64,000 nt of DNA from Meiothermus rufus DSM 22234 (GCF_000423425.1 NZ_AUHY01000008.1:1-64000); one strand, 5' to 3'. Counted from the first letter of the stretch, positions 1 through 64,000 are shown. Program-made: numbers and translations. Notes: a model not told the origin generated them from the letters alone.

Positions 1-645
1 CCCATAATGCTCGACCTGCACGACAAGAAGGTGCTCTTCATAGGCGGGGGCTTTGAAACGGAGAGCAAGGTACTTCGGCTGCTGGAAGCGGGGGCCCTAG
101 TGACGTTGCTCTCCCCTCTGGCCCACCCTGCCCTAGAAGCCCCCCCCGCCCCGGAGCGGCTGACCTGGCTGCGGCGAGGCTACCAGCAAGGCGACCTGGC
201 GGGCTTCCAGCTCTGCTTCGCCCACCCCCCCGACCGTTCGCTCAACACGCTCATCGCCCAGGAGGCTCGTGAACGGGAGGTGTGGCTCAACGCGGTGGAT
301 GACCCAGCCCACTGCGACTTCATCCTGCCCGCCGTGCATCAGCAAGGCGATCTGCTTATCGCCATCTCCACCAGCGGGGTAGCCCCGGCCCTAGGGGTGC
401 GCATCCGGCAAAGGCTGGCCCAGGAGTATGGCCCGGCCTACGCCGAGTACCTCCGGCTCCTGCGAACCTTCCGCCCCCTGGTGCAGCAAACCTACCCCCA
501 CGACTTCGAGGCCCGCAAGGCCGCCTGGTACCGCCTGGTGGACAGCCCAGCCCTGGAGCACCTAGCCCAGGGGGAGGTGGAAACTGCCCGACAGCGGCTG
601 CTCGAGGCCCTCCATAACCAGGCTACGCCGGAGGTGGCCTTGTGA
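1..645 (+). CDS. Precorrin-2 dehydrogenase / sirohydrochlorin ferrochelatase domain protein (siroheme synthase N-terminal type), 5' end outside window
   Basis: Oxidises precorrin-2 to sirohydrochlorin with NAD and may insert iron, the last steps of siroheme synthesis. The protein opens with a Rossmann nucleotide-binding motif (VLFIGGG), followed by the Met8p/CysG central region and a helical C-terminus. The first in-frame ATG is at 7, but the frame is open to base 1 and the preceding residues (Pro-Ile) fit the family's usual start (LPLFLDL), so the true start is probably just upstream. It overlaps cobA by 4 nt. Siroheme is the cofactor of NirB-type nitrite and sulfite reductases, consistent with the nirB remnant that follows. 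Confidence 0.85.
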   Translation, partial: PIMLDLHDKKVLFIGGGFETESKVLRLLEAGALVTLLSPLAHPALEAPPAPERLTWLRRGYQQGDLAGFQLCFAHPPDRSLNTLIAQEAREREVWLNAVDDPAHCDFILPAVHQQGDLLIAISTSGVAPALGVRIRQRLAQEYGPAYAEYLRLLRTFRPLVQQTYPHDFEARKAAWYRLVDSPALEHLAQGEVETARQRLLEALHNQATPEVAL

Positions 646-1397
646 AACGGGGCAGGGTGTACCTGGTAGGGGCCGGCCCAGGTGACCCTGAGCTGCTAAC
701 CCTCCGGGCCCTACAGGTGTTGCAGGAAGCCGAGGTGGTGCTCTACGACCGCCTGGTCAGCCCCGCAGTGCTGGAGCTAATCCACCCCCTGGCCGAACGG
801 GTCTACGTGGGCAAGGAACCCGGTGAGCAAAGCGGAGTGCAGCAGCGCATCTTCCAGCTACTGCTCCACTACGCCCACTCCGGGCACAGGGTGGTTCGGC
901 TCAAAGGGGGCGATCCCATGGTCTACGGCCGTGGGGGGGAGGAGTGGCTGTTTCTGGCCCAGCAAGGCATCGAGGTTGAGTTAGTGCCTGGCCTCAGCGC
1001 TGCCCTGGCCCTACCCGGCCTAGCCGGCATCCCCCTCACCTTGCGCGGGGTAGCCAGAGGGTTTGCGGTGATCTCGGGGCATACCCAAGACGGGGTTCTG
1101 CCCGATCTCACCGCATACGCCCGGGTGGACACCCTGGTGGTGCTGATGGGGGTGGCGGGGCGGGCCCAGATCGCCCAAAATCTCATCAAGGTCGGGCGAA
1201 ACCCCGAAGAACCGAGCGCCTTCATCGAAAAGGGGGCCACCCCTGAAGAACGGGTGGTGCTGTCCTCCCTAGATGCGGTGGCCAGAGGGCAAGTCAGAGT
1301 GCAGGCCCCCGCCGTCTGGGTTATTGGCGAGGTGGTGCGGCAGCGGGCAGGTTTGCTTGGTGTCCGGCAGGCCAGGATTCCCCGGGAGGTAGCGTGA
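642..1397 (+). CDS. cobA: Uroporphyrinogen-III C-methyltransferase (SUMT)
   Basis: Uses S-adenosylmethionine to methylate uroporphyrinogen III at C2 and C7, giving precorrin-2 for siroheme or cobalamin. The 251 residues match a single-domain SUMT: the N-terminal glycine-rich motif VGAGPGDPELLTLRAL, the LKGGDP segment near residue 90, and the PGLSAALALPGLAGIPLT stretch typical of the family. The start is a GTG overlapping the TGA of the preceding gene, so the two are translationally coupled. Together they supply siroheme from uroporphyrinogen III in a two-protein arrangement rather than one fused CysG. Confidence 0.93.
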   Translation: MKRGRVYLVGAGPGDPELLTLRALQVLQEAEVVLYDRLVSPAVLELIHPLAERVYVGKEPGEQSGVQQRIFQLLLHYAHSGHRVVRLKGGDPMVYGRGGEEWLFLAQQGIEVELVPGLSAALALPGLAGIPLTLRGVARGFAVISGHTQDGVLPDLTAYARVDTLVVLMGVAGRAQIAQNLIKVGRNPEEPSAFIEKGATPEERVVLSSLDAVARGQVRVQAPAVWVIGEVVRQRAGLLGVRQARIPREVA

Positions 1398-1466
1398 ACC
1401 TCCGTTTTCCGAACAGCAGGGTTCCGCTTCGTTCCCAAAGCGGCTGGTTTGGTTGAGGGGGTGAGT

Positions 1467-3170
1467 ATGACAGAGCGAATCGTAGTAGTGGGCAATGGCA
1501 TGGTAGGGCACAAGTTCCTCGAGGTTCTAAGGTCGAGAACCCAAGACTTTGCCCTTACGGTGGTTACTGAGGAGCCCTGCCTGGCTTACGACCGGGTTCG
1601 CCTGAGCGAGTTTTTCAACGAGCCACGCCCCAACCTCTCGTTGGGAAGTTACGAGCAGTACGCCGGGTGGGGCGTGCGCATCATCAACGCCAGGGCCATC
1701 GCGATCGACCGCGAGCGAAAGCGGGTGATCAGCGCCCAGCAGGAAGTTCCCTACGACATCTTGGTGCTGGCTACAGGTTCTTATCCCTTCGTGCCGACCG
1801 TCGAGGGGCACGACCTCGAGGGTTGCTTCACCTACCGCACCCTCGAGGATCTCACCCGTATTGAGGCCTGGGCCAAGCACAGCCGGAAGGGCGTGGTGAT
1901 TGGGGGCGGCCTGCTGGGGCTGGAGGCCGCCGGGGCGCTCTTGAAGCTGGGCTTGCAGGCCCACGTGGTGGAGCTGGCTCCCTGCCTGATGCCCCTGCAA
2001 CTCGATGAGCTGGGCGGCCAGATGCTGAAGAGGAAGCTCGAGGCCTTGGGGATCGGGGTGCACCTCTCCAAGGCCACGCAACGGATCGAGGCCAGGGGCA
2101 GCTGCGTGGCTGCGCTGCACTTCGCGGATGGGAGCAGCCTCGAGACCGATTTGGTGATCTTCTCGGCGGGGATTCGCCCCCGCGACGAGCTGGCGCGGCA
2201 AAGCGGCTTGGAAGTGGGCGAGCGTGGTGGCATCGTCATCGACGAGCACTGCCGCACCTCCGACCCCCACATCTACGCCATCGGGGAGTGCGCGCTCTAC
2301 CAGGGCCGCGTCTACGGACTGGTGGCCCCCGGCTACGAGATGGCCCGTGTCCTGGCTGAGCGCCTCACCGGCGGCGAGCGGAGCTTCAGCGGTGCGGACT
2401 TGTCCACCAAGCTCAAGCTGCTGGGCGTGGAGGTAGGCAGCTTTGGCGACGCCTTCGCCCGGACGCTCGGTGCGCAGGAAATCCACTACACCAACTTTGG
2501 TAAGGGTATCTACAAAAAATTGGTGCTCAGTGAGGATGGCAAACGGCTTCTGGGCGGCATCCTGGTGGGCGATACCTCCGATTATGCCAACCTGCATAGC
2601 TTGGTCGCCAACGCCGTCGAGCTCGACAACCCCGAGCACCTGCTCGTCCCCCCCGCCGCAGGGAGCCCCACCTCCAAAACCAGCCTGCCCATGACGGCGC
2701 GGGTGTGCTCGTGCGAGAACGTGACTAAAGGGGCCATCTGCGAGGCGATTGGCTCGGGTTGCCGCGACATCGCCTCGCTGAAGAAGGCCACGATTTTCGT
2801 CATTGCTATTTGCTCGTTGTGGCCCACTCTTATCAACACTTCACTGGGGGTGAGTTCGATTCCGCAGGATTACCGCAACGTAGCCCGGGTCTACGCCTTT
2901 TCTCCCTGGATTTACCTCACCCGTGTAGTGCTGCCCCACAGCCTGCTCTACGTCTTAACCGGATTCCGGCTGGGTATGGGTATTGCTTGGATGGTGATTG
3001 TGGTTGCCGAAATGCTCGCTGGCGGTTCAGGTGTGGGCTTCTTTGTATGGGACAGCTACAACTCGGGGCAGCTCGAGTACGTCATGGCTGCCATCCTCTT
3101 TATTGGATTGGTAGGCTGGCTTCTCGATGCTGTACTAGAACAGCTAATCAGGCGCTTCCGCTATAGCTGA
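1467..3170 (+). CDS. In-frame chimera: NirB nitrite reductase flavoprotein N-terminus fused to NrtB-type nitrate ABC permease C-terminus
   Basis: Residues 1-442 are a NirB-like NAD(P)H flavoprotein: FAD motif VVVGNGMVGHK at the start, NAD motif VVIGGGLLGLEAAG, a GECALY FAD-binding segment, then the beginning of the BFD-like [2Fe-2S] domain (CSCENVTKG). Its second cysteine pair and the whole siroheme/[4Fe-4S] catalytic half of NirB are missing. From about base 2790 the same frame continues as the last 125 residues of an NrtB/SsuC-type permease: EAA loop (IPQDYRNVARVY), then VVAEMLAGG and two membrane segments. The AT content rises after the junction. ATG 1467 has a GA-rich ribosome site; an upstream TTG at 1449 is less likely. 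Neither half should be functional. Best read as a deletion fusion, though an assembly error is possible. Confidence 0.85.
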   Translation: MTERIVVVGNGMVGHKFLEVLRSRTQDFALTVVTEEPCLAYDRVRLSEFFNEPRPNLSLGSYEQYAGWGVRIINARAIAIDRERKRVISAQQEVPYDILVLATGSYPFVPTVEGHDLEGCFTYRTLEDLTRIEAWAKHSRKGVVIGGGLLGLEAAGALLKLGLQAHVVELAPCLMPLQLDELGGQMLKRKLEALGIGVHLSKATQRIEARGSCVAALHFADGSSLETDLVIFSAGIRPRDELARQSGLEVGERGGIVIDEHCRTSDPHIYAIGECALYQGRVYGLVAPGYEMARVLAERLTGGERSFSGADLSTKLKLLGVEVGSFGDAFARTLGAQEIHYTNFGKGIYKKLVLSEDGKRLLGGILVGDTSDYANLHSLVANAVELDNPEHLLVPPAAGSPTSKTSLPMTARVCSCENVTKGAICEAIGSGCRDIASLKKATIFVIAICSLWPTLINTSLGVSSIPQDYRNVARVYAFSPWIYLTRVVLPHSLLYVLTGFRLGMGIAWMVIVVAEMLAGGSGVGFFVWDSYNSGQLEYVMAAILFIGLVGWLLDAVLEQLIRRFRYS

Positions 3171-3266
3171 TACCACCCCGGGTGGGGGCCCCGGCAATGC
3201 CCCTGGTAAAGAGCAGAGGGTTCAACGGGAAAAGGACTCAAGCCGACCTAAGGAGGGAGCAACGCT

Positions 3267-4079
3267 ATGGCCTTTTTGACCATCTCGGGTGTCCACAAGT
3301 GTTTTGGCAGTTATACCGCCCTAGAGAACGTCAACCTGAATGTCCAGCAGGGAGAGGTCGTCGCGCTTATCGGCCATTCGGGCTGCGGTAAATCTACTCT
3401 GCTGTCTATGATTGCCGGGTTGAGCCGGCCTACCCAGGGAGAAATCCTGCTCGAGGGGCGTCCTCTAAAGGGTCCCGGCCCTGACCGGGGGGTGGTGTTC
3501 CAGAACTACTCACTCCTGCCATGGCTTTCGGTTTACCAGAACGTTAAAGTCGCGGTGGACTCGGTGCACCGTGAGCTTCCTGAGGGTGACAGAACCCGCC
3601 TCATTGAGAAGTTCCTCCAGATCGTGGGGCTGTGGGAGCACCGGTACAAGAGACCGGGCGAGATTTCCGGGGGGATGAAGCAACGCACGGCTCTGGCCCG
3701 CGCGCTGGCCACCAACCCTAAAGTTTTGCTGCTGGACGAGCCCTTCGGCGCACTCGACGCTCTGACACGGGCTACCTTGCAGGATGAACTTTTGAAGCTG
3801 TGGGACTCCACCCTGGGCGATAGTTACCTTAGGGCCATCTGGGGAGAAGAGCGCAAGACTATTCTCTTGGTTACCCACGATATCGAAGAGGCCATTTATC
3901 TCTGCGACCGTATAGCGGTAATGAGCAACGGTCCCGCCGCCACCATCGGCAAGGTGGTAGAAGTAACCCTACCCCGCCCCCGCGACCGGCGGCAAATGTT
4001 GGAAAAGCGTGCCTACGTGGAAATCAAGGAGGAACTCCTCCACCTACTGACTGTGGTCTACGCCAAGAGAGCTGCCTGA
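3267..4079 (+). CDS. Nitrate/sulfonate-type ABC transporter ATP-binding protein (NrtC/NrtD-like)
   Basis: ATPase of a nitrate/taurine family importer. Walker A GHSGCGKST lies near residue 35, the signature ISGGMKQR near residue 130 and Walker B VLLLDEPFGALD just after; the insertion before the switch histidine (VTHDIEEA) is typical of NrtC/NrtD. The start ATG follows a strong AAGGAGGG site. It is 96 nt downstream of the chimeric gene, whose C-terminus is the matching permease. No intact permease or substrate-binding protein of this system is present here, so the ATPase is probably orphaned. Confidence 0.88.
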   Translation: MAFLTISGVHKCFGSYTALENVNLNVQQGEVVALIGHSGCGKSTLLSMIAGLSRPTQGEILLEGRPLKGPGPDRGVVFQNYSLLPWLSVYQNVKVAVDSVHRELPEGDRTRLIEKFLQIVGLWEHRYKRPGEISGGMKQRTALARALATNPKVLLLDEPFGALDALTRATLQDELLKLWDSTLGDSYLRAIWGEERKTILLVTHDIEEAIYLCDRIAVMSNGPAATIGKVVEVTLPRPRDRRQMLEKRAYVEIKEELLHLLTVVYAKRAA

Positions 4080-4094
4080 GCAAGTCGGAAATAA

Positions 4095-4119
4095 AGGTAA
4101 AGGCTGGGACACTTTACCT
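4095..4119 (+). terminator. Weak hairpin after the nitrate ABC ATPase gene
   Basis: An 8-bp perfect inverted repeat (AGGTAAAG 4095-4102 and CTTTACCT 4112-4119) with a 9-nt loop sits 15 nt after the ATPase stop codon. There is no clear U-run, so it may be a weak terminator or an operator. The rest of the gap to guaB holds only the guaB promoter. Confidence 0.35.
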
Positions 4120-4181
4120 CTTGGTGGGGTGATGCTCCCTGGGGCTTGCTGCGAAGTATCCGTTAGGGGCAGATACCCTGA

Positions 4182-5768
<1,587 letters not shown>

Positions 5769-5776
5769 AGGGCCGT

Positions 5777-5803
5777 CCCGGCCCGAATCCTGTCTGGGCC
5801 GGG
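5777..5803. terminator. GC-rich hairpin between convergent guaB and valS
   Basis: Inverted repeat CCCGGCCC (5777-5784) and GGGCCGGG (5796-5803) with an 11-nt loop, placed between the two stop codons. It lacks a U-run on either strand; such a position suggests a bidirectional terminator or a transcription barrier. Confidence 0.45.
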
Positions 5804-5843
5804 GCTACCCTCGACGCTGAGCGTCATGGGGGAGGTTTGGCCT

Positions 5844-8453
5844 TCAGTGGCTTTCCAGGCGGGCCAGGTTTTGCTGGATGCGCTCGAGCTGGGCCTGGTT
5901 TTCCGCCAACCGCTCCCGCTCGGCCTGTACGATGGCCGGGTCGGCCCGCTCCACAAAGCCGGGATTGGCCAGCTTTTTCTGGCTCTGCTCCACCAGCCGG
6001 CGAAGCTCCGCCAGGCGCTTGCGTTGCCGCTCGAGGAAGGCTTGCAGGTCGCCCTCGGGCTGGAGGTAGACAGTGGTGCTAGGGGTGACCTGGGCCAAAG
6101 CCCGCTCCAGCCGGCCTAGGCGGGCCTCGGCCCGGCTAAGGAAGCGGAAAAGGGCTAGGTTTTCCATAACCAGCCCCGCCCCAGGCCCCTCCAGGGCTAC
6201 CTGGATGGTGGTTTGGGGAGAAAGACCCAGCTCGGCCCGTAGGTTGCGGGTGGCACTGATGGTGGCCTGTAAGGTTTCGAAAGCTTTTTCCGCCTCGAGG
6301 TCGCGCGCGCCAGCCTGGGGCCAGTCCTGCAGGGCGAGCTGTAGCGGGTCGCCAGAGAGGGCCTGGTAGAGTTCCGAGGTGAGGAAGGGCATGATGGGGT
6401 GCAGCAGCTTAAGCAAAGTGGCCAGGCTGGCCTCGAGGGTGCGCAGGGTGGCCTGGTTGCCCTCCCGCAGGGCGGGCTTGGCCGCTTCCAGGTACCAGTC
6501 GCAGAACTCGCTCCAGACCAGCTCGTAGACCAGCCGGGCCGCCCGTCCGAAATCGAAGGCCTCGTAGGCCTCGCTGATCTCGCCGATGCCCCGCTGCAGC
6601 CTCGAGGTAATCCAGCGGTCGGCCAGGGTGGGGGTGTCCTGCTTCGGTTGGAAGTCCTGCCGGCTTAGCAGCACGAAGCGGGCCGCGTTGTACAGCTTGT
6701 TGGCGAAGTTGCGCCCTTGCTCGTAGCGCCGAGGGTCGTGGCGGATGTCCTGCCCACCGGTAGCCAGGTAGGCCCAGGCGAAGCGGCAGGCGTCGGCCCC
6801 ATACTGCTCGACCAGCTCGAGGGGGTCGATACCGTTGCCCTTGCTTTTGGACATCTTCTGGCCCTTGGCATCCAGATAGAGGCCGTGCAGCACTACGGTA
6901 TGAAAGGGGGCCCGTCCGGTGAACTGGTAGCCCGACATCTGCATGCGGGCCACCCAGAAGAACAGAATGTCGTAGCCGGTCACCAGTACGTCGGTGGGGT
7001 AGAACGTTTGCAAATCCTCGGTCTCGTCTGGCCAGCCCAGGGTGGAAAAGGGCCACAAGGCCGAGGAGAACCAGGTGTCGAAGACGTCGGGGTCGCGCCG
7101 TAGCTTGAGGTGGGCATAGCGGGGGTCTTGGTCGCAGTCCAGATCGGGGTTGGAGGGATCGGGTACGTAGACGTTGCCCTCCTCGTCGTACCAGGCGGGA
7201 ATCTGGTGGCCCCACCAGAGCTGGCGGGCGATGGCCCAGTCCTTGATGTTTTCCAGCCAGTCGCGGTTGACCTTTTCCCAACGCTGGGGCACCAGCCGCA
7301 TCTCGCCTTTGTCCAGGCCCCGCAGCACCTTTTCCGCCACCGGCTTCATCCGCACGAACCACTGCTCCAGCAAAAGGGGCTCTATGGGGGCCTTGGTGCG
7401 GTCAGAGTAGCCCAGGGCGATGGTGTAGTCCTGTACCTGGCGCAGATAGCCCTCTTCCTCCAGTGCGGCCACCACTTTTTGTCGGGCCTCGAAGCGCTCC
7501 AGCCCGCGGAAGCGCTCGGGCACCCGTTCACCCGTCAGGCAGCCGTTTAGGTCGATCACGCTGGGCATCTCCAGGCCATGCCGCTGACCTATCTCGAAGT
7601 CGGTGGGGTCGTGCGCTGGGGTGATCTTTAGGGCTCCGGTGCCGAAATCCATCAGCACCGCTTCGTCGGCGAGGATGGGGATATAGCGCTGGGTGAGGGG
7701 GATGCGGGCCCGCTGGCCCACCAGGTGGCGGTAGCGCTCATCGGCGGGGTTCACCGCGATGGCCACATCGGCAAAGATGGTCTCGGGGCGAACGGTGGCC
7801 ACCTGAATCTCGCCACCTCCCTCCAGCGGGTAGGCCAGGGTGTAGAGCTGGCCGGGGGTGGGTTCTACGTTGACCTCGAGGTCGCTGACCACGGTCTGGG
7901 CTATGGGGTCCCAGTTCACGATGCGCTTACCCCGATAGGCCAGCCCCTGGTGGTAGTACTCAATGAAGGCCCGGCGCACTGCCCGGGAGAGGCCCGGATC
8001 CATGGTGAAGCGCTCCCGGCTCCAGTCACAGCTCGCTCCCAGGCGCTTGAGCTGGTGAAGGATGGTACCCCCATTTTTTTCCTTGAAGGCCCAGACCCGC
8101 TCTAAGAACCTCTCCCGCCCCAGGTCGTGGCGGGAAAGCCCCTCCTGGGCCAGTTCCCGCTCTACCAGCACCTGGGTGGTGATGCCGGCGTGGTCGGTGC
8201 CGGGTAGATACAAGGCTTGGTAGCCCTGCATGCGCTTGAAGCGGATCAGGATGTCAATCAGGGTATTGTCCAAAGCATGCCCCAGGTGTAGGCTGCCCGT
8301 CACATTGGGAGGAGGAATCACAATGGTGAAGGGCCCCTTGCCCTTGTGGGCGTTGAGTTCGGGCCGGAGGGGGTTTTGGGCCCACTCCTTGGCCCAACGC
8401 GGCTCCACCGAGGCTGGGTCGTAGGTTTTGGGTAGCTCTTTGTGCTGTATCAT
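5844..8453 (-). CDS. valS: Valyl-tRNA synthetase
   Basis: Class I synthetase that charges tRNA-Val. At 869 residues it is close to the length of the Thermus enzyme. The HLGH signature (SLHLGHALDN) lies near residue 57 and KMSKSKGN near residue 520, with the CP1 editing domain between them. The C-terminal 65 residues are charged and helical, the tRNA-contacting coiled coil characteristic of ValRS. The ATG at 8453 follows a purine-rich AAAGGAG site. The gene has a 320-nt 5' leader containing a T-box, so its expression should rise when uncharged tRNA-Val accumulates. Confidence 0.97.
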   Translation of the reverse strand: MIQHKELPKTYDPASVEPRWAKEWAQNPLRPELNAHKGKGPFTIVIPPPNVTGSLHLGHALDNTLIDILIRFKRMQGYQALYLPGTDHAGITTQVLVERELAQEGLSRHDLGRERFLERVWAFKEKNGGTILHQLKRLGASCDWSRERFTMDPGLSRAVRRAFIEYYHQGLAYRGKRIVNWDPIAQTVVSDLEVNVEPTPGQLYTLAYPLEGGGEIQVATVRPETIFADVAIAVNPADERYRHLVGQRARIPLTQRYIPILADEAVLMDFGTGALKITPAHDPTDFEIGQRHGLEMPSVIDLNGCLTGERVPERFRGLERFEARQKVVAALEEEGYLRQVQDYTIALGYSDRTKAPIEPLLLEQWFVRMKPVAEKVLRGLDKGEMRLVPQRWEKVNRDWLENIKDWAIARQLWWGHQIPAWYDEEGNVYVPDPSNPDLDCDQDPRYAHLKLRRDPDVFDTWFSSALWPFSTLGWPDETEDLQTFYPTDVLVTGYDILFFWVARMQMSGYQFTGRAPFHTVVLHGLYLDAKGQKMSKSKGNGIDPLELVEQYGADACRFAWAYLATGGQDIRHDPRRYEQGRNFANKLYNAARFVLLSRQDFQPKQDTPTLADRWITSRLQRGIGEISEAYEAFDFGRAARLVYELVWSEFCDWYLEAAKPALREGNQATLRTLEASLATLLKLLHPIMPFLTSELYQALSGDPLQLALQDWPQAGARDLEAEKAFETLQATISATRNLRAELGLSPQTTIQVALEGPGAGLVMENLALFRFLSRAEARLGRLERALAQVTPSTTVYLQPEGDLQAFLERQRKRLAELRRLVEQSQKKLANPGFVERADPAIVQAERERLAENQAQLERIQQNLARLESH

Positions 8454-8525
8454 CGCGGCTCCTTTGCTCAGATAGGGGATATGCGGGCTTTTGCATCAGG
8501 ATTCGATTTGGGGCGAACCTTAAAC

Positions 8526-8558
8526 AAAAACGCCCCTGCAGGCTTGACTGCACGGACG
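8526..8558 (-). terminator. Intrinsic terminator of the valS T-box
   Basis: On the minus strand, CGTCCGTGCAG (8558-8548) pairs with CTGCAGGGGCG (8541-8531) across a 6-nt loop with one G-G mismatch, followed directly by five T residues (8530-8526). It is mutually exclusive with the T-box antiterminator. Confidence 0.85.
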
Positions 8559-8750
8559 AGGTAAATCCCCGCGGTACCACCGCGCTTCCTGGAAGGGGCT
8601 TCCAGGCCCTCTTTTGTGCTATAACGGGCACACCCGGCAGGCTCTACTGCCCTTTAGGGGTTCTGCCTGCAGGCTCGCGGGCGACCTTCGATGAGCCGGG
8701 GTTCCCAGAGGCCCTTTCAGCCGAGGGGCCTCCTCTCTTTGGGTTCGGCC
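8526..8750 (-). promoter_or_regulatory. T-box leader of valS (tRNA-sensing riboswitch)
   Basis: Reading the minus strand, the leader contains the T-box core TGGTACCGCG (8579 down to 8570) within GCGCGGTGGTACCGCGGGG, the antiterminator side that pairs with the NCCA end of uncharged tRNA. It is followed by a classic intrinsic terminator. Upstream is a long Stem I-like region; GTC at 8685-8683, in the context CGAAG-GTC-G, is the likely specifier and is a valine codon, matching the downstream gene. The T-box core is unmistakable; the exact specifier assignment is my inference. Confidence 0.88.
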
Positions 8751-8753
8751 CAC

Positions 8754-11700
8754 CTACTCCTCCCGGTCGGCGCCTGAGGGATAGTATACAGCCTCGAGGG
8801 GCTTCCTTAGCAACACGGCCCCTTCCATCTTTTGCAGCACCTGCTGGGCCAGCTTTTCCAACGGAACCCGGCTGGGCAGCAGCGGCTCACCACTTCGCCG
8901 GCGCAGCTCCTCGCGCACCCAGGCATCGGCGCTAGGGTGGTGCGCGGCCAGCCGCCAGACCTGGGAGGCCAGGGCAGCCGGCAGGTGGGGCGTGAGACCG
9001 ATTAGGGCCCGCAGCGCAAGCGGTATGGCCCCCAGCCGCAGGGCTTGCTCTAAGGCCAGACGGTAACAGGCTTTGCTCTGGGCGATCTCCTCCAGGGCAA
9101 AGTAGGTGCGGCCTAGGTGGTTGTAGGCCAAGGCCTCACCCCAGGGGTAATGACTTTGAACAAAACGCTCCAAGGCCTGGCGTTGCAGTTTGAGGGCCCG
9201 TTCGTAGGCCCCGTCGCGCATGGCCAGGCGGCCCAGCCCTACCAAGGCCCGGCCAATGGTGATCTGGTCACCCGTCTGATAAGCCGCTTCCAGGCTACCT
9301 TGCAAGCGCTCGTTGCACTCCTCGTTTTGGTACTCGATGCCCGCCACAGTGCCCAGGCCCAGCAGGGCAGCAGACTGGGTAAAGGGGTCACCGAGTTGGT
9401 TAGCAAAGGATAGGCTTTGTCGGTACATTTCCCGAGCCACGGCGTACTCGCCCAGCGAGGTGTAAAGCTGCCCCAGTCCAGCGAGCACCAGCCCCAGCCC
9501 CCTGGCATCCGATAAGGCCCGGTAGACCTCGAGGGCTTCCTGCAAGTAGCGCTGGGCTTGGGTGAAGTCGCCTTGCAGAAGGGCCAGAGAGCCCAGGTTG
9601 TATAGCGCGCTGCCCAGGCCCCAGGGCCATTTTTGTTGCCGGCGCATCTCCAGGCTTTGTACAAACAGTCCCCGGGCCTCTTGGGCCAGACCTAGCCCCA
9701 TGGCCGCCATCCCCAGGTTGTTGAGGGCGTAGGCGGTTTCGGAAGGGTCTATATGCCCCTGCCCTAGCGCCAGGCTCTGCTGGAGTACCCGGTAGGCTGC
9801 CGCGTTCTGTCCCTGGAGATACAGAAAGCGGCCCCAGCGGCCCAGGGCTAGGCTTCGTAGCAAGGGGTGGCTGCTTTGGGCTGCCCTGGACATCAAGGCT
9901 TCGCCTTCCCTAAACCAGCCCCGCAGTTCGAGCAACAAACACAACCCCTCTATCATCTGTAAGGCTAGCCGGTGATCTTCCCGTTGGAGGGTAAACTGCC
10001 AGGCCGCCCGCAGGTCGGCGTACTGCCGTGAGAGCAAAGGCAAAGCCCCCACCTGGTTGCCCCCGCGCAACTCCTGCTCGTGGTTGTGTAGCAGCAGAGC
10101 GTAGTAGGCTGCATGGGCTTGGCGTGTCGCCAGGGGGATTCCAGGCGCGAGGTGCTGGCGGATAACCGTTAGCATGCGGTATCCTTCGGGCTGCTTTTGC
10201 AAAAGAGCCCGGTCGAGCAGGGCGGACAAAAGCCCAGGAGAGCTGGCAGCAATGGTTTGGGCGGCGATGAGGTCAAAGGTTTCCTCAAAAACGGCTAGCT
10301 TTTGCAGGGTTTCCCGCTCTGCCGGGCTGAGCTGGGCCAGGCTGCTTTCCAGGACTTTCTGCAGGCTGCTGTGACGATCCGGCAGGTTGCTCAGACCACC
10401 CTCCAGCAGCTCCAGGCCTTGCTGCAGATTTTGCGCAATTTCCTGGCAAGACATCACCCGTAGGAGGGCTGCAGCCAGCTCGAGGCCCAGGGGGAGCCCT
10501 GAGAGTAGGCGGCATATCTGGCCGATGGCGCTCCAGTCCTCGGCGCTGGGGATAAAGTGGGGCTGCACCCGTTGGGCCAGCAGGCAGAACAGCTCCGCGG
10601 CGGGGCTGCGCTGTGGGGGCTGATCCGGGGGAGGGTAGCGCAGGCCGCGAACCTCGTAAACCCATTCGCTGCGCAGGCGAAAGCGTACCCTCGAGGTCAA
10701 AACCAGCTTGACCTGGGGGCTATGGCGCAGTAGGTCTTCTAGGGCCTTAGGGTCGGAAAGTTCCTCAGCCTCGTCCAGAAAAAGATAGGCCGGTCGGTGG
10801 CTGAGATGGTGCCGGAGGGCCTCCTGTAGGTCGCCCTTTCCCGAAACAGCTAATCCCAGGGCCTCGGCTAGGCTTTCGTAGAGTGGACGGCCCTGCACCG
10901 GTACCCAGTAAACCGTGGCCTTCTGGGTAGCTAGCCTTTCCGCCAGAGCCAGGGCCAGCCGGGTCTTACCCACCCCTCCAGGTCCTATCAGGTTGAGCAA
11001 GCGACAGTCGGGCCGCTGTAAAAGGGTCCACACCTCGGCCTGTTCGGCCTCCCGTCCCACCAGCGGAGTGGGAGGGCTGGGCAGGCTGGGAATGGCCGGG
11101 TCTGGGTTGAGGCGGGCTGCCCGGGCCTGCGCTTCCGGGCTGGGTTGAAGGCCCAGCTCATCCCAGAGGCTCTGCTCCAAGCCGCGGTAGATGCGCAGGG
11201 CAGCAGCCCGGTCGCCCTGGGCTTCACATAGCCGCATGGCCTCGAGGTAAGGCCGTTCGCTCAGGGGATCGGCAGCGATGGCCAGCCGCCATAAGGCTAG
11301 GGCCTCAGCAGGGCGGCCTTGCGCTTCTTCCTGCCGGGCCAGCGTGTGCAACCCTTCCAGGTAGCTTTGTTGCAGACTCGAGCGAACCTGTTCCAACCAG
11401 TGTTCAAAGCTGGCGGTCTCGCGGGGTTGTAGGCCTTGCAAAAATGGACCTCGGTATAGCTGCAAAGCCGTGCGGTACCGACCGGTAGCCAAGGCCTCCT
11501 GGAAGGCCCACAGGTCTACCTCTATCCAGCAGGGGTCGAGCCGCAGAAGTTGCTGGCCCTCTTTGCGTAGGGCAGGCCCCAGCAGCTTGCTCAGGCGCGA
11601 GACCTCCTGCCGCAAACTAGCCCGGGCCAGCGCTTCCGGGTTTTCCGGCCAGAGCAGCGCCACCACCTGGCTACGCGTGGCCCCGGCCCGCTCGACCGCC

Positions 11701-11822
11701 AAAAAGGCCAGCAGGGCCAGGGCCTTACGGGTGGCCAGGCGCTGAGGCTGGCCATTCTTTTCTAGCCCCGGCGGCCCCAGGAGCCGGAGTTTGAGGGACG
11801 GGCCGGGTACGGCAGGCATCAT
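8754..11822 (-). CDS. SARP/BTAD-family regulator with NB-ARC-like ATPase and TPR domains
   Basis: A 1022-residue signalling regulator. Order of parts: OmpR-type winged helix (about 8-95), BTAD helical domain (about 100-240), a P-loop ATPase with Walker A GPGGVGKT near 277 and Walker B AYLFLDEAEEL near 345, a helical linker, then a long C-terminal array of TPR repeats (about 600-960) rich in alternating Leu/Ala/Tyr. The layout matches AfsR/MalT-like activators, in which the TPR part senses a ligand or partner. Two adjacent ATGs (11822 and 11819) follow the -10-like box TAGCAT at 11833-11828, consistent with a leaderless transcript. The target is unknown. It lies downstream of the GGDEF gene and the small membrane gene. 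Confidence 0.85.
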   Translation of the reverse strand: MMPAVPGPSLKLRLLGPPGLEKNGQPQRLATRKALALLAFLAVERAGATRSQVVALLWPENPEALARASLRQEVSRLSKLLGPALRKEGQQLLRLDPCWIEVDLWAFQEALATGRYRTALQLYRGPFLQGLQPRETASFEHWLEQVRSSLQQSYLEGLHTLARQEEAQGRPAEALALWRLAIAADPLSERPYLEAMRLCEAQGDRAAALRIYRGLEQSLWDELGLQPSPEAQARAARLNPDPAIPSLPSPPTPLVGREAEQAEVWTLLQRPDCRLLNLIGPGGVGKTRLALALAERLATQKATVYWVPVQGRPLYESLAEALGLAVSGKGDLQEALRHHLSHRPAYLFLDEAEELSDPKALEDLLRHSPQVKLVLTSRVRFRLRSEWVYEVRGLRYPPPDQPPQRSPAAELFCLLAQRVQPHFIPSAEDWSAIGQICRLLSGLPLGLELAAALLRVMSCQEIAQNLQQGLELLEGGLSNLPDRHSSLQKVLESSLAQLSPAERETLQKLAVFEETFDLIAAQTIAASSPGLLSALLDRALLQKQPEGYRMLTVIRQHLAPGIPLATRQAHAAYYALLLHNHEQELRGGNQVGALPLLSRQYADLRAAWQFTLQREDHRLALQMIEGLCLLLELRGWFREGEALMSRAAQSSHPLLRSLALGRWGRFLYLQGQNAAAYRVLQQSLALGQGHIDPSETAYALNNLGMAAMGLGLAQEARGLFVQSLEMRRQQKWPWGLGSALYNLGSLALLQGDFTQAQRYLQEALEVYRALSDARGLGLVLAGLGQLYTSLGEYAVAREMYRQSLSFANQLGDPFTQSAALLGLGTVAGIEYQNEECNERLQGSLEAAYQTGDQITIGRALVGLGRLAMRDGAYERALKLQRQALERFVQSHYPWGEALAYNHLGRTYFALEEIAQSKACYRLALEQALRLGAIPLALRALIGLTPHLPAALASQVWRLAAHHPSADAWVREELRRRSGEPLLPSRVPLEKLAQQVLQKMEGAVLLRKPLEAVYYPSGADREE
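8783..8813 (-). promoter_or_regulatory. Probable valS promoter inside the end of the SARP gene
   Basis: On the minus strand, TATACT (8788-8783) lies 19 nt after TTGCTA (8813-8808). Transcription would start near 8776, giving a leader of about 320 nt with the T-box. The boxes overlap the last codons of the upstream SARP/BTAD gene. The spacing is longer than ideal. Confidence 0.4.
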
Positions 11823-11879
11823 GCAGCATGCTAGGACGGTTTGGCCCCCGCACAGCGTGGCCTAGTGCCCAGTTAAGCC

Positions 11880-12011
11880 CTATAGGTTTTGCAGCAGCAC
11901 CACTACCAGCCAGACTAGAAAGATCACCGCTGCACCCAGGGCAAGGCCATAGCGGAAAGCAGGGGGAATCCTCGGTTCTGGCATATACGAACTGCGCGTG
12001 CGGTTGGTCAT
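11880..12011 (-). CDS. Small single-pass membrane protein (43 aa), unknown function
   Basis: A complete small gene: ATG at 12011 preceded by a strong GGAGGA site, 43 codons, TAG at 11882-11880. Residues 1-20 are polar and proline-rich; residues 21-41 form one hydrophobic helix (AAVIFLVWLVVVLL), and the protein ends QNL. The topology is probably N-terminus in the cytoplasm. It begins 14 nt after the stop of the GGDEF gene and precedes the SARP gene, so it is likely co-transcribed with the former. I do not recognise a family; the good ribosome site and the membrane pattern argue it is real. Confidence 0.6.
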   Translation of the reverse strand: MTNRTRSSYMPEPRIPPAFRYGLALGAAVIFLVWLVVVLLQNL

Positions 12012-12025
12012 GGCTCCTCCTTGCC

Positions 12026-12679
12026 TCAGTAGTAAAGACCGGGGAAGGTCTGGTTGCCTCCAGCGCTTTGGGCTTCTGCTAAGAAGCGCTTAGCCCGTTC
12101 CAAAACCTGTTGGGCCGAGGCTGCCTCTTCAGATCCGGCAAACCCCAGGCTGATGGTGGGCTTTAGGTTGGGATGAAGCTGGTTCCAGGGGTATTTGGCC
12201 ACGGTCAGGCGGAGCCGCTCGCAGACCCCGAAGGTTCGGTCGCCGCTAATACCTCGCAGGAGAAGGCCAAAGCCTTGCTCGCCGATTCGACCGGCAAGAT
12301 CCGAGGCCCGCAGGGCCTTGCGCACCATCAGACCCAGTCGGCGCAGGACTTCCTGATGCACCTCGGTGCCGAAGCCTTGCCGGAGGGCCTCGAGGCCATC
12401 GGGCTCGAGGTAAACCAGGCTGAAGGCCTCCCCTTTTTGGAAGACCTGCTCCAGAGCGCTGGTAAAGGCGGATGGATTAAGGAGGCCGGTGAGGGGGTCT
12501 TCTTCCAGGGTAAAGTTCCGGCTGCTGAGTAGGCTCTGCTGGCGGGCCTCGAGCAGGCGTAGGGCTTCTTCCAGCGAGGCTTTGAGCGTGGACAGGTTGG
12601 GGTGGGGTTGCTCAAGCTGGTGGCGCATCTGTTGCAGTGCTTCGGCCAGCCTCAGGTCTTCTTCGCGCATGGGATTCAT
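12026..12679 (-). CDS. GGDEF-like protein with degenerate active site
   Basis: An N-terminal coiled-coil region (about 5-55) leads into a diguanylate-cyclase fold starting at the conserved DPLTGLLNPSAF. The catalytic loop, normally RxGGDEF, reads RIGEQGF (residues 131-137), so the acidic residues needed for metal and catalysis are gone. The protein is therefore probably not a cyclase and could be a c-di-GMP or GTP sensor or a structural partner. No membrane segment is present. TATAAT at 12693-12688 lies 8 nt before the ATG, indicating a leaderless transcript. The small membrane gene follows in the same direction. Confidence 0.8.
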   Translation of the reverse strand: MNPMREEDLRLAEALQQMRHQLEQPHPNLSTLKASLEEALRLLEARQQSLLSSRNFTLEEDPLTGLLNPSAFTSALEQVFQKGEAFSLVYLEPDGLEALRQGFGTEVHQEVLRRLGLMVRKALRASDLAGRIGEQGFGLLLRGISGDRTFGVCERLRLTVAKYPWNQLHPNLKPTISLGFAGSEEAASAQQVLERAKRFLAEAQSAGGNQTFPGLYY

Positions 12680-12687
12680 TTAGGCGG

Positions 12688-12714
12688 ATTATAGGCAGGC
12701 CATAAGGGCCTGCC
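12688..12714 (-). promoter_or_regulatory. -10 box of the GGDEF gene abutting an 8-bp inverted repeat
   Basis: TATAAT (minus strand, 12693-12688) is immediately adjacent to a perfect inverted repeat GGCAGGCC / GGCCTGCC (12694-12701 and 12707-12714, 5-nt loop). The repeat fills the -35 to -10 spacer, so it may be an operator; it also lies just after the stop of the upstream ferritin-like gene and could serve as its terminator, though no U-run follows. Confidence 0.45.
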
Positions 12715-12757
12715 TGTGAAGAATAAACATAACCTAAAGGCCGCTGGCCCCTAGGGT

Positions 12758-13651
12758 TCAGGTGCGCTTGATGTTGCCGTTGAGGCCATTGGGGAAGAAG
12801 CCCCCCATCGTTTTGTTTGCATCACCGGTCAGGTAGACGATTTTCAAGACCTCGCTGGTGTCGCGACCAAAGGCGATGCCATCATTGTCGGCTAGCACCA
12901 GGTTGGCCCGGTTATCTTTGACGATACCCTCATCCTTGCCGCCCCCCACGCTGCCGCGCAGGTTGCTGATGGCCTGAACCACGTCCTTGACCGTGAGGCT
13001 AGAGGTCACCATCACGTCCTTGCGCTCGTGCAGCAGCAGCCGGATAACCCCGGCGTGGTAGGCCTCTACGGCCAGGATACCGGCGGCGGAGTCGAGCACG
13101 GTGTTTTTGTCGGTGATCAGCTTGGCTGCGCCTTTGTAGGCGCTGACCCCTACATCCTCGAAGATAAAGGCCCCGTGGATGAAGAAAAGCTCGTTGGCGA
13201 AGGGGTTGAAGTTGGTGATGGCCCCATTGCTGGCGGCGTTGCCAGCATCCCGGAAGGCCTGGTCGAGGTCGATGACCGGGCGATCTACGGCAGCGTTGCC
13301 CAGGGCCAGGCGGATGAACTTGACGTGGGCCAGCTCGTCCTCAGCGATCTCCTGGGCATACTCCAGCACATCTGGGCTCAGACCGGGGATAGGGCTGGTG
13401 CCGGTAAAGCCGCTGGGCAGGCGAATCTCGGCGTTGCCCCCCAGGGTGGCGATCTCGTTGATGCGCCCCACTGCGGCCAGGTAGAAAGCCGCCTCGAGGT
13501 ACTCCAGGTTGAGGGCAAAGTTCAGCACGTCCACGTCGATGTTGGGGCTTTGGCTCATGCCGGGGGTAGTGGCGCAGGCCCCCACCACCCCGCCCAACAC
13601 CAACCCGGTGCCAATCAGACCAGCCTGCCTAAGCATTTCCCTGCGGTTCAT
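12758..13651 (-). CDS. Exported ferritin-like diiron-domain protein (Ferritin_2 / desiccation-related family)
   Basis: A 297-residue protein with an N-terminal export signal: NRREML suggests the Tat route, and the VGAC end of the hydrophobic stretch looks like a lipobox, so it may be a surface lipoprotein. The mature part is a four-helix ferritin-like bundle that keeps likely metal ligands in each helix: EYLEAAFY, EDELAHVKF, FEDVGVSAY and VEAYHAGVIR. The family includes plant desiccation-related proteins; substrate and partner are unknown. The ATG has a good AGGAGG site and lies 12 nt after the CHRD gene, so the two are co-transcribed. Confidence 0.82.
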   Translation of the reverse strand: MNRREMLRQAGLIGTGLVLGGVVGACATTPGMSQSPNIDVDVLNFALNLEYLEAAFYLAAVGRINEIATLGGNAEIRLPSGFTGTSPIPGLSPDVLEYAQEIAEDELAHVKFIRLALGNAAVDRPVIDLDQAFRDAGNAASNGAITNFNPFANELFFIHGAFIFEDVGVSAYKGAAKLITDKNTVLDSAAGILAVEAYHAGVIRLLLHERKDVMVTSSLTVKDVVQAISNLRGSVGGGKDEGIVKDNRANLVLADNDGIAFGRDTSEVLKIVYLTGDANKTMGGFFPNGLNGNIKRT

Positions 13652-13663
13652 AGCTTTCCTCCT

Positions 13664-14164
13664 CTAGAACACGATTTGTCCCCGAATCTCGCCAGCCCGG
13701 AAGGCGGTGGTGTGGATGTCGAAGTACAGCTCGCCTTGGCGCAGCCGGGTGAGGTCTTCCACGCTGAGCTCGAGGCGATCCACAAAGGTAGCGCTCCTGC
13801 CATCGGGAGCAGCCATCACCTTGAGGGCTTGCAATAAGGGGCCGTTCTGTCCTTTGGCGCCACGGTGAATGTGCACCGCGCTGGTCAGGCGGGCGTTGAG
13901 GGCGGGGTCGTCCACCGGGTCACGGGTGTAGTCGCGGAAGGCCCCGGCCAGGTTGGCCACGACCCCTTGCAGGCTCAGCACGTTGCCCATCAGCTCCAGG
14001 CGCACCACCGCCAAAGCCGGGGTGTTGACCGGGTTGGGCACGATCTCCGCTCCGCTCAGCACCACCGCCCGCACCTGGCCCATGCCCTGCCCCAGGGCTA
14101 CCGAACCCAGGCCCAGGGCAGCCAGGCTGCTGCCTAGACCTTTAAGAAAGAACCGGCGTTGCAT
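13664..14164 (-). CDS. Exported CHRD-domain protein
   Basis: 166 residues with a Tat-like signal (MQRRFFLKGL followed by a hydrophobic stretch ending LGSVALG). The rest is one CHRD domain, the beta-rich domain first named in chordin: it contains HIHRGAKGQNGP in the middle and ends with the conserved FDIHTTAFRAGEIRGQIVF pattern. The start at 14164 was chosen over upstream in-frame codons because GGAGG lies just before it and the signal peptide then begins correctly. Bacterial CHRD proteins have no settled function. It sits between two ferritin-like genes, suggesting one extracytoplasmic system. Confidence 0.82.
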   Translation of the reverse strand: MQRRFFLKGLGSSLAALGLGSVALGQGMGQVRAVVLSGAEIVPNPVNTPALAVVRLELMGNVLSLQGVVANLAGAFRDYTRDPVDDPALNARLTSAVHIHRGAKGQNGPLLQALKVMAAPDGRSATFVDRLELSVEDLTRLRQGELYFDIHTTAFRAGEIRGQIVF

Positions 14165-14239
14165 ACAAACCTCCTTTCCTAGCTCCCGCGGGAAGCCGCT
14201 GGGGTTTCCCGCGGGGAAGATGCGCAATCCTTCCAGCGC

Positions 14240-14881
14240 CTAACGACGGATAAAGCCCTGCACCGCCCGGGTGGCCTGTTCGGGGGTGATGGCCGCAGCG
14301 AAGGCCCGGCCTACTGGGGTCTGAGGCCCCTCTACCCGCCCGCCCAGGCTGATCACTGCGTCGCGCAGGATGGCCAGGTGGGCTTCCTCGTTCATACCGA
14401 TACTGGCTGCAGCGGAGAGCACGGCCTTGTTCTGGATCAGGGGGATGGCCCCCAGGTAGGCCCCGGTGAAGGCGGTCTCCAGGGCCACCAGGGTCTCCAG
14501 CACCTTGAGGCGGTTGGCGGCGTTGAACTGCAGGTCGCCGTAGGTGAACTGGGGCCGGGCTACCGGGGTGGCCCGGAAGGGGCCGCTGATGGTGTCCTGT
14601 AGGGCCTTGACGTGAGCCTCCTCGTGCTTGAGAGCCTCGGCCAGGTAGTCGCGGATGTTGCTGGGGAAGGCCACGGTCAGGGCCCGGGTGTAGGCGTCGG
14701 TGGCCAGGTATTCCGCGGTGAGGGCCAGGTTGAGCACATCCAGATCGCTCACCCCCTGGGACTGGGCCAGGGCCAGGTGGCCGAGCTGGGTGGCCAGGGC
14801 CGCGCTCAGGCCCCCGGCGGTCAGCACCTTAACAAACTGACGGCGGTTGGCTTTTTTCTGGCTTTCCAAGATTTCTAGCAT
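14240..14881 (-). CDS. Exported ferritin-like diiron-domain protein
   Basis: 213 residues from ATG 14881, which has AAGGAG seven nt upstream; an upstream in-frame start lacks such a site. The N-terminus (ANRRQFVKVLTAGG, then a hydrophobic stretch to LALAQ) is a Tat signal with a probable signal peptidase site. The mature part is a ferritin-like bundle with EYLATDAY, KHEEAHVKAL, ALETAFTGAY and MNEEAHLAIL, so the carboxylate/histidine set for two metals is present. It is a distant paralogue of the product of 12758-13651. It starts 27 nt after the SnoaL-like gene. Confidence 0.82.
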   Translation of the reverse strand: MLEILESQKKANRRQFVKVLTAGGLSAALATQLGHLALAQSQGVSDLDVLNLALTAEYLATDAYTRALTVAFPSNIRDYLAEALKHEEAHVKALQDTISGPFRATPVARPQFTYGDLQFNAANRLKVLETLVALETAFTGAYLGAIPLIQNKAVLSAAASIGMNEEAHLAILRDAVISLGGRVEGPQTPVGRAFAAAITPEQATRAVQGFIRR

Positions 14882-14908
14882 GGTCTTCTCCTTTTGCAAC
14901 AAGAGGGC

Positions 14909-15358
14909 TTAGAGCCGCGGAGCCGAAGGAGGTTGAGGGGCTGCGGCGGGCTGGAGGTGCAGGTAGAGCAGAAGCTGGGGGTAGCCCAGCAGGCTCCAGT
15001 GCTCCACGATCAGCCCCTGCCGCAGGCGCAAAAGCTCGAGGTTCTCGAAAGCCAGGCGGCATCCACTGGGGGCCAGGCCAGCAAACACCCCACGGTGGGT
15101 ACCCTGCCAGTGGCTGTGCAGGGCGACCTGCTCGCCCTCGGCCACCAGGTGCAGGATGCGGACCTCGAGGTCGGGAAAGCCGGCGTGCAGCAAGGCGTAC
15201 AGCCGCTTGGCGTCTTCTCGCCCGCCCGATAGGCCGGACATCAGCGGGGCGTGGTGGTGGTACTGGGGGGAGAGCAGCTCATCTACCGCGCCCAGGTTGC
15301 CCCGGTTCACCACCTCCTCCACAAAGCGCCGCACGATGCTTTTGTTAACCTCGAACAC
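14909..15358 (-). CDS. SnoaL-like / ester cyclase family protein
   Basis: A 149-residue NTF2-fold protein of the SnoaL-like polyketide cyclase / ester cyclase group, seen from the pattern VRRFVEEVVNRGNLGAVDELLSPQYHHHAPL and the later EGEQVALHSHWQGTHRG. The C-terminal 15 residues are proline-rich and non-conserved. The start is GTG with GGAGGT about 7 nt upstream. The family covers enzymes and non-enzymatic proteins, so activity cannot be assigned. It appears to be the first gene of the ferritin-like/CHRD operon and is divergent from mrp. Confidence 0.75.
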   Translation of the reverse strand: MFEVNKSIVRRFVEEVVNRGNLGAVDELLSPQYHHHAPLMSGLSGGREDAKRLYALLHAGFPDLEVRILHLVAEGEQVALHSHWQGTHRGVFAGLAPSGCRLAFENLELLRLRQGLIVEHWSLLGYPQLLLYLHLQPAAAPQPPSAPRL

Positions 15359-15492
15359 CTTTTCAACCTCCGCCGCCAGTGTGCCAAAGCCGGCGTAAAA
15401 AAAACGTCAAAGGGGAAATTGTGCTGTAAAACCGGGTAATGTGACGCTAGCCCCGTTCATCGGAGGATTTCCAGGCATAATCTGAATACGAG

Positions 15493-16542
15493 ATGAGTTT
15501 GCCCACCGAAGCCCAGGTGCTGGAGGCCCTTAAAACCGTTCACGACCCCGAGCTGCACAAGGATTTGGTCTCGCTGGGGATGGTGGAGAAAGTCGCGGTG
15601 GAAGGGGCCAAAGTAGCGGTCAAGATCAACCTGACTACCCCGGCCTGCCCCCTCAAAGAGCAGATTGCCCAGGAAGTACGCCAGGCCCTTCGCCAGATTG
15701 GCGCTAGCGAGGTGGAGGTGCAGTTTGGCGCCCAGGTGCGGCCGCCGCACAACCTGCCTTTGCCCGGAATCAAGCACATTGTGGCCATTGCCTCGGGTAA
15801 GGGAGGGGTGGGGAAGAGCACGGTGGCGGCCAACCTGGCCATTGCTCTGGCCCAGGAGGGGGCCAGCGTGGGCTTGCTGGATGCCGACATCTACGGCCCC
15901 AGCCAGGCCCAGATGCTGGGGGCCCAGGCCTTGCGTTTGCGGGTGGATGAACAGAAGCGGATGCTCCCCCTGGAGCGCTATGGTATTAAGTTCATCAGCA
16001 TTGCCAACATCGTGCCACCGGGGCAGGCTATGGTCTGGCGGGGGCCCATTTTGCACGGTACGCTCAAGCAGTTTTTGCAGGAGGTGGCCTGGGGCGAGCT
16101 CGACTACCTGATCATCGACCTGCCTCCGGGTACCGGGGATGTCCAGCTTTCCCTAGCCCAGCTCACCCGGCTTTCCGGTGGGGTGATTGTGACCACCCCG
16201 CAGGATGTGGCCCGTATTGACGCGGAGCGGGCGCTGGATATGTTCCGCCGCGTACAGGTGGAGGTGCTGGGCGTTTTGGAAAACATGTCCTACTACGAGC
16301 AAAACGGCCAGCGGGTCTATATCTTTGGACAGGGTGGGGGCCGTCGGATGGCCGAGCAGTACCAGACCGCTTTCCTGGGGGAGATTCCCTTGGCGCTTTC
16401 GGTGCGTGAAGGGGGGGATGCTGGGGTGCCGGTGGTGCTGGGCCACCCCGACTCGCCCGAGGCCGAGGCCTTTCGCCAGGCCGCGCGCAATCTGGCTGGG
16501 CGTCTTTCGGTGCAGTCGTACCTGATGCTGCCAATGGCCTAG
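15493..16542 (+). CDS. mrp: Mrp/ApbC-type iron-sulfur cluster carrier ATPase
   Basis: A P-loop ATPase of the Mrp/NBP35 class that carries and transfers [4Fe-4S] clusters. The first 80 residues are a MIP18/DUF59 domain (VLEALKTVHDPELHKDLVSLGMV); the deviant Walker A ASGKGGVGKST follows near residue 100, then DADIYGPSQ and LIIDLPPGTGD. The usual CxxC pair near the C-terminus of many Mrp proteins is not visible here: the region reads ENMSYYEQNGQRVYIFGQGGG. CATAAT lies 11 nt before the ATG. An Fe-S type regulator follows 11 nt downstream, in keeping with a role in Fe-S biogenesis. Confidence 0.92.
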   Translation: MSLPTEAQVLEALKTVHDPELHKDLVSLGMVEKVAVEGAKVAVKINLTTPACPLKEQIAQEVRQALRQIGASEVEVQFGAQVRPPHNLPLPGIKHIVAIASGKGGVGKSTVAANLAIALAQEGASVGLLDADIYGPSQAQMLGAQALRLRVDEQKRMLPLERYGIKFISIANIVPPGQAMVWRGPILHGTLKQFLQEVAWGELDYLIIDLPPGTGDVQLSLAQLTRLSGGVIVTTPQDVARIDAERALDMFRRVQVEVLGVLENMSYYEQNGQRVYIFGQGGGRRMAEQYQTAFLGEIPLALSVREGGDAGVPVVLGHPDSPEAEAFRQAARNLAGRLSVQSYLMLPMA

Positions 16543-16553
16543 GGGTAGTAGGT

Positions 16554-17192
16554 ATGGCCTTGGGACTGGGAGAGACTAAACTGCGCATCCTCGAGACCCT
16601 GCGTGCAGGGCCGCGTTGCGCAGGGGCTTTGGCCGAGTCCCTGGGCATCTCCAAGGTTGCGGTGCACCGCCATCTGGAAGACCTCGAGCGCGAAGGGCTG
16701 GTGCGGGCGCACCTAGAAAAAAGTGAGGGCCGGGGCCGGCCCAAGCAGGTCTACCAGGCCATAGACGAACAGGCCCCCTATGCCCGCATGTGCGCCGATG
16801 TGCTCACCCACCTCAAAGAGCTTTTCGGGGCCGGGTTGGTGCTGGAGGTGCTGGCCAGGCGCAATGCCAAGCTCCTGGAGGAGCTGGCCCCCCATATGCA
16901 GGGGTTGGCCCTCGAGCAAAAGCTCTATCGCTTGGCCGAGTTCCTCACCGAGCAGGGCTATCAGGCTAGCTTCTACTTTGAAGAAGGGGCCTGGTACCTG
17001 GAGCAAGCCCGCTGCCCCAAGCTGGCCCTATCCATCGAGCACAGTGAGTTTTGCCAGAGTGAGCTGGAGATGTACCAGAAACTGCTGGGGCTGCCGGTAG
17101 TGCGCGAGGAGCGCATCGCTGCGGGGGGACGCTGTTGCCGTTACCGCATCGCGGCCCCCAGCGCTAGCCCAGAGAAACGACCATCAGGGTAG
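16554..17192 (+). CDS. SufR-like iron-sulfur sensing transcriptional regulator
   Basis: 212 residues: an N-terminal winged HTH of the DeoR/ArsR type (residues 8-65, ALAESLGISKVAVHRHLEDLEREGLV) and a C-terminal sensing part with cysteines at 154, 167, 194 and 195 plus histidine 163, an arrangement like the [4Fe-4S]-binding region of SufR. SufR represses the suf operon when its cluster is intact. The gene is 11 nt after mrp and surely co-transcribed. The suf genes themselves are not in the window, so its targets are inferred. Confidence 0.82.
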   Translation: MALGLGETKLRILETLRAGPRCAGALAESLGISKVAVHRHLEDLEREGLVRAHLEKSEGRGRPKQVYQAIDEQAPYARMCADVLTHLKELFGAGLVLEVLARRNAKLLEELAPHMQGLALEQKLYRLAEFLTEQGYQASFYFEEGAWYLEQARCPKLALSIEHSEFCQSELEMYQKLLGLPVVREERIAAGGRCCRYRIAAPSASPEKRPSG

Positions 17193-17195
17193 CGG

Positions 17196-17957
17196 CTAGT
17201 TGGTTTGCGCCTTAGGCTTGACCCCGGTGTACCGGCTGGCTGTCCAAAGCAGCACCCCGGCAAAAAGGACCCGTAGCCAAAGCTCCGGTAGCTGGTTGGC
17301 TACCAAACCGCCTGCCGAGGCTCCCAGCAGAATGCCCACCACCAGCCCCGGTACGTGGGCCTGGGCCAGGTTGCCGTAGCGGTAGTGGGTGTACGAACCG
17401 ACCAGGGCCGAAGGGATCATGGCCAGTAGGGAAGTGCCCTGGGCGGTGTGTTGCTCGAGGCCTACCAGCAGAACCATGATGGGCACAGTGATGGTGCCTC
17501 CACCCACGCCCAGCAGGCCGGAGGCAAACCCCGAGGCTACACCGGTAAATAGCAGGGGCAGAACCCGTACCCAGCCTTCTAGGGGCTCGCTTGCGTGAGG
17601 GATATAGGGTTTGAGCACCAGCATCAGGGCCACGAAAACCAGGTACCAGCCAAAGACCCGCTTGAGCTTCCACTCGGGTAGCCGGTTGGCAAAGCGCGCA
17701 CCTAGGTTGGCGCTGAACATAGCGGTAGGGATGATCAGAAGGGCGGCTAGCCAGTCCACCGTGCCCTGGGCGGCATAGGTTAGCGCCCCAGCCAGCCCGG
17801 TGAAGACCACCATCACCAGGCTGGTGGCCACGGCCTCGTGCTGGCTGAGTTTGAGGAAACTGACCATCAGGGGTACCGCAATAACCCCTCCCCCCAGGCC
17901 TACCAACCCCCCAAAGGCCCCTGCAGCGAGGCCAATCCACAGACTGAGAAGATTCAC
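17196..17957 (-). CDS. TauE/SafE family (DUF81) anion exporter
   Basis: A 253-residue inner-membrane protein with about eight membrane segments in two homologous halves, each starting with a glycine-rich motif (GAFGGLVGLGGGVIAVPLMV and SGLLGVGGGTITVPIMV). The family exports sulfite, sulfoacetate or related organosulfur anions; the substrate here cannot be told. The start was set to GTG 17957 because TATAAC (17970-17965) lies exactly 7 nt upstream, giving a leaderless transcript; an upstream ATG at 17996 would put the promoter inside the gene. The gene converges on the SufR-like gene. Confidence 0.85.
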   Translation of the reverse strand: MNLLSLWIGLAAGAFGGLVGLGGGVIAVPLMVSFLKLSQHEAVATSLVMVVFTGLAGALTYAAQGTVDWLAALLIIPTAMFSANLGARFANRLPEWKLKRVFGWYLVFVALMLVLKPYIPHASEPLEGWVRVLPLLFTGVASGFASGLLGVGGGTITVPIMVLLVGLEQHTAQGTSLLAMIPSALVGSYTHYRYGNLAQAHVPGLVVGILLGASAGGLVANQLPELWLRVLFAGVLLWTASRYTGVKPKAQTN

Positions 17958-17992
17958 AGCCCTGGTTATACCACACAGGTTAGATTTTTGAT

Positions 17993-18985
17993 TCAAAATA
18001 GAGTTTGCAGCCAGCGCAGCCAGTTTTCACCCAGCACGTGGTTTTGCCAGGGGGTTGGCACCAGTGCGGCGATCTTGTGCAGGTCGGCGGGCTGATCCAG
18101 GCCCTGGGGGTTTTCGTATAGGCCAAAGCCCCCGTCGAAGTCGGAGCCTAGGCCCACCTTGTCCCAGCCCACCAGGCGGGCGGTATGGGCCAGGTGCCGG
18201 CCCACCACCTCCAGCCCCACCCGCTTCTGGCCACGCTGCCAGGTGTGGTCGAGGAAAAAGTTATAGAGCACCGTGCCGATCACCCCCCCGCGCTGGCCGA
18301 TGGCCTGGATCATGGCATCGCTCAGGTGGCGGTTGGCGTAAGGCTCTCCCTCGCCGCCCAGTAGGGCTCGAGGGTTGCTGTGGGTAGCACACAAGGGGCC
18401 CGGGAAAACCTCTAAAGCCTGCCAGAAAGCCTCTTCATCCATGTGGGAGAGGTCTAGGGCTAGACGGTGCTGGTGCATGGCCTGCAAAAGCTCGAGGCCC
18501 AGCGGGGTCAGCCCACCAGGCTCACGGGTGCCCCCTGCGTAGCGGGTGCGCTGCCAGGCGGGCCCGATGAGCCGTACACCCTGGTCGAACCAGAAGGCCA
18601 CTTCCTCTGGCTGGCGGATGCACTCAGCCCCCTCGATGAGGATCACCAGGGCTGGGGTATGGTCCTGTGGCCATAAGGCCCGGTGAGCCTGCAGGCTGGC
18701 CTGGTCGCGCAGGATGCGTACCAGGCCCTGCTCCTCCCAGCGCAGGTATACCGCTAGCTGACGTAGGGCTTGGGTATGCGCCATCTGAGGGTCGGGGTAC
18801 TGGTGCGGGTTGACCCATATAGTGGCAAAACAAACCCCCACGCCGCCTTCGCGCAAAGCCGGTAAGGTGACCACCGGCACTTCGGGGTGCCGGTCGCGCT
18901 GGCGTAGCTCGGCCAGGGGGAGAGTTAGGTCGCGCCCCAGGTCAAGGACGTTGTGGGCTAGGTCGAGGTGGGCGTCTACAATCAC
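17993..18985 (-). CDS. Membrane dipeptidase family (M19) peptidase
   Basis: A 330-residue zinc peptidase of the renal dipeptidase family. Metal-binding segments are visible: VDAHLDLAH at the N-terminus, EGAE near residue 120, LDLSHM near 180 and CATHSNPRAL near 200, then GLGSDFDGG towards the C-terminus. No signal peptide is seen. The start was set to GTG 18985 because TAGGAT (18998-18993) lies 7 nt upstream, so the transcript would be leaderless; this also places the conserved VIVDAHLD at the very start, as usual in the family. Confidence 0.87.
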   Translation of the reverse strand: MIVDAHLDLAHNVLDLGRDLTLPLAELRQRDRHPEVPVVTLPALREGGVGVCFATIWVNPHQYPDPQMAHTQALRQLAVYLRWEEQGLVRILRDQASLQAHRALWPQDHTPALVILIEGAECIRQPEEVAFWFDQGVRLIGPAWQRTRYAGGTREPGGLTPLGLELLQAMHQHRLALDLSHMDEEAFWQALEVFPGPLCATHSNPRALLGGEGEPYANRHLSDAMIQAIGQRGGVIGTVLYNFFLDHTWQRGQKRVGLEVVGRHLAHTARLVGWDKVGLGSDFDGGFGLYENPQGLDQPADLHKIAALVPTPWQNHVLGENWLRWLQTLF

Positions 18986-19019
18986 GTCCCCAATCCTACG
19001 CGCCTGGCCCGCTTGGGGG

Positions 19020-20072
19020 CTAGGCCCGGCCAAACAGGAGCCTCGAGGCCCGCAGCCACCGGGCTAGGATGGCCACAGCTAGCGGAATCGATAGGGAGAG
19101 GGCCACATAGATGGCAAAAGCCGGCGATACACCCAAGGGTTCGGGGAAGTGTGGCGTGCGCTCAAGCAGCCGGATCACCAAGGGGTGAATCAGGTAGATC
19201 TGCAGTGAGTAGCGGCCCAGCAACTGCAAGGCTGGGCTCAGGGGGGTCCGGGCCAGCCCCAGCGCCAAGGAGACCAACACCAAGGAGGCCGCGCTGCTGT
19301 ATATCCAGTAGCCCACCTGATACTGGAAGGTGTTGACCGGGATGTTGCGGATGGCATCGTAGGCCAGGGGTAGGTATAGGGCCATACCCAGGCCCACGAA
19401 TACCAACCCCCACACCCGGTAGCGTGGCATGAGCGCTTCCAGGCGGGGCATATGGTGGACTAGGGTCAAGCCCACGGCCAGGGTGGGCAGGTACCAGATC
19501 AGGGTACTTCCAGGGAAAGGAATCTGCCAATATAGCCGGTTGGCCCAGTAAAAGGCTAAGGTCAGGCCGAAACTGGGCAACAGGATGGCCCAGGCTGGAA
19601 CCTTGCGCCGTAGCACCGGCAACAGCAGGGGCATGAGCAGCACCAGCTGTATGGCCAGCACCATGTAGTAAAGGTGGAAGTAGCTCTTGCCCCACAGCAA
19701 ATAGAGACTGATCCGCTCCGGGGTGAGGGGGGGCAGGGTGCCCTCGTAGAAGCGGAACAGCAGGTAAATACCAGTCCAGACTAGGTAGGGCACTACCACC
19801 GGGCGCAGGCGGCTCCAGGAGTAAGGGGGGCCACTCCGCAATAGGCTCATGCCAATCAGCAGGGTAGAGAGAAAAAGGAAGGCTGGCACCACAAAGGCCA
19901 GCAGCCGATTGAAGGTGGCGATGAACCACCAGTACTCGGAGTCCTGGGGTACCTCGCGTAAAAAGCGCCCACCTACGTGGGCTACTAAAACCCCTAGGAT
20001 AGCCAGACCCCGGTACACATCCACCCAGGGCAGCGAATTGTGGACGACGGTTGCGGCAAGGGATGCGCCCAT
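19020..20072 (-). CDS. Acyltransferase 3 family membrane protein
   Basis: 350 residues with about ten hydrophobic segments. The family hallmark is the early histidine in the first membrane helix region: VDVYRGLAILGVLVAHVGGRF. A late motif YSLQIYLIHPLVIRLLE is also typical. Members O-acylate cell-surface sugars, peptidoglycan or antibiotics; the target is unknown. The ATG at 20072 leads directly into the catalytic domain. About 250 nt of non-coding DNA separates it from the downstream end of the neighbouring hydrolase gene; I see no gene there. Confidence 0.82.
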   Translation of the reverse strand: MGASLAATVVHNSLPWVDVYRGLAILGVLVAHVGGRFLREVPQDSEYWWFIATFNRLLAFVVPAFLFLSTLLIGMSLLRSGPPYSWSRLRPVVVPYLVWTGIYLLFRFYEGTLPPLTPERISLYLLWGKSYFHLYYMVLAIQLVLLMPLLLPVLRRKVPAWAILLPSFGLTLAFYWANRLYWQIPFPGSTLIWYLPTLAVGLTLVHHMPRLEALMPRYRVWGLVFVGLGMALYLPLAYDAIRNIPVNTFQYQVGYWIYSSAASLVLVSLALGLARTPLSPALQLLGRYSLQIYLIHPLVIRLLERTPHFPEPLGVSPAFAIYVALSLSIPLAVAILARWLRASRLLFGRA

Positions 20073-20322
20073 AGCCCTATGTGTAACCGGGTTTTATTAG
20101 AGCAACCCCTGGAGTTGCATGTGAAAATGGGCCTGGGGTCTGGTGGGTTGGGGAAAAGGTTTCAAAAAAGCGCAATATTTCCGCTATAGCAGAAAAATTT
20201 GCATCTTAATCTTCATCAGGATGGGGCTTGAGATCAAAGGCTTCAACCGAACTGGCTCGAGGGGGAACAACCCCGGGTTTTCCTCTGGACTATGCCATTG
20301 CCGGATGATTTTTCCCAATCCA

Positions 20323-21312
20323 TCAGGGTTTGCCCGAGGTCGCGGACGGCCTAAGCCAGGCTGCCAGGGCCTGCTCCACCAGGGCCCAGATGGCAGGGGT
20401 GGTGTGGTGCTCCAGGTCGGGGTAGAGCACCAGCTGATCCCGGGTGAAGGGGCCCAGAGGGGCAAAACCTCCCAAGCAGGCGCGCTCTTTGATGAGCGGG
20501 CTGCGCCATAACTGGCCTTCGCGGGTCAGGGCCACCCGTCGGACGGGGTGCCCGGCCTCTTCCCGCGCTTGGGCCAGGGCGCAGTACTGCAAGGGCGAGA
20601 CGATGGGGTCGTTGCCAGCGGCTACCATCAGGAGAGGAGCCTGCACCTCCTGGGCCCAGGTGAGGGGGCTGCGCTGGCGGTAGCACGCGGGGCATGCCTC
20701 GGGCGAGGCCCCCACCAGGGCCTGCCAGCGCTGGTAGGCCTCGGTGCGGCCATAACGCTTGAGGCGTTCCATCATGGCTAAAAAATCGGTAGCGCCCAGC
20801 AGAAAGACCACCCCTTTGGCCTGGGGGTCGTGGCGGGCAGCGCGCAAGGCCACACAAGCCCCCAGCGAGATGCCCACATAGGCCCGTTGGGTGGTGCCCC
20901 CCAGGCGGGGTAGGCCATCGGCCAGCAGGCGCACATCGGGGCCTTCACTTTGGCAAATCTCGCTTCTGCCTTGGCTTTTTCCCTGGCCTCGCAGGTGGGG
21001 CAGGGCTACCAGGTAGCCAGCCTGGGCCCAGCTTCGGCACAGCTCGAGGGTGCTGGCGTTGGGACCAACGAACCCCCCATGTACCAGAACCACGCTGGGA
21101 AAGGGGCCAGGGCCTTTGGGTTTGCAGATTTCAGCATACAGCTCTACATCGCTTTGGTAGCGCACCGCCAGGCGCTGTAGGTTGGGATCGGGTAGGGGCT
21201 GAATCTGCCATGCTTCCGGGGCTTTCCCAAGTTGAGGCCGGAGCAATACCCAACCCCCCAAGCTAAGAATGAGCAGCAAAAAGGCAAGGAGAACCACCCA
21301 CAGGCCGCGCAC
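20323..21312 (-). CDS. Membrane-anchored alpha/beta hydrolase
   Basis: 329 residues. A single N-terminal membrane anchor (residues 3-27) precedes an alpha/beta hydrolase domain with oxyanion segment VLVHGGFVG, nucleophile elbow GISLGAC, acid AGNDPIV and histidine LEHHTT, so the catalytic triad is complete. The nearest family is dienelactone hydrolase/BAAT-like, but the substrate is unknown. The start is GTG; CATACT lies 6 nt upstream (21324-21319), so it is probably leaderless. It is divergent from the photolyase gene. Confidence 0.82.
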   Translation of the reverse strand: MRGLWVVLLAFLLLILSLGGWVLLRPQLGKAPEAWQIQPLPDPNLQRLAVRYQSDVELYAEICKPKGPGPFPSVVLVHGGFVGPNASTLELCRSWAQAGYLVALPHLRGQGKSQGRSEICQSEGPDVRLLADGLPRLGGTTQRAYVGISLGACVALRAARHDPQAKGVVFLLGATDFLAMMERLKRYGRTEAYQRWQALVGASPEACPACYRQRSPLTWAQEVQAPLLMVAAGNDPIVSPLQYCALAQAREEAGHPVRRVALTREGQLWRSPLIKERACLGGFAPLGPFTRDQLVLYPDLEHHTTPAIWALVEQALAAWLRPSATSGKP

Positions 21313-21398
21313 CCCCTCAGTATGCCCACCTTGCCTGAGAAATCGGCCAGGGTCAATTTGAAGCCATCCCCTACTTTTGTGGCCCGCTTTTGGGCAGT

Positions 21399-22718
21399 AT
21401 GACTCCCATGAACCTGGTCTGGCATCGTGCTGATTTGCGCCTGCACGACCACCCGGCCCTGGATGCGGCTTTGCGTGCGGGTCCGGTTTTGGGCCTGGTG
21501 GTGCTCGACCCCAACATCCTGCAAAACACCACCCTCCGCCGCCGGGCCTGGTTTTACCGGAATGTGACCGCTTTGCGCCAGGCCTATGCCCGACGAGGTG
21601 GGGTACTGCTGGTGCGGGCTGGCCTGCCCTGGGAGGTGGTGTCGCGGGTGGTGGCCGAGCTGGGGGTGCAGCAGGTTTATGCTGTGCGCAACAGCACGCC
21701 CTACGCCCGCTTCCGGGATGCCAAAGTGGAGCAGGCCCTGGGGAGGGCGGTGCGCTGGCTGCCGGGGCAGTACATCCTCGAGCCCGGCACCCTGCGCAAG
21801 CCCGATGGAAGCCCCTACACGGTTTTTACCCCCTTTTCCAAGCGCTGGTGGGCGGCCCTCGAGCCCACTTTGCTTGAGGCTCCCCAGCGCTTTTTGCCGC
21901 TGAACCTGCCCCCAGGCTACGAGCTGGGCTCCATTCCACAGGAGCAGTCGGATGTGCCCCTGCCTCCGGCGGGGGAGGAGGCGGCTTTGGGGCGGCTCGA
22001 GGCCTTTGTACAGGCGAAGCTCCCCGCCTACCACCAGACCCGCGACGGCCTGGCTGGGGAAGGAGTCTCGCGGCTTTCCTACTACTTCACCCTGGGGGTG
22101 CTTTCGCCCCGGCTGGCGGCCCAGCGGGCCTTGCGGCGGGGGGGCGAAGGGGCACAGAAATGGGTGAACGAGCTGTGTTGGCGCGACTTTAGCGGCGACC
22201 TGCTGTACCACCGTCCCGGGATGCTGACCCAAGCCTTCGACCCCCGCTGGGAGGCGTTGCCCTGGAACGATGATGCCGAGTTGTTCGAAGCCTGGCTTTC
22301 CGGCCAGACCGGTATTCCGGTGGTGGATGCTGGGATGCGCGAGCTGCGGGCTACCGGGTTTCTGTCCAACCGGGCCCGCATGGTGGTGGCCCAGTTTGCG
22401 GTTAAGCTCGCCCTCCTGCCCTGGCCAAAGTGCGAGCGGGCTTTCCGCGACCTTCTGCTGGATGGCGACAATGCCTCCAACCTGCAGGGTTGGCACTGGG
22501 CTGGGGGTCTGGGGGTGGATGCGGCCCCGTATTTCCGGGTCTTCAACCTGGTGGCCCAGGCCGAGGCCCACGACCCCGGTGGGGCCTGGCTTCGTCGCTG
22601 GGTGCCGGAGTCGGGGGGGCGGCCCCAGCCCTACCGACGGCCATGGCTAGACCTCGAGCAAGCCCGCCGCCGCTACCTGGCGGCAGCGGAAAAGGTAGCT
22701 AAACAGAAACGTTCCTAG
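21399..22718 (+). CDS. phr: Deoxyribodipyrimidine photolyase (CPD photolyase)
   Basis: A 439-residue flavoprotein that repairs cyclobutane pyrimidine dimers with blue light. The N-terminal antenna domain begins NLVWHRADLRLHDHPAL. The C-terminal FAD domain contains LSYYFTLGVLSPR, ELCWRDFSGDLLYHRP, TGIPVVDAGMRELRATGFLSNRARM and LLDGDNASNLQGWHWAGG, the residues that bind FAD and the lesion. The length is close to that of the Thermus enzyme. I chose ATG 21399; ATG 21408 is an alternative and would begin MNLVWHRADL. Confidence 0.95.
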   Translation: MTPMNLVWHRADLRLHDHPALDAALRAGPVLGLVVLDPNILQNTTLRRRAWFYRNVTALRQAYARRGGVLLVRAGLPWEVVSRVVAELGVQQVYAVRNSTPYARFRDAKVEQALGRAVRWLPGQYILEPGTLRKPDGSPYTVFTPFSKRWWAALEPTLLEAPQRFLPLNLPPGYELGSIPQEQSDVPLPPAGEEAALGRLEAFVQAKLPAYHQTRDGLAGEGVSRLSYYFTLGVLSPRLAAQRALRRGGEGAQKWVNELCWRDFSGDLLYHRPGMLTQAFDPRWEALPWNDDAELFEAWLSGQTGIPVVDAGMRELRATGFLSNRARMVVAQFAVKLALLPWPKCERAFRDLLLDGDNASNLQGWHWAGGLGVDAAPYFRVFNLVAQAEAHDPGGAWLRRWVPESGGRPQPYRRPWLDLEQARRRYLAAAEKVAKQKRS

Positions 22719-22749
22719 ACTAAAGCTTTTCCGCAGAGCGCCTCGCCCT

Positions 22750-23499
22750 TCAAGAAGCTATGCGCTTGCGAGGCCGGTATCCGGCAGCCCCGGCGATGAT
22801 GCGGTGGTCTTTGAGCTCGAGCTGGCCCAGCCCGTGCTTCTGGGCTAGCTTTTCCAGGTTGCGCCGGCGCTCCTCGAGCCGGGCCGCGTAGGACATATTG
22901 GCCCCGTGCACAGAGACCGCCACCCCCCGGCCCGGTAGCTGGATCAGGGGATACCCGGCGCGGCTTACCCGCAGGTACCAGTCCCAGTCCCAGTAGTCGG
23001 CCATCTCGGGGTCGAAGGGGCCCAGCTGGTCGTGCAGAGCGCGGGGGTAGGCCGCCCCGGTGGCCAGCAGGTGGTTGTCGCGCAGGAGGGAGTGCGGGGT
23101 GGCCTGGTGGTCGAAGGGGATGCGTTCTAGCTCGAGGCCGTCCCGCTCCAGTAGCAAATAGCCCCCCCGGTAGACCAGGCCAGCCCGGGCCTTGAGGGCC
23201 CGCACCACCCGGTGCAGATGGGTGGGGTCGAGCCACCAGTCGTCGTCGTCCAAAAGAGCGATGATCTGCCCTGAGGCCTGGGCCAGCCCGGTGTTGCGGG
23301 CCTCCACCTGGCCTTGGCCCTGGTTGCGCACCCCGATGATCCGGGGGTCGCGCAGGCTGTGGGCCGCCAGGATGCCCGAGCCGTTGCCATCGTCCACCAC
23401 TAGGGCTTCCCAGTCGGGGTAGAGCTGGCGCTGGAGCGAGCGCAGGGCCCGCAGAAGCAACTGGGGGCGGTTATAGGTCGGGATGATTACGCTGACCAT
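22750..23499 (-). CDS. Family 2 glycosyltransferase
   Basis: A 249-residue GT-A fold transferase. It opens VSVIIPTYNRPQLLLRALRSL, with the nucleotide-binding VVDDGNGSG, the metal-binding DDDDWWLDP near residue 85, and an acceptor-side region with DYWDWDWYLRVSRAGY near residue 170. No membrane segment is present. It probably adds a sugar to a surface glycan or glycolipid; donor and acceptor are unknown. TAATCT lies 8 nt before the ATG, consistent with a leaderless transcript. It is not next to other glycan genes. Confidence 0.85.
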   Translation of the reverse strand: MVSVIIPTYNRPQLLLRALRSLQRQLYPDWEALVVDDGNGSGILAAHSLRDPRIIGVRNQGQGQVEARNTGLAQASGQIIALLDDDDWWLDPTHLHRVVRALKARAGLVYRGGYLLLERDGLELERIPFDHQATPHSLLRDNHLLATGAAYPRALHDQLGPFDPEMADYWDWDWYLRVSRAGYPLIQLPGRGVAVSVHGANMSYAARLEERRRNLEKLAQKHGLGQLELKDHRIIAGAAGYRPRKRIAS

Positions 23500-23540
23500 T
23501 CGGCTTTAGATTAAAAGCCCTTTGTCAGGCTAGCTTGGTA

Positions 23541-23573
23541 CCTACCCTGACATTTGCCTGACCCTACCCTGAC
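23541..23573. repeat. Direct repeat upstream of surE
   Basis: CCTACCCTGAC occurs at 23541-23551 and again at 23563-23573, exactly 22 bp apart (two helical turns). The reverse complement of its CCTGAC half is at 23524-23529. The arrangement is typical of a binding site for a regulator that contacts one DNA face. Confidence 0.4.
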
Positions 23574-23602
23574 GCTGGGCCTCCAGGATGGGGCTAACGA
23601 CG

Positions 23603-24337
23603 ATGCGAATCCTGGTCACCAACGACGACGGTATCTATAGCCCCGGTCTTTTGGCCCAGGCCCAGGTGGCCACCGCCTTTGGCCAGGTGCGGGTGGTGGC
23701 CTCCGATGTGGAGCAGTCGGCTATGGGGCATGCCATCACCATCCTGCGCCCCCTGCACTACCGCGCCACCCCGCTGGGGGGCCTCGAGGCCTACCGGGTC
23801 AACGGCACCCCTGCCGACTGCGTGGCCCTGGGCACCCACCACTGGGAGCAGGTCGACCTGGTGCTTTCAGGTATCAACCTGGGAGCCAACCTGGGCCACG
23901 AAATCTGGCACTCCGGCACCGTAGCCGCGGCCAAACAGGCCGCCCTTCTGGGCATTCCGGCCATCGCCTTCAGCACCCCCGTCAATGGCCGCGAGCCCGA
24001 CTTTGAAGGCCTCAAGCCCTGGGTGGGAAAGGTGCTGGAAGCCCTCCTGCGCGAGCCCAAGCCCTTTTTGATCAACGTCAACCTGCCGCCCAAACCCAAG
24101 GGGCTGCTGTGGGCCCGCCAGTCGGTGCGGCGCTACCTGGGCCGGGTGGTGCCCGGCACCGACCCCATGGGCCGGGAGCACTTCTGGTTTGCCCCCCACC
24201 CCGATCACGAGCCGGAGGAGGGCACCGACCGCTGGGCGCTGGAGCACAACTTTATCGCCCTCACCCCCCTGCGCCTCGACCTGACCGACGAGGCCCGCCT
24301 GGGCCAGGCCTTTCAGCGGGCGACCCTGGCCGACTGA
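23603..24337 (+). CDS. surE: 5'/3'-nucleotidase SurE
   Basis: A survival protein that dephosphorylates nucleoside 5'- and 3'-monophosphates. The metal-binding motif NDDGIYSPG is right at the N-terminus, followed by [23 protein letters not shown] and [22 protein letters not shown], so the active site is complete. The start was set to the ATG that gives [10 protein letters not shown], the standard SurE start; an in-frame ATG at 23588 is also possible. The 3' end overlaps the convergent hydrogenase-like small-subunit gene by 25 bp. Confidence 0.94.
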
Positions 24338-25137
24338 GGCCCGGCTTCCTGCAACCGCCCGCCCACCAGGCGCTGCCGTACCCGCCCGCTGAGGAGCAAA
24401 AGGCCATGCAGAATGGCGGGGGGGCGGGCCGGGCTGCCCGGCACGTACACGTCGACCGGCAAAAGCCGGTCAACCCCGCCGACCACCTGGGGGCTGCCCT
24501 TGAACACCTCACCATCGATGGCCTCGTTGCCCACGGCCACCACGCCCTTGGGCTCAGGGGTGGCCTGGTAGGTGCGCAGCAGGGCCTCGCGCATGTTCTG
24601 GCTCACCGGGCCGGTGACCAGCAAAGCGTCGGCATGGCGGGGCGAGGCCACCACGCTGAAGCCAAAGCGGGCCATGTCGTGGAAGGGGTTGCCCGCCAGA
24701 GCGATCTCGCTGTCGTCCTGGCCGGTGTTGCCTGCGGAGACCTCGCGGAAGGCCAGGGTGGGCAGGTGCAGCTCGCTGCGGGTGGGCAGCGGGGGGGTGG
24801 CCTCCACAAAGGCCCCCTTTTCCAGGTCGACCCGCTGGATCAGGTCGCTGCGCCGGGTGACCGCAACCTCGAGGCTGCGCATCTCCTCGATGGCCTGGGG
24901 AAAGGCCCTGCGGCAGCGGCCACAGAGCACGCAGTGGGCCAGATCCAGCCGGAACTCCCCCGGCTCCTCCTGGAAGGCTCCGCTGGGGCAGAGGGCCTGT
25001 AGGGCCTGCCGCACCTGAGGGGATAGCCCCTGGGGTTGCAACAGTGGCCAGCCGGGGGCCCAGGCCGGAAGGCGGAAGAGCTTGTCCAGGCTTCGGGTCA
25101 GAAGACCGGTGCGTAGGGTTTGCCAGAGGGCATTCAT
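24313..25137 (-). CDS. Hydrogenase-4/complex I-like small subunit (EhrS/HyfI-like) with ferredoxin domain and no N2-cluster cysteines
   Basis: 274 residues. Residues 45-85 form a ferredoxin-type module with one complete [4Fe-4S] set: C50 (CPSGAF) plus C69, C72 and C75 (CVLCGRC). These are the only cysteines in the protein. Residues 125-247 match HycG/HyfI/NuoB, including [13 protein letters not shown] and VDVYVPG, but the four N2 ligands are replaced: CNGC became TGQD (138-141), VGSC became VGNE (E205) and PGCPPRP became PGSPARP (S235). The start is ATG 25137, overlapping the preceding stop (ATGA); GTG 25146 is possible. It is the last gene of the operon and presumably the peripheral electron-entry subunit, but the chain beyond its single cluster is unclear. 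Confidence 0.85.
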
Positions 25138-26471
25138 AGGTCGCACCCCGCGTAGGAAAGGTCGAAGGACTTATTTATGAGAGGGAAATCGGGCAGGCCC
25201 ATGCCCCGCACCGCGATTTCCAAAGCCCGCCAGTTCTTAAAGCTGGGGTCTACCAGCCGCGCCCGGGCCACCCGGGCCCCTTCCAGCCGCACCCAGTAGA
25301 ACACCTCGCCCCGCCCGGCCTCCACCCGGCTGTACCCCTCGGCGGCGGGCGGGGGAGCGGCTTCTTTGGCCCAGACCGGCCCGGAGGGCAGCTCGGCCAG
25401 GAAGCGCTCGAGGTAGGCGAAGCTTTGCCGTACCTCCTCGCTGTAGACCTGGGCGCGGGCCAACACGTCGCCCCCAGAGCGCACCACCGGGCTGAAGGGT
25501 TGGTAGAGGGGGTCTTCCTGGCGCAGGTCGCGGGCGATACCGCTGGCGCGGGCTGCCGGCCCCACCAGACCCAGCAGGCGGGCCTGGGCCTCGCTTACAG
25601 GCCCCACATAGCGCATGCGGTCCAGCACCATGGGGTGCTTCAGGGCGGCTTGCAGATGGGCGCCGACCTCGCGCCCTAGGTCGTGCAGGGCGTCCTGGAG
25701 CTCGTCCTGGGTGCCCCGGTCGGGGTCGAAGTAGACCCCGCCTGGGCCGATGGCATTGCGGCCATAGCGGTGGCCAGTCAGGCGCTCGAGCTGCCCCTGG
25801 AGCAAGGCCCGCACCTTGCCTACCTGGGTTGCGGCATAGGCGTAGCCGATGTCGGTAAAGAGGCCAGCCAGGTGGCCCAGGTGGCCGAAGATGCGCTCGA
25901 GCTCCAGAACCACCCGGCGCAAGACCTGGGCCCTGGGGGGCACCGCCACCCCCCAGGCGGCCTCCACCGCCTGGGCCAGGGCCAGGGCATGGGCCACGCT
26001 CTCTCCCCCGGCCCGCTCGGCCAGCAGGAGGGCTTGGGCCAGCCCCTGCCCCTGCATCTGGGCCTCGAGGCCACGGTGTTGGTACCCCAGGCGTACCTCC
26101 ATGTGCAGAATCTGCTCACCCAGCACGCTAAAGCGAAAATGCCCGGGCTCGATGATGCCGGCGTGCACCGGGCCTACCGGCACCTCGTGCAGGCCTTCGA
26201 TCGGGTCGAAGGGGTAAGGTTTTTGGTGGTCGCGCAAGGGTTTGAGGGCGGGGTGGCCCTCGGGGTGGAGGCCGTGGGCCTCCCACAGGGCCCGCTCGAA
26301 CCAGTCCAGGGCGGGGAAGTCGCGGGCCAGGCTGGGGAAGGTGGTGGTGGCCTCTAGCTCCAGCACCTCGAGGCCTTTTTCCGCTCTTTCCACAAAGTAG
26401 CGAAGCGTTGGGGCCTGGTAGTCCAGGGCTACTAGCCGGCCTTGGCTCAGGGCTTCGATCAGCGCGTCCAT
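25134..26471 (-). CDS. Hydrogenase-4-like large subunit (EhrL/HyfG/NuoCD-like) lacking NiFe cysteines
   Basis: 445 residues: an N-terminal NuoC-like 30-kDa domain (about 1-85, with LDWFERALWEAHGLHPEGHP) fused to a NuoD/hydrogenase large-subunit domain. Conserved stretches include EPGHFRFSVLGEQILHMEVRLGYQHRGLE. Where NiFe hydrogenases have ERxCGxCxxxH, this protein reads ERAGGESVAH (152-161), and the C-terminus reads LSYAGCDL instead of DPCxxC; the only cysteine is in that last motif. A NiFe site therefore cannot be built. The start overlaps the HyfF-like gene by 13 nt, and the stop overlaps the small-subunit start. Confidence 0.87.
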   Translation of the reverse strand: MDALIEALSQGRLVALDYQAPTLRYFVERAEKGLEVLELEATTTFPSLARDFPALDWFERALWEAHGLHPEGHPALKPLRDHQKPYPFDPIEGLHEVPVGPVHAGIIEPGHFRFSVLGEQILHMEVRLGYQHRGLEAQMQGQGLAQALLLAERAGGESVAHALALAQAVEAAWGVAVPPRAQVLRRVVLELERIFGHLGHLAGLFTDIGYAYAATQVGKVRALLQGQLERLTGHRYGRNAIGPGGVYFDPDRGTQDELQDALHDLGREVGAHLQAALKHPMVLDRMRYVGPVSEAQARLLGLVGPAARASGIARDLRQEDPLYQPFSPVVRSGGDVLARAQVYSEEVRQSFAYLERFLAELPSGPVWAKEAAPPPAAEGYSRVEAGRGEVFYWVRLEGARVARARLVDPSFKNWRALEIAVRGMGLPDFPLINKSFDLSYAGCDL

Positions 26472-27826
26472 GCCAGTACCTCCGCCCAGGTCTTAACCAG
26501 CTCCACCGGGGGCAACAGCCCCAGGAAGAGGCCCACAGCCAGCAGAACCCCCGGCACCAGCACCAGGCTTTGGCCCTGGGGCCGGTGGGGCAGGGTCCCC
26601 GGGCCATAGATCATCTGGGAAAGGGGCCAGAGTAGCCCGGCAAAGGCACTCACCAGCCCCAGCAGGTAAAGTCCCATGGCCCAGGGCGCAGAGGCGAGCA
26701 AAGCCTGGAACTCGGCGAAGAACAGCCCGAAAGGGGGCAGCCCGGCCAGGCCCAGAAGGGCCAGCAGGAAGACCCAGGCCCCAGCGGGCCAGGCCTGGTA
26801 GACCCCCCCTACCCGGGCGATGAGCTTGCTGCGGTAGGCCAGCAACAGGTTTCCGGCCCCCAGGAAGGCCGCGGTTTTGAGCAGGGAGTGGAACAGGGTG
26901 TGCAACATAGCCAGCCAGGGCAGGCCCAGGCCCAAGGCATAGACCGCCAGCCCCATGTGCTCCATGCTGGAATAGGCCAGCAGCCGCTTAAAGTCCTTTT
27001 GTGCAAAAAGGAAAAGCCCTGCCGCCAGAAGCGAGATAAGGCCGAAGCTCTGTAGCAAAAGCGCAGCTTTCTCGAAAAGCCCCGCGCTGCCCAGCAGGGC
27101 GGTATAGCGCAGAAGGGCGTAGAAGGCGACGTTGAGTAGGGTGCCCGAGAGCAGGGCCGAGGCCGGGCTGGGGGCCTCGGAGTGGGCGTCGGGCAGCCAG
27201 GCGTGCAGGGGGAAGAGCCCTACCTTGGTGCCAAACCCCACCAGCAAAAAGGCGAAAGCCAGGCCTAGCTGGGCCGCGCTGGCCGTGCGGGCCCATTCGC
27301 GGGCCTCCTGCCAGTCCAGGGTGGTCCCGCCCAGCAGGGCGTAGACCAGAATCACCCCGATAAGCCCCAGGGCGATCCCCACGCTGCCCAGCATGAGGTA
27401 CTTCCAGGTGGCCTCGAGGGCCCGCGCCCCGCCCTTGTGGTAGACCAGCAGGGCTGAGGCCAGGGTGCTCCCCTCCACAAAAATCCATAAAAGACCCAGG
27501 TTGTGGGCCAGGAAGGCCCCGTGCATGGCAAAGAGGAAGAGGTTGCCCGCGGCGAAAAAGCGCCAGGCTTCCTGGTCCTGGCTCTCCTGGAAATAGGCCC
27601 GGGCATACAGGGCCACCAGGCCGAAGATGAAATCGGTAAGCAGCAGGTAGAAAAGCCCCACCCCGTCCAGCCGCAAGGGGCCACTGGCCTGGTTCTGGGC
27701 CAAAAGCCCCAGTGCCAGCGAAAACCAGGCTGCCCCCAGGCTGAGGCTGGCCAACCGCGCAGGCGTCCGCTCGCGCAGGGCATAGAGGGCGGGGAGCAAG
27801 GGGAGTAGCAGCAGCAGGTACAGCAT
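26459..27826 (-). CDS. HyfF/NuoN-like proton-translocating membrane subunit
   Basis: 455 residues and about fourteen membrane helices of the Mrp-antiporter/complex I family. The residues used for ion pumping are present: glutamate E118 in the fifth-helix motif (WIFVEGSTL), lysine K201 in GFGTKVGLFPLHAWLPDAH, and a later KTAAFLGAGNLLLAY lysine. This argues that the complex still moves protons or sodium although its redox subunits are altered. It starts 2 nt after the HyfE-like gene and overlaps the large-subunit gene, so translation is coupled. Confidence 0.88.
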   Translation of the reverse strand: MLYLLLLLPLLPALYALRERTPARLASLSLGAAWFSLALGLLAQNQASGPLRLDGVGLFYLLLTDFIFGLVALYARAYFQESQDQEAWRFFAAGNLFLFAMHGAFLAHNLGLLWIFVEGSTLASALLVYHKGGARALEATWKYLMLGSVGIALGLIGVILVYALLGGTTLDWQEAREWARTASAAQLGLAFAFLLVGFGTKVGLFPLHAWLPDAHSEAPSPASALLSGTLLNVAFYALLRYTALLGSAGLFEKAALLLQSFGLISLLAAGLFLFAQKDFKRLLAYSSMEHMGLAVYALGLGLPWLAMLHTLFHSLLKTAAFLGAGNLLLAYRSKLIARVGGVYQAWPAGAWVFLLALLGLAGLPPFGLFFAEFQALLASAPWAMGLYLLGLVSAFAGLLWPLSQMIYGPGTLPHRPQGQSLVLVPGVLLAVGLFLGLLPPVELVKTWAEVLAWTR

Positions 27827-27828
27827 AG

Positions 27829-28410
27829 TTATCCCTTCAGTTCGCGCATACGGGCGGTGTCGATGTGTTGGAAGGTTTCCTTAATCCGAAAAATCAGCAC
27901 CCCGGCCAGCACCACCGCGGCGAAGGCGTCCAGCGCCACCCCGATCTCGATAAAGAGGGGCAGGCCGTGGGTTTCGGCCAGGGCCAGCAGAAAGACCCCG
28001 TTTTCCAGGGCTAAAAAGCCCAATACCTGGGTTACGGCCTTTTTGCGGCTGACCATAAAGAGCATGCCTAGCAGAATCAGGCCGATGGCCACCGGCACCG
28101 CCTCGGGCAGCCGGGCCCCCTCCAGCACGAAGCTGCGGCCCACCCAGAAGCCCACCCCGGCCAGCAGGCCGCCTAAAAGCAGCGAGAGCGGGATGGAAAG
28201 GTACGACTCCACCTCGTGGCTGATGCCCAGGCGTTCCAGAAGCCGGAAGAGGTACAGCGGAATCAGCACCCCTTTGATGAGCAGCAGGCCCAGCCCGGCC
28301 AGGATGAAGTGCAGCTCACCCTCGGCCAGCACAAAGGCTAAGAGCCCCAGTAAAACGTTTTGTAAGGCATATAGCCGGATCAGGGCATCCAGGCTCTTGC
28401 GCCCTACCAT
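27829..28410 (-). CDS. HyfE-like membrane subunit (NuoK-like), start codon uncertain
   Basis: About 193 residues with six or more membrane helices; the C-terminal part resembles NuoK (ENGVFLLALAETHGLP, then LDAFAAVVLAGVLIFRI). ATG 28410 (or TTG 28413) would start inside the expected first helix: the frame upstream still reads a hydrophobic run (LASSLALAILATGFL) that fits HyfE's first membrane helix. No ATG, GTG or TTG exists in that upstream stretch, which runs back into the HyfC-like gene, so a CTG or other unusual start is possible. The helper role is to join the antiporter-like subunits to the membrane arm. Confidence 0.8.
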   Translation of the reverse strand: MVGRKSLDALIRLYALQNVLLGLLAFVLAEGELHFILAGLGLLLIKGVLIPLYLFRLLERLGISHEVESYLSIPLSLLLGGLLAGVGFWVGRSFVLEGARLPEAVPVAIGLILLGMLFMVSRKKAVTQVLGFLALENGVFLLALAETHGLPLFIEIGVALDAFAAVVLAGVLIFRIKETFQHIDTARMRELKG

Positions 28411-28451
28411 CAAAAATCCCGTGGCCAGGATGGCCAGGGCCAGGCTAGAGG

Positions 28452-29309
28452 CTAAATCCGAAAACGTAACACCACCCCCAGTACGGCCAGCACGCCGCTC
28501 AGCGTGCTGTAGCTCATCAGGTCGGGAAGCCTGAGGTAGCGAAGCTTAACCCCGTAGGTCTCCAGGTAGCCCAAAGCCAGCCAGCCCAAGAGCAGCACCA
28601 GAGGGAAAGACCAGGCGCCCAGGGGCATGAGCAGGGCGATGAGGCCCAGGTAGACCAGCATCTTTAGCCCGGCGGCCAGCTCGTACAGGGCCAGCAAGGG
28701 GCCGCTGTGATCCAGGAGCTGGGCCTCGTGGATCATGGTGAGCTCGAGGTGGGTGGTAGGGTCGTCGACGGGCATGCGGGCCCCCTCGGCCACCAGGGCC
28801 AGGGCCAGGGCCACCAGGGCCAGAGTATAGACCAGCAGGTTTTCCGCCGAGAGGGGGGCCAGGCCCGCCAGGGAGAGCTGGCTCGAGGCCAGCGCCGCTG
28901 CCCCCAGCGCCAGCAGGGTGCCGGGCTCGGCCAGCACCGCCACCAGGCTTTCCCGGTAGCTGCCCTGGCCGCCAAAGGCGCTGCCGGTGTCCAAAGCGGC
29001 TAGCACCTGGAAGAAACGCCCCAGGTTGAGTAGGTAGGCCAGCACCAGGAAGTCTCCCGCAAACGAAAACCCAGGCAGCAACGGCAGAAAGAGGGCGGCT
29101 AGAAAGGCCCCCAGCAGGGCCATCACCGGGGCCCACACGAAGATGGGGCTGCTGGGACTGGGGCGAATCCAGGCCTTGTGCCAGAGCTTGTACAGGTTGC
29201 GGTAGTCGTAGAGTGGGTCGGGGCCCAGGCGGTTTTGCAGGCGGGCCTTGAGCCACTTCAGGCTGCCGGTGAAAAGCGGAGCGATAAGCAAGAACAGCAA
29301 AGCGGTCAT
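28452..29309 (-). CDS. HyfC/NuoH-like membrane subunit
   Basis: 285 residues and about eight membrane helices. Motifs shared with HyfC/HycD/NuoH: NRLGPDPLYDYRNLYKLWHK after the first helix, FALDTGSAFGGQGSYRE-like quinone-chamber region (ALDTGSAFGGQGS), and the acidic loop EGARMPVDDPTTHLELTMIHE, which in complex I lies at the junction of the redox and pumping arms. The start is ATG 29309 overlapping the HyfB-like stop codon (ATGA); an upstream extension in this frame has no hydrophobic or conserved features. Confidence 0.88.
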   Translation of the reverse strand: MTALLFLLIAPLFTGSLKWLKARLQNRLGPDPLYDYRNLYKLWHKAWIRPSPSSPIFVWAPVMALLGAFLAALFLPLLPGFSFAGDFLVLAYLLNLGRFFQVLAALDTGSAFGGQGSYRESLVAVLAEPGTLLALGAAALASSQLSLAGLAPLSAENLLVYTLALVALALALVAEGARMPVDDPTTHLELTMIHEAQLLDHSGPLLALYELAAGLKMLVYLGLIALLMPLGAWSFPLVLLLGWLALGYLETYGVKLRYLRLPDLMSYSTLSGVLAVLGVVLRFRI

Positions 29310-31081
29310 TGCCAGCTCACCCCCAGTACGAAAAGCAGGGCTAGAAACTGCAACAGCAGGTAAAGGTGCAGGCTCCCCGACTGGAGCCTTTGGGCCTGGC
29401 GGGCCAGGAAAAGATAGCCCCGCGCAAAGAGGGCCTCGAGGGTGCCCCACCAGTCCCCTCCCTGCCAGCGCAGCGTGGGCGGGTGCAATAGCCCCTCCCT
29501 CGAGGCTTCGATTTTTACTTCCACAAAGGGAAAGAGCCGCAGGAGCTGTTCACTATACCCCAGGGCGTTGGGTTGCATGCGGGGGCTAAGGGCCGATCCG
29601 GGCTGACCCGGCTGGTTGTAGCCGCAATCCCAGGGGGTGTAGCTGCGCCAGGGTTTGCGCTGCAACAGGTAGACCAGCCCACCCCCCAGGCCCAGCAGCC
29701 CCAGGGCAAGCAGGGCCACCGGGTACAGCGGCGGGTTCAAGGGGGCCAAAAGCGCCCCAGGGAAGAGGGAAAGCCCCACCAGCCCCAGGGCTAAAAGCCC
29801 CAGGCCCACCTGGCCGTATAGCCCCACCTCGTGCACCTCCAGGGCCTGGGAGCTGCGGGGTAGGCCCAGGAAGGCCAGGCCCAGCAGGCGCACGTACAGC
29901 GCCGCGGCCAGGGCCCCTACCAGGGCCAGCACCCCCACCCCCAGGGCTAAAAGCGAGACCACGCCCCCCTTGGGTACCGAGAGGAAGCCCTGGTAGAGGT
30001 ACCACTCACCCAAAAAGCCCGCCAGAGGGGGCAGGCCGGCCCCCACAGCGGCTGCCAGCAGGCTGTAGGCGGCGGTTTGGGGTAGCTTTGGGAAAAGCCC
30101 CCCCAAGGCCGAAAGCCCCCGCTCCTTTAGCGCCCCCGACCCCAGGAAGAGGAGGCCCTTAAAGAGGGCGTGGGCCGCCTGGTGGAAGAAGAAGGCCAGC
30201 AGGAAAAAGGGGTGTTGCAGCAGGAAATACCCTCCCAGAGCGGCCAGCAGCAGGTTGAGGTTTTCCACGCTGGAGTAGGCCAGCACCCCTTTGTAGTCGT
30301 TTTCGGCCAGGCCCAGCACCAGGGCATACACCGCTCCGGCCAGCCCCAGGCCCAGCAAAAGCCAGCCCACCCAGGCCGGAGCTGGCCCGGCCCAGTCCAA
30401 AGCCCGGTACAGGCCGTAGAGCCCTAGCTTGACCATCCCTCCAGAAAGCAGGGCCGAAAGCGGGCTCATGGCGACCGGGTGGGCTTTGGGCAGCCAGGCA
30501 TGCAGGGGGAAGAGGGCTGCCTTGGTGCCGAAGCCCAGCACCAGCCCGGCCCAGACCAGGTGAACCAACCCCTCCCGCGGCCCGCCCTGGATGAGCAGCA
30601 AAAGGGCCAGGAAGAGCCCGGCCCCCGAGACCCGGCTGGCCAGGAAGAAGGCCCGGCTGCCGGCCAGGGCCGCGGGCCCCTCGAGGGCGATCAGCAGATA
30701 GCCCAGTAGGGCCATTCCCTCCCACAGGAAAAGGAAGCTGTAGCCCAAAGGGGCCAGTACCACCCCGGCCATGCTGCCGGCAAAAAGGGGCAGCAGGAGG
30801 GTTTCCAGGCGGGCTCGAGGCCCCGGATGGTGGGCCAGGTAGTCGCGCAGGTAAAAGCCCACCCCCAGGTACAAGGCACCCAAAAGGGCCAGGTAAAACC
30901 CAGCGGTGGCGTCCAGCGGTAGGGCAGAAGACTGGCCCAGCCAGGCGGGTAGGCCTGCCAGCGCCAGCAACAGGCCGCTGCCCCCTAAGCCCAGGGGCAG
31001 GTAGCGGTAGGCGGCGGGTGCCAACAGGGCCAACAGGCTTTGCCCACCCAGCAAGCCGAAAGCGATGTAGATTAGCGTCAT
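29306..31081 (-). CDS. HyfB/NuoL-like proton-translocating membrane subunit
   Basis: 591 residues, with about fourteen core helices and a C-terminal extension that ends in a last membrane helix after a soluble stretch (WDCGYNQPGQPGS, usual in HyfB). Pumping residues are kept: E121 (LFLWEGMALLGYLL), K187 in GFGTKAALFPLHAWLPKAHP, and later lysines such as GMVKLGLYGL. First structural gene of the operon; its ATG overlaps the stop codon of the ArsR regulator gene (ATGA), so regulator and complex share one message. Confidence 0.88.
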   Translation of the reverse strand: MTLIYIAFGLLGGQSLLALLAPAAYRYLPLGLGGSGLLLALAGLPAWLGQSSALPLDATAGFYLALLGALYLGVGFYLRDYLAHHPGPRARLETLLLPLFAGSMAGVVLAPLGYSFLFLWEGMALLGYLLIALEGPAALAGSRAFFLASRVSGAGLFLALLLLIQGGPREGLVHLVWAGLVLGFGTKAALFPLHAWLPKAHPVAMSPLSALLSGGMVKLGLYGLYRALDWAGPAPAWVGWLLLGLGLAGAVYALVLGLAENDYKGVLAYSSVENLNLLLAALGGYFLLQHPFFLLAFFFHQAAHALFKGLLFLGSGALKERGLSALGGLFPKLPQTAAYSLLAAAVGAGLPPLAGFLGEWYLYQGFLSVPKGGVVSLLALGVGVLALVGALAAALYVRLLGLAFLGLPRSSQALEVHEVGLYGQVGLGLLALGLVGLSLFPGALLAPLNPPLYPVALLALGLLGLGGGLVYLLQRKPWRSYTPWDCGYNQPGQPGSALSPRMQPNALGYSEQLLRLFPFVEVKIEASREGLLHPPTLRWQGGDWWGTLEALFARGYLFLARQAQRLQSGSLHLYLLLQFLALLFVLGVSWQ

Positions 31082-31416
31082 GACCGGGATAGCCCCTCCT
31101 GCAAGGCGGAAAGCTGGTTGCTCTGGCTTTTGAGGTGCCGTTCGAAGATGGCCCGCCCCAGGTCGAGGAAAACATAGACCTGAGGATCGGCGATGCGGTA
31201 GTGCACGGTGGTTCCCTCCTTGCGTGCGATGACCAGGCCCCGCTGGCGCAGCACCGCGAGCTGCTGGGAGACGCTGGGCTGCTCGAGGCCCAGCTCCTCG
31301 GCCAGCCGGCTCACGCTCTGCTCGCCCTGCCGCAGCGCATCCAGAATGGCCAGACGCACCGGGTGGCCCAGGGCTTTGAAGAACTCGGCTTTAAACTGAT
31401 GTAGGGCAGAGATCAC
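31078..31416 (-). CDS. ArsR-family transcriptional regulator of the hydrogenase-like operon
   Basis: 112 residues with a winged HTH: FFKALGHPVRLAILDALRQGEQSVSRLAEELGLEQPS (split here by the usual turn) and recognition helix SVSQQLAVLRQRGLV. It has no cysteine, so it is unlike thiol-based metal sensors, and I see no obvious metal-binding set; the signal is unknown. GTG 31416 was chosen because TATAAT lies 6 nt upstream, so the transcript is leaderless; a longer version from 31458 would start inside the promoter. The stop overlaps the HyfB-like start. Two palindromes cover the promoter, implying autoregulation. Confidence 0.85.
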   Translation of the reverse strand: MISALHQFKAEFFKALGHPVRLAILDALRQGEQSVSRLAEELGLEQPSVSQQLAVLRQRGLVIARKEGTTVHYRIADPQVYVFLDLGRAIFERHLKSQSNQLSALQEGLSRS

Positions 31417-31422
31417 TAGATG

Positions 31423-31453
31423 ATTATATTCAGAATATCTTATATTGCAATAT
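31423..31453 (-). promoter_or_regulatory. Promoter and double-palindrome operator of the ArsR/hydrogenase-like operon
   Basis: On the minus strand, TTGCAA (31450-31445) and TATAAT (31428-31423) are 16 nt apart. Two palindromes cover them: ATATTGCAATAT (31442-31453, perfect) over the -35 and ATATTC-N-GAATAT (31426-31438, perfect arms) overlapping the -10, separated by 3 nt. This is a textbook layout for ArsR repression. Confidence 0.8.
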
Positions 31454-31513
31454 GCCAATGTCTTTGATATATAGCTACTGCGGCAGAATGAGGTTGTTCT
31501 CCCCTGGAGGGGG

Positions 31514-31975
31514 TTAGGGTTGTGGGCCGCGTAGGGTCTGCAAGGAGTTCCAGAGGTTCTCTTCCATAGCCTCGAGGCCCTTTTGGCTACCCACCACCGC
31601 GAGAGGGCTGGCGCTGCCGTCGTAGAGGTAGAGCACCCGGATGGGGAAGAACAGGTAGACCGCCAGGGCCACCAGGGCTAGGGCCAAGGCCCCATACTCC
31701 AGAGCTGCCGGGCTCAGCCGCAGCAGCTGGGGGAGGTTTAGCCAGCCCAGCGAACGCAGCAGCAGGCTAACCAGGCCCACAAAGAAGCCCACAAAGGCTA
31801 CGGCCAGCAACCCGTCGCGCATCTGGTAGGTGCGCTCGAGGCGCGCCAGCTTTAGCAGATGGAGGCGTACCGAGACCGTGCCACTGCGAAAGCAAAGCCA
31901 GCCCGCTTCGATAAAAGCTTCCCGAAATCGCTTGCCGAGGACGGTGTACCGGTGAGGCAGGGTGATCTTTCCCAT
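31514..31975 (-). CDS. Membrane protein of unknown function
   Basis: 153 residues from ATG 31975, which follows AGGAG by 5 nt. The N-terminal 55 residues are basic and soluble (HRYTVLGKRFREAFIEAGW, ending RLERTYQMRDG), followed by two membrane helices at about 55-75 and 90-115, then a short acidic C-terminal part (GSQKGLEAMEENLWNSLQTL). I do not recognise a family. It faces away from the two-component system and follows the ArsR promoter in the same direction as the hydrogenase-like operon only by orientation, not by spacing. Confidence 0.65.
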   Translation of the reverse strand: MGKITLPHRYTVLGKRFREAFIEAGWLCFRSGTVSVRLHLLKLARLERTYQMRDGLLAVAFVGFFVGLVSLLLRSLGWLNLPQLLRLSPAALEYGALALALVALAVYLFFPIRVLYLYDGSASPLAVVGSQKGLEAMEENLWNSLQTLRGPQP

Positions 31976-32105
31976 TTTGACTCCTGGGGGCATTGCGCCC
32001 ACTGGCTGTCCCCCACTTTAATCCAGAGAATCATGGCTCGCGCGAGAGGGCCGATTGAATTAGCCTTCGCAAACCACTTTTTGCCTTTGAGCTACAATTT
32101 GCACG

Positions 32106-33398
32106 ATGTGGCTTGGTCTGCACCGCTTCTTTGCCGGTAGGCCGGTAGCCCGGGTGGTGGCTTTGCTGACCGGGCTGAACCTGCTAACGGTGCTGGGGTT
32201 TACCTTGTTGGTGCCGGCCCGCCCCATAGAGCTGCCGCTGGTGCTGCCCTGGCAGAACCCCGCCCAGGCTGCCTGGCGGGTCGGGGCTGCTCTGGCTTTG
32301 ATGGGGGTGGTGCTGTGGGCCTTGCGCCCGGGGAAGCGGCGGGCCTGGGAGCTGGTTTTGCTGGCCTTGGTAGGGGTAGGAGTGGTGGCTTGGTTAACCC
32401 AGAACTATCTGCCCTTCCTGGCTTTGGGCTTGGTTCCAGTCGTGGCCCGCTACTGGTTACCGCTCTGGGCGGTGCTGCTGGGGGTGGCGGGGTTGGGTGG
32501 GCTTTCGCTCTGGTGGGCCCAGCGTGAGCCTTTGCAGATAACCTTTGAAATACTGATGACCCAAGGGCCCCAGGGGAGCACGGCCTGGAGCGCGTTGCCC
32601 AACCCTGCTGAGTATCCTAACCTGGCCTTGGCCTTTTTCGTATTTATCGCTTTTTTGTACTCGGGCTATGCCCTCTTTACCCTCGAGCTATTGGTGCGGG
32701 AAAGCCGGGCCCGAGAGGAGCTCGAGCGCACCCGCCGCGAGCTGGAAGAGGCCTCGCGTCAGGCTGGCATGCTGGAGGAGCGCCAGCGCTTGGCCCGCGA
32801 GATTCACGATACCCTGGCCCAGGGCTTTGCTAGCATTGCGGTGCAGCTCGAGGTCGCCGAGATGGTGAGCAAAAACCAGGCTCTGTTGGGTTGCTACCTG
32901 GAACAGGCCCGCACGGTGGCCCGCGAGGGACTTACCGAGGCCCGCCGCATGGTCTGGGCTTTGCGCCCGGAAATCCTGGAGCACACCTCACTGCCCGAGG
33001 CCCTAGGGCACCTGTTGCAGCGCTGGCAGAAGGAGTCTGGCATTGCTGCGCAGTTTGTTCTGGCGGGGGAGCCCCGCTCCCTGCCAGGGGCCCTCGAGGT
33101 CGAGCTTTTGCGCATTGCTCAGGAGGCTTTGGCCAATGTGCGCAAACACGCCCAGGCCCGCAACGTTACCCTGACCCTCTCGTACCTGGACGACATGGTG
33201 CTCATGGATGTCCAAGACGATGGGGTAGGGTTGCAACCCTCCCTTTCGGGAAGCTTTGGTTTACGTTCCATGCGTGAGCGGATAGCCTCGTTGGGAGGGC
33301 AGATGACTGTGGAGAGCGAAGCGGGGCAGGGTACTACCCTGGCTTTCAGCCTACCCCTAAGGACCCACGAGGCCCCAGCCAAGGCAGGCTGCCCATGA
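32106..33398 (+). CDS. Sensor histidine kinase, NarL-system (HisKA_3) type
   Basis: 430 residues. Residues 15-140 and 172-195 hold about six membrane helices with little outside the membrane, so the input is probably a membrane or internal signal. A coiled coil (198-225) leads to the dimerisation domain with phospho-acceptor H234 in REIHDTLAQGFASI, then an HATPase_c domain with N box EALANVRKHAQ and G motif QDDGVGL, GSFGLRSMRERI. TACAAT lies 7 nt before the ATG, so the transcript is leaderless. It overlaps its response regulator by 4 nt. Confidence 0.92.
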   Translation: MWLGLHRFFAGRPVARVVALLTGLNLLTVLGFTLLVPARPIELPLVLPWQNPAQAAWRVGAALALMGVVLWALRPGKRRAWELVLLALVGVGVVAWLTQNYLPFLALGLVPVVARYWLPLWAVLLGVAGLGGLSLWWAQREPLQITFEILMTQGPQGSTAWSALPNPAEYPNLALAFFVFIAFLYSGYALFTLELLVRESRAREELERTRRELEEASRQAGMLEERQRLAREIHDTLAQGFASIAVQLEVAEMVSKNQALLGCYLEQARTVAREGLTEARRMVWALRPEILEHTSLPEALGHLLQRWQKESGIAAQFVLAGEPRSLPGALEVELLRIAQEALANVRKHAQARNVTLTLSYLDDMVLMDVQDDGVGLQPSLSGSFGLRSMRERIASLGGQMTVESEAGQGTTLAFSLPLRTHEAPAKAGCP

Positions 33399-34033
33399 CG
33401 GACCCGATTCGGATTTTGCTGGTAGATGATCACCCGGTAGTCCGGGCCGGGCTTTCGGGTCTGCTTTCCTCCCAGACAGATTTTGTCGTGCTGGGGGAGG
33501 CTTCTAACGGCCAGGAGGCCTTGGCTTTCTTACAGCAGCACCCCGCTGATGTGGTTCTGATGGACCTGCGTATGCCGCAGATGGACGGGGTCAGCGCCAC
33601 CCGGCAGATTAGGGCCCACTTTCCTGGGGTTCGGGTGCTGGTGCTGACCACCTATGATAGCGACAGCGACATTGTTCGGGCGGTGGAGGCAGGGGCGACG
33701 GGGTATCTGCTTAAGGATGTGCCGCGGGAGGAACTATTTCGTGCGGTGCGGCTGTGCGCCCAGGGAGAGGCTGTGCTCTCCCCACCGGTTGCGGCACGGC
33801 TTTTGGGCCGGATGCGGGGGCCTGGGGAAGTAAGCCTTTCCGTGCGCGAACTCGAGGTGCTTTCCTTGGTAGCCAAGGGCCTTTCCAACAAGGAAATTGC
33901 CCGTAAGCTCAAGATTAGCGAGGCTACCGTCAAAACCCATCTGTTGCACACCTTCGGCAAGCTAGGCGTGGACGACCGCACCGCTGCCGTGACTGCGGCG
34001 CTCGAGCGGGGTATCCTTCGCTTGGAGGGATAA
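33395..34033 (+). CDS. NarL/LuxR-family response regulator
   Basis: 212 residues: receiver domain (5-120) with DD at 11-12, phospho-acceptor D57 in VVLMDLRMP and K107 in GYLLKDVP, followed by a LuxR-type HTH (about 148-205, LSVRELEVLSLVAKGLSNKEIARKL region). Partner of the overlapping histidine kinase. The next gene, a small membrane protein 14 nt downstream, may be co-regulated. The promoters it controls are not known. Confidence 0.94.
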   Translation: MTDPIRILLVDDHPVVRAGLSGLLSSQTDFVVLGEASNGQEALAFLQQHPADVVLMDLRMPQMDGVSATRQIRAHFPGVRVLVLTTYDSDSDIVRAVEAGATGYLLKDVPREELFRAVRLCAQGEAVLSPPVAARLLGRMRGPGEVSLSVRELEVLSLVAKGLSNKEIARKLKISEATVKTHLLHTFGKLGVDDRTAAVTAALERGILRLEG

Positions 34034-34046
34034 GTCCAAAGCGGGT

Positions 34047-34448
34047 ATGGTGGAGGTTGTGCGAGCGGGCCTGCGCTATTTGGTTCCGGCCAGCATTGGC
34101 CTGGTGGTGGCTTTGGCCGACTTGGGCAATGTGGATCTGCTGTTTGCCGGCACTTTTCTTTTGCTGATGGGCTTCGTGGTGGGTTGGTGGTGGCCGGGAC
34201 AGTGGTGGCTGAGCGGCTTGCTGATGGGAGGGGTTTTACCGCTGGTGCAGCTATGGGCGCTCTTGGTGCGCTTTCCTATGCCCTACGTACCCGATCCCCT
34301 TCAGGGGCTGTTCTTGCTGGGGCCAGCTTTGCTGATGGCTGGCTTTGGGGCTGTTGTTCATCGGAAAACCCCCTACGCACCCACCGCCCTGCGCTCCCGC
34401 TTGCGCCGGGCCAAGCAGGCCGATGACCCCAACTATGAAGAGCCCTGA
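34047..34448 (+). CDS. Small membrane protein in the two-component operon, unknown function
   Basis: 133 residues with about four membrane helices between residues 9 and 103 and a basic cytoplasmic tail (RSRLRRAKQADD). No family recognised. It starts 14 nt after the response regulator stop codon, so it belongs to the same operon. In similar operons a third membrane protein can modulate the kinase, but nothing here proves that. Confidence 0.7.
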   Translation: MVEVVRAGLRYLVPASIGLVVALADLGNVDLLFAGTFLLLMGFVVGWWWPGQWWLSGLLMGGVLPLVQLWALLVRFPMPYVPDPLQGLFLLGPALLMAGFGAVVHRKTPYAPTALRSRLRRAKQADDPNYEEP

Positions 34449-34452
34449 GCTT

Positions 34453-34794
34453 TTAGCTCGAGGGTTTAGACTGTGCCTCTCGGATACCCTCGCGCACCTC
34501 GCGGATGAAGGCCTGGGTTTTTTCCTCGAGGTCGTGCACCGCCCAGGGGATACGCTGGGCTCCCGGCCAGCGCTGGAAGAGGGTCTCCAGCCACTGCAGG
34601 AGTAGGTTGGCCTCCATCGAACCGGAAGACTGATAGCTAACGCTGGCGTTGGCCAGCACGATCTTGCCCAAAGCCTCGTAATGGCTGGGGGAGGTGTGCA
34701 GGATGAGGAAGCGGAAGTTTTCGCCCCCATCCTGCCCTACGCATTCCAACACCTGCCCTTCGGCGAGGGCATTGATTTTATGTAGGCTAACCAT
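34453..34794 (-). CDS. Conserved-looking soluble protein of unknown function (113 aa)
   Basis: 113 residues, no signal or membrane segment. It reads as an alpha/beta protein (GQVLECVGQDGGENFRFLILHTSPSHYEALG split over two strands) with a helical C-terminus. TAGCAT lies 6 nt before the ATG, so it is probably leaderless. Its stop codon is 4 nt from that of the convergent membrane gene. I do not recognise the family. Confidence 0.65.
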   Translation of the reverse strand: MVSLHKINALAEGQVLECVGQDGGENFRFLILHTSPSHYEALGKIVLANASVSYQSSGSMEANLLLQWLETLFQRWPGAQRIPWAVHDLEEKTQAFIREVREGIREAQSKPSS

Positions 34795-34866
34795 AGCCTA
34801 ATGCTACGGGGCCTTGAGCGGGACCGCTAGGGGCAATTGCCCAAACTGGGCGGCGTACATTTTTCC

Positions 34867-37500
34867 CTAGCCCCGAACCACAATGTTCAAAAGCTTCTTG
34901 GGTACGTAGATTTCCTTGACCACCTCCTTGCCCTCGAGGTGCTGCTGCACGTTGGGTAAGGCTTTGGCCAGGCGCCGAATCTCCTCCTCGCTGGCGTTGC
35001 TGCTTACCGTAGTTCGGCCCCGCACCCTGCCGTTGACCTGTACCACCAGCTCGAAATGGTCAGCCTTCAGTGCTTCTTCATCCAGGGTTGGCCAGGGCGC
35101 ATGGAAAACCGAGGTGGTGTGGAAGTGGTGCCAGAGTTCCTCGGCCAGGTGAGGGGCAAAGGGAGCCAGCATCTGCACGTAGCGCAGCACCGCGTGGCGG
35201 AAGACCGGGCTAACCCCCTGCTCCTTGCGGTAGTCACTTAGGGCGTTGAGCAGCTCCATCAGCGCGGCAATGGCGGTGTTGAAGCGCAGGGCCTCGAGGT
35301 CGTCGGTAACCTTTTTGATGGTCTGGTGCAGCTTCTGATAGAGGGCTTTGTGGGCCCCTTCCAGCTCGGCGGGTTCGAAGGTTTCACTCTGGGCCTTGAG
35401 CTCGGTTAGGTTTTCGCTGACCAGGCGGTACACCCGGTTGAGGTAACGCCAGGCGCCCTGCACACCTTCCTCGGTCCAGACCATCTCGTTTTCCGGTGGA
35501 GCAGCAAACAAAATGGTGATGCGGGCAATATCAGCCCCCTGCTCCCGAACAAAGGGCCCCACCATCACCCCGTTGCCCAGGCTCTTGGACATGGTGGCCG
35601 GCTTCCAGAAGTGCAAGGTGCCGTCCTCGTGGGTGCGCAGCTCGGCTCCGCTCTTCTGGGCCTCTTCCAGGGTGAGGGTCTCCGGCAGTTCCAGCTTGGC
35701 CCGGCGCTCGGGATTTTTGAAGCGGAGGGTCTGGCCTTCTAGCACCACCTCGCCCACATCGGTCCAGCCTTGCACCATGCCTTGGGTGAAGAGGCCCTCG
35801 AAGGGTTCCTCGGCCTCCACCAAGCCCAGGTCGTGCAGGAACTTGGTGAAGAAGCGGGCGTACAGCAGGTGCAAAATGGCGTGCTCAATCCCGCCGATGT
35901 ACTGATCTACCGGCATCCAAAAGTTGGCCTTGGTCGGGTCGAAGGGCAGGTTCTCGTTGTGCGCATCGGTATAGCGCAGGAAGTACCAGGACGAATCGAA
36001 GAAAGTGTCCATGGTATCGGTGTCGCGCTGGGCTATCCCGCCGCACTTTGGGCAGGTGCACTGGTAGAACTCAGGATGGGCGGCCAGGGGACTTTTGCCC
36101 TTGGGGCGGATATCCTCCACGTCCTTGAGCGTGGGCAGCACCACGGGTAGGTCTTCGTAGGGTACCGGCACGATGCCGCAGCTATCGCAGTGGATCATGG
36201 GGATGGGGGTGCCCCAGTAGCGCTGGCGGCTGATGAGCCAGTCGCGCAGGCGGTAATTGACCTTGGCCTGGCCGATGCCTTTTTCCTCCATCCAGGCAAT
36301 GATTTTTTGTTTGGCCTCTTCCACATAGAGGCCGTTGAGGAAACCGGAGTTAATGGCCGGGCCGTCCTCGGTGTAAGCCTGGCCCTGCCAACCGGCGGGG
36401 GGCTCTACGGTGCGGATGATCTCGAGGCCGAACTTTTCGGCGAACTCCCAGTCGCGCTGATCCTGTCCCGGCACGGCCATGATGGCCCCGGTACCATAGC
36501 CCGCGAGCACGTAGTCGGCAATCCAGATGGGGATTTCCTTGCCGTTGGCCGGGTTAATGGCGTAGGCCCCGGTCCAGACCCCGGTCTTCTCGCGGTCCTC
36601 GCGCTGCCGCTCGACCTCGCTCTTCATGCGGGTGGCCGCGACGTAGGCCTCCACGGCCTCCTTCTGCTCGGGAGTGGTGATCCGGGCGACGAGCTCGTGC
36701 TCGGGGGCCAGCACCATGAAGGTGGCGCCGAAAATGGTATCGGGACGGGTGGAGAAGACCCGAATCTTATGCGCGTGGCCCTTTACCGGGAAGTCGAACT
36801 CGGCGCCTACGCTCTTGCCAATCCAGGCCCGCTGCATGGCCTTGACTTTCTCGGGCCAGCGGGGCAGTTTATCCAGGTCGGCCAGCAGGCGCTCGGCGTA
36901 GTCGGTAATCTTGAGGTACCACTGCTCCAGCTCGCGCTTTTCTACCAGCGCCCCCGAGCGCCAGCCCCGCCCGTCGATGACCTGCTCGTTGGCCAGCACG
37001 CTCTGCTCGACCGGGTCCCAGTTGACGTAGCTCTTCTTGCGGTAGGCCAGCCCCTTCTCGTACATCTTGAGGAAGATCCACTGGTTCCACTTGTAGTATG
37101 CAGGGGTGCAGGTGGTGACCTCGCGGCTCCAGTCGTACTGGATGCCCATCAAGGCCAGCGATTCCTTGGACTGCTGGATATTACCGAAGGTCCAGTCGGC
37201 AGGGCTAATCCCGAACTTTAAGGCGGCGTTCTCGGCGGGCAGGCCGAAGGCGTCCCAACCGAAGGGGTGCAAGACCGAGTAGCCCTGCTGGGTGCGCCAG
37301 CGGGCCAGCACATCGCCCATGGTGTAGTTCTTGAGGTGGCCCATGTGCAGGTCGCCTGAGGGGTAAGGGAACATCACCAGAATGTAGGCCTTTTTGCCTC
37401 TGCCGCTGTCCTCGCTGGCCCGCAGCAACCCGATCTGTTCCCAGTATTTCTGCCATTTGGGCTCGATCTCGTGGGGGTTGTATCTGTCGGTTGTGACCAT
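34867..37500 (-). CDS. leuS: Leucyl-tRNA synthetase
   Basis: A class I synthetase of 877 residues, matching the Thermus enzyme in size. HMGH signature near residue 53 ([13 protein letters not shown]), a large CP1 editing domain with [18 protein letters not shown] (T-rich hydrolytic site), a zinc-finger-like insert (HCDSCG and CTCPKCGG), MSKSLGNGV near residue 625, and the anticodon-binding and C-terminal domains (VQVNGRVRG). The ATG has GGAG about 10 nt upstream. TACAAT at 37533-37528 is a likely -10 box; the leader is about 20 nt and no T-box is present, unlike valS. Confidence 0.97.
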
Positions 37501-37633
37501 GGTTCGCTACTCCACTTCTCACTAGGCATTGTATTGCCTGAAAGGCCAAAAGCGGAAATAGAGCGCTGTGTGCCGGGGGAGCCGCCCCACTGCTTAGCGG
37601 GAAGCCGGCCTGGGTATGGCCTATGCTTTAGGC

Positions 37634-38473
37634 ATGCAGGTGAGTGTGTTGGGTCTTGGATTGATGGGCCGCCCGATGGCCCGGGTGCTGCGGGCCAAAG
37701 GTTGGAGGGTCAAGGGCTGGAACCGCAGCACCCTCAGCCCTGAGCTTCTGGAAGGTATTCCTTGCTTGGCCTCGCTGGAGGAGGCCGCCCAGGCCGAGGT
37801 GCTGCTGCTGATGCTTTCCGACTCAGCGGCGGTAGATGCTGTGCTGGAGCGCCTCGAGCCCTACTTGCGGGCGGGCCAGGTGGTGCTGGACATGGGAACC
37901 TCCGACCCGGCCCATTCCCGGCGTCACGCCCAGCGTTTGAAGGCCCGGGGCATCGGCTGGGTGGATGCCCCCGTCTCGGGGGGGCCTGAAGGGGCCCAGA
38001 GCGCCACCTTGGCCATTATGGCGGGGGGCGAGCCAGCCGACTACGAGCGGGTTCGGCCCATCCTGGAGGCCCTGGGCCGGCCCGTCCACTTGGGTGGGCC
38101 GGGGGCAGGCCATACCGCGAAGGTCATCAACCAGCTCATCGTGGGCCTGACCATCGAGGCGGTGGCCGAGGCCATTGCTCTGGCCGAGCGGCAGGGTTTG
38201 GACCCTCGCAAGCTCCAGCTAGCCTTGCAGGGTGGGTTTGCCGACTCCAAGATTTTGCAGATACACGGCACCCGCATGATTGAGCGCCGCTTTGTGCCGG
38301 GGGCGCGGGTGCGCACCCAGCTCAAAGACCTGCGCCTGGCCCAGGCACTAGCCGAACAGGCGGGCCTCGAGCTGCCCCATCTGCAAAGTGCCCTGCGCTT
38401 CTACGCCGAGCTCGAGGCCGCCCAAAAGGGCGACCTCGACCACTCGGCTTTGTTTCTCAGGCTGGTGCCCTAA
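37634..38473 (+). CDS. 3-hydroxyisobutyrate dehydrogenase / beta-hydroxyacid dehydrogenase family oxidoreductase
   Basis: 279 residues: N-terminal NAD(P) domain (VSVLGLGLMGRPMARVL), substrate motif DAPVSGGPEGAQSATLAIMAGG near residue 115, catalytic lysine segment GAGHTAKVINQLIV near 165, and the all-helical C-terminal domain. Members reduce 2-hydroxy-3-oxopropionate, glyoxylate or succinic semialdehyde; the exact substrate cannot be assigned. Start ATG 37634 was preferred to 37616 because TATGCT lies 6 nt upstream and the protein then begins right at the nucleotide fold. Its end overlaps the convergent binding-protein gene by 4 bp. Confidence 0.86.
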   Translation: MQVSVLGLGLMGRPMARVLRAKGWRVKGWNRSTLSPELLEGIPCLASLEEAAQAEVLLLMLSDSAAVDAVLERLEPYLRAGQVVLDMGTSDPAHSRRHAQRLKARGIGWVDAPVSGGPEGAQSATLAIMAGGEPADYERVRPILEALGRPVHLGGPGAGHTAKVINQLIVGLTIEAVAEAIALAERQGLDPRKLQLALQGGFADSKILQIHGTRMIERRFVPGARVRTQLKDLRLAQALAEQAGLELPHLQSALRFYAELEAAQKGDLDHSALFLRLVP

Positions 38474-39453
38474 GGTGTGCTGGGCCGGGCCTGCACCCCG
38501 GGCTTTAGGAACTCGTTGGTGTAGAAGGCCATAGGGGGCAGGTCGGTCTTGACCCGGCCAGTCTGTTGCAAGAGCAGCAAGGCGCTTTGCCAGGCCTGGG
38601 GATTGGAGAAGCCCAGCCCGTTCTGGCGGGTGTAAGGCGACTCGTACAACCGAATGGAAGCCTTGAGTACCTCCATGCGCTCCTGGCCCAGATTGGGCAC
38701 GAAGCGCCGGGCCGCGGCAAAGGCCCGCTCAGGCTCGCGCAGGGTGAGGGCCATGCCTGCCTGGGACGCAGCCAGAAAGCGCCGCACCAGCTCGGGATTT
38801 TGTAGCACCCGGTCGGTGGTGATAACCCCGTTGCCGGGGCTGCGGTTGTAGGGGCCGGCGGGAATCACGTTGAGGGCTACGCCCCTTTGCCGCAGGAAGA
38901 CCGGCTCGTTGTTGATGAAGCCCATGGCCACATCCACCCGGCCCGAGACCACCGCCTCGGCCTGGGTGAAGCCGATTTGTAGGATACGCACATCGCTTTC
39001 CTTAAGCCCAGCAGCTCTTAGGATGGCTTGCAAAGAGGTCAGGGAGACCCCAAACATCCCCGGCATCCCAATGGTCTTGCCCTTGAGGTCGCGCACCGAG
39101 CGGATGTTTTTCTCGGCCAGCGAGAACAGGGCATTGGGCACCGACTGGTACAGGGCCATCACGTACTTGAAGGGGGTGGCCTGGGGGTTTTGCGCCCGCA
39201 GGGCGATGACGTCCTCGGCGTCCCCCACCACGAAATCCAGCCGCCCCTGGGCCAGAAGCGGGTACAGCTCGCTCACGAAGCCGTGCTGAAACTCCACCTC
39301 GAGGCCCTCTTGCGGGTACAGCCCCTCCACCACACCCAGGTAGAAGGGAGCGAACTGCACGTCGGGCAGGTAGCCCAGCCCAACCCGAACCTTCTGGCCT
39401 TGCGCCAGCGCCAACGACAGTAGAAGCACCAATCCAATCAACCAACGCTGCAT
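38470..39453 (-). CDS. NMT1/THI5-like ABC substrate-binding protein, probable riboflavin-binding RibY
   Basis: 327 residues with a signal peptide (residues 1-18, LLLSLALAQG). The mature protein is a type II periplasmic-binding fold of the NMT1/ThiY group: GYLPDVQFAPFYLGVVEGLYPQEGLEVE, then LLAQGRLDFVVGDAEDVI and LKGKTIGMPGMFG. The family binds thiamine precursors or riboflavin. An FMN riboswitch stands directly upstream with its own promoter, which strongly favours flavin uptake (RibXY-type). GGAGGG precedes the ATG by 3 nt and can pair with a CCCTCC element behind the riboswitch. The ATPase and permease are in the gene upstream. Confidence 0.82.
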   Translation of the reverse strand: MQRWLIGLVLLLSLALAQGQKVRVGLGYLPDVQFAPFYLGVVEGLYPQEGLEVEFQHGFVSELYPLLAQGRLDFVVGDAEDVIALRAQNPQATPFKYVMALYQSVPNALFSLAEKNIRSVRDLKGKTIGMPGMFGVSLTSLQAILRAAGLKESDVRILQIGFTQAEAVVSGRVDVAMGFINNEPVFLRQRGVALNVIPAGPYNRSPGNGVITTDRVLQNPELVRRFLAASQAGMALTLREPERAFAAARRFVPNLGQERMEVLKASIRLYESPYTRQNGLGFSNPQAWQSALLLLQQTGRVKTDLPPMAFYTNEFLKPGVQARPSTP

Positions 39454-39456
39454 TTT

Positions 39457-39543
39457 CCCTCCACGAAGCTATGCAAACCCACGCCGAGCAGAACGCGACT
39501 GCTGCGGCAGACCGAGTGCCTATGAACCTGGTTTGTGGGAGGG
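39457..39543 (-). promoter_or_regulatory. Candidate Shine-Dalgarno sequestering hairpin of the FMN riboswitch
   Basis: On the minus strand, CCCTCCCAC (39543-39535) can pair with GTGGAGGG (39464-39457), the ribosome-binding site of the binding-protein gene, with one bulged C. No terminator with a U-run is seen after the aptamer, so control is more likely at translation initiation. Confidence 0.45.
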
Positions 39544-39600
39544 TTTTTTTAGGAAGTATCGCTCACCTTTCGCGCCCGGGCACAGGGGCACCCAGGCTTC

Positions 39601-39745
39601 ACTCCTTCTCCCATCCGGACTGTTACCGTCGGCTTCGGATTTGCACCGAATCGGGCCTGGAGGTGTGCTGGATTTCCAGGCTTCGCGGGCTTGCGAATAG
39701 ACTCGCTCACCGCCGGTGGGGAATTCCACCCCGCCCTGAAGGAAT
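39601..39745 (-). promoter_or_regulatory. FMN riboswitch (RFN element)
   Basis: The minus strand carries all conserved RFN blocks in order: CTTCAGGGCGGGGTGGAATT, CCCACCGGCGGT, AGCCCGCGA, GATTCGGTGCAAATCCGAAG, GCCGACGGT and AGTCCGGATGGGAGAAGG. It senses FMN and should turn off the downstream binding protein when flavin is plentiful. It lies between the fused ABC gene (39820 onwards) and the binding-protein gene. Confidence 0.97.
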
Positions 39746-39766
39746 TGGGCCTGCCGGCCCAGGGTT

Positions 39767-39796
39767 AGCATAATCCCCCGGCTGCTCTTCGGTAAA
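39767..39796 (-). promoter_or_regulatory. Promoter of the FMN riboswitch transcript
   Basis: On the minus strand, TTTACC (39796-39791) and TATGCT (39772-39767) are 18 nt apart, just after the stop codon of the fused ABC gene. Transcription would begin around 39760, leaving a leader of about 300 nt. Confidence 0.5.
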
Positions 39797-39819
39797 GTGG
39801 GGCGGGCTAGTTTTGTGAT

Positions 39820-41301
39820 TTACTTGCGCCGGTAGCGCAACACATAGCCCTCGAGGCCGGCCACCAGGGCATAGAGGCTGATGCCCAGAATGACCATCAT
39901 GCCGACCGCAGCGAAGGCGTTGGCGTAGCGGAAGTTGAGGCGCTCGCTGTTGGCCAGATAGCCCAGCCCGGCCCCACCGAAAACGAACTCGGCAACCACT
40001 GCGCCAATCAGCGCCAGCGAGACCGCCAGGCGCAGCCCACCCAGCACCACCGGCAAGGCCCCAGGAAACTCCAGCTTGCTAAACACCCCCCAGGCGCTAG
40101 CCCCCATGGTCTGGAAGACCTCGCGGTAGGTTTTGTCCACCTCCCGCACCCCTACCATGGTGCTGACCAGCACGGGAAAAATGGAGATGAGGCATACGGT
40201 GATGACCTTGGAGGTCAGGCCGTAGCCAAACCAGATCACCAGCAAGGGCGCGATGATGATGGTGGGGATGGCCTGTAAGGCCACGATGAAAGGGGAGAAT
40301 AATCGTTCTAAAGCGCGGCTACGCCCCATGGCATAGCCAATGGGGAGCCCCAGCAAAAGCGAGGTCAAGACGCCCCAGAAGGCGGCCTCGAGGGTGGCCC
40401 CAGCTTGCTGTAGCAGCAGGCCAAAGTTCTGGGCAAAGGCTGTGGCTACCTGGGCCGGCGAGGGGACGAACAGGGGAATGCGCGCGGCCAGAAGACTCCA
40501 GACCAGGATGAACAGCCCCGAAAGGCCCGCTACCCCTAGTAGCTCCCAGGGGGGGCGGGCGGGTGGGGGGGAGGGCTCAATAAAGGTGGAGTCGGCCACA
40601 CCCAGGCGCTGCCGCAGCTCGGCCTCGAGGCCATCGGTGAAGGCGGTGATGCGCCCTTCGTCTTTGGTTTCCAGGATGGCCTCGACCCGGCCCCCGGTCA
40701 GCACCACCACCCGGTCAGCTAGGTAGACTGCCTCGCGGATACTGTGGGTGACGAAGAGGATGGTTTTGCCGGTACGCTGGTGGAGCTGTTTGAGCTCGAG
40801 GTTGAAACGTTCGCGCACCAAAGCGTCCAGGGCCGCGAAAGGCTCGTCCATCAGCAAGACCTCGGCCTCCTGGGCCAGAGCCCGGGCGATGGCCACGCGG
40901 GCCTTCATCCCACCGGAAAGCTGATGGGGATAGTACTGGCGGTAGGGTTTCATCCCCAGGTAGGTTTCGACCTGGCCCCGCCCGGTAAGCTCGATGGGCA
41001 GCCGGATGTTCTGCTCCACCGTGCGCCAGGGCAGAAGCCGGTAGTCCTGAAAGACCATGGCTGGCTGGCCCAGCACCTCTACCGTGCCTCGCTGGGCCTT
41101 GAGCAGCCCGGCCACTACCCGCAGCAGGGTGCTTTTACCCCCTCCCGAAGGCCCAATAATGGCGATGAACTCGCCCTTGCGTACCTCGAGGTCGACCCCC
41201 TTGAGCACCTCGTGTCCCCCGAAGGCTACCGAGACCCCTGAGAGCCGGATGACCGGGGTGGCCGGCGTGGCCTGAGGTGGGGCGGGTATGGTTTGGCTCA
41301 T
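39820..41301 (-). CDS. Fused ABC transporter ATPase-permease, probable riboflavin importer component
   Basis: 493 residues. Residues 15-235 are an ATPase of the nitrate/taurine/thiamine-precursor group: Walker [11 protein letters not shown]-loop [11 protein letters not shown], signature [10 protein letters not shown], Walker [14 protein letters not shown], switch VTHSIREA. After a proline-rich linker ([10 protein letters not shown]), residues 250-490 are a six-helix permease of the ThiX/SsuC group with the EAA loop ([21 protein letters not shown]). ATPase and permease are normally separate genes. ATG 41301 was chosen because TATGCT lies 6 nt before it. The neighbouring binding protein with an FMN riboswitch indicates flavin uptake. 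Confidence 0.85.
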
Positions 41302-41365
41302 GGTCTTAGCATATCCTCCCTGCTGAGCCCCACTGCATGTGAAAGCCCAAGGGGTCTGCTGCAGA

Positions 41366-42259
41366 CTAGAGGGCCTCGCTCGAGTGGTCACTCCAAATTT
41401 TGGCCAGAATGGCCCCAGCCAGCAGAATCCACATGGTTAGGTAAAAGCCCACCAAGCCCAGCAAAAAGCCGGCGATGGGGCCATAGATGAGCTCATACTG
41501 GGTGCGGGGCAAAAGCAGAGGCAGGCCCAGTCGCATGCCCTCCCAGGCCAGGGCGGCACTCAGCGCGGCGGCAAAGGCGGGCAGCAGCCGGGGGGTATGG
41601 GCGGGTAGCAGCACATAGGTCAGGAAAAAGAGCCAAAGGGCCCCCAAGACGGGCAGCACCCCTTCCATACCCCCGCGCAGGAAGCCCAGCTCTGCCGGTA
41701 GGTAGCGTAGCAAGAAGCCCAGGGCTAGCCCCAGGAGGGACAGGAGGATCAGGGCCAGCCCTAACAGCAGGGGGGCCAGCAGACCGGCGATGCGCCCACG
41801 CATGGCCCCCAGCCAGCGCTGCCCCCGCTCGAACAGGCGGGGAAGGGCAGCAGAAGGTAGGGGAGGAATAGGGGCCTGGGGGCTGGGGGGTAAGGAGGGG
41901 GCTGCTTGGCCAAAGATAAGGCCCAGGGCATAGGCCAGGGCGGCGAAGAAGTTGCTGCTGGCCCAGAGCAGCACCAGCAGGCTCAGAAAGGTTAGGGGGA
42001 ATGCGCTGCGGGTGAGAAAGCCCACCACGGTTTGGGCCAGGTCGGGCTGGGTGGGAAAAAGCAGCACCACCAGCTCGATCAGGCGCACCAACACCGCCTC
42101 GCGCAAGGCGGTGTTGCCCGAGAGCACAAAGCCGAAGAGGCCGGCCAGGAGGATCAGCAGGGGCATCAGGCTGAAGAGGGCGTAGTAGGCTAAGGCGGCG
42201 GCGAAAAAGGGGATGTGGGCCTTTTGGTATAGGCGGGAAGCCTGCAGGAGGAGGGCCAT
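41366..42259 (-). CDS. YihY/BrkB family membrane protein
   Basis: 297 residues with about six membrane helices. Family markers: IPFFAAALAYYALFSLMPLLILLAG at the N-terminus and LIYGPIAGFLLGLVGFYLTMWILLAGA at the C-terminus, with the intervening cytoplasmic loop (SPQAPIPPLPSAALPRLFERG) proline-rich. Formerly called RNase BN, but these proteins are membrane transport-like and their role is unsettled. A perfect GTCTGC-T-GCAGAC palindrome spans its stop codon region (41354-41366). Confidence 0.84.
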   Translation of the reverse strand: MALLLQASRLYQKAHIPFFAAALAYYALFSLMPLLILLAGLFGFVLSGNTALREAVLVRLIELVVLLFPTQPDLAQTVVGFLTRSAFPLTFLSLLVLLWASSNFFAALAYALGLIFGQAAPSLPPSPQAPIPPLPSAALPRLFERGQRWLGAMRGRIAGLLAPLLLGLALILLSLLGLALGFLLRYLPAELGFLRGGMEGVLPVLGALWLFFLTYVLLPAHTPRLLPAFAAALSAALAWEGMRLGLPLLLPRTQYELIYGPIAGFLLGLVGFYLTMWILLAGAILAKIWSDHSSEAL

Positions 42260-42268
42260 CCCTCCAAA

Positions 42269-42790
42269 TTACCCTTGGGGGAGAAGCCTTTCCACCTCTT
42301 CTGCTCCCTTGGGCTCCTGGGCCTCTTGGAAAAGCCTCAGGGCCTCGCGCCGGTGGGCCCGGGCTGCCTCGAGGTGCCACTCCATCAAGCCCCGGTGGGC
42401 TACGGCCTCGGCCAGGGCTAAGGCAGCCTCCAAGTGTTGGCGGCTTTCCTCTTTTTCCCCAAGGAGAAAGAGGACGTAGCCCTGCTCATAGTGGTTCGCC
42501 GAGCGGGCCAGAGGGTCTTCTGACAGAAGCCCCGCCCCCTCCTGAAAGACCCCAAGGGCCCCTTCCAGCCGACCTGCCATCCTCAGAACCATCCCCACCT
42601 GGGGGAGAGCGCGGTGGCTTCCGGTCTTTTGCTAAAGCGCCCGGTAGAGGGCCAAGGCCTCGGCCTACCTGTCCTGGAAGGCCAGGGCCATGCGCGCCTC
42701 CGGGGCAGCCTCCCCCCTTAGCAGGGCTTCGGCCTCTGGGTAGCGGCCCTCCTCTATAAGGGCGTTTTTGGCTCCGGCAGGCTCACCCGG
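42269..42790 (-). pseudogene. Remnant of a TPR-repeat protein with two in-frame stop codons
   Basis: Starting at the proA stop codon, one reading frame codes for TPR-like helices (GRYPEAEALLRGEAAPEARM, then ALAFQDR, AEALALYRAL, QVGMVLRMAGRLEGALGVF and more) down to a stop at 42269. TAG codons interrupt it at 42667-42665 and 42634-42632. The frame itself is kept, so the damage is by point mutation; the 5' part is missing altogether. The C-terminal 109 codons remain open. The pattern resembles the C-terminus of SARP/BTAD-type regulators. It is likely a decaying fragment that reads through from proA transcription. Confidence 0.75.
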
Positions 42791-44044
42791 CTACTCCCGC
42801 ACCTGTCCCTGCCCCAGGGCCACAAACTTGGTGGTGGTGAGCTCTTTGACCCCCATAGGGCCGTAGGCCTGCAGCTTGCGGGTAGAGATGCCAATCTCGG
42901 CCCCCAGGCCCAGCTGAAAGCCGTCGTTGAAGCGGGGCGAGGCGTTCACCAGCACCAGTGAGGCGTCTACCTCGCGCAAAAAGCGCATGGCATGGGGGTA
43001 GTGCTGGGTGCAGATGGCCTCGGTATGGTGGGAGCCGTAGCGGGCGATATGGGTCAGGGCTTCCTCCAGCGAGTCCACTACCTTTATCGTCAGAATCAGG
43101 TCGAGGTACTCGGTCTGCCAGTCCTCCGGGGAGGCAGGCTTGGCCGGGATCAGTGCGCAGGTGCGCTCGTCGCCGCGCAGCTCCACCCCGGCCTCCTGCA
43201 TGGCCTGGGCCAGCCGGGGCAGGAAGGCCGGGGCGATGGCCTGGTGAACCAGGACTTTTTCCAGGCTGTTGCAGGTGCTGGGGCGCTGGGCTTTGCCGTT
43301 TAGGGCGATTTGCACCGCCATCTCGAGGTCGGCGCTCTGGTCTACGTAGAGGTGGTTGACCCCCTCGGCGTGGGCCAGCACCGGCATGCGGGCCTCGCGC
43401 TCGACCAGCTCGATTAGCTCCTTGCCCCCACGGGGGATGATCAGGTCGAGCAACCCGCCTAGATGGCACATGGCCAGGACGGCCTGGCGGTCGGTGGTGG
43501 GTACCAGCTGGATGGCCTCGGGAGGCAGGCTGGCCTCGGCCAAAGCCTGTTGCAGGAGGTGCACCAGAGCCTGGTTGGAGTGCCAGGCCTCCTTGCCGCC
43601 CCGCAGCAGGATGGCGTTACCCGCTTTGAGGCTGATGGCGCTGGCCTCTACGGTGGCGTTGGGGCGCGACTCGTAAATGAAGCCGATCACCCCCAAAGGT
43701 ACCCGCATCCGCCCTACTAAAAGCCCATTGGGCCGCACCTGGACTTCCTCCAGGGCGCCTACCGGGTCGGGCATGGCCGCGAGCTGTTCCAGGCCGGTAA
43801 TCAGGTCGGCCAGCACCTTTGGACTGAGGCGCAGCCGGTCGAGCTTGGCTGGGGAGAGGCCAGCGGCTTGGGCGGCCTCGAGGTCTTTTTGGTTGGCTTG
43901 AAAAAGCGCTTCTTGCTGGGCCCCAAGCCGGGCGGCCATGCTTAGGAGGGCCTGGTTTTTGGCCGCGGGTGAGGCCGCTTGCAGCTGCCGCGCGGCGGCT
44001 TGGGCAGCGTGGGCTAAGGGTTTTAGGTCAGTGGTGACGGCCAT
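42791..44044 (-). CDS. proA: Gamma-glutamyl phosphate reductase
   Basis: Reduces gamma-glutamyl phosphate with NADPH to glutamate semialdehyde, the second step of proline synthesis. 417 residues, usual size. Conserved segments: VPLGVIGFIYESRPNATVEA, GNAILLRGGKEAWHSN, LDLIIPRGGKELIE, the catalytic cysteine region GKAQRPSTCNSLEKVLVH, and GSHHTEAICT near the C-terminus. It lies 12 nt after proB, forming a proBA operon. A TPR pseudogene begins at its stop codon. Confidence 0.96.
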   Translation of the reverse strand: MAVTTDLKPLAHAAQAAARQLQAASPAAKNQALLSMAARLGAQQEALFQANQKDLEAAQAAGLSPAKLDRLRLSPKVLADLITGLEQLAAMPDPVGALEEVQVRPNGLLVGRMRVPLGVIGFIYESRPNATVEASAISLKAGNAILLRGGKEAWHSNQALVHLLQQALAEASLPPEAIQLVPTTDRQAVLAMCHLGGLLDLIIPRGGKELIELVEREARMPVLAHAEGVNHLYVDQSADLEMAVQIALNGKAQRPSTCNSLEKVLVHQAIAPAFLPRLAQAMQEAGVELRGDERTCALIPAKPASPEDWQTEYLDLILTIKVVDSLEEALTHIARYGSHHTEAICTQHYPHAMRFLREVDASLVLVNASPRFNDGFQLGLGAEIGISTRKLQAYGPMGVKELTTTKFVALGQGQVRE

Positions 44045-44056
44045 CCTTTTCTAAGT

Positions 44057-45196
44057 TTAGCGAGAAGCCATCTCCGAGGCCAGGGCGAAGTAGTCGCGGT
44101 GAATGACCTCATCGGTGTTCTTGTAGCCCAATAGGGCCTCGATTTCCCGGGTCTTGCGCCCCCGGATGCGTTCGATCTCGGCGGCGCTGTAGTTGACCAG
44201 GCCGATGCCGATGAGCTGGCCCTGGGGGTCTAAGCAGCGTACTGCCTCGCCTACCCCGAAGCGGCCCCGCACCTCGAGAATGCCCGCCGGCAGCAGCGAG
44301 GCCCCTCCCTGGCGTAGGGCCTGGGCTGCCCCGGCATCCACCACGATCGCCCCTCGCGGTTTGGGTAGCTGATACAACCAGAGCCGCTGCCCGCTGTAGC
44401 GGCGGGGCCCTCCGGCGAACAGGGTGCCCACCGGCACCCCGCGCAGGGCCTCGAGGAGGCTCTCCGCCCGGGTGCCAGGCAAAAGCAAGGTAGGAATCCC
44501 AGCGGCTTGGGCTTTCTCGGCGGCCAATAGCTTGCTGCGCATCCCTCCGGTGCCCACCTGGTTGGGGCTTTCCCCGGCCATGTCCAGCACCTTGGCATCG
44601 ATGCGCGCTACATAGGGGATGGGTTGGGCCTCGGGGTGGGTGCGAGGGTCAGCCTCGTATAGTGCCTCGATGTCGGAGAAGAGCACCAGCAGGTCGGCGC
44701 CGACCAAAGTGGCGATCAGGGCCGAGAGCTGGTCGTTGTCGCCGAACTTAATCTCCTCCACCATCACCGTGTCGTTTTCGTTGACCACCGGCACGATGCC
44801 CCAGCGCAGAAGGGTCTCGAGGGTCTGGCGGGCGTTGAGGTAGCGGTGGCGGTGGGCTAGGTCCTCAGCGGTGAGCAAAATCTGGGCTACCTGAAGGTTG
44901 TACCAGCTAAAGGCCTGTTCCCACAGGTACATCAGGGTGGGTTGTCCCACCGCAGCGATGGCCTGTTTGGCGGGCATGGTCTGAGGCCGCTCGCGTAGGC
45001 CCAGCTTACCTAAGCCCGTGGCCATGGCCCCGGAGGAGACCAGCACCACTTCGCGCCCCTCGGCTCGCAAAGCGGCGATTTGCGCCGCGATAGTAAGCTG
45101 GTGCTGCCGGCCTGCTGGCCCGCTCAGCACGGCGCTGCCCACCTTGACCACCAGGCGGCGGTAGGTTTGCGCAGGGAGGGGAGGACGGTTCTGCAC
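44057..45196 (-). CDS. proB: Glutamate 5-kinase
   Basis: Phosphorylates glutamate at the gamma-carboxyl group, the first and feedback-inhibited step of proline synthesis. 379 residues: amino-acid kinase domain (RLVVKVGSAVLSG, VVLVSSGAMATG, VNENDTVMVEEIKFGDNDQLSA, VGTGGMRSKLLAAEKA) plus a C-terminal PUA domain (about 285-379, GAIVVDAGAAQALRQGGASLLPAG region). The start is GTG; TAAGCT lies exactly 7 nt upstream, so the message is leaderless. First gene of proBA. Confidence 0.96.
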   Translation of the reverse strand: MQNRPPLPAQTYRRLVVKVGSAVLSGPAGRQHQLTIAAQIAALRAEGREVVLVSSGAMATGLGKLGLRERPQTMPAKQAIAAVGQPTLMYLWEQAFSWYNLQVAQILLTAEDLAHRHRYLNARQTLETLLRWGIVPVVNENDTVMVEEIKFGDNDQLSALIATLVGADLLVLFSDIEALYEADPRTHPEAQPIPYVARIDAKVLDMAGESPNQVGTGGMRSKLLAAEKAQAAGIPTLLLPGTRAESLLEALRGVPVGTLFAGGPRRYSGQRLWLYQLPKPRGAIVVDAGAAQALRQGGASLLPAGILEVRGRFGVGEAVRCLDPQGQLIGIGLVNYSAAEIERIRGRKTREIEALLGYKNTDEVIHRDYFALASEMASR

Positions 45197-45242
45197 AGCC
45201 CTTAGCTTACCGCCCTCCGCTTAGCCCGCCAAAGTGCCGGGG

Positions 45243-47063
45243 CTATCCCAGCAGTTTTTCCAGTTCGTTCACCATGCTGGCCAGTACCGCGAACCCTCGC
45301 TCGAGGGGTTCGGGGCGGGTCATGTCGATGCCAGCAATTTGCAGGGCTTCCAAAGGATAGACGGAATCCCCCGCCTTGAGGAAGTCCAGATAGCGCTGGG
45401 CTGCGGGCTCACCCTCTTCCAGCACCTGCTGGGCTAGGGCGTTGGCCGCGGCGATGCCGGTGGCGTACTGGTAGACGTAGAAGGGGTTGTAGAGGTGGGA
45501 GAAATGCATCCAACCTGCACCCAGGCGCTCTTTGTCCAGTTCCACCTCACCGCCGTAGCCCTCAGCGAAGAGTTCGCATAGCCGCTCGATCAGGAAGGGA
45601 GCGGTTAGGGCCCCCCCGGCCTCCACGCGCTGGTAGAGCTCGAGCTCGAAGCGGGCCAGGGTGGGCATCACGAATAAGTAGCGGTGGAAGTTGGCGAAGG
45701 CCTCCTCCAGCACCGCCAGCTTTTGCTCCGGGGTCTGGGCCTCGCGCAGCAGCAAGGAGCGCACCATGGCCTGGTTGAAGTTGGAGGCCACCTCGGCTAC
45801 GAAGAGGCTGTAGTTGGTGTAGATCACCGGCTGGGTTTGGCGGGCAAAGTAGCTGTGCATGGAGTGGCCCAGCTCGTGGGCCAGGGTGGAAAGCGAGTAG
45901 AGGTCGTCCGACCAGCTCATGAAGATGTAGGGAAAGGTACCCTTGAGTCCGGAGGAGAAGGCCCCGGCCCGTTTGCCCTGGTTCTGCCCCCAGTCCACCC
46001 AACGCTCCTCAAAAAGCCCTCGCCGCATGGGCTCCACATAGGTCTTCCCCAAAGGCTCCATGCCGCGGCAGATAATCTCGGCGGCCTCCCAGAAACCCAC
46101 CTTGGGGCTGGGCACCAGCGGGGCAGGAGCGTCGTAGATGGGTACGTCGTGGCTGTAGAGCCGGCCCCCTAGGGCTTTTTTGCGCAGGCGCCAGAAACGG
46201 TGCCAGATGGGCAGGTGGGCCTGGAAGGTCTGCAGCAGGTTTTCAAAGACCACCCGGGGGATGCGGTTGCCGCAGCCCCGACCCTCGGCTAGGGCCATAT
46301 CCAGGCTGCTGGGGTAGCCACGCACCCGGGCCTGGAAGGCAAAGCTTTTGATGCTTCCTTGCAGGGTGGCGGCCAGGGTGTTTTTGAAGGCTAGGTGCCC
46401 ATCGGCATAGGACTCCCAGGCAGCCTTGCGCACCTCTGGGCTGGGGTGCACCAGAAGCTCACCGATGCTGCTATGGGAGACGGGGAGGCTCTCGCCTTGG
46501 AAGGCCACTGGCCTGAACTGCATATCGGCGTTGGTGGCCGCGCTGGCGGTGGCGCTGTGGGCGCCTAGGGGGTCGGAGACCTCGGCCAGCACCGCCTCCA
46601 CCTCGGGGCTGCGCACATGGGGTTTGCGGGCTAAGAGCCCATCGAAGTAGTGCCGGTAGAGGGCTAGGGCCGGTTCAGCCTCCATGAAGGCCTCGAGCTG
46701 TTCTGGCTTTAGACACAAAAGCTCGGGCTCGAGGTAGGCCCCGGCAGCAGCCAGGCGGGCCAGCATGCCCCGGGCCTCGGCCACCATGCGGATGAACTCG
46801 GGGTTGGTACCCTCGGTGGCCAGCTGTAGCGAGGCGTACTGAAAGACCTTCATGGCCGCCAGTAGGCGGCTTTGGTAGGTTTCCAAAGCGGCCAGTAGGG
46901 TTTGGGGCGACTCAGCCAGCCGCCCAGCGAAGGCTTCTATTTCTTTTGTGCTGTGGGCGGCTTCCTCCAAAGCGGCTTGCCAGGCGGCAGGGGAGGGGAA
47001 AAGGGCCTCGAGGTTCCAGGTTTGCTCTTGGGGTAGCTCGGCGCGCTTGGGAAGGTTTTTCAT
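45243..47063 (-). CDS. pepF: Oligoendopeptidase F (M3 family)
   Basis: A 606-residue cytoplasmic zinc peptidase that cuts short peptides. It has the M3B N-terminal helical region (WNLEALFPSPAAWQAALEE) and the zinc motif HELGHSMHSY near residue 387, with the third ligand in SLFVAEVASNFNQ. The C-terminal RLGAGWMHFSHLYNPFYVYQY stretch is typical. Start ATG 47063 was chosen because TAGAAT lies 7 nt upstream; ATG 47072 would overlap that promoter. An 18-nt palindrome lies 20 nt upstream. Confidence 0.93.
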   Translation of the reverse strand: MKNLPKRAELPQEQTWNLEALFPSPAAWQAALEEAAHSTKEIEAFAGRLAESPQTLLAALETYQSRLLAAMKVFQYASLQLATEGTNPEFIRMVAEARGMLARLAAAGAYLEPELLCLKPEQLEAFMEAEPALALYRHYFDGLLARKPHVRSPEVEAVLAEVSDPLGAHSATASAATNADMQFRPVAFQGESLPVSHSSIGELLVHPSPEVRKAAWESYADGHLAFKNTLAATLQGSIKSFAFQARVRGYPSSLDMALAEGRGCGNRIPRVVFENLLQTFQAHLPIWHRFWRLRKKALGGRLYSHDVPIYDAPAPLVPSPKVGFWEAAEIICRGMEPLGKTYVEPMRRGLFEERWVDWGQNQGKRAGAFSSGLKGTFPYIFMSWSDDLYSLSTLAHELGHSMHSYFARQTQPVIYTNYSLFVAEVASNFNQAMVRSLLLREAQTPEQKLAVLEEAFANFHRYLFVMPTLARFELELYQRVEAGGALTAPFLIERLCELFAEGYGGEVELDKERLGAGWMHFSHLYNPFYVYQYATGIAAANALAQQVLEEGEPAAQRYLDFLKAGDSVYPLEALQIAGIDMTRPEPLERGFAVLASMVNELEKLLG

Positions 47064-47083
47064 CCAGCCCATTCTATCCCGAA

Positions 47084-47101
47084 ACTGACCAATGGGTCAG
47101 T
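47084..47101. repeat. Perfect inverted repeat ACTGACC-N4-GGTCAGT
   Basis: Seven-bp arms at 47084-47090 and 47095-47101 with a 4-nt centre. It contains the stop codon of the glucosidase gene and sits where the -35 box of pepF would be. No U-run follows, so an operator is at least as likely as a terminator. Confidence 0.5.
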
Positions 47102-48464
47102 CCTCCGCCAGGAACTCCTGGAACCAGCGGCCCGAGTCCTTGAGGATGCGCCTTTGGCTGGGGTAGTCCACATACACCAGGCCGAAGCGGGGCCGGTAGC
47201 CCTCGGCCCACTCGAAGTTATCCAACAGGCTCCAGACCAAGTAGCCCTCCACCGGTACCCCCTCCCGCTGGGCCCGCAGTACCTGGGCTAAGTGATCCTG
47301 GATGTATTTGAGCCGCTTGGCATCGTGTACCTGTCCGTCCTCTACCACGTCGGGAAAGGCGGCCCCGTTTTCCGTGATGATGATTCGCCGCACCCGGGGT
47401 GTACCGTCTGGGTAGGGGGGGTAGGCGGCAAACTGTTTGAGCAGGAGGTAGATGTTTTCCGGCCAGACCTCCCAGCCCATCTCGGTAAGCTCCTGGCTGC
47501 CCCGCTCGGCGTGGGGTATTTCCTGGGCCCAGGTGCCCAGGGTAAAAGGGTCGAAGCGTACCAAGGAGCGGAAGTAGGTCTGCAGGCCCACGAAGTCAAA
47601 GTCGAAGGCTAGCCGCTCCAGGTCGCCTGGCCGGAGGTAGCGCCTGAGCAAGTGCAGGAAGGGGGCCCGCCGCCAGGGGTAGCCCAGGCCCAGGGCTGGC
47701 TCGAGGAAAAGCCGATTAGCCACGGCATCGTAGGCCATGGCGGCCATCCGGCTGAGCCAGGTGGGGCCAGCGGACTCTACATAGGAGGCCGAGAAGGTGG
47801 TGCCTATCTGGGCCCCCGCTACATTGGCCCGCAGGATGCGCCCGCCCTCGGCCTGGGCCAGCGCAGCGTGGTGCACTGCGGGCAGGAAGTGGGCCAAGCC
47901 CCTGCGTCCTGGAGCATGCCGGCCCTGTAGATAACCCAGTACGGTGAACACCGTGGGTTCATTGAGCACCATCCAGTGTTTGACCCTATCCCCGAAGGCC
48001 CGGCTGCATACCTCCACGTATTCGCCGAACCAGGCCACAATCTCGCGGTTGGTCCAGCCTCCCTTGTCCTCGAGGGCCTGGGGCAGGTCCCAGTGGTAGA
48101 GGGTAACCCAGGGCTCCAGGCCCAGCTCCAGAGTGCGGTCGATCACCCGGTGGTAGAAGTCCAACCCCTTAGGGTTGACCCTTCCCCGTCCCTCAGGCAG
48201 GATGCGCGGCCAGGCCAGCGAGAAGCGGTGAACCCGCATGTTCATCTGGCGGATGTAGGCGATATCCTCTGGGTAGCGGTGGTAGAAATCGCAGGCCACG
48301 TCGCCGTTTTCAGCGGTTTTGATTTTGCCTGGGGTATGGGTGAAGGTATCCCAGATCGAGACCCCCCGGCCATCCTCCCGCACCGCCCCTTCGATCTGGT
48401 AGGCGGCGGTGGCGGTGCCCCAGAGGAAATGGGGGCCGAAGTCGCGTTTGTGGAAAGGCGTCAC
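47097..48464 (-). CDS. Family 1 beta-glucosidase / beta-glycosidase
   Basis: Hydrolyses terminal beta-linked glucose, galactose or related sugars. 455 residues, GH1 barrel: opening FLWGTATAAYQIEGA, acid/base glutamate in MVLNEPTVF near residue 167, nucleophile in IITENGAAFPD near residue 355, and aglycone/glycone residues in LLDNFEWAEGY near the end. No signal peptide, so it is cytoplasmic. The start is GTG with TAGATT 6 nt upstream (leaderless); that box overlaps the stop codon of the VOC gene. No sugar transporter is adjacent. Confidence 0.95.
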   Translation of the reverse strand: MTPFHKRDFGPHFLWGTATAAYQIEGAVREDGRGVSIWDTFTHTPGKIKTAENGDVACDFYHRYPEDIAYIRQMNMRVHRFSLAWPRILPEGRGRVNPKGLDFYHRVIDRTLELGLEPWVTLYHWDLPQALEDKGGWTNREIVAWFGEYVEVCSRAFGDRVKHWMVLNEPTVFTVLGYLQGRHAPGRRGLAHFLPAVHHAALAQAEGGRILRANVAGAQIGTTFSASYVESAGPTWLSRMAAMAYDAVANRLFLEPALGLGYPWRRAPFLHLLRRYLRPGDLERLAFDFDFVGLQTYFRSLVRFDPFTLGTWAQEIPHAERGSQELTEMGWEVWPENIYLLLKQFAAYPPYPDGTPRVRRIIITENGAAFPDVVEDGQVHDAKRLKYIQDHLAQVLRAQREGVPVEGYLVWSLLDNFEWAEGYRPRFGLVYVDYPSQRRILKDSGRWFQEFLAED

Positions 48465-48476
48465 GGGCCTAATCTA

Positions 48477-49256
48477 CTACAAGGGCTCGAGGGCCACCCA
48501 GGCCCCATTGGGGTCGGTGAGGTGTTGGGCCGAGCGGCCCCGCAGGGCCAGGCGGTAGCCCAACAGGCCGGTAGCCTGGGCTGAGGCGGTACGGCCCTGG
48601 GCCCAGCGGTTGATGCCGATATGGTGGTGGTAGCCATCGGCGGCCAAGAAACGGGCCCCGGGGTAGTCGCCTTGCGTCAGCGTCAGGCCCAGGCCCTCAA
48701 AAAAAGCCTGCGCCTCATCCAGGTCGCCCACATGGAGGTGCAGGTGGCCCAGGGTGGTCTGGGCCTCGAGGCCCGTGCCTTTGGGGGCCTCGGCCAACAG
48801 GGCCTGCAGGTCTAAGGGCTGGGAGACCATGGCCAGCCGCCCTTCCCGCATGGGCCACGCTTCCCGCGGACGGTCGCGGTATAGCTCGATGCCGTTGCCT
48901 TCGGGGTCACTCAGGTAAAGGGCCTCCGAGACGCCGTGGTCGGCGGCCCCCTGAAAATAGGGGTAGCGGGCCTCCAGGAGCCGGCGGAAGACCGCGGCCA
49001 GATGCCCCCGATTGGAGAGCAGCAGGGCGAAGTGGTATAGCCCCAGGGTGGGCTGGGGTCGCAGGGGGGCCTGGGGGTCGTGTTCCAAGGTGAGGGTGAA
49101 GCCGCCACCGGCGGGAGCCAGGTCGGTGTGCGCCCCTTCTTGCCGGATCATCTCGAGGCCCAGTAGGTCGCGGTAGAAGGCCAACTGACCCTCGAGGTTC
49201 TGCACCCGTAGGGTAAGCCCCCGCAGAACCAGGCTGGGGTTTGGGGTAAAGGCCAT
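48477..49256 (-). CDS. VOC-family protein (CatE-like, catechol 2,3-dioxygenase/glyoxalase superfamily)
   Basis: 259 residues with two vicinal-oxygen-chelate modules: residues 8-130 (RGLTLRVQNLEGQLAFYRDLLGLEM, ending LYLSDPEGNGIELYRDRP) and 165-255 (LGHLHLHVGDLDEAQAFFEGLGL, GYHHHIGINRW). Histidines and glutamates needed for a metal site (H167-H171 region, H218-H220 and E124) are present, so it may be an extradiol-type dioxygenase, but the substrate is not known. TAACCT lies 6 nt before the ATG. Confidence 0.8.
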   Translation of the reverse strand: MAFTPNPSLVLRGLTLRVQNLEGQLAFYRDLLGLEMIRQEGAHTDLAPAGGGFTLTLEHDPQAPLRPQPTLGLYHFALLLSNRGHLAAVFRRLLEARYPYFQGAADHGVSEALYLSDPEGNGIELYRDRPREAWPMREGRLAMVSQPLDLQALLAEAPKGTGLEAQTTLGHLHLHVGDLDEAQAFFEGLGLTLTQGDYPGARFLAADGYHHHIGINRWAQGRTASAQATGLLGYRLALRGRSAQHLTDPNGAWVALEPL

Positions 49257-49371
49257 GCTTTCAGGTTACTCAAAGTGCTTTACAAAATAAAGCCTCTGAG
49301 GAGTTCCGACCAAAACTGCTTTGATGTTACTAGTGCTGGATTCTCGCCTCAAACCGCCCTAAGCTGGGGCT

Positions 49372-50211
49372 ATGCGGGTTTTCATTACCGGTGGAACCGG
49401 CTACTTAGGGCGCGCCTTGCTGCGCTTGGGGCCTACGGAGGCTGTAGGGGCCAGCTATTTCCGCCAGCCCCCCGGTGAACCGAAGGTAGCGTGGATGTGG
49501 ATGGACATCTGCGATGCAAAGGGGGTGGCCCAAGCCCTGGAGCGCTTTAGCCCGGATGTGGTCATCCATACCGCCTACGGCAAGGACAGCCCGGAGGACC
49601 TCGAGGCCATCATCGCGCAGGGTACCGCGCATGTGGCCAGGGCCTGCCGGGCTCTGGGCGCGCGGCTGATCCATCTCTCCACCGATCAGGTTTTCGATGG
49701 GGAAGCCCCCCCCTACGCTGAATCGGCCCCGCCGCACCCGATCACCCCCTATGGTCAGGCCAAACTACGGGCCGAAGAGCAGGTGCAAGAAATCCTGCCC
49801 AGCGCTACCATTGTCCGCACCTCGCTTATTTGGGGTCTGAGCCCCCTCGACCCCACCAGCCGGATGGTGTTGGAGATGGCCGATGGCCAGCGCAAAGGCG
49901 GGCTGTTTTGCGACGAGTATCGCTCCTTCATCTACGTGGAGGACCTGGCCCGGGCCCTGTGGGAGCTGGTGGAGCGACCTTTGGCCGGTGTGCTGCACAT
50001 AGGAGGACCCCAGGCCCTGAGCCGGCTGGAGTTTGGCCAACGCATCGCCGCTTTCCATGGGCGCGACCCCCGAGCCCTGCCGGTGCAGCGCCGGGCCGAC
50101 TTTCCTGAACCCCGCCCAGGCAACTGTGCCCTGGATAGCTCAAGGGCAGCCGCCCTACTGCGCACGCGGCTGCGTGGAGTAGAGGAGGTGCTGCGCCAGC
50201 AGGGCCGATAG
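49372..50211 (+). CDS. RmlD-like NAD(P)-dependent sugar-nucleotide reductase/epimerase
   Basis: 279 residues, extended SDR fold of the dTDP-4-dehydrorhamnose reductase type: MRVFITGGTGYLGRALL, the STDQVFDG motif (RmlD family STDYVFDG) and YGQAKLRAEEQV with the catalytic Tyr/Lys pair, then RTSLIWG. No other rhamnose genes are nearby, so it may act on another substrate; related proteins include the regulatory subunit of methionine adenosyltransferase in eukaryotes. TAAGCT lies 6 nt before the ATG (leaderless). Divergent from the VOC gene. Confidence 0.82.
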   Translation: MRVFITGGTGYLGRALLRLGPTEAVGASYFRQPPGEPKVAWMWMDICDAKGVAQALERFSPDVVIHTAYGKDSPEDLEAIIAQGTAHVARACRALGARLIHLSTDQVFDGEAPPYAESAPPHPITPYGQAKLRAEEQVQEILPSATIVRTSLIWGLSPLDPTSRMVLEMADGQRKGGLFCDEYRSFIYVEDLARALWELVERPLAGVLHIGGPQALSRLEFGQRIAAFHGRDPRALPVQRRADFPEPRPGNCALDSSRAAALLRTRLRGVEEVLRQQGR

Positions 50212-50234
50212 CTCTTTGGTTTATTCTGAGATCC

Positions 50235-51050
50235 ATGCTTAGGCTGGGCGTAGACTTCGGGCTTTCCAATACCGATGTGGTGTTGGTGGAGGGTCGGCGT
50301 ATCCTGGCCCACCAGATCGTGCAGACCGGTCCGGCCAGCCTTGAGGCGTTGGCCAAGGTGTTAAAGACCCTGGGGGTGAACGCCGCCGATCTGGAGGTCA
50401 TCGCGTGCAGTGGAGGCTTGTCGCGGGGTCTGCCTGAGGCCTTCCAGGGCAGGCCCATCCAGAAAATCGGCGAGGCCGAGGCCGTGGGGCGAGGGGGGCT
50501 GGCTTTGAGCGGCCTGCCGGAGGCGCTGGTGGTTTCGGCGGGTACCGGTACGGCCGTGATTGCTGCCCGAGGGGAAGCGTTCCAGCACTTCACCGGCTCG
50601 GCGGTGGGGGGAGGAACCTTGCTGGGGCTGGCCAGGCTGCTGCTGGGTACCACTGACCCCCTCGAGGTGGCCCACCTGGCTGCGCAGGGTGACCCCAGCC
50701 GGGTCGATTCCACCTTGATTGATGTGATTGGTGGAGGCATTGGTCACCTGCCCCCCGATGCCACCGCGGTCAACTTTGGCCGGTTGGTGGGGGGAAAAGA
50801 GCCCAGCCGCGAGGACTTAGCCGCGGGCCTGGTGACCCTGGTGGGCCAGGTGATCGCCGTGATTGCCCTCAATGCCTTGAGGGCTGCCGGTCTGCCTCGG
50901 ATGGTTATCGTGGGCCATCTGCCCGACCTGCCTCCCCTGCGGCAGGCCCTCGAGCGGGTCTGGTACTTCTACCAGCTCGAGCCTCGTCCCCTCATCCCCG
51001 CCTTAGGGGGCTGGGCTACCGCCTACGGTGCGGCCTTGAGCGTTGGCTAG
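50235..51050 (+). CDS. coaW: Type II pantothenate kinase
   Basis: Phosphorylates pantothenate, the first step of coenzyme A synthesis. 271 residues with an ASKHA fold: phosphate-1 loop LGVDFGLSNTDVVLV, SAGTGTAVIAARGEAFQHF, the type II signature GSAVGGGTLLGLARLL, and the late DATAVNFGRLVGG and VIVGHLPDLPPL segments, as in the staphylococcal enzyme. The usual GGT in the first loop is GLS here. Type II kinases are rare in bacteria and insensitive to CoA feedback in Staphylococcus. TATTCT lies 7 nt before the ATG (leaderless). Confidence 0.85.
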   Translation: MLRLGVDFGLSNTDVVLVEGRRILAHQIVQTGPASLEALAKVLKTLGVNAADLEVIACSGGLSRGLPEAFQGRPIQKIGEAEAVGRGGLALSGLPEALVVSAGTGTAVIAARGEAFQHFTGSAVGGGTLLGLARLLLGTTDPLEVAHLAAQGDPSRVDSTLIDVIGGGIGHLPPDATAVNFGRLVGGKEPSREDLAAGLVTLVGQVIAVIALNALRAAGLPRMVIVGHLPDLPPLRQALERVWYFYQLEPRPLIPALGGWATAYGAALSVG

Positions 51051-51087
51051 GGACGTTTGCCTTGGCCGGATGGCCTAAGCTAAAACC

Positions 51088-51465
51088 ATGAAACCGCCCG
51101 AAGGGCTCTGGGCCCATCTGGAAGAAAACAACAACTTCGACAACCTCAAGCTGGTCCTGTCGGATGGAACCACAGAGGAGACCCTGTGGCTTTCCGCTTT
51201 GGAACTGGCCGAGGCTTTGGGGCACCTAGAAGAGGGGGAACTGCTTTCGACCTGGGAACGCGAGGCAGCGGAGGCTTCCGAGGCCCAGGGAGGGGCCTAT
51301 CGGGCAGCTCAGGCGGAACTGTATAACCCCCCTGGCCTCTTGCTGTTGCGGCGGGTGGTGCAAGAAGGGGGCGACCTGCTCGAGATCACTACGCCCAACG
51401 GCTCGGTTTACATTTTCGACTACACCCAGGCCAGGGTTTATCTGCGCCCTTTTCTACCGCACTAA
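51088..51465 (+). CDS. Protein of unknown function (125 aa)
   Basis: A 125-residue acidic soluble protein with no signal or membrane part. It begins with a beta-rich stretch (NFDNLKLVLSDGTTEETLWLS), has an acidic helical middle (residues 38-78) and ends with strands (LLEITTPNGSVYIFDYTQARVYLRPF). I recognise no family. TAAGCT lies 6 nt before the ATG, so it has its own leaderless promoter. A terminator hairpin follows its stop codon. Confidence 0.7.
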   Translation: MKPPEGLWAHLEENNNFDNLKLVLSDGTTEETLWLSALELAEALGHLEEGELLSTWEREAAEASEAQGGAYRAAQAELYNPPGLLLLRRVVQEGGDLLEITTPNGSVYIFDYTQARVYLRPFLPH

Positions 51466-51495
51466 AAACCGACCGATAGGGTTACCGGTCGGTTT
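51464..51495 (-). terminator. Intrinsic terminator between convergent genes, strong on the minus strand
   Basis: Stem AAACCGACCG (51466-51475) with CGGTCGGTTT (51486-51495) and a 10-nt loop. In the minus direction five T residues follow, so it terminates the protease gene; on the plus side only three T residues follow. Confidence 0.8.
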
Positions 51496-51507
51496 GGCCG
51501 AAAAGCC

Positions 51508-52341
51508 CTAGGGTTGGGGGTAGAGGCCAAAGGTGGCCAGCCAGTCCAGGTTGTGCTTCCGATCCAAGCGGTAGACACCACCGGTACCGGCACAATTCCC
51601 GTTTAGGCCAAACGAGGTGACCCCACCCACCACATTGCTGTCCCCGATGAAGTTGGGCCCACCCGAGTCGCCAAAACAGGTGCCACCGGTGCTGGCGTTA
51701 TTGGAGAGCAGGATGGAGTAGTCGCCGGTAAGGCCCGGTACATTAATCTGCACCAGGTGTGGGGTGGCCAGCATGCGTACACGTGCCGCTTCCACAAAGA
51801 CCGGGTTGATTCTTTGCAGGCCATAACCCACCGCAGTAAAGGTGGTGTTCTTCAGGCCGCGACGCCGGGCTAGCTCGTCCAGCACGTCCTGTTTGGGCAG
51901 GGCGCCGTACTGGCTCATATACATGGGTCGGTCGAGCACCACCACACCTAGGTCATAGAGAAAGAAGGCATTGGGGTTGTACTGCGGGTGGGTGTAGGGT
52001 GTACCGCCGGTCTGGCCGGTAAAGGGGTAGCCGTTGCCGGGTCGGCCTGCGTCGACGTCGGCATCAAACCAGATCTCCACCCTGGCGGCTGGGGGTTCGG
52101 TACAGTGGCCTGCGGTTAGGAAAAGGGTGGGGGACATCAGGGTTCCGCTGCAACGCCACAGGGGGTTTCCGTTGGCATCCTGGGCCACCATCAGACCTAC
52201 GTAGGGGTGCCGGTCGCCGTCGAGCTCGCCGTAGGTGATTTGCGCTAGAACTCCTTCGCTCGAGGTCTGGGGAACCGTGCTGCCACAGGCGGCAACGGCT
52301 AGGGTTAGGCCTGTCAAAAGTGCACCTCTAGCTCGCCACAT
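51508..52341 (-). CDS. Secreted trypsin-like serine protease (S1), probable lipoprotein
   Basis: 277 residues. A signal peptide with lipobox (LAVAAC) puts it on the outer face. The chymotrypsin-fold domain has the full triad: TAGHC (His), LYDLGVVVLD (Asp) and CFGDSGGP (Ser), with ILLSNNASTGG just before the last. ATG 52341 follows AGGAGG; an earlier in-frame start at 52365 has no such site. The substrate is unknown. The upstream region carries repeated TTACAGCGTAA palindromes shared with the divergent methyltransferase gene. Confidence 0.9.
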   Translation of the reverse strand: MWRARGALLTGLTLAVAACGSTVPQTSSEGVLAQITYGELDGDRHPYVGLMVAQDANGNPLWRCSGTLMSPTLFLTAGHCTEPPAARVEIWFDADVDAGRPGNGYPFTGQTGGTPYTHPQYNPNAFFLYDLGVVVLDRPMYMSQYGALPKQDVLDELARRRGLKNTTFTAVGYGLQRINPVFVEAARVRMLATPHLVQINVPGLTGDYSILLSNNASTGGTCFGDSGGPNFIGDSNVVGGVTSFGLNGNCAGTGGVYRLDRKHNLDWLATFGLYPQP

Positions 52342-52372
52342 AAAACCTCCTAATATGCTTCCCACGCGGTGA

Positions 52373-52438
52373 GATTTACAGCGTAAATCCAGCCTTGCCG
52401 AATTAACAAGAAATTACAGCGTAATCTAACGTTACAGC
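52373..52438. promoter_or_regulatory. Repeated TTACAGCGTAA palindromes between divergent protease and RNA methyltransferase genes
   Basis: GATTTACAGCGTAAATC (52373-52389, perfect arms) and ATTACAGCGTAAT (52413-52425, perfect arms) have the same TTAC-AGC-GTAA core; a half copy TTACAGC lies at 52432-52438. The centres are 38 bp apart. This looks like a two-site operator for a dimeric regulator that I cannot identify. Confidence 0.6.
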
Positions 52439-52461
52439 CTGCCTAAGACTAAGATGATCCC

Positions 52462-53271
52462 ATGCAGATTACCTCAACTGCCAACCCCCGCGTCAAGGCG
52501 GCGGCCAGCCTCAAGGAGCGCAAAGGTCGGGAGCAGGCGGGGCGTTTTCTAATTGAAGGGGCAAGGGAGATAGAGCGGGCCTTGGTGGCAGGCCTCGAGA
52601 TAGTGGAGGTTTTCTGCAGCGAGCGCCTTGACCCAGACGAAGCACGCGTGGTGGTGAAGCTGGGCAGGCTCGAGCGCCTGCAGATCGTCGAGGTTTCTGA
52701 GCCGGTACTCAAAAAGCTCAGCAGCCGCGAGAATCCGGCGGGGGTCGTGGCGGTGGCCAGAATGCCCAAACCTTCCCTGCGGGATTTCGTACCCCCCCAT
52801 AACGCCTTGTTGCTGGTCTCGGTGGGGCTGGAAAAACCCGGTAACCTGGGGGCTTTGTTGCGCTCGGCGGACGCAGCCGGGGCCCACGCGGTGCTGGTGG
52901 CGGGGGGGGTAGACCTTTACAGCCCGCAGGTCATTCGCAACTCCACAGGAACGCTCTTTTCCCTACCGGTTTTCGCCGCCTCGGAACAGGAGGTGCTGGA
53001 CTGGTTGGCCCACCACCAACTCCCCCTGGTCGCCACCACCCCTCACGCCGACACCCTCTACTGGGAGGTGAACCTGCGGGGGCCGGTGGCCGTTGTTTTG
53101 GGGCCCGAGCACACCGGGCTGAACGAGCGGTGGCTGGGCAAGGCCAGCCAGAAGGCCAGGATTCCCATGCAGGGCCAGGCCGATAGCCTTAACGTGGCGG
53201 TGACCGCAGCCCTGATGCTGTTCGAGGCCCTGCGGCAGCGCCGCTTTCCCAACACTGGGGGACAGACTTGA
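52462..53271 (+). CDS. TrmH/SpoU-family RNA 2'-O-ribose methyltransferase
   Basis: 269 residues: an N-terminal substrate-binding domain (SLKERKGREQAGRFLIEGAREI) and a SPOUT knot domain with ENPAGVVAVARM, VSVGLEKPGNLGALLRSADAAG, VLGPEHTGL and SLNVAVTAALMLFEA. It methylates rRNA or tRNA with S-adenosylmethionine; the 23S rRNA sites are typical for this group (RlmB/TsnR-like), but the exact base is not known. TAAGAT lies 6 nt before the ATG (leaderless). Confidence 0.9.
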   Translation: MQITSTANPRVKAAASLKERKGREQAGRFLIEGAREIERALVAGLEIVEVFCSERLDPDEARVVVKLGRLERLQIVEVSEPVLKKLSSRENPAGVVAVARMPKPSLRDFVPPHNALLLVSVGLEKPGNLGALLRSADAAGAHAVLVAGGVDLYSPQVIRNSTGTLFSLPVFAASEQEVLDWLAHHQLPLVATTPHADTLYWEVNLRGPVAVVLGPEHTGLNERWLGKASQKARIPMQGQADSLNVAVTAALMLFEALRQRRFPNTGGQT

Positions 53272-53314
53272 CACATAAAGACTCAACTGTCTTAGGTCTT
53301 GTGCCCTAGCCCTC

Positions 53315-53346
53315 TTGACATTCTCATGGATAGGTCGGAATAATAT
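53315..53346 (+). promoter_or_regulatory. Probable groESL promoter
   Basis: TTGACA at 53315-53320 and an AT-rich -10 region AATAATAT (53339-53346), spacing 18-20 nt depending on the hexamer chosen. The message has a leader of about 55 nt containing a CIRCE-like dyad. Confidence 0.5.
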
Positions 53347-53355
53347 AAAGCCGGG

Positions 53356-53382
53356 TTGACACTCTAAACCCAAGACTGTCAA
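53356..53382 (+). promoter_or_regulatory. CIRCE-like inverted repeat upstream of groES
   Basis: TTGACACTC (53356-53364), 9 nt, GACTGTCAA (53374-53382): arms complementary at 8 of 9 positions in the 9-9-9 layout of CIRCE (TTAGCACTC-N9-GAGTGCTAA). It suggests HrcA-type heat-shock control, although the half-site differs from the consensus. Confidence 0.55.
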
Positions 53383-53406
53383 AAGCAGGCACAAGGAGGA
53401 TCGAAA

Positions 53407-53703
53407 ATGGCTACAGCAACTGTGCTCCGACCCCTAGGCGACCGTGTGGTGGTCAAGCGCATTGAAGAAGAGCCCAAGACCAAAGGGGGCATCGTGCTGC
53501 CCGACACCGCCAAGGAGAAGCCCCAAAAGGGCAAGGTGATCGCTGTAGGCAGCGGGCGGATTCTGGACAACGGCACTAAGGTACCCCTCGAGGTCAAGGA
53601 GGGCGATACCGTGGTGTTCGCCAAGTACGGTGGTACTGAGATTGAGATCGACGGCGAGGAGTACATCATCCTCTCCGAGCGCGATCTGCTGGCTGTGCTG
53701 TAA
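53407..53703 (+). CDS. groES: Co-chaperonin GroES
   Basis: 98 residues, the usual length. The lid of the folding chamber: [32 protein letters not shown], where the mobile loop is the middle part, followed by [31 protein letters not shown] precedes the ATG. First gene of the groESL operon, 30 nt before groEL, under the TTGACA promoter and the CIRCE-like element. Confidence 0.98.
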
Positions 53704-53730
53704 GCGCGTTGTTTTGCACGGAGGAGTTGA

Positions 53731-55368
<1,638 letters not shown>

Positions 55369-55381
55369 GCAGCCTATTAGG

Positions 55382-55409
55382 AAACCAGCCGCTAGAGCGG
55401 CTGGTTTTT
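55382..55409 (+). terminator. Intrinsic terminator of groESL
   Basis: Stem AAACCAGCCGC / GCGGCTGGTTT (11 bp, loop TAGA) ending in a T-run and followed by TGCTTTT. Just after the groEL stop codon. Confidence 0.92.
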
Positions 55410-55415
55410 GCTTTT

Positions 55416-55718
55416 CTAGTGAAGCTGGGCTTCCCAGTCGGCCAGGGCCTGCAGGGCAGGCTGCAGGGCCCGGCCCCGGGGGGTTAGGGCGTAGTCTACC
55501 CGGGGGGGCACTTCCTTATACTCGGTTCGCTTGATCAGGCCGAATTCCTCGAGTTCTTTGAGCCGCAGCGAAAGGGTTCGGGGGGGCAGCGCCGTGGTCT
55601 GCTGCAAGACCCCAAAGCGCCGGGGGCCTTCTTGTAAGGCGCGCAGGATAGCGTAGACGCCGCTCTGGCCCAGCAACTCGAGTAAAACCTCGAGGGGCTT
55701 TTCGCTGAAGCTGGTCAT
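55416..55718 (-). CDS. HxlR-family transcriptional regulator
   Basis: 100 residues, one winged HTH: LLELLGQSGVYAILRALQEG, FGVLQQTTALPPRTLSLRLKELEEFGLI, then the wing PRVDYALTPRGRAL. It lacks the N-terminal cysteine found in its neighbour. TATGCT lies 6 nt before the ATG (leaderless). Two palindromes, GGTATACC (55751-55758) and ACCATATGGT (55773-55782), lie upstream and may be operators. Its target is not known. Confidence 0.85.
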   Translation of the reverse strand: MTSFSEKPLEVLLELLGQSGVYAILRALQEGPRRFGVLQQTTALPPRTLSLRLKELEEFGLIKRTEYKEVPPRVDYALTPRGRALQPALQALADWEAQLH

Positions 55719-55811
55719 ACCTGAAGCATAGCCAGCCTGGCTTTGGGCTAGGTATACCCCCGCTACAAAGCGACCATATGGTTGTTTTGGAAATAGCTCC
55801 AGAAAGCCGCT

Positions 55812-56159
55812 TTATGTTGGGCTGGGAGCGGGCAGATACTGCCGGCTCCAACGGTCAATGGCCTCGATGACCGTCTGCAAGGCCTGCCCAGCCTCGGTGA
55901 GCGCGTAGCTGGTCCGGGGGGGCATGGTGGAATGCACGGTCTTGGAAACAATGCCCAAAAGCTCGAGCTTCTCCACCCGCTGGGCCAGGGTGGCCGGGTT
56001 GCAGCCGCCTACTGCCCGGGCCAGTTCGTTGAAACCCTTGGGGCCATCCAGCAGGGCGCGAATGATGTGTAACGTCCATTTTTCCTGCAACACATTGATC
56101 GCCTCGTAGACCGGGCAGAAGCTGTGGTCTACCTCGAGGGGGTGGGCGCTTTTGGCCAT
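55812..56159 (-). CDS. HxlR-family transcriptional regulator, possibly redox-sensing
   Basis: 115 residues, winged HTH with the classic HxlR start [26 protein letters not shown]. The single cysteine in FCPVY is the one used for thiol sensing in YodB/HypR-type members; a second cysteine is at GGCNPAT. The wing is [14 protein letters not shown]. It is divergent from a YceI gene across a promoter rich in AT palindromes, so it probably controls itself and YceI. Confidence 0.86.
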
Positions 56160-56203
56160 ACCATTTCCAGGTTAGCACATTTTTGCTTTCCTTGCTCAAA
56201 CGC

Positions 56204-56233
56204 TTGACATATTATATCGCTATTTTATATGAT
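56204..56233 (+). promoter_or_regulatory. Promoter of the YceI gene with AT-rich dyad
   Basis: TTGACA (56204-56209) and TATGAT (56228-56233) with an 18-nt spacer, a near-consensus promoter. The spacer and flanks form an imperfect dyad (CATATTATA and TATATGATG), a plausible HxlR site, next to the divergent HxlR gene. The leader is about 40 nt with AAGGAGG. Confidence 0.7.
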
Positions 56234-56281
56234 GCACTTGCCGGAATAAAATACTTATCTCGGCATCAAGGAGGAAAGCGA

Positions 56282-56818
56282 ATGAAGTGGAACCTGGACA
56301 GTAGCCATACCAGTGTGGCCTTTGTGGTTAAGCACATGGGGCTTTTCAACGCTCGAGGCCAGTTCAAGAAAATCTCTGGTACCTTGGAGGCCGATGCCCA
56401 GGGGGTGCCCAGCCGGATTGAAGCGGTCATCGATGCGGCCAGCATCGAGACCGGCGAGGCCCAGCGCGATGCCCATCTGCGCTCTTCCGACTTCCTGGAG
56501 GTGGAAAAATACCCAGAGATTCGCTTTGTAAGCACCCAGATCGAGCCTCTGGGGGGCAACCGCTATCGGATTCAGGGTGACCTGACCATCCGCGGGGTGA
56601 CCAAGCCGGTGGTGCTCGAGGCTGAACTGAGCCCGCCCATCAAAGACCCCTGGGGGCTGACCCGCACCGGGGCCACCGCAAGCGGGGTGCTTAACCGCAA
56701 GGACTGGGGCCTGACCTGGAACCAGGTGCTAGAGTTTGGAGCGCTCTTGGTGGGGGAGGAGGTTCGCTTCAATATCGAGGTGGAAGCCGTGGCTGCCCCG
56801 GAAGCCGCTACTGCCTAG
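56282..56818 (+). CDS. YceI family protein
   Basis: A 178-residue lipocalin-like barrel that binds polyprenoids or other long lipids: [26 protein letters not shown], then [20 protein letters not shown] and [30 protein letters not shown] 56282 has AAGGAGG at the right distance; the longer frame from 56183 would start before the promoter. No signal peptide, so it is probably cytoplasmic, like many thermophile members (cf. the Thermus TT1927b fold). Its last 4 bases overlap the convergent gene. Confidence 0.9.
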
Positions 56819-57732
56819 CCTGCTTCCGCTTGGTGGGGCGGTTTTCTGCTGAAAAACCCGATAAGCCACCGCACAAACCTGCTCAAGGGCCCCTTGCGGG
56901 CCCTTTGTTCTGCTGATCGCGTGGCCTCTTTGGGGCCTACGTCGTGCCCGATGGCCTGGGACAGGTAGTAGCGGTGGTCGGAAATCCATAGGTACAAGTC
57001 GGCCTCGGTGCGGCCGGGGAAGTGCTGCAGAATGCCGCTTTGGCGAATCTCCTGTATGGTGGGTTGGTAGAGCCGGTCGTACCAGTCCGCTACGGCCTCT
57101 TCCCAGCTAACGGCGCGTTTTTGCTCGAGGCCCATGAAGTACTGGTGGGTGCGAATATGGTCGAGTAGGACGTCGTAACGGCCCGGCTTGCTAAACAGGA
57201 TAGGCTCGTGGTTGGGGCGTAGTTGGGGTAGCTTGCTTTGCTCGAGGAACTGGGCGTACTCTCCCTTCAGGATGAGGTCTTTTAAGGTGTCATCCGGCTC
57301 GAGGTCTACCGGTACGTCCAGCTCGATGACATAGGCGTCAATGAAGCGTTGACCCAGGGCCTTGGCCAAGGCGGTGCGGTGGTTGCCATCTTTGACGAAG
57401 TAGACCTCGCCTACCTTGTATACCTCGATGGGGGGAAACTCGGTGCCCTCGAGCTGGGCCTGGCGCAGGCGGGCCCAGCGGTCTAGGGTGTGGGGTTCTT
57501 TGGGCATGAACCCGGCGTCGAAGTCGCTGTAGCGGTCCACTGAGCCGATGATTTTGTCCACTTCGATGGTCTGCAGCCCTTTGTAAGACTCCCCTTTGGG
57601 CCGTAGCCTGGCTACGGCGCTATAGGGCAGTAAGTCGTTGGGCTGGCCGCGTAGGCGCCGCAGAAAATCGTGCACCAGCACCCGGCGCGACAGCGCCTCG
57701 GCTTCCAACTGGGCTTGGCGCTCTAATTCCAT
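56815..57732 (-). CDS. ParB-like protein with DUF4032
   Basis: 305 residues. The first half has a ParB-like nuclease/CTPase fold: [22 protein letters not shown] and the motif [15 protein letters not shown]. The second half is DUF4032: [49 protein letters not shown]. The C-terminus is basic ([14 protein letters not shown]). Activity is unproven; related proteins look like nucleotide-dependent regulators. It is isolated, and converges on YceI. Confidence 0.8.
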
Positions 57733-57893
57733 AAGGTTCCCCTTAGTCTATTCGCTTTCTGGATGGGCCAGGGGTTAGCAGCGAGGCCGGCTTGTGGGGG
57801 GGCTGGGTTGAGCCTGCAACCCAAGCCGAGTATAGCTGGGTTGTGTTGAGAAATCATCTGCCCTCATGGAGCGGGGCTAAGATGCATGGCGGG

Positions 57894-59150
57894 ATGCGCG
57901 GGTTTGTGCTGGGGTGGCTATGCTTGGCCTCGTTGACATGGGGCTATCCCCAGGGGCTTTTGTACATCCCCCTCGACGACCGGCCCCCTAACTGGTCGCC
58001 CTGTACCTGGGGGCTGGTGCACTGTCCCCCTCGAGGGCTTTATCAAGGGCGCGCTGGGGTTAGCCCCCAGGCCCTTTCGAGCTGGCTGTTGGCCCAAAGG
58101 GGGCCCACTTTGGTAGCCAGCCTGGACGCTTTGGTTTATGGCGGGTTAGTGCAAAGCCGCACTGCAGCGCTACCCTTGGAAGAGGCCCTAAGCCGCCTAG
58201 AGGTTCTGGCGCATTGGCAGGCCCACAGCGGTGGGCAGGTGCTGGCCTTTGGGGTTATCCCCCGTCATCCCGACGCTATCCACCGCCAGCGCAACCTGGC
58301 TTTGCTGCGCCGCCTGGGGGAGGGGTTGGGCTTGGCCTACCTCGAGGCTCCCTGGGACGATGCCCTGCCGGGTTCACCGGCGGTAGCCGAGGCTGCCACC
58401 CTGCCCTTGCCCACGCGTCCTGGGGCCGACGAGGCCGGGCAGGTGCTGTTGTTGCGGGCGTTGAACCCGGGGTTGCGGGTGCAGGTGCTCTACGACCAGC
58501 CCCAGGTGGTTGAGCAGGTGACCCGCTACGAGGGGATTCCCCTAAGGGAAACCGTGGATCGCCTGCTGGCCTCGGCAAAAGCGGTGGCCGTGGAAGAGCG
58601 GCCCGACCTGGTGCTGGTGGTTTATACCGGCGGCGATCCCCGCCAGGGGGTGTTGAGCGTGCTGCGTGGCCTGCGCCAGGCCCCGGTGGCCCTGGCCGAT
58701 ATCGCCCGGGTCAACCGGGGGGATGCCCCCTTGGTGCGGTACTTGATGGCCCTGGGCCTTTACCGCGAGCTGGCGGCCTACGCGGCTTGGGGTACTCCAG
58801 GCAACAATCTGGGCGCAGCTTTAGCCCAGGGAGGGTTGTTCTCGGCCCCGACCTGCCAACGAGCGGGCAATACCGCTGTGGCCTGCGAAGCCTGGCGTAC
58901 CCGCGCCTTGGCCCAAGCCTACCTCGAGTACCTTTGGGGAGAGGTGGGACGTCCCTGGGTGCGGGCTCGTTTCCCCGAGCCGCTGACCGAGGAAGCCGCC
59001 CGCTATGTTCTGGAGCGCTTACAATCTGAACCCACGCCACACTTGGGCCTAGGCCAGCTTCGGCTGGTGGGCCTACAATTCCCTTGGCAACGCAGTTTTG
59101 AAGCGGAGTGGCAGTACAGGTTGGAACAAACCTCGCCACCGCGGCCATAG
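57894..59150 (+). CDS. DUF4127 family protein, probably exported
   Basis: 418 residues. A short N-terminal hydrophobic stretch (GFVLGWLCLASLTWG) looks like a signal peptide. Family motifs: YIPLDDRPPNWSP at the start, SLDALVYGGLVQSR near residue 80, and AYAAWGTPGNNLGAALAQG near residue 305. No function is established for DUF4127. ATG 57894 was chosen because TAAGAT at 57878-57883 is a promoter box 10 nt before it; the ATGs upstream are at or before that box. Confidence 0.82.
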   Translation: MRGFVLGWLCLASLTWGYPQGLLYIPLDDRPPNWSPCTWGLVHCPPRGLYQGRAGVSPQALSSWLLAQRGPTLVASLDALVYGGLVQSRTAALPLEEALSRLEVLAHWQAHSGGQVLAFGVIPRHPDAIHRQRNLALLRRLGEGLGLAYLEAPWDDALPGSPAVAEAATLPLPTRPGADEAGQVLLLRALNPGLRVQVLYDQPQVVEQVTRYEGIPLRETVDRLLASAKAVAVEERPDLVLVVYTGGDPRQGVLSVLRGLRQAPVALADIARVNRGDAPLVRYLMALGLYRELAAYAAWGTPGNNLGAALAQGGLFSAPTCQRAGNTAVACEAWRTRALAQAYLEYLWGEVGRPWVRARFPEPLTEEAARYVLERLQSEPTPHLGLGQLRLVGLQFPWQRSFEAEWQYRLEQTSPPRP

Positions 59151-59275
59151 CGGGGCCAAAAAGGCCTGGGCGGAGCGTAGACTTCTTTTTATCTGAATGA
59201 CTATGGCCGGGGCTTGGGTTTATAGTTGTGATGGCGGTACTTCCCAAAGCCTGGCTAGACCCTAATCTTTAGGCA

Positions 59276-61888
59276 GTGATGAGCGCTTCTTACCAAGGCC
59301 TGCTGGCCCTTTTGCGCGAACTGGTCGCCAGTGCCGACCTTTCTTCCCTATTGACAGCGGTGCTCGAGGGGGCCTTGCGCTTGATTCCTGGCGCCCAGGC
59401 GGGCTCGGCCTTGGTGCGCGAGGGAGAGGCCTACCGCTTCGTGGCTATGCGGGGCCATAATATCCCCCTGCCCAGCTATCCCCTTAGCCTGGAAGATGAG
59501 CTGCGCTGGTATGGGGGCAGCCTGCAGCAGGCTTTGCAAGCCCAGCCCATCATCAGCCGGGTTCAGGCGGAGCGCAGTGGCCTGTCGGCTGAGGATCGGC
59601 AGACCCTGCACCCTATCTACTGGACTTTGAGCCTGCCGATTCCTTTGGCTCATCGGGTGGAGGCCTGGCTTTGTCTGGACCGCCTCGAGCCCACCCCCTA
59701 CCCCCCCGAGGCCTTGCCGCTGGCCCAGGAGCTGGGCAAAAGCCTGGGGGTGGTTCTTTTGGCCCTGAAGGAGCGGGAAAATACCCAGGCCCGCCTCGAG
59801 CGCGAGGAGCGCTTGGCGCGGGTGTTGGCAGTGCTCTCCACCTTTCATCGGGCCGACCTATTGTGGCAGGCTTTGCCCCACCTGATTCTGGAGATGGTGG
59901 GGCGGCAGCGGGCGGTGGCCTTGCGGCGGGTGGAGGATGGCCTCGAGGTCTGCGCCGCCGTAAACTGGGACGAGTCTTTAGGCCAGCGGGTTCCCCCGGG
60001 CAAAGGCCTCTCCTGGCTTGCCTTGGAGGAGCGGCGGGTACAGATCGTGCCCCTAGAGCACCCCCAGCTTTACCGCCCCCGGGAGGGACGGGGCCGCTTC
60101 GCTGCTTTTGTACCCATTCTCGATGCACACAACCAGCCAGCCGGGGTAGTGGTCGCCTACGGAGATACCCCCTTCGACCCCGAGGATGGGGCCGTGTTGG
60201 AGTCCTTTGGCCGGGGGGTGGGGCAGGCGCTGGCCCGTTTGGAGGCCCAGGCGGCCCAGGCGCGGGAGCTGGCCCGCCTGCAGGCCCTGGCCCAGCTCAG
60301 CCAGCGCCTAACCGAGGCCCAGAGCACCGGGGAGCTTTTGCAACACGTGGTGCGGGAGGCCTTGGCCCAGACCGGGGCCTCGAGCAGCCTGGTTTCGCTG
60401 TACCGCCCTCAGGAGGATGTGCTCGAGGTGGTGGCGGCTGCGGGCTATGCCGCCGAGCGAGCCGCTGGCACCCGGCATCCGCGCGGCCAGGGGCTGGCCT
60501 GGCGGGTGTTGGAAAAGCGCAGCCCGCTGTACCTGCCCGATGCCTCCGCCGAACCCAGCGCACGCTTCTTGTCGGGGCAGCGAAGCAAGGCCGCTTACCT
60601 GGGGGTGCCGCTGGGCGACCCCGAGGGGCGGATCGTGGGGGTGCTCTCGGTGGATACAGCCGGGACGGGGGGGGTGTTGCGGCCCCAGGACCGGTACGCC
60701 TTGGAAGCCTTAGCCCGGGTGGCCGGGGTGCTGCTCTCCCGTTTGCAGGCCCTCGAGCAGGCATACCGGCAGGCCAACAACTACCAGGCCCTGGTGCAGA
60801 TGTCCAGCGACCTAGAACTGCTCGACGACCCTCAGCCGATGGCCCAGCGGGCCCTGGTGGCCCTGTTGGGGCTCAGCGGGTTGCACGCCGGGGGGGTGTA
60901 CCGCTTCCAGCCGGCGATGGAGGACCCTCAGCGCGGCCAGGCCCAGCTTCAGGTATGGCATGGGCGGCCTGAATTGAACACCCTAGATGAGCTGGTTCAA
61001 CACTTTCGTACGCTGCCGGTTTATCTGGAAAGGGAGGATAGCCTTTTGGGCCGGGCTTTGAAGACGGGCCAGACCCAGTTTTTGCCGGACTACCAGGCCT
61101 GGGAGATGGGGTTTGGCGCGCTCAAGGAGCAAGGGTTGCGGACACTGGTGGTGACCCCATTGCGGGTGAGGAACCAGCCCTATGGGGCGCTGGTGCTGGT
61201 TAGTCTTCAGCAAGAGGTGGGGCTTTCACAGGAAAACCTGGCCCTGGTTGAGGCGGTGGCGCGGCGGCTGGAGCGAGCCTGGGAGCGGGGGCTGCACCTG
61301 GAGGAAATCGCCCGCACCCGCGAGGATGCCTTGCGGGCTTTGGGCCTGGGGCTGGAGCTGCGTGACCTCGAGACCAAGGGGCATACCGACCGGGTGGTGC
61401 TCCTGACCGAGGCCCTGGGAAGGCGCGTCGGCTTTGCCGACCTGGAGGGGCTGCGCTTGGGGGCTTATCTGCACGACTTAGGTAAGCTGGCCATTCCCGA
61501 TGCCATCCTGCTCAAACCAGGCACCCTTACCGATGCCGAGTGGCGCATCATCCAGAGCCACTGCGATATTGGTTTCGGTATGCTGGAAAACCTGGGTTTT
61601 TTATCCCAGACAGCGCGCAACATCGTGCGTTACCACCATGAGCGCATCGATGGCTCGGGCTACCCCTTCGGCTTGCGGCAGGAGGAGATTCCCCTCGAGG
61701 CTCGGCTCTTTGCCGTGGTGGATGTCTACGATGCGTTGCTGCATTCACGCCCTTACAAAGCCGCCTGGAGCCAGGAAGAAGCCCTACGCGAGCTGCGCCG
61801 GCAGGCCGGGCGTACCCTGGATGCTGGCTTGGTAGAGGCCTTCGTTGCCCTAATCGAACGGGTTCCCTCGCAAGAAGGCACAGACTAG
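59276..61888 (+). CDS. Multi-GAF HD-GYP cyclic-di-GMP phosphodiesterase
   Basis: 870 residues: about four GAF sensor domains (roughly 10-155, 175-315, 340-480 and 505-660), then an HD-GYP domain (690-860). The catalytic residues are intact: GHTDRVV, YLHDLGKLAIPD (HD), SHCDIGFGML and NIVRYHHERIDGSGYPFGL (GYP), so it should hydrolyse c-di-GMP. The absence of membrane segments means a cytoplasmic signal. GTG 59276 follows TAATCT by exactly 7 nt (leaderless); ATG 59279 is next. An unrelated degenerate GGDEF protein lies elsewhere in the window. Confidence 0.9.
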   Translation: MMSASYQGLLALLRELVASADLSSLLTAVLEGALRLIPGAQAGSALVREGEAYRFVAMRGHNIPLPSYPLSLEDELRWYGGSLQQALQAQPIISRVQAERSGLSAEDRQTLHPIYWTLSLPIPLAHRVEAWLCLDRLEPTPYPPEALPLAQELGKSLGVVLLALKERENTQARLEREERLARVLAVLSTFHRADLLWQALPHLILEMVGRQRAVALRRVEDGLEVCAAVNWDESLGQRVPPGKGLSWLALEERRVQIVPLEHPQLYRPREGRGRFAAFVPILDAHNQPAGVVVAYGDTPFDPEDGAVLESFGRGVGQALARLEAQAAQARELARLQALAQLSQRLTEAQSTGELLQHVVREALAQTGASSSLVSLYRPQEDVLEVVAAAGYAAERAAGTRHPRGQGLAWRVLEKRSPLYLPDASAEPSARFLSGQRSKAAYLGVPLGDPEGRIVGVLSVDTAGTGGVLRPQDRYALEALARVAGVLLSRLQALEQAYRQANNYQALVQMSSDLELLDDPQPMAQRALVALLGLSGLHAGGVYRFQPAMEDPQRGQAQLQVWHGRPELNTLDELVQHFRTLPVYLEREDSLLGRALKTGQTQFLPDYQAWEMGFGALKEQGLRTLVVTPLRVRNQPYGALVLVSLQQEVGLSQENLALVEAVARRLERAWERGLHLEEIARTREDALRALGLGLELRDLETKGHTDRVVLLTEALGRRVGFADLEGLRLGAYLHDLGKLAIPDAILLKPGTLTDAEWRIIQSHCDIGFGMLENLGFLSQTARNIVRYHHERIDGSGYPFGLRQEEIPLEARLFAVVDVYDALLHSRPYKAAWSQEEALRELRRQAGRTLDAGLVEAFVALIERVPSQEGTD

Positions 61889-61897
61889 GCCATCTTG

Positions 61898-61918
61898 GGG
61901 AGCCCTGCCAGGGTTCCC
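61898..61918 (+). terminator. Hairpin after the HD-GYP gene
   Basis: GGGAGCCCT / AGGGTTCCC (one G-U pair), loop of 3, 10 nt after the stop codon. No U-run follows, so it is a weak or Rho-assisted terminator. Confidence 0.5.
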
Positions 61919-61959
61919 ACCGCGACTTCGCCATGGTAGGTGGTAAACCCCCTGCGGGG

Positions 61960-61968
61960 TGCTATACT
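61960..61968 (+). promoter_or_regulatory. Extended -10 promoter of metK
   Basis: TG at 61960-61961, one base, then TATACT (61963-61968). The leader is about 40 nt and includes AGGAGGA near 62003. Same core as the guaB promoter; no SAM riboswitch features are visible. Confidence 0.65.
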
Positions 61969-62012
61969 TTGTCGGTTGACGCGGCTTTGCTGCGCGGCAT
62001 AGGAGGAGCAAG

Positions 62013-63185
<1,173 letters not shown>

Positions 63186-63242
63186 CCCACAAGCGTGGTG
63201 AGGGGCGGCAGGGGCCGTCCCTCTATTGTTGACCCCACTTTT

Positions 63243-63257
63243 TGTATACTGTATACA
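63243..63257. promoter_or_regulatory. GntR-type operator overlapping the -10 box of the regulator gene
   Basis: TGTATAC-T-GTATACA is a perfect palindrome around one base (63243-63257). It contains the -10 TATACT (63245-63250), and the start codon follows at 63259. This fits self-repression by the GntR protein. Confidence 0.75.
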
Positions 63258-63258
63258 T

Positions 63259-63918
63259 ATGGCCGGTTTCCAGCGACCCCACTCGGTACGGGAGGCGGCC
63301 TATGCCCACCTGCGGGGTTCCATCCTGGCGGGGGTGCTCCCTCCGGGTACGCGCATCTTTGAGCTGAGCCTGGCCCAGGAGCTGGGCATCAGCCGTACTC
63401 CCGTGCGAGAGGCCTTGCAGCGATTGTCGCAGGAGGGGCTGGTGGAGCTTCTGCCGGGCCGGGGGGCTAGGGTGCGGGTTCTTTCGCCAGAGGAGGTGCG
63501 GGAGGTCTACGACGTGCGGGCCATGCTAGAGGGGGAAGCGGCGTTTTTGGCGGCGCAAAATGCCACCCAAGAGGAGCTGGACACCTTAGAAGCGCTCTTG
63601 CGCACCCTGGATAGCCTGCCAGCGGAGGACTACACCCGGCAGATGCAAACCGACTTCGACTTCCACACCGCTTTGGTGGTGGCAGCCCACAACAAGACCC
63701 TGGCCCGCATCTACGCCGATTTGCGCTCGAGCCTAACCTTGGTTCGCTCAATCCAGCGCACCCTTTCCCAGCACCCCAAGACCCGCGAGCAGCACCAGGC
63801 CATCTTAGAGGCGCTCAGAGCCCGTAGCCCAGAGAAAGCCGCCCAGGCAGCCCGGGCCCATGTGGGCTATTTCCGCGACCTGGTGCTGCAAAGCCTGAAG
63901 GAGCAAGCATGGACTTGA
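63259..63918 (+). CDS. GntR-family regulator (FCD/FadR subfamily), probable regulator of proline catabolism
   Basis: 219 residues: N-terminal winged HTH (about 10-75: AAYAHLRGSILAGVLPPGTRI, ELGISRTPVREALQRLSQEGLVEL) and a C-terminal FCD domain (about 85-215) that keeps the metal-binding pattern D in TDFDFHTALVVAAHN and H in EQHQAILEAL, H in ARAHVGYF. ATG 63259 follows TATACT by 8 nt, so the gene is leaderless; a longer frame from 63226 would include the operator. It overlaps the proline dehydrogenase start by 10 nt. Ligand unknown. Confidence 0.88.
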   Translation: MAGFQRPHSVREAAYAHLRGSILAGVLPPGTRIFELSLAQELGISRTPVREALQRLSQEGLVELLPGRGARVRVLSPEEVREVYDVRAMLEGEAAFLAAQNATQEELDTLEALLRTLDSLPAEDYTRQMQTDFDFHTALVVAAHNKTLARIYADLRSSLTLVRSIQRTLSQHPKTREQHQAILEALRARSPEKAAQAARAHVGYFRDLVLQSLKEQAWT

Positions 63919-64000
63919 ACCACACCTACCGTTCGTTTGTGCTGGCGGTGGCCCGGAATCCCCAGGTGCGTCACCTGGTGCAAAGCCGAGGGCAAAACTT
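63909..64000 (+). CDS. Proline dehydrogenase, N-terminal part (3' end outside window)
   Basis: The first 30 codons (MDLNHTYRSFVLAVARNPQ onwards) resemble the N-terminus of the Thermus monofunctional proline dehydrogenase, the FAD enzyme that oxidises proline to pyrroline-5-carboxylate. The assignment rests on this short match and on memory of the family, so it is moderate. The start overlaps the GntR gene by 10 nt, so the two are translationally coupled. Confidence 0.7.
   Translation, partial: MDLNHTYRSFVLAVARNPQVRHLVQSRGQN

Follow-up and report, generated by a model that had tools for sequence, protein, structure and literature searches.

The Ech-hydrogenase-related (Ehr) complex received its name in Geobacter (PMC7894505, PMC3569383), and recent publications call its function unknown (PMC12342949, PMC10432482, PMC10284858). 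The existence of Ehr complexes and their lack of Ni–Fe ligands are already known. The locus analysed here has subunit types and a gene order identical to those of ehrABCDLS, is likewise devoid of the Ni–Fe ligands, and shares the NKSFxLSYxGxDL end of the large subunit (PMC6688271, PMC7894505), but it and the other Thermaceae copies differ from typical Ehr in that the cysteines of the N2 cluster are missing as well, the L1 loop is shorter, and D200 and R343 are changed. Formate hydrogenlyase (FHL) and hydrogenase-4 (Hyc, Hyf) have the same subunit types and provide the best structural matches of EhrL and EhrS, whereas Thermaceae Ehr lacks the Ni–Fe site, N2, separate HyfA/HyfH proteins, and HyfD, and no hypD was found in the genome. 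Homologues of NuoB, NuoD, NuoH, and NuoL/M/N of respiratory complex I are present in Ehr, whereas the NADH module, N2, and matching quinone ligands are not; a separate Nqo4 homologue is encoded in the same genome. The DAB/MpsAB inorganic-carbon complexes likewise contain a complex I-like proton-conducting subunit, and Ehr would further resemble them in serving CO2 supply without redox chemistry; in DAB2, CO2 hydration is coupled to the membrane potential through the NuoL-like DabB2 (PMC13144422). Ehr differs in having six subunits and a hydrogenase-like module, its link to CO2 being confined to the regulator and gene neighbours described below; none of the operon genes gave a Pfam match to the DabA (DUF2309) subunit that marks a DAB system.

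The window is a stretch of 64,000 nucleotides from Meiothermus rufus DSM 22234, a hot-spring bacterium. Its Ehr operon runs on the minus strand from 31416 to 24313 in the order ArsR, HyfB, HyfC, HyfE, HyfF, HyfG, and HyfI types (Table 1). Genes were assigned with Pfam and NCBIfam models; the six Hyf-type genes (31081–24313), in which neighbours overlap or leave short gaps, match Proton_antipo_M (two genes), NADHdh, Oxidored_q2/HyfE, Complex1_49kDa, and Oxidored_q6. The start of HyfC is placed at 29309, which differs from the mechanical ORF start. These matches bear out the original prediction of six coupled HyfB, C, E, F, G, and I genes, a set that in a single operon is characteristic of Ehr, and the motifs and the EhrL tree agree with its assignment to the Ehr type rather than to hydrogenases or complex I. 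The bounds then proposed (24313–31081) have to be widened, as the operon begins upstream with an overlooked ArsR gene (31416–31078), which is the best clue to function. Accessory ORFs without a Pfam match lie 3′ of EhrS in two genera; the window contains no copy of them.

Table 1. Features of the Ehr operon in the window (positions counted from its first nucleotide).
Feature	Position	Strand	Remarks
ArsR-family regulator gene	31078..31416	minus	Cys-free; first in operon; overlaps HyfB-type gene; GTG start inferred from orthologues
Promoter/operator-like palindrome ATATTGCAATAT	31442..31453	none	Common to ArsR–Ehr and ArsR–SulP promoters of relatives; putative operator
EhrA/HyfB-type antiporter-like subunit	29306..31081	minus	NuoM E144, K234, K265, E407 equivalents kept
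EhrB/HyfC (NuoH-like) subunit	28452..29309	minus	Junction loop PVDDPTTHLELTMIHE
EhrC/HyfE-type membrane subunit	27829..28413	minus	
EhrD/HyfF-type antiporter-like subunit	26459..27826	minus	E144, K234, E407 kept; N at 265
EhrL/HyfG-type large subunit (NuoC+D-like)	25134..26471	minus	Ni–Fe cysteines absent; L1 = ERAGGESVAH
EhrS/HyfI-type small subunit	24313..25146	minus	Lacks the four N2 cysteines; ferredoxin-like stretch at N-terminus with four conserved cysteines, ALCPSG...AHCVLCGRC

Both Ni–Fe cysteine pairs are absent from EhrL, as is characteristic of Ehr and not of group 4 NiFe hydrogenases. Residues 152–161 (ERAGGESVAH) occupy the place of the first CxxC region, and neither L1 position is a cysteine in the alignment with FHL HycE, MbhL, and Nqo4; the C-terminus is changed where group 4 hydrogenases read KSFELCYACLD. 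The single cysteine near this C-terminal motif, C443, is one residue off the ligand place and is replaced by Ser or Asn in Thermus. The AF2 model of EhrL (pLDDT 91.9) has FHL HycE as its top PDB match (7z0s_E, TM 0.91). At the places aligned to His38 and Tyr87 of Thermus Nqo4, which we take to be quinone-site ligands, EhrL has Ile107 and a Gly, and thus does not match the quinone site of complex I. Ordinary Ehr large subunits (the 80 loci of the scan described below minus four hydrogenases) have an L1 of the GD(T/S) type and NKSFxLSYxGxDL at L2; in Thermaceae, the L1 loop is one residue shorter (GxE vs. GD), and the two changed residues, D200 and R343, are near-invariant elsewhere. Across phyla, 47 EhrL residues are fully invariant, including those of the former Ni–Fe pocket (NKSFxLSYxG). 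This pocket has not drifted and has instead become fixed for a new set of invariant residues, which includes S439 and G442. In EhrL, no carbonic-anhydrase-like zinc site was identified.

EhrS lacks all four N2 cysteines: PGSPA stands where N2 proteins have PGCPP, and GxCNGCE and GxC are likewise replaced, which sets it apart from complex I and also from typical Ehr, in which these cysteines are kept. Despite the loss of the cluster, the NuoB-like part of the AF2 model (pLDDT 88.7) superposes at 1.0–1.4 Å rmsd, the closest solved relative being the formate hydrogenlyase subunit 7z0s_G. The first 110 residues form a ferredoxin-like stretch with four cysteines, CP...CxxCxxC (CP...CVLCGRC), and this motif recurs in every Thermaceae copy and also in a distant homologue, L046. 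By analogy with ferredoxins, the site could hold one [4Fe–4S] cluster. The predicted absence of the Ni–Fe site and N2 stands, but one such motif persists in the fused N-terminus of EhrS, so that the Thermaceae complex is not entirely devoid of redox motifs.

The membrane arm has retained the ion-translocating residues, as expected from the original prediction. Equivalents of NuoM E144, K234, and E407 are kept in both HyfB and HyfF; at the place of K265, HyfB has K, whereas HyfF has N like its E. coli counterpart. The HyfC junction loop, which had been thought preserved, is also retained. HyfB and HyfF give good scores against Mrp subunit models, which, together with the kept pump residues, would suit an Mrp-like cation/proton antiporter in pH or salt homeostasis, with EhrL/EhrS as a degenerate scaffold gating Na+/H+ or K+/H+ exchange via HyfB/HyfF; Ehr and the SulP transporters discussed below would then share a regulator as both answer pH or anion stress. 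The listing of Ehr among pH-homeostasis genes of Methylacidiphilum (PMC6688271) and the H+-PPase gene that adjoins SulP–EIIA–Ehr in locus L060 point in the same direction. However, the 47 invariant EhrL residues and the refixed pocket exceed the needs of a passive scaffold, and the carbonic anhydrase neighbours are left unexplained, so that antiport is an unlikely function of the complex, albeit one to be taken seriously.

Ehr orthologues have a patchy distribution, being found in 14 of 37 Thermaceae genomes at 15 loci, the window's included; two copies reside on the Allomeiothermus silvanus plasmid pMESIL01. The 14 loci outside the window come from 13 additional Thermaceae genomes (62–77% identity) and lack the same eight cysteines, which confirms the predicted absence of both the Ni–Fe site and N2 and rules out cysteines that are merely shifted or were lost by sequencing error, the refutation proposed at the outset. 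Pairwise dN/dS values for EhrL and EhrS within Thermaceae are about 0.10–0.25 and therefore indicate purifying selection, again as foreseen. The maturation protein HypD was found in none of the six Ehr-bearing genomes tested. If the operon were instead a functionless, decaying Ehr remnant, the loss of all catalytic and N2 ligands, the patchy occurrence, and a HyfB gene split into two reading frames by one stop (genome G027) would be readily understood. Yet the other copies are open-framed, dN/dS is low, the pump residues are conserved, the coordinated N2 loss recurs in separate lineages (see below), and the A. silvanus plasmid carries two copies; decay is thus highly improbable.

The scan of species genomes with a Thermaceae EhrL profile yielded 80 loci from many phyla, nearly all with the same B-C-E-F-G-I order, Geobacter relatives included; four (L063, L083, L090, L129) are true CxxC hydrogenases. 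In the EhrL tree, which contains Geobacter homologues too, the Thermaceae nest among Ehr, apart from NiFe group 4 (SH-aLRT 86–99; a quick tree in which deep branches are weak). All four N2 cysteines are kept in about 62 Ehr homologues (98–100% conserved), and this survey rules out the view that Ehr complexes in general have lost N2. Of the changes earlier regarded as the hallmark of Ehr, the loss of the Ni–Fe ligands is thus one, and the loss of N2 is not. Three groups have lost the N2 cysteines, all four at once: the Thermaceae, a clade of methanogens, and a single verrucomicrobium (L117). On the best EhrL tree, this amounts to three changes. Because the union of Thermaceae and methanogens in one clade is not rejected by the AU test (p = 0.284), L117 being clearly separate, these trees make at least two losses secure and three probable. 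The substitutions accompanying N2 loss are, from the alignment, partly convergent: C208 has given way to an acidic residue in each lineage that lacks N2, and R343 of EhrL, which does not vary among N2-bearing Ehr and the compared NiFe enzymes, is Tyr in the Thermaceae and Lys in the methanogen copies.

The N2-less methanogen Ehr comprises four loci of the scan (L061, L093, L114, L121) and those of nine further Methanomicrobiales genomes; in the Methanomicrobiales sample, 10 of 80 genomes carry Ehr, one of the 10 being shared with the four scan loci. N2, the ferredoxin stretch, and any other Fe–S gene are all absent from the six-gene set of these methanogens. Their operons are the strongest sign that Ehr may work without redox cofactors, although a separately encoded partner is possible, and they strengthen the earlier suggestion that the complex performs no redox chemistry at all. 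Since the methanogen homologues do without it, the [4Fe–4S]-type site remaining in Thermaceae EhrS can be read as structural or regulatory. The site would have a different meaning in a redox pump, in which the N-terminal cluster of EhrS would be reduced by a soluble donor, such as ferredoxin or formate dehydrogenase, and would in turn reduce an acceptor located in the EhrL cavity. The conservation of the four-cysteine motif in all Thermaceae copies and in L046 would be expected of such a pump, and a formate link agrees with proposals of FDH–Ehr complexes and an abundance of Ehr tied to formate in Geobacter (PMC6349859, PMC7894505) and with the formate dehydrogenase (fdhA-like) and FNT genes near the methanogen loci L239 and L240. 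But N2, the bridge from the ferredoxin site to the membrane junction, is missing, the quinone ligands His38/Tyr87 of Nqo4 are unmatched in EhrL, and the methanogen complexes lack even the ferredoxin motif; a redox pump is accordingly rather unlikely.

The same cysteine-free ArsR precedes every Thermaceae Ehr operon, which it would be predicted to control. ArsR orthologues are present in 21 of 37 Thermaceae and adjoin Ehr in 14, abut or overlap a SulP gene in 7, and are linked to both in none (hypergeometric P = 0.024, kinship not corrected for). SulP (SLC26/BicA-like) is an unrelated protein family, which in Thermaceae shares the ArsR and the promoter motif with Ehr and is mutually exclusive with it: palindrome ATATTGCAATAT, which lies ahead of the start codon, is exact in three Ehr-linked loci (L032, L034, L045) and the SulP-linked L178. 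The SulP-linked ArsR genes group in a tree as a single clade (100/99) nested among the Ehr-linked ones; within Thermaceae the swap was probably a single evolutionary event, and the P values therefore overstate independence. Ehr in two genomes (G018, G020) and SulP in Meiothermus-like genomes occupy a common neighbourhood (hisS, aspS, SMC, and a recombinase-like gene); replacement of SulP by Ehr at exactly the same junction was sought and not found, so the correspondence holds at neighbourhood level only. A beta-carbonic anhydrase is encoded in 7 of 37 Thermaceae, all of which have the ArsR (P = 0.011, kinship not corrected for). The SulP family includes bicarbonate transporters. The best PDB match of the ArsR-linked SulP is BicA (6ki1), although the whole SulP family scores too, and this SulP is probably an anion transporter for bicarbonate. 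In a literature search confined largely to non-subscription journals, neither an Ehr lacking N2 nor the connection of ArsR with SulP was found described, so that a prior mention is possible.

Related associations occur beyond Thermaceae. The same ArsR subfamily adjoins Ehr in 30 of 30 Methylomirabilota loci, many of them close kin, and in an Acidobacteriota class 18 ArsR loci contain Ehr alone (12), Ehr and SulP (2), SulP alone (1), or neither (3). Among 14 plasmid ArsR loci, SulP lies within about 5 kb in eight and carbonic anhydrase in three, two of which have both. SulP adjoins Ehr in the Omnitrophota locus L060 (SulP–EIIA–Ehr–H+-PPase) and in L068 and L124, and a beta-carbonic anhydrase gene stands next to the N2-less Ehr of the methanogen loci L093, L239, and L240. 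In Acidithiobacillus, a SulP–carbonic anhydrase pairing was interpreted as bicarbonate transport (PMC6458275). The examined flanks of about 70 of the 80 scan loci contain no SulP, carbonic anhydrase, or related ArsR.

Some of these genes have sulfur-related neighbours: more distant ArsR relatives lie in sulfur-oxidation clusters, one of them together with SulP (L200), and sox-type genes are found some 9 kb away from one of the A. silvanus Ehr copies. BigR senses through cysteines. A sulfur or sulfate role, with a sulfide-responsive BigR-like ArsR that governs the movement of sulfate or sulfite, SulP as a sulfate transporter, and a sulfur-linked Ehr, could draw on these neighbours and on the sub-threshold match of ArsR to the BigR model; that match, however, falls widely short of the cut-off (63.8 against 155 bits), the Thermaceae ArsR orthologues have no sensing cysteines and so do not qualify as BigR or SqrR, and the nearer relatives adjoin SulP and carbonic anhydrase, which leaves a sulfur role improbable. 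The operator of SqrR is ATTC-N8-GAAT; as a candidate operator it was dropped, being present only in L091 and L096 and absent from Thermaceae.

The reading that we favour, tentatively and at somewhat less than an even chance, is that Ehr here is an ion-gradient-coupled, electron-free complex that replaces SulP, likely for CO2/HCO3− acquisition or interconversion. It is preferred because electrons no longer have a path to the membrane junction, while fold and pump residues are preserved, and because the complex is apparently interchangeable with an anion transporter; the ArsR common to Ehr and SulP suggests that the machine handles inorganic carbon and not hydrogen or electrons. Electrons would no longer be conducted through N2 or the Ni–Fe site to the membrane arm, and the complex would run as a conformationally driven machine coupled to an ion gradient. 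The former Ni–Fe cavity, now refitted, would serve the cytoplasmic EhrL/EhrS module as the binding site of a small substrate, and the task would be that of SulP, performed in a DAB-like manner with a NuoL-like subunit, membrane potential, and CO2 hydration. What the sequences themselves establish is the loss of the eight cysteines, selection, the preservation of pump residues and folds, a regulator common with SulP, and mutual replacement; the absence of electron flow, the direction of coupling, and CO2/HCO3− as the substrate we infer.

The loss of all eight cysteines under purifying selection, recurrent N2 loss, the methanogen operons devoid of Fe–S motifs, the sharing of ArsR with SulP, the SulP and carbonic anhydrase neighbours, the confinement of beta-carbonic anhydrase to ArsR-bearing Thermaceae, the absence of HypD, and the precedent of DAB2 all speak for a role of Ehr in inorganic carbon. 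Against it weigh the unspecific match of SulP within its family, the SulP of L200 in a sulfur-oxidation cluster, the conservation of the EhrS four-cysteine site, which is odd if the redox role is gone, the probable single origin of the Thermaceae swap, the roughly 70 of 80 scan loci without SulP, carbonic anhydrase, or such an ArsR in the examined flanks, and the fact that no carbonic anhydrase-like zinc site was recognised in EhrL; the FDH and FNT genes flanking two methanogen loci would also fit a formate link. The wider proposal that Ehr complexes generally are non-redox inorganic-carbon machines driven by an ion gradient and derived from hydrogenase/complex I, and thus another complex I-related route to CO2/HCO3− in addition to DAB and the CO2-uptake forms of cyanobacterial NDH-1, with N2 discarded as unneeded in Thermaceae and methanogens, is doubtful at present.

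Ehr is present in many phyla, and a complex I-like machine with no cofactor motif (methanogens) or with one isolated site (Thermaceae) constitutes a natural experiment in which ion transport is parted from electron transfer. Together with the nearby carbonic anhydrase genes, the common regulator of Ehr and SulP leads to a concrete functional prediction, namely that the complex would support growth at ambient CO2. Even if a role in CO2 fails, these complexes would provide a natural model of a membrane arm uncoupled from redox chemistry.

Plasmid pMESIL01 of Allomeiothermus silvanus (loci L034, L035, and L137) carries two near-identical copies of the ArsR–Ehr operon, in which about 1.1 kb without a Pfam match separates ArsR from HyfB, and a tandem pair of Ehr operons is present in a verrucomicrobial genome (L103). 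A strongly diverged Ehr-like operon with an additional NuoL-like gene occurs in a genome of the same order as Meiothermus rufus (G037); the L2 motif, a former Ni-Fe ligand motif, is also lost from its large subunit EhrL, and the ferredoxin-type cysteines remain in its small subunit EhrS.

In Methanomicrobiales, N2-less Ehr is flanked by genes for formate dehydrogenase, a formate transporter (FNT), or both (L239, L240, L234), and in L239 and L240 also by carbonic anhydrase. In an Omnitrophota genome, SulP, PTS EIIA, the Ehr operon, and H+-pyrophosphatase follow one another on a single strand.

Coordinates of Ehr-associated features and of other genes in the window
Feature	Location	Remarks
Cys-rich ORF after EhrS	L034:6104-6706
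Cys-rich ORF after EhrS	L045:11452-12180
Cys-rich ORF after EhrS	L032:11940-12500
Diverged Ehr-like operon	L046:6266-13279	G037
SulP to H+-pyrophosphatase row	L060:1599-13498	Omnitrophota
Two ferritin-like proteins (PF13668)	window 12758-14902	a short distance apart; with Tat-like leaders
BTAD/AAA/TPR regulator	window 8754-11822	STAND-like; 1022 aa
162-aa ORF with hydrophobic stretches	window 31514-32002	immediately upstream of ArsR, same strand; no Pfam match

After EhrS, two Thermaceae genera encode a Cys-rich ORF (motif EPCCPICxLxR...CSRHW...CxxC...CLxHL), which the window lacks. The ORF has no Pfam match; its product is possibly metal-binding.
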